A DNA stretch of 64,000 nt. Origin: Sphagnum magellanicum (taxonomy: Eukaryota; Streptophyta; Sphagnopsida; Sphagnales; Sphagnaceae). The stretch is taken from the NCBI GenBank assembly GCA_021904315.1, contig CM038913.1, positions 8,059,958 to 8,123,957 of the forward strand, in the 5' to 3' direction. The notes beneath the pieces are model-generated. The model was not told where the DNA came from, made no database searches, and was given only the letters and a program-made list of their open reading frames with translations. Position numbers and translations under genes: made by a program. This document shows, one piece after another, positions 1-64,000 of this stretch (the stretch's first letter is position 1; every line of letters begins with the position of its first letter).

Positions 1-1200
1 TAATAATAATATAAATAAAATTTTATTGTGAATACATTATGTACATATCTTAAAAATTTGAAATCAATATAATGAGTGAAAATAATGTATAAAGACTTTT
101 AAAACTTTGTAACCACTACTTAAAAACTACCTAAAAGTAACTTCAAAATAGTTTTGACATTAAAAGCACAATTTGGAAATATTTTTTTGTGACATATTTT
201 CGGATATTTTTTAATATACACCTTAACACAATAATATTATTAAAATAATTTAAAATATTTTAAATGTTTTTTGAAAGACATATTAAATTTTCTTAAAGAA
301 TATTTTGTAAAAAAAACAATGGTCTAAGGGGGCACGTGTGGTTCCTTATAGCATGGTTGGGCCTTCTACTCTAAAACTATTGTGTTTTCTAAATGAATTA
401 TCATATATTTTGATTATTTAAGATAATAAAAAATTTGGGAAATAAGAAAAAAAATTATAATAAGAAAATTGTGTGAATATAGTCTACATAGGAATTAGAA
501 TGAATAAAACCATAGATTGTGTATATTGTAAGTACTTTAGAAAATATAATTTGTATTGTTTTGTTAATAGACGAAAAACGATTTTGAGTAAAATTTGTGC
601 CTACTTGAATATTTAAAGAACAACCAAGAACAATTATAATAAAATTATGCGAATTATTTTTGTTTTCATTTCTTATTTTCAAGTTTTTCAAGCCAAACAT
701 GTCATGTTGCAACCTTTTATGTTGTAGTTGCTATGATTTGGGACTTAAATATGAAACCCTAAATTATTTTCCATATTATGTTTTAGCTTTTCAATTATTT
801 TTTATTATTCTGATTAGTTTTTCTATTTTGCAAGAATCATGTTGTTTGCATTTTGATTGTTTTGTTTTGTTTTGTTTTGTTTTTTTTTTTGTAGTTTCCA
901 ATTTCTTACAAGAGGTATTGGATGGTTGATAAGGTAGAAGTAATAACAACATATTGTGGAATTAGGTAAAACACATGCTATTCCATTTAATATTTTCATA
1001 GATGCGAGGTATCATTAAATGAAAGTTGCTAATGATGAAGTAGTTCTAAGATTTTCAACAATTTGTTTTGGTAAAATAATAAAAAAGTCAAATGTGCTAT
1101 TTGTTGAAAAGGAGTGCATCTTGAGCTAAACAATGTGTTAACCTACCTTTCCATCTAGCCTGAACTTACGATTTGGATATTTTTACATGCAAATTATTTT
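1..1200. other. AT-rich intergenic DNA
   Basis: No gene is supported here. The stretch is strongly AT-rich, with poly-T and TTTTG runs near 860-895. The short open frames have no recognisable domain and a composition like the surrounding non-coding DNA. Confidence 0.6.
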
Positions 1201-1301
1201 TTAATAAGAGGGTGCTCTAAACTTCGTGTTTCGAATTTTGATGAATTTAATTTGATATCCTTACTTAATAATGTTGTTTTGAGGTTTTGTCAAGGTGTTT
1301 C

Positions 1302-2431
1302 CAAAAATTGGAGGATGGACATAACTCGTTGTTTTATAAATTGGCATTGGCTTGTAATTGATTGCTCGATTTTTGATGTGATTGAGATTTTTAAGGACCT
1401 TGCTCGTTGAAGTCCATCTTAGTGGTTTGTTGAGAAATTAAGTTCACATCCATTGTGTTTATGCCTTAAGCCTAAGTGGAAGGCTTTTGATGAGGTATGG
1501 TTTACGATTATTCCTATTGGTTGTAATTAGGTTTGTCTCATTATGGACAAGTTGATTGTTGATTTCCTTGATTTAGGCAAAAAAATGTTGTTGAACAAGA
1601 TGGGTCAATGTGTTGGAATTACATGAATGGAAAAGGTGCTTGTACCTCATGAGTATGGTTTGGAGGTAACAAGGCATAATGACCCTATTTCATATGGCAA
1701 ATAAGTTTTAAAACTTAAATTAAAAAAAAAAATTGGTTTTTTTGTTTGAATTGTTTGATGTTTTTTTTGTAGTTATAACCAAATTGATAAAGCATTTATG
1801 TGATAGAGCAATGTAGTGGATTATTTTGGGCAAGTTTAAATCTGGCCGATTATTATGTTTTGAAGAGGCTTTTGATGAGGAGAAGGCTACCTATGAAAAG
1901 ATGAATGTAGGTGGAGAAGAGGTAAGTAATTTGCTTTCTTATGTTTTTGGTTTTTTGGTGTTTGTTTTTTTAATACATTTTTTGATTTTGCAAGTTTGTA
2001 ATGATTTTGTTGGAGAAGAGCATTTTGATTCTAGAGTTGGTGTTATTAATGTTGTGTTTAATGGTGTGGTAGGAGGTTCTTATGTACTTCGAGTTCATAA
2101 ATTTTCCATTGTTGTTGCATCTAAAAGATGTCCTTTTGATATCCTTATCAGGGTTCCTTCTTTTAATTGTAGTGTTAGTGTTGCCTTTGTAGATCAAGAG
2201 AAGATTATTAGTCCAGTTCTTAGTGTTGGTTCTATGGATTGAGAGAAAAATGTGGTGCAAGTTGCAGATTTTGGCATTGGCGGATTTGGTGCATTTGGAT
2301 TTATGATGGATTTAGAAGATTCATCTTGGAACACCATGTTTGAGAAAGAGCTACCCAAGTACAAGGATTCATTGGATACCATTTTTCCACATTTGGAAAA
2401 AATTGCCCTATTAGCATTACATATGTAGTTG
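1302..2431 (+). pseudogene. Decayed coding relic, unassigned
   Basis: One frame reads as protein-like sequence from 1302 to about 1703, broken only by a few stops. It contains stretches such as KPKWKAFDEVWFTIIPIGC and LDLGKKMLLNKMGQCVGI. A second coding-like part runs through 1826-2242 and on past one stop to 2427. At 1921 there is a consensus-like donor (GAG|GTAAGT) and at 1995 a matching pyrimidine-rich TTTTGCAAG acceptor, so an old intron is possible. The internal stops are TGA and TAG triplets that could each come from CGA or CAG by one C-to-T change. I do not recognise the family. A transposon-derived gene or an old host pseudogene are both possible. No function is proposed. Confidence 0.35.
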
Positions 2432-2812
2432 ATCTTAGTCTCTCCCCACCTTAGGAGTACCAAATGGAAAAGACAAGGTTTAATTTTGGTTCATTTTGGA
2501 TGCTTCATATTTTCGACAAACTTCATTTGATTACTTGGATTCCTTGTTTGTAACACTTGCATATAAAAGATCAAGGGGAAGATATGTGGAAAAGATGTAA
2601 AAATTAGGTGAATGTTTAGGATCCATGAGGATGTCCGAGGTCTTGTGTTGGGTTGTTGGGAATTTGGGTCATTACCATGATGTTTGTTCATGAAGGGGAG
2701 GTTCGGAGGTTTTTTGGAAGTTGAACCCTTTGGGTTTGAATTGTTTTCATAAGTTTTCATGGGATTTGGGATTGGGTGAGTGGTATCCAATACACATGAA
2801 CAATGAAAGAGT

Positions 2813-2941
2813 TGATCCACAACCTTCCTTCTTATGAATCCTTTCATTTGTGTAGCCTTCCCTCTTATGAATCCTTTCCTTTGTGCATCTGATATCAATA
2901 GCTGATCCACAACTTTCTCTTTTTATGAATCCTTTGTGCAT
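2813..2941. repeat. Short degenerate direct repeat
   Basis: The phrase CTTATGAATCCTTT, preceded by GATCCACAAC-type sequence, occurs about three times in 130 bp (near 2833, 2871 and 2925, the last as TTTATGAATCC). The overlapping reverse-strand open frames are products of this repetition. The surrounding DNA from 2432 to 3420 shows no supportable gene. Confidence 0.5.
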
Positions 2942-3421
2942 ATGATTTTAGCGTAGTGAGTGCATATTTAGAATTTTGACCTTGTGATCTTGAATTTGTA
3001 GTTTTGCCACTTTGACAAATTAAAAAAATCAATCTTTTTTTTCTATGTGTTTTGCCTTGTAGATTTTTGGCCTTAGAAAAGTATTTTCAGACACTGAAAC
3101 AGAAAATAAAAAATTGTAAAAGTAATTGTAAAAATGAAAAAATACTAATGAAAATAAATAATAGAAAAATATATTAATTAAATGATTTGAAATGGAATGA
3201 AGAAATTAAAAATGAAATAATATTAATTAAAGAAATACAAAATAAAAAAATTAGAAAGAAAAAATAAAATTAGAAAAGAAAAAACAATTTCAAATTAGAA
3301 GAAAAACATCCTGTTGGGTACCTTCTGGCCCGCTGAAGTTACTCTGACAGGCTGTCAGAGAATTCTTCGGCCAAGAGAGGGTACTAAAAATATAAAGGAA
3401 AAAAGTGGGGATGCGTTCCGT

Positions 3422-3540
3422 GTAGGGTAAAGCCCTAGGTCGAGGGCATTACCAAAATAAGGGTGCACGAGGCGGCACGAGGCGACACCCCAGTGCAGGG
3501 CCCATTTTGGTAATGCCCTTGACTGAGGGCTTTTTCCTGA
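3422..3540. repeat. Fold-back element, copy 1
   Basis: Two ~37-bp arms (3422-3459 and 3504-3540) are imperfect reverse complements. They share AGCCCT followed by GGGCATTACCAAAAT on the left, mirrored as ATTTTGGTAATGCCC and AGGGCT on the right. The ~44-bp loop is GC-rich with GCACGAGGC repeats. A related hairpin lies at 4533-4633. A small MITE-like or fold-back repeat is the likeliest origin; no target duplication was found. Confidence 0.6.
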
Positions 3541-3588
3541 CTTAAAGACCTGCCTGAAATTCAGTGTAGAACCCGAGGCACAACAAGA

Positions 3589-3608
3589 GGGGGGGGGGGG
3601 GGGGGGGG
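3589..3608 (+). repeat. Poly-G tract, 20 G
   Basis: An uninterrupted run of 20 G residues begins just after the sequence CAACAAGA. It is a potential G-quadruplex and a place where sequencing length errors are likely. Confidence 0.9.
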
Positions 3609-4532
3609 TGCATTATGAAAAACGAAATGCCCTCCCTGATCCTGGATGAAAAAATATGCTTTATAATGTTACTTGCAGATACACTGCAAAATTTCTGGCA
3701 GGTCATTACGATGTTTAAACAAATCTCAAACTGGTTATGTGGCTGGTCAGAGCACCTCCGTGATGGGGAAAATCTGTATTTAGCAACCATTTTGCTTGGT
3801 GGATTGAACGAACCGATGCACCATCCATTGGAGAGCCGGTTAGGACCAGTCTTGGCAGGTTCTTCCTTCTTTTTAATAAACAACCTTCCTTTTATGAAGA
3901 GCTTGATAAACCACCTAATATAATATGTGAATTCTCTGTAGGTAAAGCTTATCCTCAAAAAATAAAATTTCCATGTGCACAATTGCCAACCCAGACCAAT
4001 CAAATTCAAGTTCAGAGGAGCTCCAATCGGAGCTAGAATTGGAGAAATGCAGCCAAACAAAAAGTCATAATGTTAAGGATTTAAAAATCCATTTGTGATT
4101 AAACATGGAAGCTTATGGGTTCATTTTTTGGATGTCATTAAAGTGATAGTCAACTCTTAAAAAGGCCTCATCATCTTTGTACAGAATAGATACCAGAGAG
4201 GTAAGGTACCATCTAAGGGTTTTGTTTTATAATTTTGTGATGTAGCTGAAGTGATCATCCATAAGACGATTTAGGCAGACTTGGCTACATACTAGATATG
4301 AAAGTAAAAAAAGAACAGATTCCTTCTATATTCTTGGCTAGCTACATAAAAATCTGACCAATTGGATTTTTTTTTCTCGAAATCTGGCGAATTTGGGCCA
4401 GTTTTTCCATTTTGTATAGGTCGAAATCAGAATTTTCACGTCAAAATTTGGCGAAATTTCGCAGAAGAAAAACACTGACCTAGGCTATCTGGTTCTTTAC
4501 CAGCGAATTTCTAACCTTACAGGTTGGTTATG

Positions 4533-4633
4533 TATAGGGTAAGGCCCTACTATAAGGGAATTACTGTGTGAGCACCGAGGGCGGAGCCCGAGGTCCACGC
4601 AGTAATTCCCTGACAGTAGGTCCTTACCCTGCG
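4533..4633. repeat. Fold-back element, copy 2
   Basis: The arms at 4533-4570 and 4596-4633 are imperfect inverted repeats of 38 bp around a 25-bp GC-rich loop. The left arm starts TATAGGGTAAGGCCCTAC and continues into AGGGAATTACTG. It matches the pattern of the 3422-3540 element (AGGGTAARGCCCTA, then AGGGMATTAC), so the two belong to one small repeat family. It is not associated with an ORF. Confidence 0.6.
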
Positions 4634-4934
4634 TAAGGGCCGAGATAATCAATGATTTAAAAAAAAATTCCCTTTCAAGGATCTTATTGGATTACATCGT
4701 GCGCCCTAGGGATCTTGCAATCTCACACCCTCCGCCCTAGGGCTCTTGTTGTAAGCCTGATTACTAAATATAATCTGCCCTATAAATACACTAAGAATTC
4801 TCTCCGAGGTTGTCTCGAATAAGTGACAAAGGGGACCAACATTGGTCATGACTCAGGTGTGAATGAACCATAACTGAGTTAAATATTTAGCTTCACCTTG
4901 GTAAACCTATCCTGGTCCTGTAGGTTGGTAGTTC

Positions 4935-5829
4935 CAGTGTTGTGCATGTAGATGGTTTGGGACTTACACTCTGTGTAAGTGTGAAAATAAATGTATTTAT
5001 ATAATTTTGCACGGTCCAAAAAAACAATGTAAATGTAAAAAATATATATATTATATGATTTTACATGGCTATGTAAAACAATGGAAATATAAAACACTGT
5101 AAAAAATGTGATTTTTACTTGAGGAGGGGAGATTTTATAATGGGTTTTTGATGATAAGCCAGATAAAAGGCCCATTGCAAAAAAAAAGCTATCAAAATAT
5201 ACACCTACAAGTAATTCATATGACTTTGCAAGAAGGTATGGTCAGTAAAGGAATATAATAAAACTATCTATCAAGTAAGGAAAACAACACTAAAAGCCTG
5301 AGTTTGATCATAAATAGAGTGAAATTCAAAAAAATAAAAACCTACCCAAAAAGAAGAAAAACATTAGCATTCAAAGGTGGGGGAACATCAGTTTTTGTGG
5401 TGAACTGAGTTTCACCCTGTCTTTCCTTTTTCTTTAGCGCCTCCACTGTTGCTGCATATATTTTCACTGCTCCTACTTGTAAAGCTACTATAATTAGTCT
5501 TGAACCTTGTGCATTAAATGCTGATTTTCAGCATTTCATTCCCAGATTTAATAGAATTTTCTTACTTTATGGATACCCCTAAAAGAAGGGTTTGGGGTGA
5601 AAGGAGGCCCAAAGACAGGGTGACCTTACAAATAATTTTAGTATTTACATTTACACCACGCCTTGTATGTGTATATGACAAATATTTACACTGGCCTCGT
5701 GTAAGTGTAAAAAAAATATATATACACTGCAACAGGATAAGTGTAAGTGTAAAAAATTTGGATGATTTACACTTACATGAGATTTACATGCCGTATATAC
5801 GGCTATTGACACTTATATGCACAACACTG
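4935..5829. mobile_element. Non-autonomous hAT-like element
   Basis: The 895-bp unit starts CAGTGTTGTGCAT and ends ATGCACAACACTG, an exact 13-bp terminal inverted repeat with the CAG...CTG ends usual for hAT transposons. Flanks are GTAGTTC on the left (4928-4934) and GTAGTTAC on the right (5830-5837). These fit an 8-bp target duplication that lost one A on the left. Subterminal regions at both ends are rich in GTAAGTGTAA/TTACACTTAC-type motifs, another hAT habit. There is no transposase: the ORF at 5518-5841 runs through the right end and has no recognisable domain. A short palindrome, GCCGTATATACGGC, lies near 5790. Confidence 0.75.
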
Positions 5830-6756
5830 GTAGTTACATAGATCTGTAGGTAGCTACTAGGTGAGTAGATGCACATAGATGCTTAGCACATAAAAAGGGG
5901 CTAGGATTCTTAGTAGGTAGGTACCAAAGCTAACCACAGTGGTTAGTTAGGGAACTACAACACAATGGAAAAGTGTTAACTATCCATCCACCATCCATCC
6001 GTTAGGAAGGGCTGGTGGCTTTTGGTTCACTCTGGCCCATTTTAGGGGGGATTCATTTGGAAGATAAGGAGGGGGGTTCTACTTTCGAAAAGTTCCAGAT
6101 ATGATTCATTTTTTGAAGCTACTTTCAGTTCAAAACCTTGACCACATGACCACATTTCAACCCGTGCATTAACACGGAACCAGATGATAGGTGACAAGCA
6201 CAGCAATGTGATGCAGCCCGGGAATCCAGTGGTATTTCCAAAGCTTCAACTTTACAGGGCAACCAATTAAGTTTTGTTTTGGTAAAGCGATCCTCACTTT
6301 CGGCTTCACTTTCGGTCTCACTCTACCCACTCAACCTCATTTTTCAGTTATCCAGAAAGTGCCCCCAAACCAAAATGAGAGTCACTCTTCAAAATTAAAG
6401 ATGAACTCTCCCAAAAGTGGTTTCTTTTCTAACCACAAAACGATGAACTCCTCCGAATGGATTCTTTCTTAACCACACGACAGGTTACCGAGGTTACAGC
6501 AATGAGGGGGGAGTATTGGGATTATTCCCTGGACTTGCCAATGCCGTCTCTCTGTAGGATCCCCAGGCTTGCTGCTGCAAACAGAGGACCTGAAATTGAG
6601 GATGGAACAAGCATAATAAAATCATCTATGTTTTGATTGCTTGATTCCAAGTGGAAACAAAAGGCAACCTCTGTGATTTTCTTGCTGGATTCCCTAACAA
6701 AAACCAACCTTTGTAGTTTGCTTACTGGATTCCCTCAACCCCTCCAGCTTCTTCTC

Positions 6757-6870
6757 CACACACACACACATATTTCTGTTTTCCCAATGGCCCCACACAC
6801 ACACACACAAACTGCAAATTTCTGCACACATAATCTCTCTTTCTGACTGCCCCACACACACAAACTGCAA
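6757..6870. repeat. CA microsatellite cluster
   Basis: Three separate (CA)n runs lie within about 115 bp. They explain the overlapping open frames on both strands here, which should not be read as genes. Confidence 0.85.
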
Positions 6871-7764
6871 ATTTATCTTTTCGGACACATACGCTCGCGC
6901 ATTTCTCTTTTCTGGTGGACCTACAAATTGCAACACATTGCAGGATCCCACGCCTGCAAATTTCACACACATTTCACTCTTCTCCCGCAGATCCCATTTC
7001 TTTCAAATTACAACACACATTTTTTCAACAACACCAATCTGGCTCGGAGGCTTTGACTCCAACACACAACACATTTTGGGCTTGGAGGTGGCTCCTTCTC
7101 CTGAAAATCACAAGACACACCCCAACAAATTTCCTGCTTGGTGATGGGTCTCACTCCAAATTGCAAGCCATTCCTCCCAACATAGACAGAAAAAAAACAT
7201 AGAGAAGCACGCACCCAAATTGTGACAAATTTCTAGAATCCTTCAAATCTCAACAAATTTTTGAAGACCTTCAAGCATAGTTCTTGGTCCTCCACAAAAC
7301 ATACAACGTAGCATGAAACTCATGTTTGGGCCAAAATTGAGTTTCCTCTTGCATTTTCCTACCTTTGGAGAAGTCATGTTGTCCCATTTTGGTGTCACTG
7401 TCAACACTTTGGCCAAACTCAAGGTTCCATTCCCAAGTTTGGTCAACTTTATGGATAACTTTATTATATGTGATTTCTAAATATAACTTTTTTTCCTCCA
7501 TTAGAACGTCTCCATTCCAATACCCTATCAGCCTTGTCAACAATAGTTTGATGACAATTTTATGGATGAACTCCCCACCCACAACTCTATGATCACCAAA
7601 TTTTTATCAATCTTGTCTTTCAAAGGCTTCCCACTTCAATGTTGGCATACTCTTTTCTATTGTATCAAGAGCCCCATTACATTGTATTGCAACAAAAGCT
7701 TGTTGTGTGGAAAAATAAATTTCAACGTGAGTATTAAAAAAAAACTGCAATTCAAGCTCCTTTC

Positions 7765-8270
7765 ATGAAATTTTTTTCTTTTTGGTTGTGTGCAATTACT
7801 AAAATGCAATTCTTTTTTTTGTTGTGTAGAAGAAAAAGTTACAATGCAACCTTTTTTTATTATTTAGAAGAAGAAACTACAATGCAAGCTTGGTTTGTGA
7901 GAAAAGAAGAAAAAGAAATGCAATGTAACACAAGTTTTTTCTTTCCTTTTTGGATGTGCTTGCTAGAACACAAGCTTGTTGCATTGAAGAAGCACAAAAG
8001 AGAAAAATGCTTCTTCTTCTTCTTATTGCAATGCAAAGCCGATTTTTATGTTTTATTTTTGATGTGTGTGCTTTGTACAATGTGAGCTTTTAAAAAAAAA
8101 TTCTTATGCACCTTTGTTGCATGGAAGAAGTGCTTGCTTGCTTCTTCTTCTTGCTACAACACTAAGAATAAGTTCTTTTCTTCTTGTTGCACTTTGCCTT
8201 GACTACTTTGTTTTCTTATTACAATGTTTCTTTTCCTTTTTGGTTTGCATACTTTGTGATGTGTGATGGC
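7765..8270. repeat. Degenerate AAGAAG/TTGCA-rich array
   Basis: A loosely repeated block alternates TTGTTGCAT/ATGCAA-like words with AAGAAGAAA tracts about every 50-60 bp. The open frames at 7765-8085 and 8066-8266 come from this composition. Its word content resembles the reverse complement of the 61-bp array at 32.6-33.1 kb, but I cannot show homology by eye. Confidence 0.4.
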
Positions 8271-9119
8271 AATGGGGTACAACATCTTTACAATGGCATA
8301 AGTTTTGACAACTTTGATTTTGTTACAAAAATTTGTTAGTTTACAATGGAAATGTTCTTAAACTATATGATCCAAAAGAAATTAAGGATATTTGAATGGG
8401 TTTTTTCTCTTATTTGCTTTTAGAAGGATGTAAATCCAATAGTCCTATGGTGCTTAAGAAAGTATGAGGTCATTTGTCAATAATGAACAATTTTTTTCAA
8501 GATTTGAAACATATGTTAATGGTTTAAAATCATAGAATCATGTAATAGATGGCTAGATTTTATGATGATTGTAAAAGAGAAAGGGAATCAAATTTTTGAA
8601 ATAAAAGGTCAATATAATAAATTTTAATACTGTAAGAGGTTTTGTTTCAATGTTGGGTGGGTGTCATACATGAAATGAGAATTAGCCAAAAGTTCAAACC
8701 AATTCTCATTAGGAAAATCATTGGATATTATTTATAATCTTATTTGAGTTGATATCCAACCCATAAGGTATCATTAGGGTGAGAATTGACCTTTGAGTCC
8801 TTGCTCCTTTATTTAAATTTTAAAAGAAAGATACCATGACAAGGTAATCAAATAGATTAAGGTAAAATTCTGAATTAGACATCTTAGGTTTCCAAATGAA
8901 AAAATATGGTTTTAGGTTTCAAGTAGTGTTTTCACAACCATTGAAAGTGCAAAGTTGAAAATTGAAGGTTTTTCTTCATTTTTTAGAAACAAAATAAAGC
9001 GCCACATTTTTGTTAATCGATTTTTTTTGTTCATTAGATGTTAAATCTTTATGATGTTTTGAAAATCAATATTTGTATTTTTTATGGTTTGTAAGTTGAG
9101 TCTTTTTTGGCTTGTTTAG

Positions 9120-9790
9120 CTCTTTTTGTGTTGTTGTTTAATTTCTTTTAAAATTCCTCTTGCATTATTGTTCACTTTTTTTGTGTTACCATTCAATTGT
9201 TATTTGGTTGTTGTTTAGGTCTTCTTGTTGTTGATTAACTCCTTTTGCATTACTGATTGAATTTTTTACATTGTTGATAAGTTTTTCTTGTATTGATGTT
9301 CATTCCTCTTACATTGTTACTTGGCTTTTCTTGTGTTGTTTAGTTGTTATTTGGCTCTTCTTGTTGTTATTAGCTCCTCTTGTTGTGTTGTTCAATTCTT
9401 CTTATTGTTATTTAGTTCTTCTTCTTATTATTTAGTTGTTTTTATTGTGTTAGTTGGCTCCTTTTATTGTGTTGGTTTGATTCCTCTTGTTGTTGGTCAA
9501 CTCTTCTTGTTAATGTTGGTTGATTATTCTTGTTGTTGGTGTTATTGGCTAGTTTTTTTTGTTTTGCCATTCGGTTCCTTTTATTATTAGTGTTGTTGGT
9601 CAACTCTTCTTATTGTAGGTTTGTTCTTCTTGTTGTTGGTTGATTTTTTTTTTGGGCTATTGTTTAAGTCCTTTCATTATGTTGATCGATTCCTTTTGTC
9701 GTTGTTCAATCCTTTTGTTGATTGTTTGATGATTGGCTATTCTTTTGTTGTTGTTCAACTTTTGTTATTGTTGTTTTGTGCCTCCAAGTT
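9120..9790 (+). repeat. GTT/CTT low-complexity tract
   Basis: The sequence is dominated by TTGTTGTTGG, TCTTCTTGTTG and similar words without a fixed period. It keeps some frames free of stops (9321-9590 and 9621-9869), giving Leu/Val/Phe/Ser-only translations that are not credible proteins. Confidence 0.7.
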
Positions 9791-10153
9791 TAAGTACCTT
9801 TTTGACCTAGCTCCCATGTGTGTTGCTCGGTTCTTCTTGGGTTGTTCCTTAGTTCCTTTTGTTATTTGACTCCTCTTGTTGCTACTTGTTAGTTTGGTAC
9901 TTCCCCACATTTTGTCTATGTAAGTTTGGGAATGAACAACTTGGATTCACCATTGAGTCATTTTTTCAAGAATGATTTTCAAATTATGCTTGTTATTTTG
10001 TGTTATTTTGTTAATGTTTATCTTTCCATTTATTTTGGTGAAATATTTTTGTGTTTTAAGTTCAATATATTTTTGTGTTTTAAGTTGAATATTTCTTTGT
10101 TATTAAACTTGGCAACATTCCAACATTATGAAATATGTTTATTGTTTGTAAAA

Positions 10154-10156
<3 letters not shown>

Positions 10157-10222
<66 letters not shown>
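10157..10222. repeat. (AT)n microsatellite
   Basis: An uninterrupted alternating AT tract of about 66 bp, self-complementary and likely to vary in length. Confidence 0.95.
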
Positions 10223-10224
<2 letters not shown>

Positions 10225-12109
10225 CATTACACTTCATTTTGCATACTCATCTTTTACATGAAGTTAAAAGGGTTAAATGACTTATTTTGACCTTATAAAT
10301 GTTAGTAAATGTTTTGAACCAACGTGCCCCCAAACTCCTTGAGGAACCGAAATGTGGGTCCCAAAGTGAAATAGTGGAAAAAAAAAGGAATCAAGGCATG
10401 CTCCCTAGCTTGCAACATTTCAAGGGTAGAAAGGCGTGTTGGAGCTTTGGGATGGGACTAGAACAAACTCACAAGCAAGAATTCAAGATAAAATCAACTT
10501 GCACAACCAAAAAAAAAGAGCGGTTAGTGCAAGTTGAACATAAATGGTGTGATGGATTTAGTAAGGACAAATTCAAACACAAGCTTTACACGGCCCACAA
10601 CCTTTGGGAAGAGGCACCACTTTGCTCCCTATAGTATATTCTAAAACTTTTCGCGGGAACTACATCCAAATGGCACTTTTTCTTAGGATTTTCAAGTGCA
10701 AGTCCCAATTTTGGGACTTTTGTTGTCTTGAAACTTTGGATGCTCATATCTTTTTCAAATCAATTTGTTTGGAACAAGCAAGTGCACTATTTTATAACCC
10801 TCAAAAAGATCTTTCTAGTCGTGTATTGCGCCCCAATTAGAGATCATTTGACCCTTGTTCTAAGGGGATTTGTGGTCAGTAGCCAAATTTTCAATTTGAC
10901 TTTCGCCCTTTCTTTTGATCATAATTCATGCATATCATGTCTAAATGAGCAATGCGTTTAAATTTATGCGTTTAAATTTTAAAACCTTTCCAATAGTATC
11001 TTGGAGGCCCAATTTGGTGCTTGTTTGCCTTTTTAACCAAGGTTCTGAACATTCGGGACTTTTGCACAAGTGCAATTCCCAAAATGGGATTACATCTAGG
11101 AATCATTGGGCTCCATCTTTTACATTCTTCCCCATTTGTGAGAGTGTGTTTCACACCCAAACACACTCTCTTGACCTCATGGGCCTTTGCACTCTACATT
11201 TAGTTGCGAACCTGATGTTAAGGTTTTGACATGAATTATATTAAAGGCATATTTTGACATTGAATTAAATCAATTTGCAAATAAAAAATTAAAATTTGGT
11301 AGAATAATCTTTTGTTTCATTTTTTCCATTCTTATTGAATAACACTTTTGAAAAATTGTTGAAAAATGGAGCAATGAAATGGAAATGAAAACATAATTTC
11401 CATTGAAAATGAAACATGTGAAATTTTTCTCAATGATGTTCCTATGGAAAAAATGTTTGAAAATTATCCTAGTTTGGAAATAGAAAGTGATAAAGTTTAT
11501 CAAAATGAAAAAGAAAAATGAAAATGAACCTTTAGTTGCATGTTGAGAAAACTAAATGGGGACCTCACGGTAGAAATAATTTGAAAATATTAACATTGAA
11601 TGTTAAATTTTGTTTGTAGGTTTGTTTCCAAAGTGATTATGTTCCAAGAAGCTTTGTTGTTTTCAAAATGTTATTTAACCTTTATTACAATAAACAAACT
11701 TTTGTCAAAATTAATGGAAGAATGTTTCTTCTTTTTACATGGCACATTTATCAAATAAGTGTTGATTGCCTTTCCTTGGTTGTGAGTGTTTGTGTTTTGA
11801 ATCAATCTTAAGGCCATTGGTTGTTAAGTGATGCATTGCATACTATAGTAGCAATGTTATGTGATGCATTGCATTCTGTAGTAACAATGTGTTTGAAAAT
11901 GAAAGAAGAAGGTGAAATCCCACCAACCATAGTTAATTTGATAAATCATGATTTTGGGATATTTTTGAATTATCTTTGTTGACCTTTAACATTTTGGGAT
12001 GTTAGAGTTTTTCTTTTCCTTTTTAAGGAAATATGATGCCCAAAAACCCTTAACCTGTTACTTTTGATGCTAGATTTTAAGTTTTAAAACCTTTTAATAT
12101 CATCTTATA

Positions 12110-12650
12110 TTGGCCATGAAAAGGGTGTGGTTATTTTTGAAAAATATGATCAAATGCCATAATCATTTACATCATGTGTTAGAATATGAAGTTGGTTGTG
12201 CAAATATAATGGTTCAAAAAGGTTGTAGTTTGGATTTTTTTTAATAAATTGCTAGCACCAATGATGAAAGAGTTTGAGGGCAAAAAGTTTTAGATTTTCA
12301 AACAATACCAAGTGGACATCTAAGGATATCAAAGTTCCTATTTTATGGTGAGAAAAACACAAATCTATGTTTCTCATTGTTGGTTTTTTGGCTTATCAAA
12401 TATTAGGCATTGTAAGATTTCAAATTGAGAAAAAAAAGACTTTCTTTTTAGTCAACATATTAACAAATTAAGTTATTATTTACAAATGACCAATTTGAAG
12501 AAATTCATATTTGTGAACAAGAATTGGCTCCACGATTCAAAAGTTGATTGTAAATCATTTTCTAATTTGGTGCAATTAATTGAAAATGACTTAGAGAAGA
12601 AGAGTTAAAACAATTCGAAAGTTCATTTGAACAAGGTAAAGTTGTAGACA
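12110..12650 (+). pseudogene. Possible transposon coding relic
   Basis: Protein-like segments with frame changes and stops occur here, for example NWLHDSKVDCKSFSNL followed by VQLIENDLEKK near 12530-12600. The layout recalls the C-terminal tail of some plant hAT-like proteins, but the match is from memory and weak. No start, terminal repeats or intact frame is visible. An unrelated decayed gene is equally possible. The short direct duplication at 11827-11890 (GTGATGCATTGCAT twice) lies just upstream. Confidence 0.25.
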
Positions 12651-13153
12651 TAAAATTATGGAAGGAAAAAAATTTGTATATATTTTTCATTGTTTCTTAC
12701 TTTTACCATTTTTGGTAATCTTTGTAATTTAAAAAAATCATTTTACTGAAAATAATTGAACGATAATTGACATAAAAATCACCTTTGAGAACTAATTGGT
12801 CTTAAATTTTTGAGAATCAACACTTAAAAAACCATTAATTTTTTTTCCCCAAAAGTTTGATGCCCTGACCAATCCTCTTTTATGATTTTTAAATTTGGAA
12901 AATTGGTTTGATTCTTAAAATGTTATGTGAAAATCAAAATTGATGATTCTCACAAAAAGTGAGAACCAAACAATACTGGTCAGCTTAGCTTGTATTCAGC
13001 TTGGACCAGTGTTCTTGTTGTTAGTGAGATTCTCAATATTTTGCAAAATTTAGAACTGAAAAAAGTAAAAAATAACATACTGAGAATGCAAATTCGCCCA
13101 TTCACAAAATAAAAATAAAAATAGCGATTTTCTGGGCAAATTGATTTCCAGGG

Positions 13154-13416
13154 AAATTCCACCACATTCCAACACACACAACCAGTTAAATTTGTTCAGT
13201 GTATGCGGAGGGCACCTTACTATCCGTAAAATTTCTGCCTCAGTAGAAGACGGCACTGCATATAGCTCCCCAGGAATTTTTGAGGAACCTTACATGTATG
13301 AAATTCTACCACATTTTAGCACACGGAAAGAACAGTTAGAATTTGTTCAATGTAAGTGGAGGGCACCTTACCTTCACTAAATTTTCTCCCTCAAGAGAAG
13401 AAGCACTGCATAAGGT
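13154..13416. repeat. 146-bp tandem duplication upstream of CYP78A
   Basis: Two copies of a ~115-120-bp segment begin at about 13154 and 13300. Each has AAATTCYACCACAT, then a TTGTTCARTGTA word, then GGAGGGCACCTTAC, ending near GCACTGCATA. The second copy differs by scattered substitutions. The pair ends about 0.5 kb before the CYP78A TATA box, so it may be part of the distal promoter or simply an old repeat. Confidence 0.7.
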
Positions 13417-13932
13417 TTAATCTTTTCTCTGAAATTCAATCATAGCCCTCTGTTTTAAACATCACATTCTACCAGATCCTTACACTGGGTAAGAAGCTGG
13501 AAGGGGGTGTGGCATTTGAATTCGGGTTGTGCACTTGGCTCCTGTCTCATGTAGGGCCCCTCATTCCCAAAATGGCCCCATTATCAATCCTTACCTTACA
13601 CTTTTGTAGTTTTTGGACAATTTCACATCAATTTTCTACAGTGTATTATAACCTTTTGCCCATTGTAGCTAAATCTTTGATTCGGATGATCACTCCTGAT
13701 GCAACATCAGAAAACTAAAACTAAACTGGCATGGATTGTGAGGGAACCTTGATGGATGCAAAAAGCATGACAAAGCCTAGCGCCTTCCCCCCCCCCCCTC
13801 AAAACCCCAAAAAAACTAACAAACAACACTAATAAGTCCCTAAGTTAGAGGGTCCAAAGATGGGTCCAAAGGTGGGACCAGACTCCAAAGCTGGGTCCAA
13901 ATGTAGGACCCTCGTTGTCATCCTATGGGGGC

Positions 13933-13939
13933 ATATAAA
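13933..13939 (+). promoter_or_regulatory. Probable TATA box of CYP78A gene
   Basis: ATATAAA in the context GGCATATAAACGCGG lies about 520 bp before the chosen start codon. Transcription would start near 13960-13975. The leader that follows is pyrimidine-rich, with TCT runs at 14017-14028 and 14086-14107. Just before the box, GGGTCCAAA-like words recur at 13850-13905. Assigned from position and sequence only. Confidence 0.55.
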
Positions 13940-14253
13940 CGCGGAGCTTTGTCGTAGGTTACTCACATTTCTTTTAGGCCTGCATTTATTGTGTGTGAGC
14001 GTTTCTCGCGTTCTCTCTTCTTCTTCTTCACTCGCCCCCGACCACGCCCCGCAATTCCCACCGTTTGCAACCTCCTCGTTCTCTCTTCTTCTTCTTCTTC
14101 TTCTTCGGATTCTCCACTCTCTCCCCACGCCGATTCCCACCGTTTACAACCTCCTCCTCCTTCTCCTCCTTTTACCTTGCACAGCTTCCTTCCACAAAAT
14201 TGGAAGTTTGACGTTCTCTATTACCAGACTCGTCATCTCTGTGTGAAATTGCG

Positions 14254-14355
14254 ATGAGGATTTTGGATCGAGAATTGTTGATTTTCTGTATTGTTTGTGG
14301 TATAATAAGCCATCGGACTCGAGAGTTTGAAGGTTTCTACGAATATCATGTGTAG
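14254..14355 (+). promoter_or_regulatory. Upstream ORF 1 in CYP78A leader
   Basis: If transcription starts near 13965, the first ATG of the message is at 14254. It opens a 33-codon frame ending TAG at 14353-14355. It is in frame with the P450 start but closed before it. It overlaps the second upstream ORF. Such frames can lower translation of the main ORF; no test is possible from sequence alone. Confidence 0.45.
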
Positions 14356-14413
14356 TTGTTGCTTTTGTTGTTGTTGTTTCCGTGTTGGAGCTTTTTTTGG
14401 TTTGCAATTGTGA
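14348..14413 (+). promoter_or_regulatory. Upstream ORF 2 in CYP78A leader
   Basis: ATG at 14348 opens a 21-codon Cys-rich frame ending TGA at 14411-14413, in a different frame from the main ORF. It overlaps the end of upstream ORF 1 by a few bases and ends 38 bp before the P450 start codon. Confidence 0.4.
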
Positions 14414-14451
14414 GTGGATTTTTGTTGTCCAGTCTCTCCAGAGGCTGCTGA

Positions 14452-16440
14452 ATGGAGGTTGCTCATCTATCCTCGGGTTCAGGAAGTTGGACGTGGTTGT
14501 TAGCTGTGCCTATGCTCCTCGCCGAGCAACCTGGGCGCTCCTCCTCCTCCTCCTCCTCCTCCTCCTCTGCGCATCAGCAGCTTGTAGAGATTGAATCCGG
14601 GTCTTCGACTTTGATGAGTTCCTGGTGTGTTTTGTCGGCTAGTCTTGCCATCATCAGCGTCTGGGTATTCCTGGTGTGGGGGTTGTTTCCTGGCGGAAGC
14701 GGCTGGGGCGGTTCGCTCCTCACAACAGGCAAGCAGAACAACAGCAACTTCATACCCGGACCTCGAGGCTTACCTGTGCTTGGAAACTTGATGGAGATGG
14801 GCGGACTCGCACACAGGCGCTTGACGCAACTGGCGCAAAAGCATGGAGCTCTTTCCCTCATGTCGCTCAGTCTTGGCAACACTCGAGTGATCATCTCCAG
14901 CAAGCCAGAGACTGCGCGTGAGATTCTGAACAGCTCGTCTTTCGCGAATCGACCAGTGAAGCAATCCGCACAGCAGTTGTTGTTCGGACGCGCGATGGGG
15001 TTCGCGCCTCAAGGGGACTATTGGAGGAGTCTGAGGAGGATTGCGGCGAACCATTTGTTTGCGCCCAAGAGAATTGCAGCACATGAGGACGCACGACAGC
15101 TTGAAACTGAGCAAGCACTAGTGTCCATAGCCAAGGAATCCTCATCAACTCCTGGAGGCGCAGTTCAAATTCGTGGCCACTTACAGCATGCGTCTCTGAA
15201 CAATATCATGAGTGGCGTGTTCGGTCGTCGCTACAAATTGGATGCGGACGATTGCGCGGAAGCGGTGCAGCTGAAGGAGATGGTGCAGGAAGGTTTTGAG
15301 CTTCTTGGTGCTTTCAATTGGGCTGATCATCTTCCTGCTCTGGAAGCTGTCGATCCTTACAACATCCATCAGCGCTGCGCCAAGCTTGTTCCTCGAGTAA
15401 CTGCATTTGTTCAAAAGATTATCGACCAGCACCGAGAGCGTGCCGTGAGATCAGGAGCCCCCACTGAAGAAGACTCCGACTTTGTCGACTTTGTCGACGT
15501 TCTTTTGTCTCTGGAGGGCGAAGAAAAGCTATCGGATACTGATGCTGTAGCTGTTCTGTGGGTCAGTTTCCTGTCCTCCTGAGCTCTACTTCAATTGCAG
15601 CACCACCACCCTTTTGATATAGTTGCGGCTGTTGTAATAGAAGCTCTTGTTGTCTTTTCTGTGGAGAAGATCAGGCATTTGTCTTCTCGGTTTCCTCTAT
15701 CAAAATTACTTTATAGGACTACATGCAATTTTGGACACAATGCCGCATGCTTCATGCACATTCCAGCTGCACATTACTGAGAGTGTGGTTGAATGGAACT
15801 TTCTCTGCAGGAGATGATTTTCAGAGGCACAGACACCACAGCGATTCTAACGGAATGGATCATGGCAGAGTTGGTACTGCACCCCGAAATTCAAGCCAAA
15901 CTTCATGCGGAACTGGACGCTGTGGTGGGTAAAGAGAGAGACGTGCGTGATTCAGACATAGTAAGCCTGCATTATTTGCAAGCAGTTGTGAAGGAGACGC
16001 TGAGGATTCATCCTCCAGGTCCCCTTCTCTCCTGGGCTCGTCTTTCCACCGAAGACGTTCAAGTCGCTGGACATCTCGTTCCTAAGGGCACTACGGCAAT
16101 GGTGAACATGTGGGCAATCACCCACGATCCATCCATCTGGGCCAATCCCCAGAATTTCAGCCCCGAGCGATTTCTATCTAGTGAAGGAGGAGCTGATATC
16201 GACATAAGGGGAAACGATCTTCGTCTAGCACCATTCGGAGCTGGACGTCGTGTGTGCCCTGGACGGGCTTTGGGTATGGCGACAGTGCAGCTGTGGCTGG
16301 CTCAGTTGCTTCAAAAGTTTGAATGGGTAGCTTCCACTGACCACCCAGTCGATCTCAGCGAAGTTCTGAAGCTTTCTTGTGAGATGGTTCATCCACTGCA
16401 CTCAATTCCTCTGCCCAGGACCAATCTCATACACATCTAG
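14452..16440 (+). CDS. CYP78A: Cytochrome P450, CYP78A family
   Basis: A two-exon gene: exon 1 is 14452-15561 and exon 2 is 15811-16440. The 249-bp phase-0 intron begins GTCAGT and ends CTCTGCAG, giving 579 residues. Visible features: a Ser run at residues 30-39; a membrane anchor at about 58-79; proline hinge PGPRG at 102-106; I-helix RGTDTT at 375-380; KETLR (ExxR) at 431-435; PERF at 488-491; heme loop [10 protein letters not shown] at 512-521 with Cys519 as iron ligand. The phrases [32 protein letters not shown] and [12 protein letters not shown], and the intron site just before EMIFRGTDT, mark CYP78A. Members sit in the ER and control organ and seed size, probably by oxidising a still unknown, fatty-acid-like substrate. 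Met55 (14614) is an alternative start that would give 525 residues, the usual family length. The gene is much richer in GC than its surroundings. Confidence 0.95.
14539..14568 (+). repeat. Coding (TCC)n microsatellite
   Basis: A run of TCC/CTC triplets encodes ten consecutive serines at residues 30-39 of the P450, ahead of the membrane anchor. It lies in the N-terminal extension that would be absent if Met55 were the real start. Confidence 0.85.
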
Positions 16441-17945
16441 CTGAGGCCTCTTTCCAATCCTGGTGATGTATATAAATGCATGATCACACTTTTTTTGACA
16501 CTTGCACATGCAATCCAGCAACCAGTGCTGATTTTGATATGATGTCTAGCTACACTAGGCTAGTGCTTCAGGCAGTAGGAAAAACACGATTTTGTCTTTC
16601 AACTAGATCATCTGCAGTGGTTGTCATCTCAATGCAACCTCAGACAAAAGCAAAAAGAAGTTCCCTCACTGATGAGAAGGCCAAGGATAAGAAGTCTAAA
16701 TCTGACGTGAGCCTGCAGGAGCTCTTCTGCTGCAGCATCTGGATTCTGGTCTGAGGTTAGGCAGAGTTCATTTAATTTTAGATTGATTATACTAATGGCT
16801 TAGACTTCAGTGGGGCTTTCTTTCTTTCTTTCTCCACTTGGACAAATCCAACTTCAACCCATTTTCAATACAGGCTTGTTGGAGGTCATGACTGGCTAGG
16901 ATGTGTAAAGACTCATGATGATGGGTGTGGAACTTCTTCAGCAGCATGAGCTTTGATATGGTATCCATGCAAATTTTTGTAGCTCTGCGAACCTGAAAAT
17001 TTTGCTTATTTAATATGACCAAGAATTAGTCTTCTTGTGAGAATTCTCAAGAGAGAAAATTTTGCTCATCTCACAAGAAGCTAATCATGGGGTTGATTGA
17101 ATACTATTTGCACTGCTTCTGACTCCACTCTAAATCTGTATCATGTGAATAGACAGAGGATTTTTCAGCTTCTCATTGTTTCACATGTCTTTCCAACCTT
17201 AATGCAATGTCTATAGCTTGTGCTTCAGTGCTAGGTGCAGGATTCAGAGTATACTCAGCTTAGGAGTTCATTAACTTGATCTGCTTGTGAACAGTGTGCC
17301 TTGCTGCTACACCTTGATCAGAGTGGAATCCATATGCAAGAACTAGACTTATTGCAGTGGATATAAAAGATTTGGTAGTAAACTGAACAGTTACATACAG
17401 GCAGAGTGAAATCTCCTGCAGCTTTGCAAGAAACGTGATCCTATGTGTAGCCTGGTCCTTCTGCTACATATATTTCTTGTTTCTGTAAAGCTTTCACAAG
17501 GGTTTCTGGTACATGTATTTCTTGTTTCTGTCAGTTTCACAAGGTTTAGAATTGTCACCAACTTGCACACAGAGCAACTGCTTCCCAATACCAGGGACAT
17601 ACTATAGAAATGAACAAAACAAGCTAGGATATGAGAACTCTTGTACTGGACATTCGGAGAGATATTCCTTTCTGTCAACCAGAAGTGCGACAAAACTGAA
17701 GACTACAATTTTTTTAAATCTACAAAACTAAGGCTGACTTCTGAGATCAATTTCACATCCTATGGATTGTGGACAGAATCCAGACCAAGAAAAGATAAAA
17801 TTATCCCAAAATTTCAAACTCTAGCCCAGAGAAGAACTTGTGAATTCAATTCAATTAATTAATCTGTTGTTGTTGGACCACAACAGCAGATCCAAAGCAG
17901 TACTCTCAAGTCAAGCACAGTGGCAAAGGACACACAACAAGGCTT
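16441..17945. other. 3' flank of CYP78A, no further gene
   Basis: This holds the 3' untranslated region and flank. No AATAAA was noticed near the stop. A TTTC microsatellite lies near 16818-16834, and a ~50-bp tandem duplication (TATTTCTTGTTTCTGT twice) lies at about 17465-17550. The ORF at 16476-16754 has no recognisable domain. Confidence 0.5.
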
Positions 17946-17949
17946 TCAC

Positions 17950-18200
17950 CTGCTCACCAGCGGGTTTGAACATAAGCTTTGTCGTACAAAAGAGGCTGTA
18001 CCAAATCTGCTCACCACTGGATTTGAACATGAAAACTTTGTGGTACAAAAGGGGACCATACCAAACCTGCTCACCAGCTGGTTTGCACATGCAACTTTTG
18101 TGGTATCAAAGGGGGTGCCATTCCATTGAGCCATCTCACCAGCAGGTTTGCACATGAAACCTTTGCGGTACTGAAGTGGCTGTAACATTGAGCTATCACC
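17950..18200 (-). repeat. Tandem ~60-bp units with tRNA-like boxes
   Basis: Units starting CTCACC lie at 17953, 18010, 18070 and 18135, and a related one near 18195 (spacing 57-65 bp). Read on the minus strand, each contains a B-box-like word: ATGTTCAAACCC (around 17962-17973), ATGTTCAAATCC (18019-18030), or the decayed ATGTGCAAACC (18080-18090 and 18145-18155). Two units also carry an A-box-like word on the minus strand, GATGGCTCAATGG (18123-18135) and GATAGCTCAATG (18186-18197), about 46 bp ahead of a B box. No full tRNA cloverleaf is visible. A multimerised tRNA-derived SINE head is the best reading. Confidence 0.5.
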
Positions 18201-18410
18201 CCCAGAGTTTTGAATACTGGATTCACTACTATAACTTCACACATGAATTTCTAACTTTCCAAGAAGAGAAAGTTTCAACGGTTTCTGTGGTACCTAAGGG
18301 GGCCATACCATTAATCCATCACCACTGGGAGTTTTGAATGTTGGATTCACAACTATAACTTCACCCATGAATATCCAACTTTCTGAGAAGAGAAAGTTTC
18401 AACAGTCTCC
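18201..18410. repeat. ~120-bp direct duplication
   Basis: Two copies share AGTTTTGAATNNTGGATTCAC, then CTATAACTTCAC, then AGAAGAGAAAGTTTCAAC. They run from about 18208 and 18330, and each is associated with a unit of the adjacent tRNA-like array (GATGGATTAATGG on the minus strand at 18308-18320). They may be the body of the same SINE-like element. Confidence 0.55.
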
Positions 18411-19462
18411 TATACAAGCAATTGGACAATCTATTCTAACTGACTAGATTGTAATTGAGTCCAGTTTTTGGGAAAGAGATCAGCAAAGTGAGAACTGTAC
18501 TACCAAACAAAGAGAAGAATAGATGGCTCTCTCTACAATGGAGCTGCACACAATTCTCACAATATTGTGTGCAGAATTTCTTCTTCTCTTTCTGAAAATA
18601 CATGCAGTGACTGCTCTTGAGTCTGGACATTCCTGTCATTGTTGCAGCATGTGCAAAGGCAGGTAAATAGAGGAACAAAGAATGCCTTGAAAGACAGAAA
18701 GCTACCACATATGCAAGCTTCCAAGGTTTGTTTCTGGCTCAAATTTTCACACACATTTCCATGTTTTCTAGGTACTAGTGTGGCCTGTGCTGCTGGCCCA
18801 AGTGTGAACAGGACTATACAACTGCTCCAAGTGTGAACAGGACCTGAATTTTAAAAATATTTCTAGGTACTTACCTAGTAGCCACCAAGAAGGTTAGGTT
18901 CTTGGATGGTAAATAGGTAATTAGATATATCTGGATGGTTGAAGAACAAGTTGGAATGTCTGAAGATCATGTCCTCCTTTATCACTGGACTTTGTGGTTA
19001 AATTGCTCGGATTAGCAACCAAGGTCCTAAGCTGTAATGATGGGACAATAAACCCTAAACATAAGGCCTGTGAGAGTGGGCATTATTTTTTCAAAATGCT
19101 CACTTTTATTTCTCATGTTTTTTCCTGTGATATCCATCAGATATATGGGGCAATTTTTTATTTTGGATCCAAGTCATCTTTACACATGGTAAAGAATGTG
19201 GCATTGGGCTTTACTGATCTCATAACAACTTAGGTAAAGTGGGCAAACAATAAAGGTCAATAAGTAGGGAGGGAAGGTAAGTGAGTAGGTAAGTGTGTAA
19301 GATTCTTGGTGGCTATTAGGTGAGTAGATACATTTGCGTGTTTGGTACATAGCTGACCAATGTGGTTAGCTACCAGAGTTTATAATCAAAATAGTGTTTC
19401 TCTCCACACATCATCCATCCTGCATGCTATACTGGTATGTACTGGTTCACTTTGGTGAGATA
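18411..19462. other. Intergenic DNA, no gene
   Basis: No gene is supported. A short direct repeat (AAGTGTGAACAGGAC twice) lies at about 18800-18842. From 19250 a GTAGG/GAGTAGG-rich segment followed by CATCATCCATCC and CTGGTTCACTTTGG resembles the segment at 5838-6050, indicating one dispersed repeat family. Confidence 0.5.
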
Positions 19463-19465
19463 TTA

Positions 19466-19840
19466 GAGCATCCCCAGTGGTGCTTAGTATGTAACCCTGC
19501 AAAAATATTTCTCACATCCAAGTTTTAGTTGTTTACTTTTTTGTAACCCCACCCATAAAACTGAAATTGCCATTGCAAATATTTGAGAGATTATTAATAG
19601 CAAATCACATGGACCAATCGTTATGATCGACGAATCATAAACAGGGATCATCAGTCAAATCATATTTGTTGCACTCTTTTTTTTGGCAGGTGAATAGTTT
19701 TCTTGCACCTTTGACCATCCTAAGCAAACTGTGCAAATATGCTGGCCCAAAACCATTTTCCTTGAGACAAGCCGGCATATTTGATGACTTTTCTTCATTG
19801 AATTATAACCTGTAGGAACTAAGCACTGCTGGGGATGCCC
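19466..19840. mobile_element. Tourist/Harbinger-like MITE
   Basis: A 375-bp element with terminal inverted repeats GAGCATCCCCAG (left) and, read inward from the right end, GGGCATCCCCAG. The similarity continues inward through GTGCTTAGT. Both ends are flanked by TTA (19463-19465 and 19841-19843), the 3-bp target duplication of PIF/Harbinger transposons. It has no coding capacity. A ~40-bp phrase inside its right end (GCATATTTGATGACTTTTC) is repeated just outside it at 19851-19889. Confidence 0.75.
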
Positions 19841-19843
19841 TTA

Positions 19844-22740
19844 TCACCATACCCGCATATTTTGACTTTTCTTCATCGAATTTTACCAGGCTTGTTGCTT
19901 AGATTTGGCAAATTGATGTGAGAGTTGTGCTTGGGTAGTGTAATATTGACAATGAAGGTTGGGTGGTACGAAAAGGAATATTTGTGCATAATGGAAGTGC
20001 CTTTCTGTTCTAAGAGAGGGACTGTGGAGTGGTGAGGTTGGGCCCAGCGCCATAGTTCAAGGGCATGTGCTGAAAACATGAGGAGGTTCCAAAACCAAGG
20101 CCATGCGTGTACAGAGGGCCCTCCAGTACACCTCAACTTCCTTTTGGCCACAGGCTGCCCACCACATAAATATTTTAAAGCATGTTATGAGTGGTTACCT
20201 AAACTAACTTTAACCACCCACTTTACCCATTTTCCGGCCCTTCCACCTACTTCAATTTAATACTTACAGTTCATTCACAATCTAACTACAAGGCAAACAA
20301 GAAGCACGTCTTCAAGGGACTTTTCGTCTTTTCCCATGCTGACAGTAGGTCAGTTTTTTGGCTGCCTCCCCCTTAATGGGTCGTTCTCCACAGTAGGCCC
20401 CAGAAGTGGGTGATAATTTAAACATGGTCTCTATTTGGCTGCTCTTTTTCCAGAGAGGTGTGGACCTTCTGCTCTAAACCCTCAACCGTATACCTCCTTA
20501 ACCTCTTTCACTAACTCTTACTTGCAGCCGGAGTGAACCAGCACCCACCAGTGCACCAATGTGGATGGATGGTGCACTGATAGGATTCTCTTTTCTATCC
20601 CTGTGCCATCCCAGGTTGACTTTTTTTCTTTGCCCTTTCTCAGCCCTGGTCTCAGTTTTTTTTCTGGAACTTCATTTTCTCCCTGCCCCCCACCCAGTTT
20701 CCTTCTTTTCTTTTTTTTTTAAATTTTTTTTAAAAAAAATTTATGCTTTTGAAATTTTTCCCGCCCACCCACCTACTACCCCCACTGTCCCTCACCAACT
20801 TACCACCTATATATTTAAATTAAAAGTAGACTCTTCCCCATCTACCTACTCACCTATAAATTTAAAATGTGTTACTCTCATCTCCACTCACCTACCCACC
20901 CCCCATCTATTTATCTACCTACCAACACTTTGATCACATTGATATCAAATTAAGAGATAAAAAAACACACCATGACTTCCATTCTTTTGTTTGTTTCATT
21001 TATTTAGGGCTCCAAATTAGGGTTTAATTAGTGGTTATAATGAGGTTTCACTTAATTTTTGTTTGAATATTTGGCTTCAATAGTGACTATGTGTTTTTTT
21101 TTTTAGGGTCATGTGTAGTTGGTTGTTTAGAATTATTATGGTTCATAACATCCACCATTGGAATTATTTAAGGTTTCATGTTTTTTTTTTTAATGACATC
21201 CATGTTGATCTATCCATGGATGTGTTTTTGTATAAGGTCAAAACCCCATTGAGCATCAATGGCATCACCCTTGAACATCAACGATACAATATTCTCTCTT
21301 AATAAACTCATTTCATCCTTCTTTTTTTCTTTTACTTAAGGAACTTTGTTCCCCCTTGGATATGGATGGTCATGGAAGTATCAATTGCATTTTGGTATTG
21401 CACATTTTGATTGAAAGCCCTACATATATTCAATTGATTGTTTCCAAAAAAATAGGGAATTATTATTTTTGCATAAGTCTAGATAGCCATAAAATAGACA
21501 CGTGGTTTTTTTTACCATTTGTAAGCTATCTTTTGTTTATGGGTTGTGGTAAGGTTCATTTGTAAGGTTTAGGGGTTTTGTTGATTAAAGTTATTACAAT
21601 TTGTAAATTTGTGAGGGTATTCCATGGGTTTTCACAAGTTGGGGACTCCTACTATAGGGTTATTTCTTCAACAATTCAAAGCATGGGACAAACTTCATTG
21701 TCCTAATCCAGTGAAATTTAAAACCCAACAAAGTCACCTTTTTCAAATGTGGACTTGGTGTGGAAAGATGGGTTTAGGCATGGAAGCCAAAACAAGGTGG
21801 CAATAGAAACATCCCCCATGCTTGTGTCTTTGGGTTTTTGGAGGGTGAATGAAAGGATATGCAAACTCTAGTCAACTAGAACATTTCCAAGAATTTGTTC
21901 CCTCAAGAAAATTTAAACTTATTGTGTTTGCCCCATACATGCTTGGTAAAACCTAAAATCATACATGCATGTCCACTATCTTAGGGCAATAATAAATTTT
22001 TATAACATAAAAAACAACAACAATCCAAACAAATTGATGAATTAAATTTAATTTCATTGTGATTTTTGTTATTAAATTTTCATCGAAGCCTTATTTGAAA
22101 TTTTTATAATAACATCTATATTTCAAAATTAAAATTTAAAAAAATTATTTCATAAACGTATTTTATATTAAAGTTTAATTTATTTTAAACTTGACATGTT
22201 TTATTTTAATTAATTCTTGCATGATCTTTCAAATCAATTTTTTAAGAAAATCATTTAAATAAAATTTAAAGGAATTGAAACTAATTATTTGTTTATAAAA
22301 AATCATTAAAAAAATTAATCATATGAATTGTTTTCTACATTTTAGAGTGATATGAAACCTTGTGATACAAAAAAGCAAAATGACAACCCAAAAAAAAAAT
22401 GATATAGAGGCATGATTAAAGCAATTACCCAACATTCATATTTTGAAAAAAAACCCAACAAGTAGATGGATAGACTTCAAAACAATTCATTAATTGGATC
22501 AGTGCACCCAAAATCTACACATGCGTGTCCATTAGCTTGGGGCAATAAAAATCTGACAATAAAGAATCACCTTGGACATACTTGGTATGGTTTCAAAACC
22601 TAAAAACCTTTTCCACTGGCCATTTTTGCAAGTTTTAAGGTTAATTGTTTTTGTGTCGTTTGATTTGATTGAAAACAAATTATGTTTTGTAAGTATGAAT
22701 GTGGTTATGGCCCAAAAAAACACCACGAAGACCCCAACCA
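19844..22740. other. Intergenic DNA, no gene
   Basis: No supportable gene. It holds pyrimidine-rich CCTACCTACC-type sequence at 20750-20930, long T runs near 20710, 21090 and 21190, and a partly repeated pair of ~70-bp segments (ACATGCATGTCCA near 21965 and ACATGCGTGTCCA near 22518). The latter may be the decayed 5' flank of the MULE that follows. Confidence 0.5.
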
Positions 22741-22744
22741 CATG

Positions 22745-25053
22745 AGGTCAATCAAGCAAAATTGTTTGGCCTACTTTTCCATCAAGAGGCTTTACACATG
22801 GCCAAATGTGGTGGAAATCATTTTTTACCATTGAATTCACACTTGAGCCAATGGAGATCTTATTCATGGTGTATGTGAGTCAAGGTCCACATCATGGATG
22901 TTAACATATGCTCCATGTGTGTTTCACAAGTTGGAAGAGTTTATATGGACCCAATTAGGGTTAGGGTACATTATGAAACAAATTTATGACAAGCATAAAG
23001 AAATTTGGTGGGCATAAGCAAATGCAGGTGAATGGATTACGTGGGATGATTTCATAGGACTCCAAAATATTGCCTACTTGGACCAAAAACACAAGAAGGG
23101 CATTTGGCACGAGCACAAAAACCCAACACTTTATATTCAATCATGGGTTTGTGTTCAACTTGATGATGTCTTATATTTCCAAGATATAGGTGAAGTGAAT
23201 GGGATTTAGGTCCCTTTCACCATAGGGATCCAAACACCTACAAAGCTTCTCGCCATGCTCCAATTTTGTCACAATGGGCTTATTTATATGTGGATGCCAC
23301 ATTTGGCACCAATGATGTGAAGTGCCACTTATTCACATTAATGGTGTTTGATTTTCATCACACAAGGGTGCAAGTTGCTTGGGTTTTCGACAAACATGTG
23401 AAGATTTGGTGGAGTGATTAGGTGCCCTGCGAGCAAAGCTTTTCTCACATATCCCACATTGGAAACCATCATGTTTCATTGTGAATGATGCCCCACATGA
23501 ACTCCGAGCATTGCAATAGGTTGTACATTATTTTTCTATTTTTTGTTGCATTACCTTATGTTTTGGGGTACTATGTTAACATGGGGATTTCATAACATAT
23601 TTATTATTCATGGTAAGCACATTAATGTTGGGTGTACCATGGCAAGATTGTGTTGAATCGAAATCTTGTCCTAATTTTTCTTTGTGCATGACATGTGTTG
23701 AAAGCATGGTGCTTACGTTCCATGGAGAAGATCAAAGATTCACAAGTGAGGCGTCAAGTATTTGATCACCTCCACATGGTGATGTTCATGTCCATCAATT
23801 CAAATGAGACCATTGATGATTTCAAGGCATGTCGAAGGGAAATGGTGGTGAAGAGTTTTGATAACCTACAACTTAATGTTGTTTGGACAAGATATTTTGG
23901 GGTTTATTATTGCCAACTTAGTAAGTAATTTACCCCCTTCCAAGTATGGCATGTTTTAAAACCTTTTTGCTATGGATGCACTACAAGTTGCATGTTGACT
24001 TTTCACACATACTCGAATTACATCATGGGTTGAAAATATGTTGTGCATGTCCATGCAAAGTTTTGGATGGTTGGGCTTTGTCGGGTGTTGCACTTGAATC
24101 AAGACACACAAGCTACCATAGAGTCTCTATCATGGGGTTCTAAAACGTTGGTTGTCTTTTGAGACCAAGGGTTTGAGGGGGCATCGCATCGATTAATTAA
24201 TGCGGAGGCTAACCATGACAGTGGCACAACATTACATGCACCAAGCTCAAAATGAAAAGGCAAAGGTTTATAAAAAAACAAGGTCATGGCACAACCTATG
24301 GCAACAAACATTGACAAAGCTAGTCAGATTCCACACACCAATGTGATCCCACCTACCTTTGAAGGGGATGATGGTGACGATGTTTGGAGGGTGCAAAATC
24401 AACACCATCTTAGTGTTACTTACAAGATCCATGCCCATTTCATTGAATACACAAGTTGCACTTGTGAATGGGCATTGCGAAGCAACTTTTGCAAGCATCA
24501 AGTTATTATTCTATTGACTTGTACCAACCTTACAAGGGAAAATATGATGGAGTATTGTGGCACATATTATGGAACTCACCATGGTGGTTTGGAATGCATG
24601 TTTATTGACTCGACATACTTATAATGGATGATGGTGCGTTCGATAATGAAAATGACAACCAAGATCTAGTTGATGAGGTCGGCATTGTTGATAATGGGGG
24701 TTTATGGCCATGGATGAAAATAATTATTTTGACAATGTTGATGTGCTAGAAGGTTCATCTGCCCCCATGGATCGAAAACTAGTTTGCTTGCATGAAACAA
24801 CGACCGAAATCACTGCGGAGTGTAAAGCGGGTGCAAGCATTGAATTATGAGAACATGCAATGTCACTTCTTCAAATAGTTGCATCAAACATTCATTGCAT
24901 TTGTTTGGCCCAAGCTAATGAATCCATGCACCCGAAAATGGTATTTTCTGAAGTGGACAATGGCTTCAAAAATTCTATCAACTAGATAAAGGATTGGCAT
25001 GAAACAATGATGGAGCACTTGGATACCCATAAAAAGAGGACTAGGGAATAAAG
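22745..25053 (+). pseudogene. MULE (Mutator-like) transposase, broken
   Basis: A decayed transposase with several stops and frame changes. In order: an N-terminal part (IKRLYTWPNVVEIIFYH near 22780; QIYDKHKEIWWA near 22990); a segment with GIQTPTK before 23250; the catalytic-core signature VDATFGTNDVK with the first Asp at 23293; NDAPHELRALQ near 23500; a helical segment at 23695-23928; and a SWIM zinc finger CTCEWALRSNFCKH (Cys-x-Cys-x8-Cys-x-His) at 24457-24498. An acidic and basic tail ends near 25050. DATFGTN plus SWIM is the architecture of plant MULE/FAR1-type transposases, which cut and join DNA at terminal inverted repeats. A repeat array follows immediately at 25.3 kb. It is not functional as it stands. 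Confidence 0.85.
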
Positions 25054-25329
25054 AAAGTTTTGACATTTGTACCCATATTTGGATTTAATATATGTGCGAT
25101 TCAATTTTCATTTATACTTAACCATTTACACTTTTCACCAAATCAAATTAATTATGCACAATTTGCATTGGAAAAAAATTATAATGTATGCGTTAGAGTA
25201 ATATTCAAATGTTTAGGTAACCAATATGTGTCAATGAATAATTGTTAATCACAACTAGATGCGACTAATATAAAAATCTAAAACTCTAAAACTCTAAGTA
25301 ATGCACAAAACGATGAAAGTTTCTTGCTT

Positions 25330-26460
25330 GTAAAAATCCAATTTAACTACAATATATACCCCATATTGTGTAATCCATAAACACCTTATGCTTAATCATT
25401 TTTGCCTATGTTATCAGAGGGGTATTGCTCATGACTAGAAAGATGAAATGAATGTGCAATATCCCTTTTGGGGTATTCGAGAATTGTTTTTGGGGTCAAT
25501 CAATTATCTTTTCACACTTTGAGGTGTGTTGCATAGTAACCCTACCAAAACCCAAAAGGAAAGTAATATACTCTCACTAGGGTATTATATAAAACACCAT
25601 GGGCTGATTCATTTTCGCCTATGCTATTGTATGGGGTATTGTTCATGACCAATAGTTGGGATGAACATCTAATACCCCTATCATGGTATCTCATAAATGC
25701 TTTGGGGTCAATTACATATATTTTGACACTTCTAAAGGTATTGCATAACCCTACCAAAATTAACATAAAAGGAAAGTAATACTTGCATTGGGGTATTTTA
25801 TAAAACACCATGGGCAAAATCATTTTGGCCTATGCTATTGGAAAGGTATTGTTCATGACCAAAAGGATGGAGTGAAGCTGCATTGCCCCTTTCAAGGTAT
25901 CCTAGAAATGCCTTAAGGTTAATCACATATATTTTGACAATTAATGGGATATTGCATAACCATACCAAAACTTAAAGGGAAATCAATACCCTAATTGGGG
26001 TATTCTGTAAAACACCACAAGCTAAATCATTTTCCACATAAGCTATTCAAAGGGTATTACTCATGGCCAAAAAGATGGAATATCTTAGAATCAATCACAT
26101 ATCTTTTTACACTAAATGGAGTATTGCATAAACCTACCAAAACCTAGAGGGGAATAAATACCCTTGCTAGGGTATTCTATAAAACACCATGGGCTAAACC
26201 ATTGTCCACCTAAGTTATTCGAAGGGTATTGTTCATGACCAAAAGGATGGAATTAATTGTAGTAGACTTATCTAGGTATTCTAGAAATGCTTTGGGCTTA
26301 ATCACATATCTATCTACATTATGTGGAATATTGCATAAACCTAGCAACCAAACCCTAGAGATAAAGTGATACCCTTGTTCGGTATTTTGTAAAACAACAT
26401 GGATAGAATCATTTTTGCCTAGGCCATCAAAGGGGTATTGCTCATGTCCAAAAAACTTCA
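25330..26460 (+). repeat. ~208-bp tandem array, left arm
   Basis: The landmark AAAACACCATGGGC or a variant recurs at 25378, 25592, 25802, 26009, 26181 and 26391, a spacing of 172-214 bp. Each unit also carries GGGTATTGTTCATGACC- and GTATTGCATAACC-like words and GGGTATTYTRTAAAACACC. Reverse-strand ORFs here are repeat artefacts. Confidence 0.85.
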
Positions 26461-27759
26461 ATTACCTTGTAATACCCCACTCAGGGTATCCCAAAATGTC
26501 ATACATATTGATTTAAGTAAATGAAGGTAACGCAAAGTTGGACACATTGATGGTATTTTATGGAAGAACTTGAAAAAAATTATAAAGCTTAAATGTCAAA
26601 TTTACTATTGAATGTTAGAATTCAGGTTTTGGGGGGGGGCGGGAATGGTTCATTAATAACATTTCTTCAATGATGTACATATTTATGTTTTTTCCCTTTA
26701 AAAGATGTAAATTCATTTCAAGAAAACAAAAACTTAAAGTTCCTTATTTAATCAAATTTGAATGATCCTTTTCAAAAAAACAAAATTAAAGCACATGATT
26801 TACTACTTTTTAAAATTGTTCATATAATAATAATAAAATGATATATTTTCCATATATTAATCTTATGTATGATTGAAATTATTTTTTATAGTTTTCTAAC
26901 ATATAATGAATAATTTCTCACCTAAAATAATTATATAGTAGGTCATTAATATTTTTAAAATCATAACACAAGTTTTTATGTAAATTTTGTTTTTTATGAT
27001 GTATAATATTGGCATAAATATTGGTCTAAATATATTTTTGTTTTTAACATATTGAATAATAAAATATATTTAATTAATAATATTATGAAATTATAATTTT
27101 GATTCATTTTAATACATATAATATCTTCATATTTATTTAAAATAGGACAACAATTATATATATATATATATATATACAATATATATACATTAAATGTAAA
27201 TTTAATATATATAGAACCATTGTTATGTATAGTGCAATTTGTTTGTGATGTTTTTTATATTTAAAAAAAACTTAAACATTCCAAAAAACTTAAGTTATTA
27301 ACATTGTATATTTTATGAATGCATATAACTAAATACTTATTATATGTAAATTGAAATTTATGGAATAACATATCAAATAATGCCAATATTGATCAATAAT
27401 TTTGTGACACTTTAATTTGTATTCCATTTTTTATTAAAAATATATATTTTCTTCATCTTTTATTAAAAGTAAAACACATGTAAAGTTTTTTTGAATAAAT
27501 GAATGGTTAATTATGATTCAAAAAATTAAATGGTACATAAACTTTCAATTTTTTGTTTTAAAAATATTCTAATTGAAGTAATGATATAATTAATTAATTA
27601 ATGTGTGAAATTATATATTTATTTATTTCTAGAGATATAATATCTGCCTAATTATTTTAACTTGGTAGAAATTTTAATTAAACATTAAATATAGTTGAAA
27701 GACATTTTCAAATTCATAAACAACAAGAATTTTTTAATGGACCAATGCAAGATGGTTAA

Positions 27760-28075
27760 TATATATAAATGAAGGTATTGCATAATTAACCACATTGTTA
27801 GTGTAAGCAAACATGAATAAGGTTTAGAAGTGTAATTGTAATACCCTCATTGTGTTGTGATAATGTCATAAATCATGAAATAAATGATTTTTTTCTTACA
27901 AACTTATTCCATGCTCAATATATCATGCCATGTCCATATTATAACAAGTAAATAAGGGTACATTGCAAAATTGGTCACATTGATAGTATTGAACAAAATC
28001 TTGAAATGTAAATGCAATACCTCGTTTTATTGTGATAATTCCATTGACCATGAGACATAAAAATGATTTTTTTCA
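27760..28075. repeat. Direct duplication at palindrome centre
   Basis: Two ~130-bp copies start near 27770 and 27950. Each runs from AAATRAGGGTAC/AAATGAAGGTA with ATTGCA, through CACATTGNTAGT, to AAATGATTTTTTTC. They sit at the centre of the inverted repeat. The same phrase (AAATGAAGGTAACGCAAAGT near 26525 and its mirror near 29660) borders the AT-rich arms. Confidence 0.6.
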
Positions 28076-29639
28076 AATTAAATTAAAAATTGATATTAAT
28101 ACACTAATTCTATTTTTTGAATCATAAGTAACATTCATTTATTGAAAGAAAATTTACATGTATTTTATTCTAATACAAAAGGTGTGCACATTAAACTGTC
28201 AAAAATTTATTGATCATATATGGTATTATTTGATATGTTATAAATTAAATTTCAATTACATGCATTAATAAAATATAAAATGTTAATAACTTATCTTTTG
28301 GAATTTTAAAATTCTCTTTAATTCTAAAAAACATTAGAACAAATTGCAATATACATAACAATGGATTTATTTATATTAAATTTACATTTAATATTTTTTT
28401 ATTCAATACCATCTTATTTTAAATTATTTAATATTACGATATCATGTCTATTAAAATGAATAAAAAATATAAGTTTAAAAAATTATTAATTATACATAAT
28501 ATATTATTCTATATAAACAAAAATATATTTAAAGACCAATATTGTAGCCAATATTATACATCATAAAAAATTTACATGAATACTTGTGTTCCATATTCAT
28601 AAAATATTAAAAATTAAAAATCTACTATATAATTAGTGTAGGTGAAAAATTAGTTAGTATATGAAAAAAAAACCATAAAATAAAAATTCAATCATGCATA
28701 GGATTAATATATGGGAGAGGTATCAACTTTTATTATTATGTGAACCATTAAATAATGCTGACATCATGTGTTGTAAATTTTATTTTAACAACCATAAAAT
28801 TTTCATTAAATAATAAACTTTAAGTTTTTGTTTTTTTGAAATGGGTTTGCAACTTTAAGTGGGGAAAAAAAATAATAATAATAATATATATATATATGTA
28901 TATCATTAGAGAAATGTTCAAAATGAACTTGTAATTTGTTGCTTTAGAAAAAACATGAATTCCAGCATTAGGTTATAAATTACACATCAAACCGTAAACC
29001 ATAAACCCTTTCTACCATCAATGTGACCAATTTTTCATAACCTTTATATTATCTATCTATGAAGCAAGGTAATTTGTTTTGTTTTGTATTTATGATATCC
29101 ATTGAACCGGGATGCTTCAAATCACATTCTTGGTCTCTTTGGAAAGCTCTTGAAGAGGAGGTGTGCATTGGCTTGGTTTCATGTTGTTTGGATTTGCAGT
29201 GTAGAAGTTATTGAATATTGAATGATTTCTTCATTGAAAATTAAATAAAATACTAGCTGAAAATTTTGGAAGAATTGGAATGTGCCTATGGTGTTGTTGG
29301 AAAGATCTTGATGAATAGGATTTAATGGAATTTATTTGGTAAGATTTGGATTTAAAATGTGGGGGATATTGATTTATGTTGCTGAAAATTCAAATTTTTT
29401 TTGAAAAACCAAGTTTTGGAAGGAAAAATCAGTTAAGGACATGGACGAGTTCACACCTAGGCCAACGACACAAACCACATTAGTACATATTAACAAAGAA
29501 ATTTGAAAACATGAATTTCATGATATATTGTGGGGGGATCAATTATTCAAAAAAATTATTATGTTTTATGGTGAATGCAAATTTCCTAATTTGATGTAGG
29601 TATTGCATTTAAATTCCATAATTTTGTTCAACTAAACCT

Positions 29640-30430
29640 TTTACCATCAATGTGAACAACTTTGTAATACCTTCATTTACTTGAATCAATGTGTTTGGCA
29701 TGATATAATGAGCATGAAATAAGTATTTAAAAAAAAACCTTTTGTTTCACAGTTTACGATATTATCATAAAATGATGTGAGTATTACTTTCCTTCTAGGT
29801 TTTGCTAGGGTTATGCAATACCCTTCCAAATTTCAAAAGATATGTTATTGAGCCCAAAGGATTTATGGGATATTATGAGAGGGGTAGTGCATGTGAATTG
29901 AATAGTTTTGGGCATGAACAAAACCCCTCCGATAGTTCAAACCAAAATAATTGACCCATGGTGTTTGTAGATTACCCCAATGAGAGTATTATTTTCCTTT
30001 TAAGTTTTGGTATGGCTATGCAATACCTTTCTAGGTTTCAATATATATGTGATGGAGTTCAAAGGATTTTCAATATACCCCAAAAGATGTATTACACATG
30101 CATTGAATAATTATGGGCACAAGCAATACCCCTCTAATAACCTAGACCAAAATAATTCAGTCCATGATGTTTACAAAATACCCTCATGTTAGGTTATTGC
30201 TTTCCTTTTAGGTTTTGGTATGGCTATGCAATACCCTTCCAAGAATCAATAGATATGTTATGGAGCCCAAAGGATTTCTAATATACCTTAATAGGGGTAT
30301 TGCACACGCATTGAGTAATAATTTTGGGCATGAGTAGTACCCTTTCGATAACCTATACCAAAAAAATTCCACCCATGGTGTTTACATAATACCTTCATAA
30401 GGGTATTATTTTCCTTCTAAGTTTGAACTT
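29640..30430 (-). repeat. ~208-bp tandem array, right arm (inverted)
   Basis: Reverse-oriented copies of the left-arm unit, with landmark CCCATGGTGTTT or a variant at 29954, 30161 and 30372 (207- and 211-bp spacing). TATGCAATACCCTTCC words occur at about 29813 and 30225. Confidence 0.8.
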
Positions 30431-30439
30431 TTAATTTTT

Positions 30440-32600
30440 GGGGGTAAAGAAAGGTTTTTTAGTTTGAGAGCAAGATTAGAAACATTTTTTTGACAATTAT
30501 ATCAAGCATACATATAAAAATATGTGAAAATGCATTTCTAACCATCAACACAAGATGGTGTAAATTGAAAGTAAAATGTTTTAAATAAAAAAATATGGGT
30601 GACATGTGTTACAAAAATGTGCCAAAAATGCCCAAGTCCAAAACAACCCCACCTTAAAATGGGGAACATGTTATAATGGTAAATATGTGGTTGCTTCAAA
30701 AATAAATTGCTACTTTAACATCCTAAAGTTCAAAACATCACCATAATCAAAATGGGGATAATTTATGGGTTATCTATGTCACTATTGGAAGGGGATGGGA
30801 TCCCATTGGCCTTCCTATATCGCATTGATGCAACCTTTACATCTTAGGTGTGTTAATTTGTAAATACCCCACATTTAGCTAATGCTACCCCACAACATTT
30901 GCCACAAACACCTCCTTAGTGATGCCTTGAACCTTAAAACAAACAACACAATACAATAAATATTGAATATTAAACCTAAAACTTGAAATTCAAATAAAAT
31001 TGAATATGGCATTGTTAGAACTTATCAACCATGAATCATTTCTAATTCATGGTATTACGTAAGAAGGCCAATTTTCCTACATTGCATTATTTTATTAGAT
31101 GCAGACTTTCAGTTTCACACCACCCAAACACCTTTGAACACTTTTGCATACCCAGTTCGAATCACTCAAATCACAACTACAAGGTCCTCATTGCACTCCA
31201 CCTTAGCATGCACATTAAGAGGGATGGACCCCACATTCCATGTAGTCATGTTAAGAAGTTGAAGAATGTGGCTAAAAACTAGTTTAACAAGTGTAGGCTT
31301 AAGAACCTTAAGTATGTCTTGCAAAATAACTTGGAACCTATTTCATTCTAGGTTTGCGAACATTTTAGCCTTAGCAATTGCCTTGTGTTCATTGCAACAA
31401 AATTAGGCCAGAGGGTTATTCACGACTTGCACATTCATGGCCATGTGGTTTTGATGCTTTAGGCCCTCCTCTCAAGTAGATGGGTGTTTGGGCTTGCTCG
31501 GTTCCATAATCACGTTATATCATGCTTGCAAATGTTGTATCTAGTTATACTTGGCAATGTAGGTCACATTGCACCCATGAACTTTATAAACAAACTTTGC
31601 ACCATCCCTTGGCCAATGTACACCCTCTAGGGCAACCAAAGGAAGGGCAACCACATCTAAAACCAAAATAACAAAAACAAAAAACCTAATGTGAGAATTA
31701 ATGTTATGGATGAAGGTTAGCCCATACACGATGAAGGTATTGCATAAAGAGATCAAAGATGAAAAAACAAAGATGAGGGTATTACACACAAAAAAAGATT
31801 AAAACACAAGATGAGGGCATTGCAAGAACCCGATGTTCAAAATTGCACAAAATGAAATTAACCTTAGAAAAAACAATACGACTTATAAAGCCTTGAGGTA
31901 TTGTTTAGAGACTCTAGCCAAAAAATGCCCCACCCACCTTTTCACATGGAGAAAGAAGGTGGCACAAAGGTTTAAGGACCATAATTAATGAGGGTATTGT
32001 AATCACAAATTTGACAAAAAAAACTAGACCCCACCCATCCTCTCGACTTGAGAAGATGCGTGGAACAATAAATTATAATAAATGAAGTTCAATATTTTAA
32101 CTCCATCAATATGTGCATGAAGTTCAACATCCTCATTTACATTTTCTTGCTCCAACACTAGAACATGAACTACATTTTCTTGTTCCTTTATCATCAAAAT
32201 AGTTTTCTCCAAATCCACTTTAATTCTATCAACATTTGTTGCAGATGTTTCCCCAATGTCTTCACTCACTTGCACTTGCTCTTCAACAATCTGACTTGGA
32301 ACCAATGTAACCACATCTTCAACATTCATTTACACTTGTTGTCCCATCATCCTTGCCTCCAAATCTCCTTCATTCATGACACTTCGCATGCCATTTGCAG
32401 ATTCAATTAAGGCTTACTAATTTGCTACACCATTTTTCATTTTCTTTCGATTTTGCATCTAACAAAAACAGAAACAACACAAAAATAAAATAAAATTCCA
32501 TAGTAAAACAAAAAAAAACTAGCACTAATAATGCAACTAGCACCAACACTAACACTAGTGTAGCAACAACGTTAGCATTAACAGCCAAACCACACCACAA
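30440..32600. other. Intergenic DNA with coding-like fragments
   Basis: No intact gene. Several reverse-strand fragments (31541-31789, 32024-32329) and one forward fragment (31049-31282) read as ordinary-looking peptides but match nothing I recognise. At 31730-31840 the words GAAGGTATTGCA, GAGGGTATTACA and GAGGGCATTGCA recur, echoing the repeat words of the 25-30 kb palindrome. A decayed element on the minus strand is possible. Confidence 0.4.
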
Positions 32601-32619
32601 TGATGACGAGCAGCATAGT

Positions 32620-33070
32620 TAATTATCGTCAATTTTTCGTGCATGCAATACCACACCACAACAACAACGAACAATGCAATTGCTCATCATCATTTTTTTG
32701 CACTTGCATGACAACACTAGAATGACAATGAATAGTTACACTACTTGTTGTTGTTTTTTTGTTCTTGTAAAATAACACCACAATGACGACGAACAATTGC
32801 ATTTTTTCGTTCTTGCAAGACCACAACATAACAATGACGAACAACTATGTTACTCGTTGTCATTTTTTCGCTCCGACAAAACCACACCACAATGACAATG
32901 AGCAGTGCAATTACTCATCGTCTTTTTTTCATGCTTGTAAGACCACATTAGAACAACAACGAATTACACTGCTTATTGTCATTTTTTTGTTCTTGCAAAA
33001 CTACACCATAATGACGATGTGTAGCATAATTGTTTGTTGTCATTTTTTCACAATTACAAAACAACATAAG
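32620..33070. repeat. ~61-bp minisatellite
   Basis: About seven units of 60-63 bp follow the pattern ACACCACAATGACGACGAAC, then a variable GCAATTRCTCRTC part, then a T run, then TTCTTGCAAGACC. Adjacent units differ by many substitutions. The frames open on both strands (for example 32783-33136) follow from this array. Confidence 0.8.
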
Positions 33071-33109
33071 AGGATGACGAGTTGGGTTCATTGTCTTTTT
33101 CACACTTGC

Positions 33110-33600
33110 AAAATGACAATAAGAAAAAGAAGATGATGATGTTGTCATTGTCATCCTCTTTATAGTAAAAGTAGAAGAAGATGATGATGATAGCACACGT
33201 TGTCATCGTCGTCTTCTTCATAATAGAAGACCATAAGAAGACAACGACAATAGTGCCATTGTCATCCTTTACATAGTAGAATAGTAGAATAAAAAGATGA
33301 TGATAATGTGCATCGTTGTCATTTTTTTCACAATAGAAGACCATAAGAACAGGATGACAATAATGCCATCATCATCTTCTTCGTAGTAGAAAGTAGAAGA
33401 AGAAAACGACAACTACGTGCGTCGTCATCATCTTCTTCACGACAAAAGGCCATATGAAGACAATGATGACAATGTCATCATCCTCTTTGTAGTAGAAGAG
33501 CAGAAGAAGAAGATAACGACAACACACATCATTGTCATCTTTGTGGGCAGGAATAGTATAAGAGAAGAAGAGGCCAAATGTCATCCTTTTCGTAGCAAAA
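33110..33600. repeat. ~110-bp tandem array
   Basis: Units begin with AATAGAAGACCATAAGAAG-like words at 33221, 33331, 33441 and about 33548, an exact 110-bp spacing for the first three, with a partial earlier unit near 33111. Each contains GACAATNNTGCCATTGTCATC and a GATGATGATG tract. It directly follows the 61-bp array and shares its GTCATCGTC words, suggesting a common origin. Confidence 0.8.
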
Positions 33601-36600
33601 AAAACACATAAAAAACAAAAAAGGAGGAAAAGGGATCTTACCTTCAAGCTCCCTCTTTTGCCACCACCTTGAAGCTCCTCTTGCCTTTGCGCTCTTAAAG
33701 CTCTATCCACATTCCTAGGCTTTGAACCTTGAACCCTAATCAAAGCTCTGAGTTACTCAAGCTCTCCCTAGTTCACAAGCTCTGGCGGTGGAGGTGAGCA
33801 CAAAAGGAGGTGGGTGGGGGTCGGCATGATGAGGGAGGTAGGTGGGTTGGTAGGAAGAAGGGCAGTAGGTAGGTTAAGGGTAGGTAGGAGCTCTCAAAAA
33901 AAAAACTTGGGGTCAGGGGTAGGGGAAAAAAAAGTGATAAGAAACTGTCCCCAGAAAGAAAAAAATTGAGCTAGAGAAAAAAATCTAGCTGGGAAAAAAA
34001 GGCCCAGAAACAAATAAAATATACTGACCAAGTAAACTGACCCTTGGGGGACAGTTTCATCCCATCCATGAAATCCCAGAACGGGATTTTTTGGATGGGT
34101 ACTGGTGGGTGCTTGGGCACTCAAGCCCTTACTTGCTGGTTTAATATACAACTTTTTCACATCCACATTGCCTATTAGATGTCCAACAAAAGATTACATA
34201 ACAAATTATATCCATCCAAATATGCAAATTTTGTCAATTTCTTGAATGGAATATCCAATCCATTGAAAACTAGCATATTCCAAATGTCCCAAAAACTTTT
34301 AAATTTGTTTAAAGTCTCACAACCATTTTCTATTATTCTTGTTATTGTATATTAGTTCAAATTCTGAAATCCATGGCATGGATGATGGATAATTTTGTAG
34401 TGATCTTGTTTAGCTAAAGTCTTATGGATGAATTGAACAAATTGCAACTCAAAAATTTACGCATATGAAAATGAAAATAGTCATCAATGTGACCAAATAA
34501 ATGCAAACTTTGATTGAAAGTATATTGTCTCGGAGAGTGGCGTAGTTAATACGGATGCACAAGCTTCCACATGAACTCCACACTCTTAATTCTAAGTGTT
34601 TTTCCCCCTTTAGATGTCCTTCCTAATATCAGTTTGCAAAGAGCTTTCAAGCATATTTAAGAATTTCCTATGCACATGCTTGTAACATTCTCAAGCTTGT
34701 AGAGAAAAAGAGACTAAGTTAGAAAAATAGACACACATCCGCAAAAGAAAGACTTGCACTTGCATACAATCATGACACTCTATGAGTTTAAGAGCTTCAA
34801 AAGAAAAAGAGACTATATTAGAAGAAAAGATACACCATATAGCCCCCAAGCAATGCCCAAAAGGCTTGAGCCTCTATTATATAGATGAAGTGCTATTTTA
34901 GAAGATTAAAAGCCAAGTGAAATATAAGTACTAAATTGAAAAGAAAACGTTAGGTATACTCCCCCTTTGGACTTCCCAAGGCTTGTCATTTTGTGCCTTG
35001 CATGGTTTTGCATAGAACCATGCATACTACCAAAAAACAAAAAAAAACTTGATATGTTACATAGTAACTTTCGATATTTCAACCCACCACCACAAGGTGG
35101 TAGAATCTAACTATTATCACTAACTTATTTCCTACCATTTGAAACATTTGTAACTGCCTTTGTATTTATTTTTCATTTAAAAAATATTAGTCAAACATCC
35201 CAACAGAACCACACAGGACATCCCTTTTTTTTACACCCTGCAAAGTTCAATGGGGGTATTTAATGTTCTCCAATTAGCAGATTGGAAAAGTTGGAAGAGA
35301 GGGCAAGGTGACAGCCAAAGTTGGTTAGATAAAGGTAAAAAGATTTATGGTGCTTGCGGATGGGGCAGCCCATGGAAAAAAGAAGAAGTTGGAGTGGGTA
35401 GAGGGACCCATCCATCCATCCATCGAGGAGATAATTTCTCCAACCAGCAATGGGGTAGCAAGCGGAAACTTGAAGGGTGTAAGCCCACCCACCCTCCAGG
35501 CTCCTACAAATCAGCGACTCTGGAGTGGGCCATTATTATTCCACTTGGAAGGTGGAGTGGTCCACAAAATTTAAAAAGCCAAAAAAATGTGAGGAGTTTT
35601 ACAGCTGGGTTGTGTCCAGATACCCTGATTTGTTTGCTGTAAGGGCATATACTAATGGATAGATGTAAACCCCTGGGATTCAGGTAACACTTCAAATAAG
35701 AATTCAGCATGTCTTCTGCGGGTATAACGTACAAGAATGAAAAAGTACACCTGTCAACAAACTCCACATATATGATATGTGTACGTGTGCATGCATCAAG
35801 CCAACAGCTTAAAAGTTGGAGCGACCCCTGGCCACCTCGCAACCCATTCTGAGTTCAATTCACCACTCTCCGGCATGTGAGGTGTTATTTATTACCCAGT
35901 ATAGCCAACGCTTATCTTGTATCGGTCACCAACCAATTATAGAAATTACATGGATACAGACAAAATAATCAAACCTTGGTGAACATCATCAAAACCTTGC
36001 AAAACTTTATTTATAAACACACCACTGATTCGGAAAATGTTCAAAGGTATTAGAAAAAAAAGGAGAATTTAAAGGACATCACAATCTAGATGTCAAAATC
36101 TCTGCATCTCAACAACCCACCTATCCATGACAATGGGGATGCTGGCCTTTTTGGCAGGGCAAATTGAGTGACCACCTGCAAAATGGAATCCATAGCCCTA
36201 TAAGGTGAAGAGTCATATAGTCATGCCAAGTTAGCATCTTGGTTCTATTTATACACCATGCCAATATATTATGAGTATTAAGATTAAGGGAAGGCTACCC
36301 ATTGAGGCCCTTCGAGGGCATTATGGTTGTAATCTCCCTCTTGTCCTGCATTCATGGACAGAACTTGCAACTTGAGCCTTGGCCTGCGGAAAACCCCACT
36401 GAAACTAGGTGAAACAAAGTGTAAACCTGCTGCCAAGGCGCATTACAAGCATAACCCCACCACCCCAACAGGGGCTTTACAAATCATAATGGCCAACATG
36501 GCCAGAACCCCCAATGTGACAAAAATTATCCCCCTCCCCACATCGCCCCAAATGACAGAGGCAAAACAGCAACAAGTTTTTAGAAACTATTTTTAGCCCC

Positions 36601-37030
36601 CAACAATCTGCATGCATCTTGGGCATTAAAATTTGTCAACTTTAGGTATCAACCAGTATTGGGTGGGTATCAAAAATACCCTTGGGTATCACCTGGGCAT
36701 CCCAGTCTGAACCCCTCAGGGTATCACCATGAGTGATACCCTGATTGGAAACCAGACCACCCATTCTCACTTGTGTGAAAACTGGATGGTGCAAACCAGC
36801 TCGGAAAAAAAAACTGAGAACTGGGTAAGCTCTGACCCTTTACCTGGGCTAGGGTCTCAAGGGGCATCCAATGTAGATTTAGGGGTTAGGTTGGAGGCGT
36901 CGCATTCCAATTGCTACCTCCTATAAACCTTAATATTTTTTACAAAAGGGACGTTTCTCCCCTTCTTCTTCCTCTTGGATGTTTTCCTCATTGAGTCTTG
37001 AGTTTTGTGAATTGAAGGATTGTTTGTTCG
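33601..37030. other. Intergenic DNA, no gene
   Basis: No gene is supported. Notable composition: a purine-rich GGTAGGTAGG stretch at 33790-33890, CCATCCATCCATCC at 35407-35425, and repeated GGGTATCA words at 36645-36745. Short open frames (35250-35642 and others) lack recognisable domains. Confidence 0.5.
36716..36744. repeat. Perfect 12-bp hairpin
   Basis: TCAGGGTATCAC and its exact reverse complement GTGATACCCTGA are separated by 5 bp (CATGA). It lies in a stretch where GGGTATC recurs several times. No function is implied. Confidence 0.8.
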
Positions 37031-37650
37031 AATTTTTATTTTGAATTTTGTTAGAGCTTTTTTTTTCCAATTATTATTTAGTTTCTTTTGTTACCATTGC
37101 GTCTCACTTTGCCTTTGCGCCCTACTATTGTTTTCGTACCTTGTTGTGCCTTCACACCTTGCTGTTACTTTTGCATGTGCTACCTTGTGCCTTTGCACCT
37201 TGTTGTTGCCTTTGCATGTGTTGCCCTTGTGCCTTTGCACCTTGCTGTTACCTTTGCACCTCGTGCCTTACTATTGCCTTCACACCTTGCGCCTTACTAT
37301 TGCCTTTGCACTTGCTGCTACCTTCATGCATGTTGCTCTCACACCCTTTGCACCTTGTTGCCTTCACACTTGTTGTCATCTTCATGTATGCTACCTTCGC
37401 CCCTTTGCACCTTGTTGTTGCTTTCGCACCTTGCGCCTTGTTGCTACTTTCGTGCTTGTTGTTGCATTCATGCATGCTACCCTTGTGCCTTTGCACCTTG
37501 CTGTCTTTACACCTTGCTATTGTTTTCATGCCTTGTTGCTACATATAAGGTACCTATTGCCCACCCCCCCTTTGTTCTTTTGTTGCCTTGTTGTTGCCTT
37601 TGCACCTTACTTACCTTGTGCTTTGTGTGTTAGTAGGTATTCCCTCCCAA
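37030..37650 (+). repeat. CCTTTGCACCTTG minisatellite
   Basis: The words CCTTTGCACCTTG and TTGTTGCCTTTGC recur throughout in units of roughly 20-36 bp with no rigid period. All three forward frames stay open for 500-700 bp because the units lack stop triplets. The translations are Leu/Cys/Pro/Ala/Thr-only and differ completely between frames, so this is a repeat and not a gene. Confidence 0.8.
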
Positions 37651-38149
37651 ATTTCTTGTGCAAGTGGAGGAGCTTGGAGCAACAATCATCTTCTACTCAG
37701 GTTAAGGTAAGATTTTTTTTTCATTTGTTTTGAGATTTTTTTTGTTTTTTTCATGTTTCCAATTTTCTTCTTTTTTGGTAGTTAGAACTTGTTTTGTTTT
37801 AGATTTATTCTATTTTTTATATTTAAATTTGATTTTTGTAATGCATTTATTTTGAAAATAGAATCTTTCTTTTGTTTGATTATGTGTAGGATTAAAATTC
37901 AAACTATTTTCTAAAAACAATAACCCTTAAACCTTTTTGTATCATGATGAAATAGAAAAGTGAATGATTTTTAAATTTTTTCTCTACACCTTAACCCCAT
38001 TGTTTGTAAATGTTTTTTTAATTTTCTTTCTTTCTTGTCCTTTGTTAGTAAGTATTATTTAATTTGCTCATTCTAAATAAAGATCATAAGTTGGGGATTT
38101 TTTTTTTGCATTATCTCTAAACATACTCTTGTGAAAATTGTTAATGGAA

Positions 38150-38890
38150 CAATCTTTTACAAATGAAAATATGATAAATGGGAACAATGAGACAATTGAA
38201 ATTTTTATGAATGATGTAACTTTGGAAGACAATTTTGAGGAAAATGCAAGCGTGCAAACAAAAACAAGTAGGAATATAAAAGATGCCTTTGAAGAATTAA
38301 TGAAGATAAATTTCAAAAAACTACATGTTCAAAAAAAATGTTGGAAACCTAGTGGAAGAACATTTTTATGTGGAGTTTCTATTATATTAATGATAATGTA
38401 GAAGTGGATCTAGAAAATATACAAATGATGTGTTGAATATTTTGTTATCAAACTCCCATATGTGGAATAAATCCAAGAACCCAAGCGAGGAAAGGATTGA
38501 TTTCTTATTACAAGACTTATGGAATAACATTTTTTTTAAAGCATGTGGATGCAAATCACACACTTATTGCAAAAAAGTTCGAAAAATGAATGGTTTGTTG
38601 AAAGAAAGAAAAGAAAGACAACCATCAAAGAAAAGAGAAAATTTGTCTAGTGGATCAAATCTCTAAATTTTTTTCAATGAAGGATTCATTCAAAAAGGAA
38701 GATGTGCCATTAAAAAAATTCCTAAAAGACCTTGGTTTAATGTTAAGAACAATTTGTGCTAATTCAATTTGTGGAAAGTGTTTGGCTAAAAACGTTTGAC
38801 TTTGTACTTATGTCCAAAATTAAACCTCCCTTCCAAAAGATAGTTTTCACAAGAGATATTGCCAAGGTTAGTGGAGAAAACAAGTCAAAT
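38150..38890 (+). pseudogene. hAT-like transposase relic
   Basis: Forward-strand coding-like segments occur in more than one frame. An acidic start (38138-38401) is followed by KACGCKSHTYCKKV near 38540, then SMKDSFKKEDVPLKKF near 38680, then LIQFVESVWLKTFDF and LMSKIKPPF near 38760-38830. Order and wording resemble DUF659-type hAT-like proteins of plants, in which a zinc-binding N-terminus precedes a segment of the kind FVExxWLK. It is frame-shifted and ends where the reverse-strand MULE fragment begins. The family call is from memory and only moderately sure. Confidence 0.4.
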
Positions 38891-38939
38891 GTATGTTCTT
38901 CCTAATTGCTTTGGCAGAATGCCATTCTACAATAATGAG

Positions 38940-39240
38940 CTTTGACCTATGGATGTCCAAAGAAGCTTATGATGTTTTATGCTTGTCATATATTTGTTTG
39001 ACGGTGTAGCCTAAACCCAATTGAGTCCAAATGTGGTCCTTAATGGCTTGTGACATTTTTGGGGCAAAAAAATATGGTTGCGTAATGGAATCAAGGTCAT
39101 GTTTGCCATGCATAGGCTCATCATTGGCCATGTATGAGGTTGATGGTAGAAGATTATTTCTGCCACTGTGGGTTGTGTGTATAATCGCTTAATCAAGAAT
39201 TGAGTTAAACAACCTTGTTTAATGGATCGATGGTGGTTTG
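38940..39240 (-). pseudogene. MULE transposase N-terminal fragment
   Basis: On the minus strand the translation RSIKQGCL, then IKRLYTQPTVAEIIFYH, and after a frame change GLGYTVKQIYDKHK, matches the N-terminal part of the MULE relic at 22745-25053 (RSIKQNCL, IKRLYTWPNVVEIIFYH, KQIYDKHKEIW). It breaks off near 38940. No catalytic core or SWIM finger follows, so it is a truncated second copy. An array of ~102-bp units lies on its 5' side at 39.86-40.52 kb. Confidence 0.75.
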
Positions 39241-39859
39241 GGTCTCCACAATTGTCTTCTAGTCCATACCCACATGCATACTTACAAAATGTGTAATCAA
39301 TTTAAGACCTAAAGTTTGGTACAATATGAAATTAAAAAACAAGTTCCATATAATAAGAATGAACAATATAACATCATACCAAATATGGCCGAGGTGGTTT
39401 TGGATTCTTAGCATTTTTGCATTTTCTTATGGGGGTACTCACTTATAAATGTTCCACTCCATTAAGGAGTCTTCATGGTTTTGTTCATTATTTAGAAATT
39501 TCAAGATTCGTGCATGTGAGATGTGTGCACACTCAACCTTGATTATATGTGCGCCTCCATGTCAAACATCCTTTTTCCACACCAAGTCCATGTTGTTAAA
39601 GGGTGATTTATTTGGTTTTGGATTTCAATAGCTTGATATTTTGAAACACAACCCATGTTTGAAACTAAGTTTTGAGCTAATTATACAAAAAAAAACCGTA
39701 AATTGATATTAATGTCCAAAACTTTATATTTGCAATATGTTGAATTACATGTTAATTGTCATATTCAACACTAATACAAATGTACATGTTTTAAGTACTT
39801 GATTTGTATCCCTCATCTAAACCCTATACAATCATGCACATAATACCCTAAATGCTAAG

Positions 39860-40520
39860 TATGGAGAACATATGATATGGTATATGGCCATAATTGTAAA
39901 TTTTAAATTACAATACTCGTAAGTCTATTTTAAATCCATAACTATGGATAATATAAATGTAATACCCACATGATAGTTAACAAACTGCATTATTTATGGA
40001 CGAAGGAAATGTAATACTTGTATGACAATTTAAATATGCACACTATATATGGGGCAAAATGTAATACCCACATTATGACCTTAATCAACACTATATGTGA
40101 GAGCCTTAAATGCAATACTTGCATGTAATTTAAAGATGCACACTATATATGGGGGCAAAATGCAATACCCACATTATGACCTAAATCCACATTATATGTT
40201 GTAGCCCTAAATGTAATACTTGCACAACAATTTAAAGATGCACATTGTATGTTGCAACAAAGTGTAATACCCACATTGTGACTTTAATCCACACTATATA
40301 TGGAAGAGGGAAACGCAATGCTTACATGACAATTTATGGATGTAAATTGTATGTGAGGGCAAAATGCAATATTCACGTTATGACTTTAATCCACACTATA
40401 TATGGGAGAGGGAAATGCAATGCTTGCATGACAATTTAAAAATGCACATTCTATGTGGGTGGGAAAATGCAATATTGGCATTATGACCTTAAATCCACAC
40501 TATTTATGGGAGGCCAAAAT
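39860..40520. repeat. ~102-bp tandem array
   Basis: AATACCC or AATATTC landmarks recur at 39961, 40063, 40164, 40266, 40368 and 40471 (101-103 bp apart). Each unit also has TTAATCCACACTATATATGG, a GCAATGCTTGCATGACAATT-type phrase and GATGCACA. The array ends about 60 bp before the retrotransposon's left LTR-like segment. Its TGCAATACCCAC words resemble those in the 25-30 kb arrays. Confidence 0.85.
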
Positions 40521-40584
40521 ATTAAATCCACATATCAAACATGGAACATTTTTAGTTGAATTTGATGATCGTATTAAAACCATT

Positions 40585-40905
40585 TGTCATGTTCGTATGC
40601 ATGGCCTCATACATGATGGCCAGTTACGGGCATGCCAATCATGCTTTTAGGGTTAGTGTATGTTCTTAGGTTATTGTACGCTATTAGGTGTTTTAGGGTT
40701 ATGGCTTGTTTAGGGTTTCAACTTTGTTGATGATTGTATAAAAGGTTAGGCTTTACCCTTATTTGTTTAATTTTTTATAAAAAAATTCGTCAAGGAAAGT
40801 TTCTTCCATAGTCAAATTGGATTTCTATATGTTCACAATGGCTATTACACGGCCACCATTTACATACACTACGTTGTCTTTCTTTCTTTTCGATTTAATT
40901 TGATT
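40585..40905 (+). repeat. 5' LTR-like segment
   Basis: About 320 bp align with 49161-49490: TGTCATG at the start, GCATGCCAATCATGCTTTTA, GGTTATTGTACGCTATTAGG, the TATAAAA box, then AGTTTCTTCCATAGTCA and ATGGCCACC-like words. Homology is lost at about 40905, whereas the right copy continues to 49672. Confidence 0.8.
40737..40743 (+). promoter_or_regulatory. LTR TATA box
   Basis: TATAAAA lies 152 bp into the left LTR-like segment; the right copy has the same box at 49331-49337. This is where a plant LTR promoter is expected. Confidence 0.65.
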
Positions 40906-41459
40906 TTAGAAAAACTGTTCTTTGTTGTTTAATTTTGAAAGCGACAAATTTTTCTTTGTTTTGAATTTCTTGTGTTCTTGAATTGATGCTACTTTTTCTT
41001 ATTTTTTTACTCTTATACTACAGCTATAATAGGAACAATAATAACCATAACTAGCAGCACCATCAGTGAGGGAGAAGGGACATTGGAAACAAACTACAAG
41101 CTGTGAAGTTTTGAGTTCCGAAGCTTTAAAGGGAAGAAGGAGCGAACAGCTCCAAAGCTTGTTTTATTGCCAGCTTTAGGTCTTGGGAGCACATACACAC
41201 ACACATACACAAGGTTTCATTGTAGTATAAGATCTGTACCAAGTGATGCAACCCCACATACACTTACTTTCCTTGTACATGGGTTTTGAGGTCAGCATTT
41301 GGGCTATGCTCTCTTGTGTGTTTTTTAGCTTGTAATCATGTAGTGAATAGCCCTTGTAGTAGCTTTGGAAGAAGAATAAGAAGAAGAAGAAAAAAAATTA
41401 AAATTAAAAGCAAACGCAAAGTAGAAGGAAAAAAAAATTTCTCTTCACTTTTGCACACC

Positions 41460-41930
41460 ATTATTATAGAGCTCGTGGACACAAATTGTTCTACAGCGTC
41501 ATTGCGGCATAGTTGTCGTCCGTTGTTGTTGCCGTCCGTTATAGTTGTTGTTTGTTGTTGTTGTTATCACAGTTGTTATTTGTCACCGTTGCCATCCATC
41601 ATTGTCACCATCCACTACCATCCATTGTCCATTGCAGTTGATGTCCATCGTCCATCACAGTTGTTGTCAGTTGTATGTCGTAGTCATAATCGCCGTCCAT
41701 TGGAGTCATCGCTCGCCATCTGTTCGCCGTTTGTTGCCATCCATGGTCGTTTGTCGTAATTTTGTCAATGTCCCCGTTTGTCATCATTTGTCATAGTTCC
41801 ATCCATTTGGTTCCGTCTAGTTTTGTCCGTTCGACCCCTTCCATCCATCGACGTCGGTCCACTAACATTCATCCGTCCCCATTCATCCTCATTAACACGT
41901 CGTATTCTTCAAATTGTATAACTTTGTAGC
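41460..41930. repeat. GTCATCCAT/GTTGTT low-complexity tract
   Basis: The untranslated leader of the retrotransposon contains a long stretch of GTTGTTGTT, CCATCCAT and GTCGT words without a fixed period. It keeps a forward frame (41286-41759) open by composition alone. Confidence 0.65.
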
Positions 41931-42257
41931 TAGTGCTCTATATTGTTACAAAATTTTGGGGCATGGGACAACACCATGTCCTTGGATGATGAAAACACTA
42001 CTGTTCAGCTAGAGCCAAAATATCAGCTATGAAATAACACACGATCATTTGAGCCAATTTCTTTGAATTGATGATTTTCACGACGGTACCATCAAACATC
42101 TATAGCACCATTGTCATCCAGTACAACTCTTACCAGGAATTTAGGTTCAAGTTACACTACATCAACGATACATCAAAATCCATTTAGAGGGGTTAATTAG
42201 TGGGGTACGCATGTTGCCGCACCAGCTTTCACACCATCATCGTATATTCTGCTACAA

Positions 42258-43780
42258 TTGTTACCTCTACACCCATATACACCATGGAAGTCAGTAGTTT
42301 TTTTTGGGAGAATTGAGAAGTTCAGTGAAAGGCCAAGTACCATTTCCTTGAGGGAGTTCAAGGCAACTTTCTTAATTATGGTTTGTGAATTGGAGCTCAA
42401 GTATGGCACTAATTACATCGAAGTGTTTATATTCAACAATTAGCCCGCTATGTGCACTATGAGACATTAATGTCTACGAACAATATTTTCGGAGGATTGT
42501 GGATGTCACCCAGATCCCCAATCTAGCTTATGCCATAGTCATCGCCATCACCTCTCAAGCTACATTACAAGCTGTAATTGCACATCATGGGGACTATGCC
42601 CAATAATCTAGATCTGATACCTATTTCAGTAAACCTTTTTCCTTAACAACTTATTGCTACTACCGAAAACATTCCTCCCCCCATCGATGCACTAGCTTTT
42701 GTTGATCCAATGAGGAATTCATTTGAGTTCTTGAATTGGAATTTTTGGTTAAAAGTTTGAAAAAGTTCTGCAGCTCACCACCTTCTCTAGGCAGAAGGAT
42801 GAAACGTCAAGATGCTTTACAAGAGGTTTTTCAAGCTTAAAGAGGATACTTAGAGCATCATAGACCTGGAAGCTGCCCATTGGTATCTTCATTTGTTGGA
42901 AGGTACTCTAACACTCCATGTGTAGGTTTTTCAACGAGTTTTTGTAGAATTTGGAGACTCATATGTTTTGCTGGATGTGTACAACAATTCTAAAAAGCTG
43001 GAACTAGCTCATGCACATTATGAGGCCAATACTATGAGGCCTCCATCACATTTGAAGCTTCAGCCTCCAATTGCGCTAACCAAATCATCACATTCTTCTT
43101 CAAGGGCTAAAGCGATGCACTCAACTACACCCATCCTACCTTCTTGCAACTATCGTGGCAATCCTACCCACAAAGTTAGTGAGTGCAACATTCCTTCCGA
43201 GGATCTCTTTTGTGATTATTGTAGGAAAAAGGGACATTAGGAAGCTATTTGTTTTGTCAAGTTCCTGGAACGAAAGCAATTTCGATTACCATGGCAAAAT
43301 TTGCTAGCATCTTCCGTTGCCCCTCAACCAAAAGCCAAGGCACCTTAACCTTCCATTCAGGCTTTCCCCACTAAGGGTAATTCTAGTAAGAATACTGAAA
43401 AGAAGGAGCACAAGGTTGATAAGAAGGAGGTGCTTCAAGCCCATGCCGTTTAAATTCAAATTCTACAAAATGAATTTGAATCATTAAGGGCCTAACTTGC
43501 TAATCTAAAAAGCAAGTCTTCCCAACCAGCTAGTCAAGCCCAACCTGTATAAGGTTCAGGATCACAGGAGCAACCTCCTAGGTCATTCTATGGCTTCTCA
43601 CACGATGCCATGGTTAGGGAGTATGTTTTTTCTAGTGCACACAATTTTAATCTCCCACCAAAATTTGCCACTTCTTTTTGCCCTTCCTACTTCGCGACAT
43701 AAGACACTAGTGTGGCACCCAGAGTTTCTGCCACTAGGTAGGTAATTTAGATTGATGGACTCACATCTGGTTCAAATGCT
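42258..43780 (+). pseudogene. Retrotransposon gag
   Basis: Broken gag. An N-terminal part (SLREFKATFLIMVCELELKY, 42340-42410) is followed by a capsid-like segment with LYKRFFKLKED near 42815 and EFGDSYVLLDVYNNSKKLEL near 42950. A nucleocapsid part follows, with an altered knuckle CNYRGNPTHKVSEC and a good CCHC knuckle CDYCRKKGHxEAIC near 43215-43256, then a Lys/Gln-rich linker. Several stops occur, for example after KGH at 43240. Gag packages the element RNA into particles. Family assignment rests on position and the zinc knuckle. Confidence 0.7.
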
Positions 43781-44099
43781 ATTACCAAGGCTAAAAGAGC
43801 TTGAGTAGTCATGCCACAATTTTTTTGTCCTCTCAAGATGGAGGAAAAACGCACCTTGTTGGCAAGGGGGGAGGAGATTATTGCACCACAAGCTGCTAGG
43901 GCATCAAATTCTCGTGTTCTAAGAGTACATGTACATCAGGAAAACACACAATTTTCCATTAATCAGCTTATGGAATGCCAACTTCATATGTGTGAAATGG
44001 CGCAAAAGCTTTTAAATACACCGTTGTTTAGTTTTCAAGATTTAAAACTAAGCACTAGGGACATAATTGCAATACTAAAGGATACCTAAACATTACATC

Positions 44100-44770
44100 A
44101 GGTCCTTTACTAATCCCTGATCCACATGCTATAAGGGTCCCATCCAACACCTTGGAGAGACATTTGATTGGCTCACGTGTTAGAAATGGCATTCGTAATC
44201 TAGTCATTAGTTTTAGCATGGCTAAACTAGTGGGCTTTCCTACCTTTGATTTTACATTCACATATCAGAAGGGAATTAAGAACACTTCACTTGTGGATTT
44301 GTTATTCAACAAAGGCGTTGTGGATAGCCATTCTTTCCACAAAGTTTTTCACTCATTTTCGAAGGTGGTGTTTAGTGAGAGAACTTCCATCACCACCGAA
44401 GTTGCCATTGTCGACAATATTGAGTCATTAATCTAGGTGGGAGGACATACACCTATAGTGGTACTTCTTGATATAGGTGCCCAACTAGTGATTCTTGGAG
44501 TTCAATTTGCCAAGAAGATGGGCATGCTCGACTCCAAACTACAAAAATCTATATGACAAATTTACACCGTTAGTGAGAGCGTAGAGGAGGTATTTGGGGA
44601 AAGCTCAAAATTGATTGCACTTAATTTCAATGAAAGTACAAATCAAGAGCTTTGCTTATAGGTCAAATGTTTTGTCACCAATGCCACCAGTTAAGATGTG
44701 CTCATTGGACAAGAAGCCCTATTTCCACCAAGTTTCATAATTGACAACTGGTTTGAGCATGTGTACTACT
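44100..44770 (+). pseudogene. Retrotransposon aspartic protease
   Basis: The frame from 44152 continues past one stop into PIVVLLDIGAQLVILGVQFA at about 44455-44515. This is the retropepsin active-site segment, with the usual Asp-Thr-Gly changed to Asp-Ile-Gly (Asp codon 44470-44472). A later LIGQEALFPP segment near 44705 fits the end of the domain. The protease would cut the Gag-Pol precursor; this copy is inactive. Confidence 0.6.
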
Positions 44771-45120
44771 GAGTAGATTGGGAGACTGATGGCCACCACC
44801 TGGGATAAACATCCCTTGATTTACATGGGAACCATAGTCCTATGGCTCACCATTGTATGTTCAAGGAAGCACACACTATTTCCTACATCCAATAAACTAA
44901 CCATGAGTGGATAAAAGGAGATGAAAAGAAAACACCCAAGCTACTGAAAACTTGAGGGTGGTTCTTACGGACATTCAACATGGACCAAAGGTTTTATAGA
45001 GGTTCAAAGTAGCCCACGAGCCTTTGGTCAAAACGCTATCTAGTTTTGAAAGCATGGGCAGCCATAGCGAACTAATTAAATTAATATTTTGTTAGCTAAT
45101 CACCTAGACACCACCTAAGG

Positions 45121-46100
45121 AGGGGATTACATTACTAGAACTCTTTGGTGGTATTGGTACAAGTCTCGAAGCCTTACTACAGTCAGGGATGGTGGTTTGG
45201 AGGTATTTTTATGTAGACATTGATCCTATTGTAAGGCAAGTGGCAGTTTAAAAAATGATGGAGCTCACAACCAGATTTCCACAATAGTTTGCAACCACCA
45301 CATGGAAGGCTAATTTCGCTTTCTTACCCTCTAACATACAATTAATTCAAAAGAAGCATATGGAATTTCTTGGCCTTGTGGACCTCATCATTTCAAGTTG
45401 GGAGTGTCAAGGATTTTCAATAGTTGGATTTGGAAAAGGCTTGAGTGACACAAGATTTGGTCTTTTTGCGAACATGGTATGATTGATCACCTAGGCTCAA
45501 TCCATTTCTCCTATGCTTGGTTATGTAATTGAAAACACCCCTTTTTAATTTGACCAGAGGGATAAAATCAAAGAGCATTACACGTTGGTCAAGCATTACC
45601 TTGGAGAACCATTCCTATTCAAAGCAACACAATGCGATTCCTATGCGCACTAGCTGCGCAACTAGTGGACCAACCTTGCACCACTTTTAGTTATGTAGTT
45701 GGCTTTGAAATAACCATTAGAGACCCCAACCTATAGGTTTCTCACATATTGGATTATTAAAGCTCCTGCCAACCAATTACAAGGCAAGAGAAACCTCTTT
45801 GGTTTCTTGTGAACATAATAGGAAAACCAAGAGGTGTTTGGCCCACCTTTGTTTCCTTCCCAGGAACACACACCTTTTAGGGAGATGGACCAAGCTTAGT
45901 GTATTGTCATGCTTCAGCCACTTGGGATGAACCAAACCCAGAAGAAATAGAAAGGGCTATGGGGTTCCAAATTGACATTACTAGTCATTCCAAGGTGATT
46001 AGATTGGAGTGCTTTACTAGGGAGAGGCATGGACTTGAACTTCTTTACATGGTTGTTGGTAACTTGTGTATTCTTTCAAATGTACACAACAGTAGCACTG
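45121..46100 (+). pseudogene. C5-cytosine DNA methyltransferase domain in retrotransposon
   Basis: In one frame from 45124, with stops, the sequence shows the ordered motifs of C5-cytosine methyltransferases. Motif I: LLELFGGIGTSLEALLQSG (45135-45190), the SAM-binding loop. Motif II: YVDIDP. Motif IV: DLIISSWECQGFS (45381-45419), with the catalytic Cys codon at 45405-45407 (ECQ instead of PCQ), followed by GFGKGLSDTRFGLF as in GLxDxRSxLF. Motif VI-like: YVIENTPF near 45525. Motif VIII-like: AHxLRNxWTNLAP near 45647, as in the FWGNLP region of DNMT3/DRM. Near the end comes NPEEIERAMGFQ (another frame, 45937) and LLGRGMDLN before 46050. It lies between protease and RT. These enzymes transfer a methyl group from SAM to cytosine C5. 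This copy has at least ten stops and frame changes, so it is dead. The call rests on motif order, not on a database search. Confidence 0.8.
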
Positions 46101-46499
46101 ATTCAATCATCTTATAGTTCTGGCGATGCGACTACATGGCATCCCGACCAAATACATTTGAATATCTTCAACACTCTACACTACACTCTTAATGTTGGGG
46201 GGGGAAGGAAGTACCATGTAATTTGACTCAAGTTGTTTCTGATACACTTGGAGGTACATCAGTTTCTGGAAAAACAATTACAACCTTCTATGAATCTACA
46301 TAGTTGGATAGTGGAGAACCCAATACACCAGGTTTTTCAACCTCACTTTCCAACTCCATTTTCTTTCCAACTACCCTTTCATTATGGGGAACCAGCTCAC
46401 CAAGAAGGACAGAAACCAGGTCACAAATTTGGTAATTAAGTATGAAAATGTGTTCGCATTTTCAAAGAAAGACTTAGGTAGGTGTAAAACCATGTAGTT

Positions 46500-47780
46500 A
46501 TTTATAGACCTTATAGATGAGACACTCATCTATCGGAGGAGGCATAGGTTGAACAAACATGAATGGGAATTGGTAGACGAAAGGTGCAAAGAGCTCCATG
46601 AGGCTAGTATCATTCAACCATCAAGTTTTGATTTCTTAGCCGTTATAATAATGCCAGCAAAAAAAAACTCAGTTAGATTATGGACTGAGAAAAGGATGTG
46701 TGGGGATTATAGGTCTTTGAACCTGGTTACACCTCAGGACAGGTACCCCATGCCCATCCTTAAAGAACTATTTGATAGCATTGGAGATTCAAACATTTTC
46801 ACAATTGTGGAAATAAGGCAAGGCTTTAACCAAATTATGTTCGCTACGAAGGAACATAAGAAAAGGACATTCTATGGAAGTAATAAGTTGTGGGAATGGC
46901 TTGTGATGCCTTTTGGATTAAAAAATGCACCTTTCTTCTTTCAACGAGTCATGGACCAGGTTTTTAAAAGGGCAGATTTCTTGAAATGCTACATAGATGA
47001 TGTCCAAGTGCATAGTAAGGGACTCTTACAACACTTGACTCATTTTGAAGAGTTATTCAAGAGGCTCCACGAAGTTAATATGAAGATCCATCTTTAAAAA
47101 TGTGAGTTTGTTGTCACTTCAGTAGTCTACTTTAGACACAAAATTTTGCCAAATGGTATTATGGTTCATTGGGCCAAAGTAGTAGCCATTTTGGAGATGC
47201 CCAATCCTACCGATGTTCACACTTTGAGGAGCTTCATCAGATTATGTAATTACTATAGGATTTATGTCCAAGATTTCAGTACTATTGCTCATCCTTTCTA
47301 TGCATTGTTAAAGAATGATGTTACGTGGACATGGAGTGAAGAGGCTCAAGAAGCTTTCAACACACTCAAGGAATAGCTTTTAGAGTTCCCCATTCAAAGA
47401 AGACCTGATTTCAACAAGGTCTTCATTCTATAGACTAACTGGCGTGCTCTTGGTATTAGTGCTATTTTTGGCCAACTTGATGAGGAAGGCAAGGAATATG
47501 TTATCGCCTATCCATCCCGAAGCAACAATAAGGCTAAGAGCAACTATTTTTCATACAAGGGGGAGTGTCTTGCTATTATATGGGCAATCATACATTTCAG
47601 GCCCTGTCTTTATGGCGCCAAGTTCACTTTGTATATCGACCACCAGCCTATCAAGTGGTTGATGACCAACGACGAGCTTATTGGTAAGTTAGCTTGTTGG
47701 GTGCTTATACTTCAGGGGTATGAATTCAAGGTTATTCACTGACCTGGTATTACACATCAGAACACGAATACCATGTGATG
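46500..47780 (+). pseudogene. Retrotransposon reverse transcriptase and RNase H
   Basis: The open part 46549-47097 holds the RT palm: RMCGDYRSLNLVTPQDRYPM, FTIVEIRQGFNQI, WLVMPFGLKNAPFFFQRVMD and CYIDDVQV (YIDD at 46990-47001). The first catalytic Asp, expected as VDLRxGxxQ, is Glu (46810-46812). After a stop the connection continues (47146-47376, LRSFIRLCNYYRIYV), then RNase H with TNWRALGISAIFGQ, NNKAKSNYFSYKGECLAIIW and LYIDHQPIKWL. The first RNase H Asp is Asn (codon 47437-47439, a G-to-A change). The RT-RNase H order and wording are those of Ty3/gypsy elements. Confidence 0.9.
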
Positions 47781-48149
47781 GAGACCCCTCACTACCTCTG
47801 AAGATTTCTTAGAAGCTAAACAATACTTTGACCATATTCCAGTAGTACATGTATCTTATGCATTTAATTATTTTGCACTACTACAATGTAACTTGGTTGA
47901 GCATCCCATTGTGGATATATGGGAGGACTTGGACACTATGAGGTTTCTTCAGCATGGGGAATACCCTCCCCAAGTTACATCAAGTCATCAGGATTGCATA
48001 CAATAGCGATCCAAATGCTACCCATGGAGGGACAATCACCTCATCCGTTGCTTACCACAAGGCGACGGAGTGGTTCCTCCACCACATGAACAGTTTGGTC
48101 TTTTTAGAAGATACACTTGTAGCTTTGACATTTTGGAGTTAAACGTACT

Positions 48150-48990
48150 TATAGCCTTCTCGCTCCTCATTACCATTCGAAAGGTATCGCTCAAGTTCGA
48201 GATGTCATTGCTAGGTGTGAACAATGTGATAGAGTGAGAATTTCCTTCTCCTCTCAACAGCTCACGCTTTCTCCACTCCCTATTCAAGGCATGTTCTATC
48301 ACTAATCATGTGATTTAGTTGGAGAGTTACCACAAACTTCCAAGGGTAATGTTTACATCATGATTATGATTGAGCATTTTTCAAAGTGGGTCGAACTTGT
48401 TGCGCTACCGGACAAATCATCACACATCACCAACTAGGTTTTCTTACAACAAGTCCTAAGTAGGTTTGGGGCTTGTGCTGAGTGCCTTATTGATCAAGGA
48501 TTAAAATTCAAAGGAGAATTCCAAGACCTATTTGATCATGCTCTCATTGACCATCGCTAGACTTCAAGGGATCATCCCCAAGCTAATGGCCTTGTAAAAA
48601 GGATGGTTCAGACATGTAAGAAGGGACTTCGAAAGATTTGCGTCACTGGGAACAAAGAGGATTGGGACTTGGCCCTACCTTACGTCACCATGGGTTATAG
48701 GATGTCTAAACATGCTTTTTTATTTCATTTCACTTCTTACTTTCTACTTTTTAAGAGACATCCCATTCCACCCTCTTCCATTGTTACTTAAATGGACCAG
48801 GCTGTGGACTTGGATTCCCTAGCCACTTAAGCTAGGGTCATCATAGAGAGGGCTGTTCTATTCAGGAGGGTTATGCTCATGGCCATGGAAAATTTGTCCA
48901 TTGCATAGCATCGAGACACCTTATAGTATGCACACACATGAGGTGGCAGTTATAAATTTAAGGTGAGATAATTTGATATTAGTGATTTCG
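48150..48990 (+). pseudogene. Retrotransposon integrase
   Basis: The zinc-binding HHCC end is visible as HYHSKGIAQVRDVIARCEQC (48168-48230). The catalytic core has CDLVGELP (first Asp at 48312), CLIDQGLKFKGEF (second Asp at 48492) and, 35 codons later, HPQANGLVKRMVQT. The expected catalytic Glu is Lys (48597-48599), a GAA-to-AAA change. A C-terminal segment ends FKVRxFDISDFVYLQH at about 49003 and then stops abruptly; no chromodomain-like tail follows. Confidence 0.88.
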
Positions 48991-49010
48991 TGTATCTCCA
49001 ACATATATAA

Positions 49011-49042
49011 GATGCACGCACATATATATATGTGCGTGCATC
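49011..49042. repeat. Perfect 32-bp palindrome at retroelement 3' junction
   Basis: GATGCACGCACATATA is followed directly by its exact reverse complement. It lies between the end of the integrase frame and the first LTR-tail copy. Confidence 0.9.
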
Positions 49043-49158
49043 TCTTTTTGGTTGATTAGTTTCTACCTTTGACCAATTTTGGTTTTTTTGTTTAATAAAA
49101 TTTACTATGGATTTATACCCTTACGACATCGAACGTCACAACATCACACGTCACAACA
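49021..49158 (+). repeat. Extra LTR tail ahead of 3' LTR
   Basis: This segment, from ATATATATATGTG through TTGGTTGATTAGTTTCTACC, TTTACTATGGATTTA and CACGTCACAACA, repeats 49535-49672, the end of the right LTR. It ends two bases before TGTCATG at 49161, where the LTR starts. The arrangement is LTR end followed by a full LTR, as left by recombination between elements or by a tandem LTR. Confidence 0.7.
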
Positions 49159-49160
49159 AT

Positions 49161-49672
49161 TGTCATGCTTGTATGCATGGCTTCACACATGACGGCTAGT
49201 TACAAGCATGCCAATCATGCTTTTAAGGTTAATGTACATTTTAAAGTTACTGTACGTTTTTAGGTTATTGTACGCTATTAGGTGTTTTAGGGTTATGGCT
49301 TGTTTAGGGTTTCAGTTTTGTTGACGGCTGTATAAAAGGTCAAGCTCTTCCCTTCTTTTTTCAATTTTTCTAGAATTCCTTTGTCAGGGAAAGTTTCTTC
49401 CATAGTCAGACTAGATTTCTAAATGCTCATGACGGCTATTACATGGCCACCATTCACATACATTACTTTTTTTTCCTTCTTTTCGATTCAATTTAATATA
49501 CATGAGAATTTCATCTTAGCCTCCTCTTGTGCATTGTATATATATGTGTGTGCATATTTTTTTGGTTGATTAGTTTCTACCTTTGATTGGTTTTAGTCTT
49601 TTTGTTCAATAGAGTTTACTATGGATTTACACCCTTATGACATCGAGCATCATGACACTACACGTCACAACA
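49161..49672 (+). repeat. 3' LTR-like segment
   Basis: 512 bp starting TGTCATG and ending CACAACA (TG...CA ends). The first ~330 bp match the left segment at 40585-40905. The last ~140 bp match 49021-49158. The TATAAAA box is at 49331-49337. Confidence 0.7.
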
Positions 49673-50780
49673 CATCTAAGGAGATTAATTTCCTTAAATT
49701 AAGAATAAAAAAATTTTAAAAATAAGAAAATGATTAAGAAAAAAATCATACAATTGGTGTTAAAAGATGATATCACATTCAAAGGAGTTATACTTTGATT
49801 TGAAAACACAACCTAAATAAATCAACACACAATTCATTAAACTTAAAACTTAAAACCCTAAATAATCCTAATGGTAAATGTTTTCAACTTGATGATTATA
49901 CAAACAAAACTACAAATGGAATACAAAAAAGATTTATAACAACTATGTTTTGAATTTTAAAGTTAATCAACTAAAAATTATAATGAATGGAAGCATTAGC
50001 CTTAGAGTTTAAAATTAATTACCCCAAAATATTATATGTAAACCTAAACAATTTTGATGGTAAATGTCATAAAAATTAATAACTATATAAACATATACAA
50101 ATGCCATACAAAATAATCTTTTAGGAGTGAACGATGAATTAAAATTGAAACACAATGAAAGGAAGAAAAATAAAATGAATGAAATAAAAGTTTATTCTTT
50201 TATCTTTAGTGTGGTCACCAAAACTTGAAGGCCCAACATGAGACCTTTTTCATTCACCTTCAAAAGAAATAAAATGAATATTGTTGCAAATATTTTTATT
50301 TGAAGATTTGGCCAAATTTCCCCCTCAAAATCCAACCTATGATTGATTTTGATTAGTATTAAAAATTGTGCAAATATTCATAAATGTTTGATGTCTTTTT
50401 AACTATAAATTTATCAAGCCTATTCTTTAATTAAATTAAGTATATCTTGCATTAAATGGTCCAAAGTGGAGGTAGAGGACTATTGCCAAAAACATTCTCG
50501 CAATTGTAATACCCACATTTGGGGTTAACGGTTTATTGTCATCATGAGTTTGAATCAAGCTACAAATATATGTTACAATTCCTTTGCAATACCCACATTT
50601 TACATTATAATTTTTGCAATTGAAGTCCACAATTTACAAGTGCATAAGTAGGTATGATGACATGTGGTTAGGTAGGTTTTGCTAATAAGTAGATGGTTTG
50701 CTAATAATTAAAGTGGCATTATTGAAAAATGTGTATACTCTTTTAGTTAATTTTTGGAGTAGGAATTAGGTAGAAGTTTA
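49673..50780. other. AT-rich intergenic DNA
   Basis: No gene. Near 50505 and 50590 the phrase GTAATACCCACATTT / GCAATACCCACATTT occurs twice about 85 bp apart, again echoing the AATACCC arrays at 25-30 and 40 kb. Confidence 0.55.
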
Positions 50781-51430
50781 AGTAATAAAATATATAGATT
50801 TTTCCAAGAAATAGAAGTTTATCCAAGAAGAAATATAGGTTTAGCCAAGAGATACAAGTTTAACCAAGAAAAAATATAGGTTTAACTAAAAGAAATAAGT
50901 TTAATTAAAAAGATATATAGGTTTTGCCAAAGGATAAAAATTTAACAAAAAATAAATATAAATTTACCCAAGAAATATAAGTTTAACCAAGGAGAAATAT
51001 AGGTTTAGCCAAGAGATATAAGTTTAGCCAAGAAGAAATATAAGTTTTGCCAAGAGAGAGAAGTTTAGCCAATAAGATATATAAGTTTAACCAAAGGAGA
51101 GAAGTTTAGCCAGTAAGATATATATGTTTAGTCAAGAGAGAGAAGTTTAGCCAATAAAATATGTAGGTTTAGCTAAGAAAAGAGAAGTTTAATCAAGAAA
51201 TATAAGTTTAACCAAAAAGAAATATAGGTTTAGCCAAGAGATAGAAGTTTAATCAATGAGATATATAAGTTTAGCTAAAAGATAGAAGTTTAGCCAAAAA
51301 GAAATATAGATTTAACCAAGAAATAGAAGTTAGTTAATAAGATATATAGGTTTAGCCAAGAAATAGATGTTTAGCCAAGAAAAAATACAAGTTTAGCCAA
51401 AAAAGGAGTTTTGCCAAGGTAAGTAAGAGA
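50780..51430 (+). repeat. ~39-bp minisatellite of two half-units
   Basis: About 16 copies of a ~39-bp unit made of two ~19-20-bp halves: AAGTTTAGCCAAGAAGAAAT then ATAGGTTTAGCCAAGAGATA. CCAAGA is the most constant part; changes are mostly substitutions, with AAAAGA and AATAAG variants. Stops occur in all frames, so it is not a repeat protein. Confidence 0.9.
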
Positions 51431-54400
51431 TTAATTGTTAGTTCATAGGCAGGGCTAAAATTTAGGTCAGTAAGGTAGCTAGGTGGGTGGGTAGTATGCA
51501 GGTCAGGGTTGGAAAAAAATTGGCAACGAAAAACAAATGGTCAAAGGTCACCAACCAAAAAAGATTGACTGTGGTAGAATGTTCGTTAACGTAAGATAAA
51601 AAGGTGAATGAAAAACAGGCGAATCTTCCAGCCCATCCTATGGACAGAACAGCCAACTGGTGCAGTCATGGGGGCTGGTTCACTCTGACCATAACCATCA
51701 TTAAATGTGTGAGAACTGTTCAAAATTATGTGGAGGGCAAGGAACAGGTTTTAGGCTCTTCTTAGGTGTGAGGGCCCATTTGAGGCCCGACAAAGAAAAG
51801 TCAAAAAACCAGTTCCTTACCTTCCAGTAAACTCTTTTCAAAATTTGGAACCTTACAAAAGTGAAATGTTCTGTCTTAATCAAATTAGGATCTTTCATGA
51901 ATGGAAGGTTCACTTTTATTTCAGAAGGACAATATTATGCCAAGGCAGGTTGTTGACGACTGCATGGAGAAAATTTGAAAAGTTAATTTACATAGAATAT
52001 TGTTCTATGTATTCCAGTGCACCATCATGCTGTGGTGATCATGGTGAACATCTAGCATTGTGCCACAACTTGCCACTTTTGTGGCACGTTAACGTGGAGT
52101 TCAATAAAGTTGTTCATTAGCCTTTGGATGAGCTACAGCCACCAATTTGCTAATTAAAGTCTAGGTTAGAGAGCCAAAGGGCCCAAAGGTTGAGGGTCTA
52201 ACTTGAAATACATCCAGTGGCTCCCTCTACTTTTATTACTGCAATACCACGATAGTGATCCTGGTCCCGGAGGGATTATCTGACTCAGCACTGGTGTGCG
52301 CCGGGACACATATTCCCAACAAGGTTTGAAGGCCCTGATAACGCCTAAGGGGTGAGGGTCAAACAACTCTTGGAACCCACGATCTGGCAATTGGGTGTTC
52401 ATCCCCACTGTACCTTGCCCATTTGAAGGCCATAAAAAAATATTACATGTATGTATGTAACACATAAATAGAAAATCAGTTCATATTTTTTAACTTCAAA
52501 AGCTCATTATTACAGATTTGATGTATATATATTATATTTTTTAATATACATGTTTTATTATTCAAGTTGAAAATTTAAATTTTGTCACAAATTTGTCATA
52601 TTGTTGATTTTATGGCATGTTAATAATATGTAAATGAATGACACTTTGTAAAAAATTGTATTGTGATGCAAAAAGTGAGTCACCTTACTTGACAACCACT
52701 CATTGACTCTATACCACTTGTCAAAAAATATTTAACTACTTAGTTGCACCTTTTATGTATCTACATAATAACCACTTATATTCCTTATCTACTTACCTAT
52801 GATAGTTACCCACTGAAATAAATAGTACAAGGGTTTAAACAATTGCCTATAAGAACCTTGGTAACATGGTTATGGTTCATCCAAAATTAAATCATTAACA
52901 AGGTTTCCAATGGATGGTCCATTTGTGGGTGTTGGGATTTGTTGCGATGCATTGGTGTGGAAATGTGCAAAAAGTTGGAAGAATAAAGTTCAAGGTTAAG
53001 TAACAAGATAATGATAAGCATTCAAATGTGTGTGTTATCAAATGATGATTCACACCCACCTCCTTATTGCTTTGTTTAAAAACAATGGGTTAGTTAGTCG
53101 AGATGACATGACAAAATAAGATTTGTTGTTTGAAAATAATATTTTTAAGATCATTATTTACATGTTGATAGAAAAAATAATGCCTCAAAAAAATGTTATA
53201 CCATATTATTATGTAAAGGTATATTAAAAATATTATTAAAAAGACAATCTTGATCACATTTTAGAATGGTTGCATAAATAACTATAGAAAGTAGTTATAA
53301 GAAAATCTCTACAAATAAAAAACTATCAAAAAACCTATTGAGATATTTGCTTAAATACCAAAATTATCTACCAAGCTTTACTTGTTTTTTTAACAATATA
53401 TGAAATCAACTTTGATTGAGGCATATGATATGACTTGGTTTCTAGGGGCTATAAAATGAACAATTGAAATGTTAAATTTGGATTCAATTTGAAGAAATTA
53501 TGAATTTTTGAAAAAAAAAATCAAAAAATACTTAAATGCACCAAACAATTTCAACGTAAACTTGACTTAACATTTAAAAATGTAAAAAACTAAACAAGTG
53601 TTACACTTTTCATGGGTCATTATATTATGATTATACTTAGTCCCTTTCATTTTTTGATTACAATGGGATAGCATGGAAATTAATCAATTGCTTTTGAGTT
53701 TCCAAGAGACTAACAAATTATGCTAGTCATGAATGCATTTATTTGCACATATTTTCCATAACGAACTTTGAACCTGCGAAACCAACCTTGAGAGAAGGTA
53801 AAATGAATTAACTATTGAGAATCCATGTTTAATAAACGAGGAATTAATATTGACTAGTGTGGTTCGTGCCATTGAACACATATCATGATATTGGATGAAT
53901 TTGAAAAAGCAAATCTTCTTTAACTTAAGGTTGAAATCCAATTTCCATTCAATATTTTAATAATTTTTTTTACTGAATTTTTAATGACAATAATTTCTCA
54001 AATTTTTACATGTCCCATGTTTTAGGTCTAGACATTATGAAATTATCTTCATGCAACTATATTCATTGAGGGCTTTGCAAAAGTACCAAGAATGCACCCT
54101 AGTTTCCATTGGTTTTGTTGAATTTTCAATGAAAAATTATTCAAATTTTTGTAACTCCTATACAATAGGTCTAAACATTACAAAACCAACCCCTTATTAT
54201 TGAAGGTTTTCCAATTGTATCAAGAACAAAATGTATGGTGATGTGGTTTGGGGGACTTCAATATGAGAAAGAAAACAAACTGCCTTCCTTGATAGATGGA
54301 GACTGGTTTTAGTAGGGAGGGGATTTTTTTGGTGGCAAATCTTCAATATTTTGCAATTCTAAAAAAAAGTTGGAAAAAAGTGTTTCTTCACCAAAAAGTT

Positions 54401-57030
54401 GCCAATTTTATGAAATCAGAAAATTGAGAAGAAATCACAACAACTTTTGAGTGGTTATTTTGATGTGACAATATATTGGTCATGCGTATTTTGGTTCTCA
54501 TGCAATAAAATTATCCTTAAAGTGGTCCTTAATTTGGACTTTAATTTCACGTTTAATCTCCAATTTCACTTGAGTTGTTGAATATCTTTAAAGTGAATAA
54601 ATTTTTAGTGAAAGTCAATATGAAATATTAAAACTAAGTACCAATAATATTTATTGCACATGATTTGAAAACTTTTTTGAGTAGTTAGTCACAATAGTGA
54701 AAAATGCCTAAAACAAAATTAGGGATGCAAGATGAAACTTATAATTCCACCAATTTAGGGGATAAAAAGGAGTTTGACTTGTCATTTTGTGGCAATGTGT
54801 TTTTTTGCAACAATTTGTTTCTTTGGTCCTCATTTTGGTTGTCTTTGTAGAGAATTATAATGTGTTATGTTAAGGAACATTTGTGATAAGGTGAGTACAA
54901 GTTGAAAATATTGGCAACTTAACTAACCTTCAGTTATTCTCACATTTATGAATTTGGCTGTAAAATGAGAGATTTCAAATTTCAAATAGTTTTAATAAAT
55001 GTCCAATGCTTCATAACCATGATTGTGAAATCAAAGATATTGTGCAAGTTTAAGGGGTTCACAAGGTCTGATTGGGGTAATTTAGTTTTCATTTAAAAAA
55101 AAGGGTTGAAAACATCTCCCCAATAGTAAAATGGCATGTACATTAAATCAATATAGTGTTTATTGTTCTCCCTTCTTCACCCATAAAATGGAAAAAATAA
55201 ATTGTTTAAAGTGCGACTATTTAAATCTCATCACCTGGGTCAATCAAAAACAATATCAGCACTCTTGATGGTCAAAATGACTTCCAGATAATTGGTGGTT
55301 CAAAAGAGAGTTGTACACAAAGTGATTGCTGACTTCATCCAAAATTAGTATACATGCCATTTTACTGGTGTGTGGACTAAATAAAAGATTTTATTAATAG
55401 TATGTGATATAAAATATTTATATTTTACAAAATCTCAATATATGATATATTAAAGCAAAAAGAACATCAATTTAAAAAATTGTTAAAAAAAAGAGTTATG
55501 GACTTTTGTATAGTTTGAAATGGGTTATATTTTCATAAGCCCATATGATAATTATTTAAAAATGAATTTCAATTTTTTAAAACATGTATAATAAAAAACT
55601 ATTAATTTTTTTAGTTCATTATTCACCATGTAATTCTCAATTAACCAATGCTGTCATAATAAATGATCATTTTAACACTACCTTATGAACTTTTAAGTAG
55701 TGACAGATCTCATACAAAATAAACTACCTTAACTTGTAAGCACCCTGACCATCTTGAATCATGTCTCAAATTAGTGTCATCAAACGTTTGTGAACTTGAA
55801 ACAATGGACCTTATTTCATTAAACAATGATGTCTGTATAGAGACAGGGTTAAAATTTGGAACGACAAAGAGCAAAGAAATGGGCATTGGGAAGAAAAGTA
55901 GCACATGGACCTGTCATAATATGCTGTAAGTGGATGGTTCACTTTCTTGAGTGTGACTCTTAGTGACCAAATTAAACTCAAGAAATGTTAGATTTGGACT
56001 CAGAGACCCTGATTTAGTCTAAGTCTGGCATATTTAATACTATTTAGAAGCAATTTAGATGAATTCTAGGGTTTTTAGCATGGTGCCAGTGTGGGTGCTG
56101 GTTCACCCAAGGCTGGATCATGGGCCTGAGATAATACATATCCAGGTGCATCCATGCATATTGACAGGTGGGTTACTTGTAGCATATTGAGCTGATCCTT
56201 GGAAGTTTTCTTAGGGTTTTTATCACTGAGAATTCTCTCTCTTTGTGTCTAGCTCTCTCTCTTCAGGGGCATTTTGTTATCAGAATGCAAAGTCATGTGT
56301 GTTAGTGGTCTTGAGTAAAGAGTGTACTGAACTTTAATTTTTTTGTGTGTCTAGAAGAAAGGTCATGTGCCAGGGATGTTATGAAAAAAAGTTGCACGTA
56401 TTAACAGACACGGGCTTCAATGCTCTCTGTTGAATGCTTTCTTGCTGAGGCACCAATCTCTTACCATCTTCTGTTAAGTATTCCTTGGGGGCAGCATACA
56501 CATAGATGAATCCTTGCATGGCCTGGTGATTTCATTCCAGCTACAGAGTTTTCACAGTCTGCATAGTTTTGAAGTATCCAGTGGAAATATGCACTGTAGG
56601 CTCTGGACTAATCCAGTAGAGGTTGAGGATTCAAATCACAATAGGTGAAGACTTGATTTTGCTTGTTACCCATGATAGTCAACAGGTCTATTATGTGGTT
56701 CACTTCTCTTGTCAAGGAATTCAGTCTCTGAGGGAACCGGGGGTTTTAGGGTTGTGAAGATCTGGACAACAGAATCTTTTTTCATTATCTCCTCCTGTAA
56801 GAAACTTGCTGTAGCCCTAGTAATCGAGGTGAAGCAACACTCAGTCATAATTTTTGGTAGGTATGGCATTATTCCTTTTTTTTTTGCAATTTTTAACAGG
56901 GATTCAGTTGTTTGATAAGCTCCCTGCAATTTGCACAAAAAATTGGTGCTGTTGTGCTTGAGGCAAACAGGAAGAGGGTATTTTATTTTTCATCTCTTGA
57001 GAAAATTTCAATATTGGGAGTTTGTGAAGT
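51431..57030. other. Intergenic DNA, no gene
   Basis: No gene is supported. The flank of the minisatellite has GTAGGTGGGTGGGTAG and, at 51674-51690, GCTGGTTCACTCTGACC, a word recurring elsewhere in the window. The segment 52170-52430 is more GC-rich than its neighbours and has a reverse-strand frame of 99 codons without a recognisable domain. From 52450 to 55900 the DNA is AT-rich with no coding signal. GTGGGTGCTGGTTCACCC recurs at 56091-56108. Confidence 0.5.
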
Positions 57031-57035
57031 GGATT

Positions 57036-57125
57036 GGGTTTGATTCACAGCTTTTGTTCCATCAGGATTTGATTGCAAGTGGGTTTGATTTGCAGCTTTT
57101 GTTCCACTGGGATTTAATTGCAAGT
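57036..57125 (+). repeat. 45-bp tandem duplication
   Basis: Two adjacent 45-bp copies start at 57036 and 57081 with GGGTTTGATT, continue CAGCTTTTGTTCCA and end ATTGCAAGT. They differ at a few positions. Confidence 0.85.
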
Positions 57126-59458
57126 TGTAAGGCCTGACTTTAGTTTCTCATCTTGCACTGGAGACATAAAGACAGATTCCAAATGCATACATGTCCCTTG
57201 TTAGGGAAATGTAGAGACATGAGACATGCATGGAAGGTATGTTTGTTAATGCTGCGTTGCCACAGTAATCATGTGTTGAAAAATGTGTTGCATAGACAAA
57301 AGCTGTTGCAACTGTAGGGTTGCCTAACACTCTGAAATATTTGTCTGTAAGAAGAGCTGGGAAGCAGATAAAATGAGGTTTTTAGAGATGCACTAGCATA
57401 ACACATCCTTATGGCATAAGGCTTAAACTAAATGGTCAATTCCTGTGGTGATGAGGAAACAACAAAGTCAATTTCCTCTGGAACTGAACTTGAATGCATC
57501 ATATTTGGTGCCTGAAAGTTTTATTGGCAAGAATGAAAACATTGGAACCATTGAGAACTCAAGTGTCAAAAATTCCGAAAAGGAATGTTTCACAGTTTTA
57601 AGGAGTTTCAATTTGTGATCTCAGCAATTGTCAATAGTGAGGCAGGATTTGTCATTCTGCTTGTTTGTTTAGAGTGTCCACATCAGACAACATCTGTCTA
57701 TTAGGATGCAGTTGTAGGCTTTAGTCCATATCAATACAGATTTTGTGGGTATGAATTAGGACAGCTGGAGCACTCAAAGAAAGAAATCTTCAAGTAACCC
57801 ATGCATGTTCAAGGCCCGCACAATAAAGGAACACGGTCTGTCTGGGTGCACACATTCCAGTTGCAGTTGTTGCAATAATCTCAATACTTCTGCCCTTGCT
57901 TACATTTCACATGTCCAAAAGAGGGCATTCCAGAAGACCATACTAGGTCAGGACATTTTATGAACACTCTGCAAGCATTGATCATGTTGCCACATTTGGC
58001 CTAAATGTGAAGGCATCTACTCCCCACAAAATACCCTAGACTCACAGCAACTTCAAATAGTCTATTCACGAGCATGCTGTCCATCTATCAATCTAGTACA
58101 TGCATAGAGGACTGAAAGAAAAGTGGATGCATTAGGACAAATGGCTGCTCTTGCATGTGATGGAAAAGCTCTGTTGACTTCTCATATTGTTCAGGCTAGC
58201 TTTGGAAGCTTTCTACTTGACAAGATTCTGTCCAATTTTGAAGTCCCTGGTGCCATCGCAGTCAACCATGCAGGGTTCAATTGCTTGAGGATCAAGAATA
58301 GTGCCTCTGTATCTGGTTATGCTTTGAAGCCCAGTTCCTCTACATTCACCAATGAGCAGACATCTTAAGTCAAGCTGTTCAATTGTGTATTCCTCACAGC
58401 TTGAACACACCATTTTAGTACCATAACTACCAATAAAGCCATGTGCACTTCCTACATTAGCAACCAAATTGTGAGACCCATCATGTTTGTTTATCTGCTC
58501 TGACCTGCCAACCCTCTGCTGCTAAGGATTATGAAAAGAATCCTCAGCAGTCTTTCTGTCTGTATTTTGCTTTTTGGCCTGCACAAAACCATGAAGCCAG
58601 TGAAAAACACACACTGTCACTTCAGTCCAATTTTTGCCAACAAATGTTTTTGGAGGGTTTGTGGAAGCTTTGTGTTGATCCATAAAAGGCCAGGACATCT
58701 TCACAAAATATGCATTATTCAAGATGATTTCTTGTTTGAGCTGATCACCTCTGAAATTCTGCTTTTGTTATTTTGCTGCTAGTAGGAGCTTGACTTGCTT
58801 TCCTATGAAGTAGCTGTATGAAGAAGTTTCTGCAGCCCTAGGGAGAGACTTGTGGTTTACGTTGATGTGCAAAGTTGTTCTTGTTAACTTAGATGTAGGG
58901 TTCTGGATTGCTGTAATCATGAATTATTAGTTCTAAGAAGTGAGCAAAGTCTTCAGTCCTGCTGGCAGGTAATTTTCTCACAGTTTGAGTTCTTGTCTTA
59001 AACCTCAACTCAAAGCTTATATGACCTTAGTTTCATATCTTTCTTCCAACACTCATGCTATTCTGTATGCTGGAAATTATGATCGTGTTGTTTGAGTGGA
59101 TGCATTTTTAAAAACTCTAAAAGGGCTGGACTGCAACTAAAATGCTGCATTGAGTTAAACAATGTTCATGTCTGAGGAGCCAACAGGATGCAGGTTTGGG
59201 CACCTGGGAAGCTGGCCATATGATGTCATACTATAGTAGACAGTTTTCCTTGTCATGGATCATAATTTAAACAAAATCATCCTTTTTCAAAAACATAATG
59301 AGACAAAAATCCTTTACACTAGAGAAGGGGCACATGCCCTTTCTCTAATACCCCACCAACTGTAATGAAATTGCAACAGACAACTAGCGAATGCATGGCA
59401 GGAGAGACCTCAATAATACAAGCAAAATCATTGAGGCAAATGAGAAATGCACAATAAT
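57126..59458. other. Non-coding DNA, no gene
   Basis: Base composition is more balanced here than in the AT-rich tracts, but frames are short and broken on both strands (for example 58123-58368 and 58531-58782) and show no recognisable domain. Confidence 0.45.
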
Positions 59459-59667
59459 TTTTTGTGGAATGACTGCAGTGCATCCCCTTCTGACAACATT
59501 AACTTTATGCAGAACATCTGTCATCTGCCTCTCATCTTGAAGAATATCAGATATTCCTATTGAGATGAGAGGCTGTCTGATATTCTTCCAGACGAGAGGT
59601 GGAAGACAGATGTTCTGCATAAAGATGATATTGTCATAAGGGGATGCACTGCAGTCATTCCACAAAA
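59459..59667. other. Long near-perfect hairpin (miRNA-like or fold-back)
   Basis: Arms 59459-59551 and 59576-59667 (about 93 bp) fold back around a 24-bp loop. They include a perfect 26-bp pairing (59464-59489 with 59638-59663) and a perfect 20-bp pairing (59503-59522 with 59605-59624); only scattered mismatches separate the rest. No ORF, terminal-repeat signature or target duplication is evident. Length, loop and pairing would suit a plant MIRNA or other hairpin-RNA precursor. A small fold-back MITE would look the same. The transcribed strand cannot be decided. Confidence 0.5.
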
Positions 59668-61986
59668 TGTTTAAGCTGCAAGGGTTCCAATAGATTGACA
59701 CTGCTGCATCAAAACAGAACATACTCATCATAAGATGAGATCATGATGGGTATCTTTTGAACGCAGTTTCTGTTGTCCTTTCACAAATCATCATCCCAAG
59801 CAGTCATATTTCCATGATCCATGAAGAGAAACATTGGCCTCACACTTTCCATTTTCTGTCTAATCTTCCTGTGTCCCACTCCTAACCAAATGTGGAATAG
59901 CCTTGATCGCATCAATATTGCAAATTCTGATCATTGGAGCTAGCAATTTGACATCTACAATCAATAAGGAAACCTTAATGTCAGCCAAGGTTGATCCTGC
60001 AAAACTTCTGCAGAATTGACTGAACATGAGGCAAGACCGGAAGAATTCATCATTCTTTTATGTAGCAGTCACAGCCCTCAATAATGTCCATTCAGATTTT
60101 CATTCCATAGAGATTTCTCTTTGACTAGTTCCTCAACCAAGTACAAGTATAGCCTACTGTTCTATGCACCAGAAGGAAGGAGAAAATTGAAGAGGGGGAA
60201 AGTATGTATTGAGTTTGTCCTTGCTGCTTGTCTTGTGCCACTAAAATGATGGCTTTGTTGTTGTGGAAAACCCATTCAGGCATTGAGGAACTACAGCAGA
60301 AGAAAGATGAGATCAAAAGGACTGTGGAGCTGAAGAAAGCAATTGGAACTTCTTTGCTTGTTGTTTGATGGCGATCTGCCAGTTGAGACTTCCATCAAGA
60401 GAGCAATTGGAGCTTCATTTCAACCCAAAGCATGAGATGTTTGAAATCAGGAAACAGGTGAAATGTACTTGTGAAGAACAATCAACAAGACCCTATGACA
60501 AGGGCTTCTTCTAGGCATTTCTCTCCAAGCCCTGTCCTCCCATATCATTAGGCAGCTTGTCACAAGGACTTTCTGAAAGTCTCATATCCTCAGTCTCACA
60601 TCTCACATTTGACAATGGTGGCCTGTCAATGTGGAGTTGATAAATAAGATGGAATTGTGATCATGAGGCTGTCAAAGTAGTTGGAGCTCAGTAAGGTGTT
60701 CACCATGTTGGGAGCATTTGACAAGTGCAAGCATCAGTTTCAGTTGTTTTGTGCAGATATTGGAAAGCTCACAGAGTTCTGCATCTGCTGAGAACTAAGA
60801 CAATAGAGGCCACCTTGACCAAGACAGAAAAAGCAAGAACTGCTAGTCTGAGATTTTCACTCAGGTAATGCTCATCACAAAATTGTGACACCTACTCTTT
60901 AGTTTCAACTACATGTAGATAACACAAGTTACACAGTTTCACCACCTCAGTGTATGTATGTAACTCAGCTTTCAGCTTTTCTGTTGCACTTCATTCTTGG
61001 CTATACCCTGAAGTTCTCCTGACAATGATACCTGTTCCACATGCAAAACTGCAGTGTGACAAAGCTCTTGCAATGAGACAGACTCTTGCCCTACACCTGC
61101 ACAACTGGAATACATACAGGAAAAATGTTGTGATCCCTTCCCTGCTGGAACTTCTGAAGAATTGCTAGGATTAGAAAAAGGATACATGCATTTGCTGCTG
61201 TCAAATTCACTAATGTCCTGAAAGAATAACAGAATACAATTTACAGTGACTTGTTGCTTTCTGGCAAACAAGCAACTCCATGTGTGACACATGGCAAAAC
61301 TCTCTAAGTGGGTCTGTTGGGGGCCCAGGGTAGAGGAGGAAGGATGGGCTGAAAATGATTTGAGTACAACAAACTTTCTTAGAATATCCATGCTGACTCC
61401 AGTTTGTCATTGCAGGTTGTCATTTTGACAGCACAAACACCGTGGGACAGAGAAACACCCTCTGAAACCGTATGGCACAGAACTGACAGAGTGTAGTCCA
61501 AAATCTGCTCTGCCCCTCTGATTGATGTCCATTGACTGTTTCTGCCAGATCTCCCTTGCTCCATTTGAATGAATCAAGAAACTGTCTCCACAGTGTTCCA
61601 TGGTTTTGGGTGTCCCCTTATGCTCCAGGGAATCTGTTCCCAAGTTGTGATTCAGCCAGTTTGTTTTCCACTCTCCTTCAATAATTTCCTAATGGAAGCA
61701 GTATCCTCCTTGTTCTGTCCTGTAATCTCATACTTGAGCATACTTCCCCACTTCTTGGTACATAATTGCTGTCAGGATCTGATTTCTGACCCTTTTCATT
61801 TCAATGGCTGTTTACAGCAATCGGTTTTTCCATCACCGTGTTTGGAAAGCTCTTGACAAAGACATTTGCAGTCAGTCCATCCAAAATGTAAGTGTTTCCA
61901 ATCATCTAATTCTGTACCCAAAACTCTAATTTTAGATCTCCCCACAGCCCTATGTTCAAATTGTGATGACAATTGATGACAGTCCG
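59668..61986. other. 3' flank of SPIKE1, no gene
   Basis: This includes the SPIKE1 3' untranslated region and downstream DNA (downstream is towards lower coordinates). The reverse-strand frame 60972-61391 (139 codons) has no recognisable domain or coding-like features. No other gene is supported. Confidence 0.45.
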
Positions 61987-63927
61987 TCAAAGTTCGGAGA
62001 GAATGGAAGGGATGTAGTGGGAAAGCTCAGCTGTGAGAGATTGAAAGCCAATGACAAGATTTGAGTGGAAGTCTTGGTCCTCCTCACCTATTAAACGGGC
62101 ATGAATGCGGATAGCTTTTTTGCAAACAGCCATAAACTCAAGCAAAGCTGCTATAAGTTCTTGAAGCTCTTGAGATCGTAACCTTGTGGCTGGCTCCTCT
62201 GACAAGAATGCTGTACATACTCCTAACACACCACTGTTAACCTGCCAAATTGCCAAACAATGTATGTCAGTTCCCAATGAACTTGGTCAATGCATGTCCA
62301 GTGCAAAATGATGAACTGTCCTATGTCTCTATTCATCACTCATTGGTAGCTAACATTGGTTTTGATGAGAGTGGGTTCAGTCACATATCAAAGAATCCAG
62401 ATCTTGGTTCTGATATGAACTGGGTTGCACCTGAATGATCATGCATTGTTGTACTTCCAGAAAGAAGCCAGAAGTAAGCACAGACAGAGTAAAAGGAAAC
62501 CAGAATCGGACAATAACAAACAAGAAAACAATACATAACATTAACAAATTTACTCTATAGACAAGGAAAATAAAAAAAGGTTTCACATTGGTTCAAAAGA
62601 AAATACCTGCACAGCAACACTGCCTTGTAAAATTCGTTGCAAGCTTTGCAAGCGAGGAGCTTGATCTCCATCAAGCCGGTCATGCTCTTCAACTTCTCCT
62701 GCCAGTGCTGCAGTACGGGTCTCTATCATTCCAATTGCATTCTCAATGGGTGCAAACTCCCGTGACTCTGACCTCACCACCAGAAGACGGTTCAAAAGAG
62801 CTGGAAATGGACCTTCTGTTTGTAAAACTGTTCGTCGCTTCCATTGGTCCTCCAATCCACCTTGATTGCGCCCATTCTTTGTGAAAGGAGTGTCAAAGAG
62901 GAACCGATCAAAGACTTGTGAAGTCACCCTAGCAGACCTTGATGACTTTCTTTCTTTCCGAATATCCAAGTCTCTATCATCAAGGACTGGATCAACTGAT
63001 GTAATTTGCAAATAACACACTCCAGCTTTCAAGTCTCGTGCAACTACTTGTCCAGAATCAGGAATAATGTGTAAGGTTTGACCACCTTCAATGACCATAC
63101 TTTCATAAATGTTACCCATCACTTGCATGATGTCCCCAAGGCGGACATCTTGTGCCTCTCGATAGACATATTCTTTTCCATCAAGTTTGCCAAAGCGACT
63201 TCCATAGAATCCTACACGGTAATATGTTGCATCCTTGAATGGAATTGGGCTTGATTCTTGCTCTTGCAAAGACTCATATATACTACATAAGGATGTATGG
63301 CACTTGGACAGTTGTCCATAAGCTCGCCTCATTTTGTGGACTGGAATTATGAGCTCTAAAATGTCCACACAGAAGTGGAAAAGTTCTGCTTGGACAAAAA
63401 GTTTGTTTGCAAGTTGCAAGTATTTGACAGCAGATTCAACTGTGAGCTTTGATGCACCGTAGCCTTCAACTTCTGCTGCTGCTGCTTCTCCAACAACAGC
63501 ACCTTTCAGCATTGGGCATATTTGGCATAAGGCTTCTACATGCTCTTTCCCCCAGATGTTGTCCTTTTGGCCCAGTATGGCCTGCAAGAACCCAATCACA
63601 TTCAAATTTATTCTTGAGTTTGGACCATGGGTACATAACTCTGGTTACAATGAAGATTCAAAGTTGGATTAACAAAAAGCAGTATAGCTCCTTACAGATA
63701 AGAATGCAGCAGTAAAGCAGTGATAGAATGTGCTAATTCACCTGCATAATAACACCAGCAACAGCAACAGCACATTGGGCAGCCTCTGCCCAGGATTGAT
63801 TTTGTTGATGAGCATCACAAAGATATAGGAGCCACATGATGTGGAGATCAGGTACATGTGCATAAGCCCAGGCCAGCCCATGAAAACCCTCTGTCATTCC
63901 ATACTTGTCTGTCATTGTTCCTGGCGA
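61987..63927 (-). CDS. SPK1: SPIKE1-type DOCK guanine exchange factor, 3' part
   Basis: The three last exons on the minus strand are 63742-63927, 62607-63581 and 61987-62241. All junctions are phase 0, with donors GTGAAT and GTATTT and acceptors ending TTGCAG and GGCAG. They encode about 470 residues ending IPSILSEL and TGA. The gene continues past the right edge. The sequence is the C-terminal DHR-2 (DOCKER) domain: GFHGLAWAYAHVPDLHIMWL; SAVKYLQLANKLF; ATYYRVGFYG with KEYVYRE; DRFLFDTPFTKNG; QGGLEDQWKRRTVLQTEG; ENAIGMIETRT; LQGSVAVQVNSGVL. SPIKE1 activates ROP GTPases at the ER and cell periphery, acts upstream of the WAVE-ARP2/3 pathway, and shapes epidermal cells. The last intron splits the LQGSVAVQ/VNSGVL segment that carries the nucleotide-sensor region in DOCK proteins. 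The outer exon could start 6 bp earlier (63933), since two AGs are close together. Confidence 0.93.
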
Positions 63928-64000
63928 CTGCCCCTTCAAAAACACACCATTGCATAAGTGACACTAACAGAATATGCACAGTGCCAGGCCAACACCAAAT

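Follow-up and report, generated by a model that had tools for sequence, protein, structure and literature searches.

The window (the whole stretch of 64,000 nucleotides of Sphagnum magellanicum DNA that was analysed) contains a C5-cytosine methyltransferase domain at 45117-46040 on the + strand, sited between the protease and the reverse transcriptase (RT) of a decayed Ty3/gypsy element. The element has two direct long terminal repeats (LTRs), whose cores at 40585-40904 (5' LTR, with its 3' end not fixed) and 49161-49497 (3' LTR) both lie on the + strand, start with TG and align with each other over about 320 bases. Between the two LTRs, the + strand carries a gag-like piece (42926-43240; open over 104 codons, with a zinc-knuckle-like Cys/His spacing seen by eye and no match to a Pfam gag family), an aspartic protease piece with the motif VVLLDIGA (44437-44721; PF13975, E 0.0015, 19.5 bits, under the cut-off of 28.2), the methyltransferase, a nearly open spacer in the frame of methyltransferase motif X (46078-46436), the RT (46402-47130; RVT_1, E 6.2e-19; 46684-47130 in a second scan), RNase H (47332-47721; PF17917, E 8.5e-27; in a longer frame PF17917 at 47407-47721 and PF17919 at 47332-47631), and an integrase that comprises an H2C2 zinc-binding piece and the rve core (48108-48575; PF17921, E 3.7e-6, 27.4 bits at a cut-off of 25.5). 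The rve core (PF00665) scored 29.6 and 32.4 bits in two scans, both under its cut-off of 32.6. The best solved-structure match of the RT is the Ty3 RT (4ol8, E 7.7e-26), and Ty3 Gag-Pol is likewise among the best matches. With two direct LTRs, with protease, RT, RNase H and integrase in this order, and with an RT of the Ty3 type, the element qualifies as a Ty3/gypsy LTR retrotransposon, of which it is an old and defunct copy; the single orientation that the original prediction gave for gag, RT, RNase H and integrase holds for these pieces and for the protease too.

The LTR cores differ at 49 of 319 ungapped sites (K2P 0.177), a divergence that would mean about 40 or about 126 million years at substitution rates of 2.2e-9 or 0.7e-9 per site per year, respectively. 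The outer ends of the LTRs are not fixed, and the LTR ends are blurred by a 136-base stretch that is repeated on either side of the 3' LTR core (49023-49158 and 49537-49672; 85% alike) but not clearly matched by anything near the 5' LTR. No target-site duplication of the element was identified by eye, and a search for an initiator tRNA-Met primer-binding site, with up to three mismatches allowed, gave no conspicuous candidate (33 matches in the window vs 39.1 expected). Tandem repeats were observed next to the element, with at least four units of about 102 bases immediately upstream of the 5' LTR (39955-40520) and, just past the element, an array in which a unit of about 41 bases recurs (50730-51405).

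The methyltransferase had been predicted from the letters of 45121-46100, and the Pfam search proposed as a check bears it out: PF00145 (DNA_methylase) matches 45288-45500 with 30.7 bits (E 2.9e-7) and exceeds the curated cut-off of 22, and it scores 27.1 bits when the entire frame is scanned with X at the stops. The domain is also matched by PHROG 116 (phrog_116, E 1.5e-8) and by TIGR00675 (dcm; E 1.2e-6), the latter with 28.5 bits and thus far under its curated cut-off of 100.65. A viral methyltransferase profile has its sole significant place in the six frames of the window at 45117-45584 (E 3.3e-13; next E 0.15); the 69 rows of this profile had been selected for their resemblance to the window, which makes it partly circular and its E-value flattering, whereas the Pfam profile is independent. 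DNMT3B as a lone query reaches the same place only at E 0.13. The presence of a methyltransferase domain at this place, beyond chance, is confirmed.

The motifs are numbered here in what we take to be the usual scheme (I-X). Those recognised by eye, each with its place checked, are motif I (LELFGGIGT; FGGIGT at 45144-45161), motif II (YVDIDP, 45210-45227), motif IV (WECQGFS; Cys codon at 45405-45407), motif VI (IENTPF; ENT at 45531-45539) and motif VIII (AHxLRNxWTNLAP, 45645-45683), and they lie in the N-terminal part of the domain (45117-45800, +), which occupies one frame with nine stops and is the part found by PF00145 and the viral profile. Two frame changes follow after about 45800; the motif IX piece (45800-46015, +; EIERAMGF at 45944-45967) is in another frame than the N-terminal part, and the motif X piece (45999-46076, +; LLGRGMDLN at 46014-46040) is back in the first frame. 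The order along the + strand is canonical (I, II, IV, VI, VIII, IX, X), and the order predicted for motifs I, II, IV, VI and VIII is thus confirmed. Taken singly, motifs IX and X are weak, and it is mainly their position and order that speak for them. Among 5000 shuffles each, the score of the motif IX piece was reached by 47 against DNMT3B and by 417 against a phage enzyme, where it aligns to the wrong motif, and the score of the motif X piece by 94 against a phage motif X and by 2203 against DNMT3B; of the predicted C-terminal LLGRGMDLN segment, the place and order stand, but a likeness to DNMT3B does not gain support from the shuffles.

The catalytic Cys had been placed at the correct codon, and the surrounding motif is ECQ, not PCQ, with Cys and Gln kept and Pro replaced by Glu; this may be a weakening that was already in the copy or its branch. 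The domain does not have an intact reading frame: there are nine stops in the 227 codons of 45120-45800, as there are in one of the two other frames, and with a mean of 9.3 stops in shuffles (P 0.51) the frame is no more open than these.

A DNMT3- or DRM-like branch had been proposed for the domain. Membership of DRM was rejected, since motifs I to X follow each other in canonical, not rearranged, order, which is not the DRM layout. DRM2 is absent from the 30 solved-structure matches up to E 10, though present in the library. The DNMT3 half of the proposal is favoured by the best solved-structure match, DNMT3A, but this reaches only E 0.04 (followed by M.HhaI at 0.12 and, lower, DNMT2 at 0.7), and the LLGR of motif X resembles the LLGRSW of DNMT3B with a likeness that is not significant by shuffling. 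A tree was built from 39 rows, namely the window, DNMT3B, two Dcm rows and 35 out of 86 rows of viral and phage or plasmid origin, a sampling biased to viral look-alikes. It leaves the window row on a branch of 4.65 without a supported neighbour, with the bootstrap not settled; a starred branch that unites four rows, the Dcm rows among them, excludes it, and no clade is assigned from this tree. The DNMT3-like identity of the domain is hence worded here as a lean, not a result.

Relatives of the domain were searched for in viral, phage and plasmid collections, in which misses are uninformative on plants. The best 20 of 317 records matched in a phage collection are 25-28% identical to the domain. 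An alignment query of IMG/VR yielded at least 600 stretches, with at least 147 confirmed, and the 80 that were kept are 22-32% identical; the domain as query gave five stretches that fit the pattern and the RT as query gave three, none of them confirmed. A back-translated motif query of IMG/VR was prompted by WPCQGHS- and WTNLAP-like motifs, which we take to occur in the proteins of algal elements, and found seven loci, of which none matches the RT and a single one, L093, matches the domain (28%, E 6e-7). The plasmids gave weak bacterial matches in 42 records, with a best E of 1e-3 among the 10 listed. The C5 methyltransferases of phages and viral contigs have a motif VIII (YWTN) similar to the WTN of the window, and for one phage enzyme (L002) the best solved match is DNMT3B; compared with these enzymes, the window has about 20 additional residues between motifs II and IV.

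The closest known kind of element is KnitGypsy-Dnmt3 of Klebsormidium nitens, which de Mendoza et al. (2018, PMC5890265) describe as a Gypsy element with a Dnmt3 in the Pol ORF that is under purifying selection. A Gypsy-type element and a non-rearranged cytosine methyltransferase in the pol region are common to both, and for KnitGypsy-Dnmt3 the relation to Dnmt3 is stated in that paper. The host of KnitGypsy-Dnmt3 is a charophyte alga and its copies are reported there to keep their DNMT under purifying selection, whereas the element described here is one dead copy in a land plant; the repeats of KnitGypsy-Dnmt3 are DIRS-like according to a figure legend (PMC5890265), whereas those of the present element are direct LTRs, and the two are likened by description, not by sequence. 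The same paper describes SymbioDIRS-Dnmt3 and SymbioLINE-Dnmt, retrotransposons of Symbiodinium with a built-in cytosine methyltransferase, which in SymbioDIRS-Dnmt3 is in one ORF with the RT (PMC5890265); these belong to other retrotransposon classes and other hosts. Of their enzymes, that of the DIRS element carries out de novo CG methylation according to the authors, and that of the LINE element produced no DNA methylation in yeast; methylation of cDNA, so that the DNA is not taken as foreign, is one of several roles that the authors suggest (PMC5890265). The original prediction had likewise named dinoflagellates and a charophyte alga as groups with such retrotransposons. Methyltransferase-bearing transposons are stated to be absent from tracheophytes in a 2019 paper (PMC6338049), and no report of a land-plant retrotransposon with a cytosine methyltransferase was recognised in the open-licence PMC literature, with reports elsewhere or in repeat databases being possible.

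We favour, with a probability of about 0.63, the reading that the locus is a dead Ty3/gypsy copy in which pol once encoded protease, C5-cytosine methyltransferase, RT, RNase H and integrase; we infer that an ancestor of the element took up the methyltransferase domain, which would then have become part of pol. Read in the frame of motif X, the 119 codons of the spacer that separates methyltransferase from RT (46078-46436) contain a single stop (shuffle P 0.062), and a longer stretch that was picked post hoc for its openness (45999-46436) has one stop in 146 codons (P 0.011); the near-open spacer is a hint, at the level of reading frames, of one former pol frame. The G+C content of the methyltransferase segment (0.38-0.43) is similar to that of the inner element, and is 0.28-0.36 at the LTRs (five 300-base steps, at 40500, 40800, 48900, 49200 and 49500). 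The segment had been described as free of any sign of a separate insertion. This holds for the strand, which is that of the element, and for bracketing repeats, in that no pair of at least 14 bases encloses the domain within 44600-46600 (of the three short pairs of this length found there, two direct and one inverted, none lies around it, and shorter target-site duplications would escape). The spacer on the protease side (44770-45119) is open in no frame (8, 8 and 9 stops) and gives no hint of a shared pol frame.

The decay of the domain bears on its former function. The stops per codons are 5/240 for the protease block, 9/227 for the methyltransferase, 2/232 for the RT, 2/214 for the RNase H region (3/215 with the closing stop counted) and 7/267 for the integrase. 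The methyltransferase thus has more stops than RT and RNase H together (4/446, p 0.013; 5/447 with the closing stop counted, p 0.021; both uncorrected), which suggests that it was perhaps functionless before insertion; the methyltransferase may have failed before the copy was made, or the RT may have kept few stops by chance. A family in which the domain was already catalytically dead, and only filled space or had a structural role in pol, would fit the ECQ in place of PCQ and the stop count, which is the highest among the five pol blocks. We regard such an inactive passenger, which overlaps with the favoured reading and differs from it in function only, as unlikely: the differences in stop density across the five blocks are not significant (p 0.12), all stops in the copy may postdate its insertion, and the order of the motifs is preserved.

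It is likewise unlikely, in our view, that a retrocopy of a host DNMT3 (or other methyltransferase) gene landed by chance in this one element of a family without the domain. A single copy is known, the domain frame does not exceed shuffles in openness and is richer in stops than RT and RNase H (against protease and integrase, with 12/507, the uncorrected p is 0.24), and the closed protease-side spacer would agree with such a landing; furthermore, non-rearranged DNMT3 host genes are retained in gymnosperms, and not in angiosperms, according to Yaari et al. (2019, PMC6453930). However, the domain is on the same strand as the element and is placed between protease and RT, its spacer runs nearly open into the RT leader, and the repeat search, blind as it is to duplications shorter than 14 bases, found no bracketing pair. 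The plant DNMT3 proteins are encoded by host genes outside transposons and have a C-terminal DUF3444 in that paper (PMC6453930), whereas the present domain is inside a pol region; a plant DNMT3 host gene is a possible donor of the domain to the element as well. The suggestion that decayed DNA resembles a methyltransferase by chance, to which the lone DNMT3B query and the shuffles of motif X against DNMT3B would lend themselves, was rejected as exceedingly improbable on account of the PF00145 match above its curated cut-off, together with several motifs in correct order and a viral profile that hits one place in the six frames of the window.

Under the favoured reading of a methyltransferase within pol, active copies would have made the enzyme jointly with the RT, and it would have entered the particle. 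Either ahead of integration or in its course, it could then have marked the new cDNA of the element or the chromatin where the copy inserts. Delivery with the RT to new cDNA would be the most economical reading, since the pol position is of the same kind as in the algal elements. The likely gain, by analogy, would be that new copies resemble the methylated repeats of the host rather than foreign DNA. Cytosine methylation is one of the principal ways in which transposons are silenced in plants, and an element equipped with a methyltransferase would make the mark of the host a part of its own life cycle.

A more far-reaching proposal is that a land-plant lineage of Ty3/gypsy elements has long carried a working methyltransferase between protease and RT, with which it marked its own cDNA or insertion sites, and that self-methylating retrotransposons thus extend beyond algae, either through an old streptophyte lineage to which the Klebsormidium element also belongs or through a further independent capture. 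We put this forward tentatively, at somewhat below even odds; descent from an old streptophyte lineage and a donor among host genes are here given equal weight. As known from one dead copy, this is a retrotransposon methyltransferase whose host group was assumed to be free of such elements. If further copies bear it out, the published statement of absence no longer stands, and the role of the enzyme could be tested in large plant genomes that are rich in repeats and for which methylation data exist.

Elsewhere in the window, several diverged direct and inverted repeats (25378-30424; the longest 0.6-0.9 kb, about 70% alike) are possibly the arms of an old element. Pieces of a gene for a DHR-2 domain of the DOCK type, presumably SPIKE1-like, are found at 61990-63644 (-); together with a P450 gene, they mark the window as most likely nuclear DNA of a land plant. 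A cytochrome P450 gene, which we take to be CYP78A-like, lies at 14452-16437 (+) with seemingly two exons, both open; the four best solved matches of the exon at 15793-16437 are ferruginol synthase, sugiol synthase, isoflavone synthase and cinnamate 4-hydroxylase, all presumably plant enzymes.
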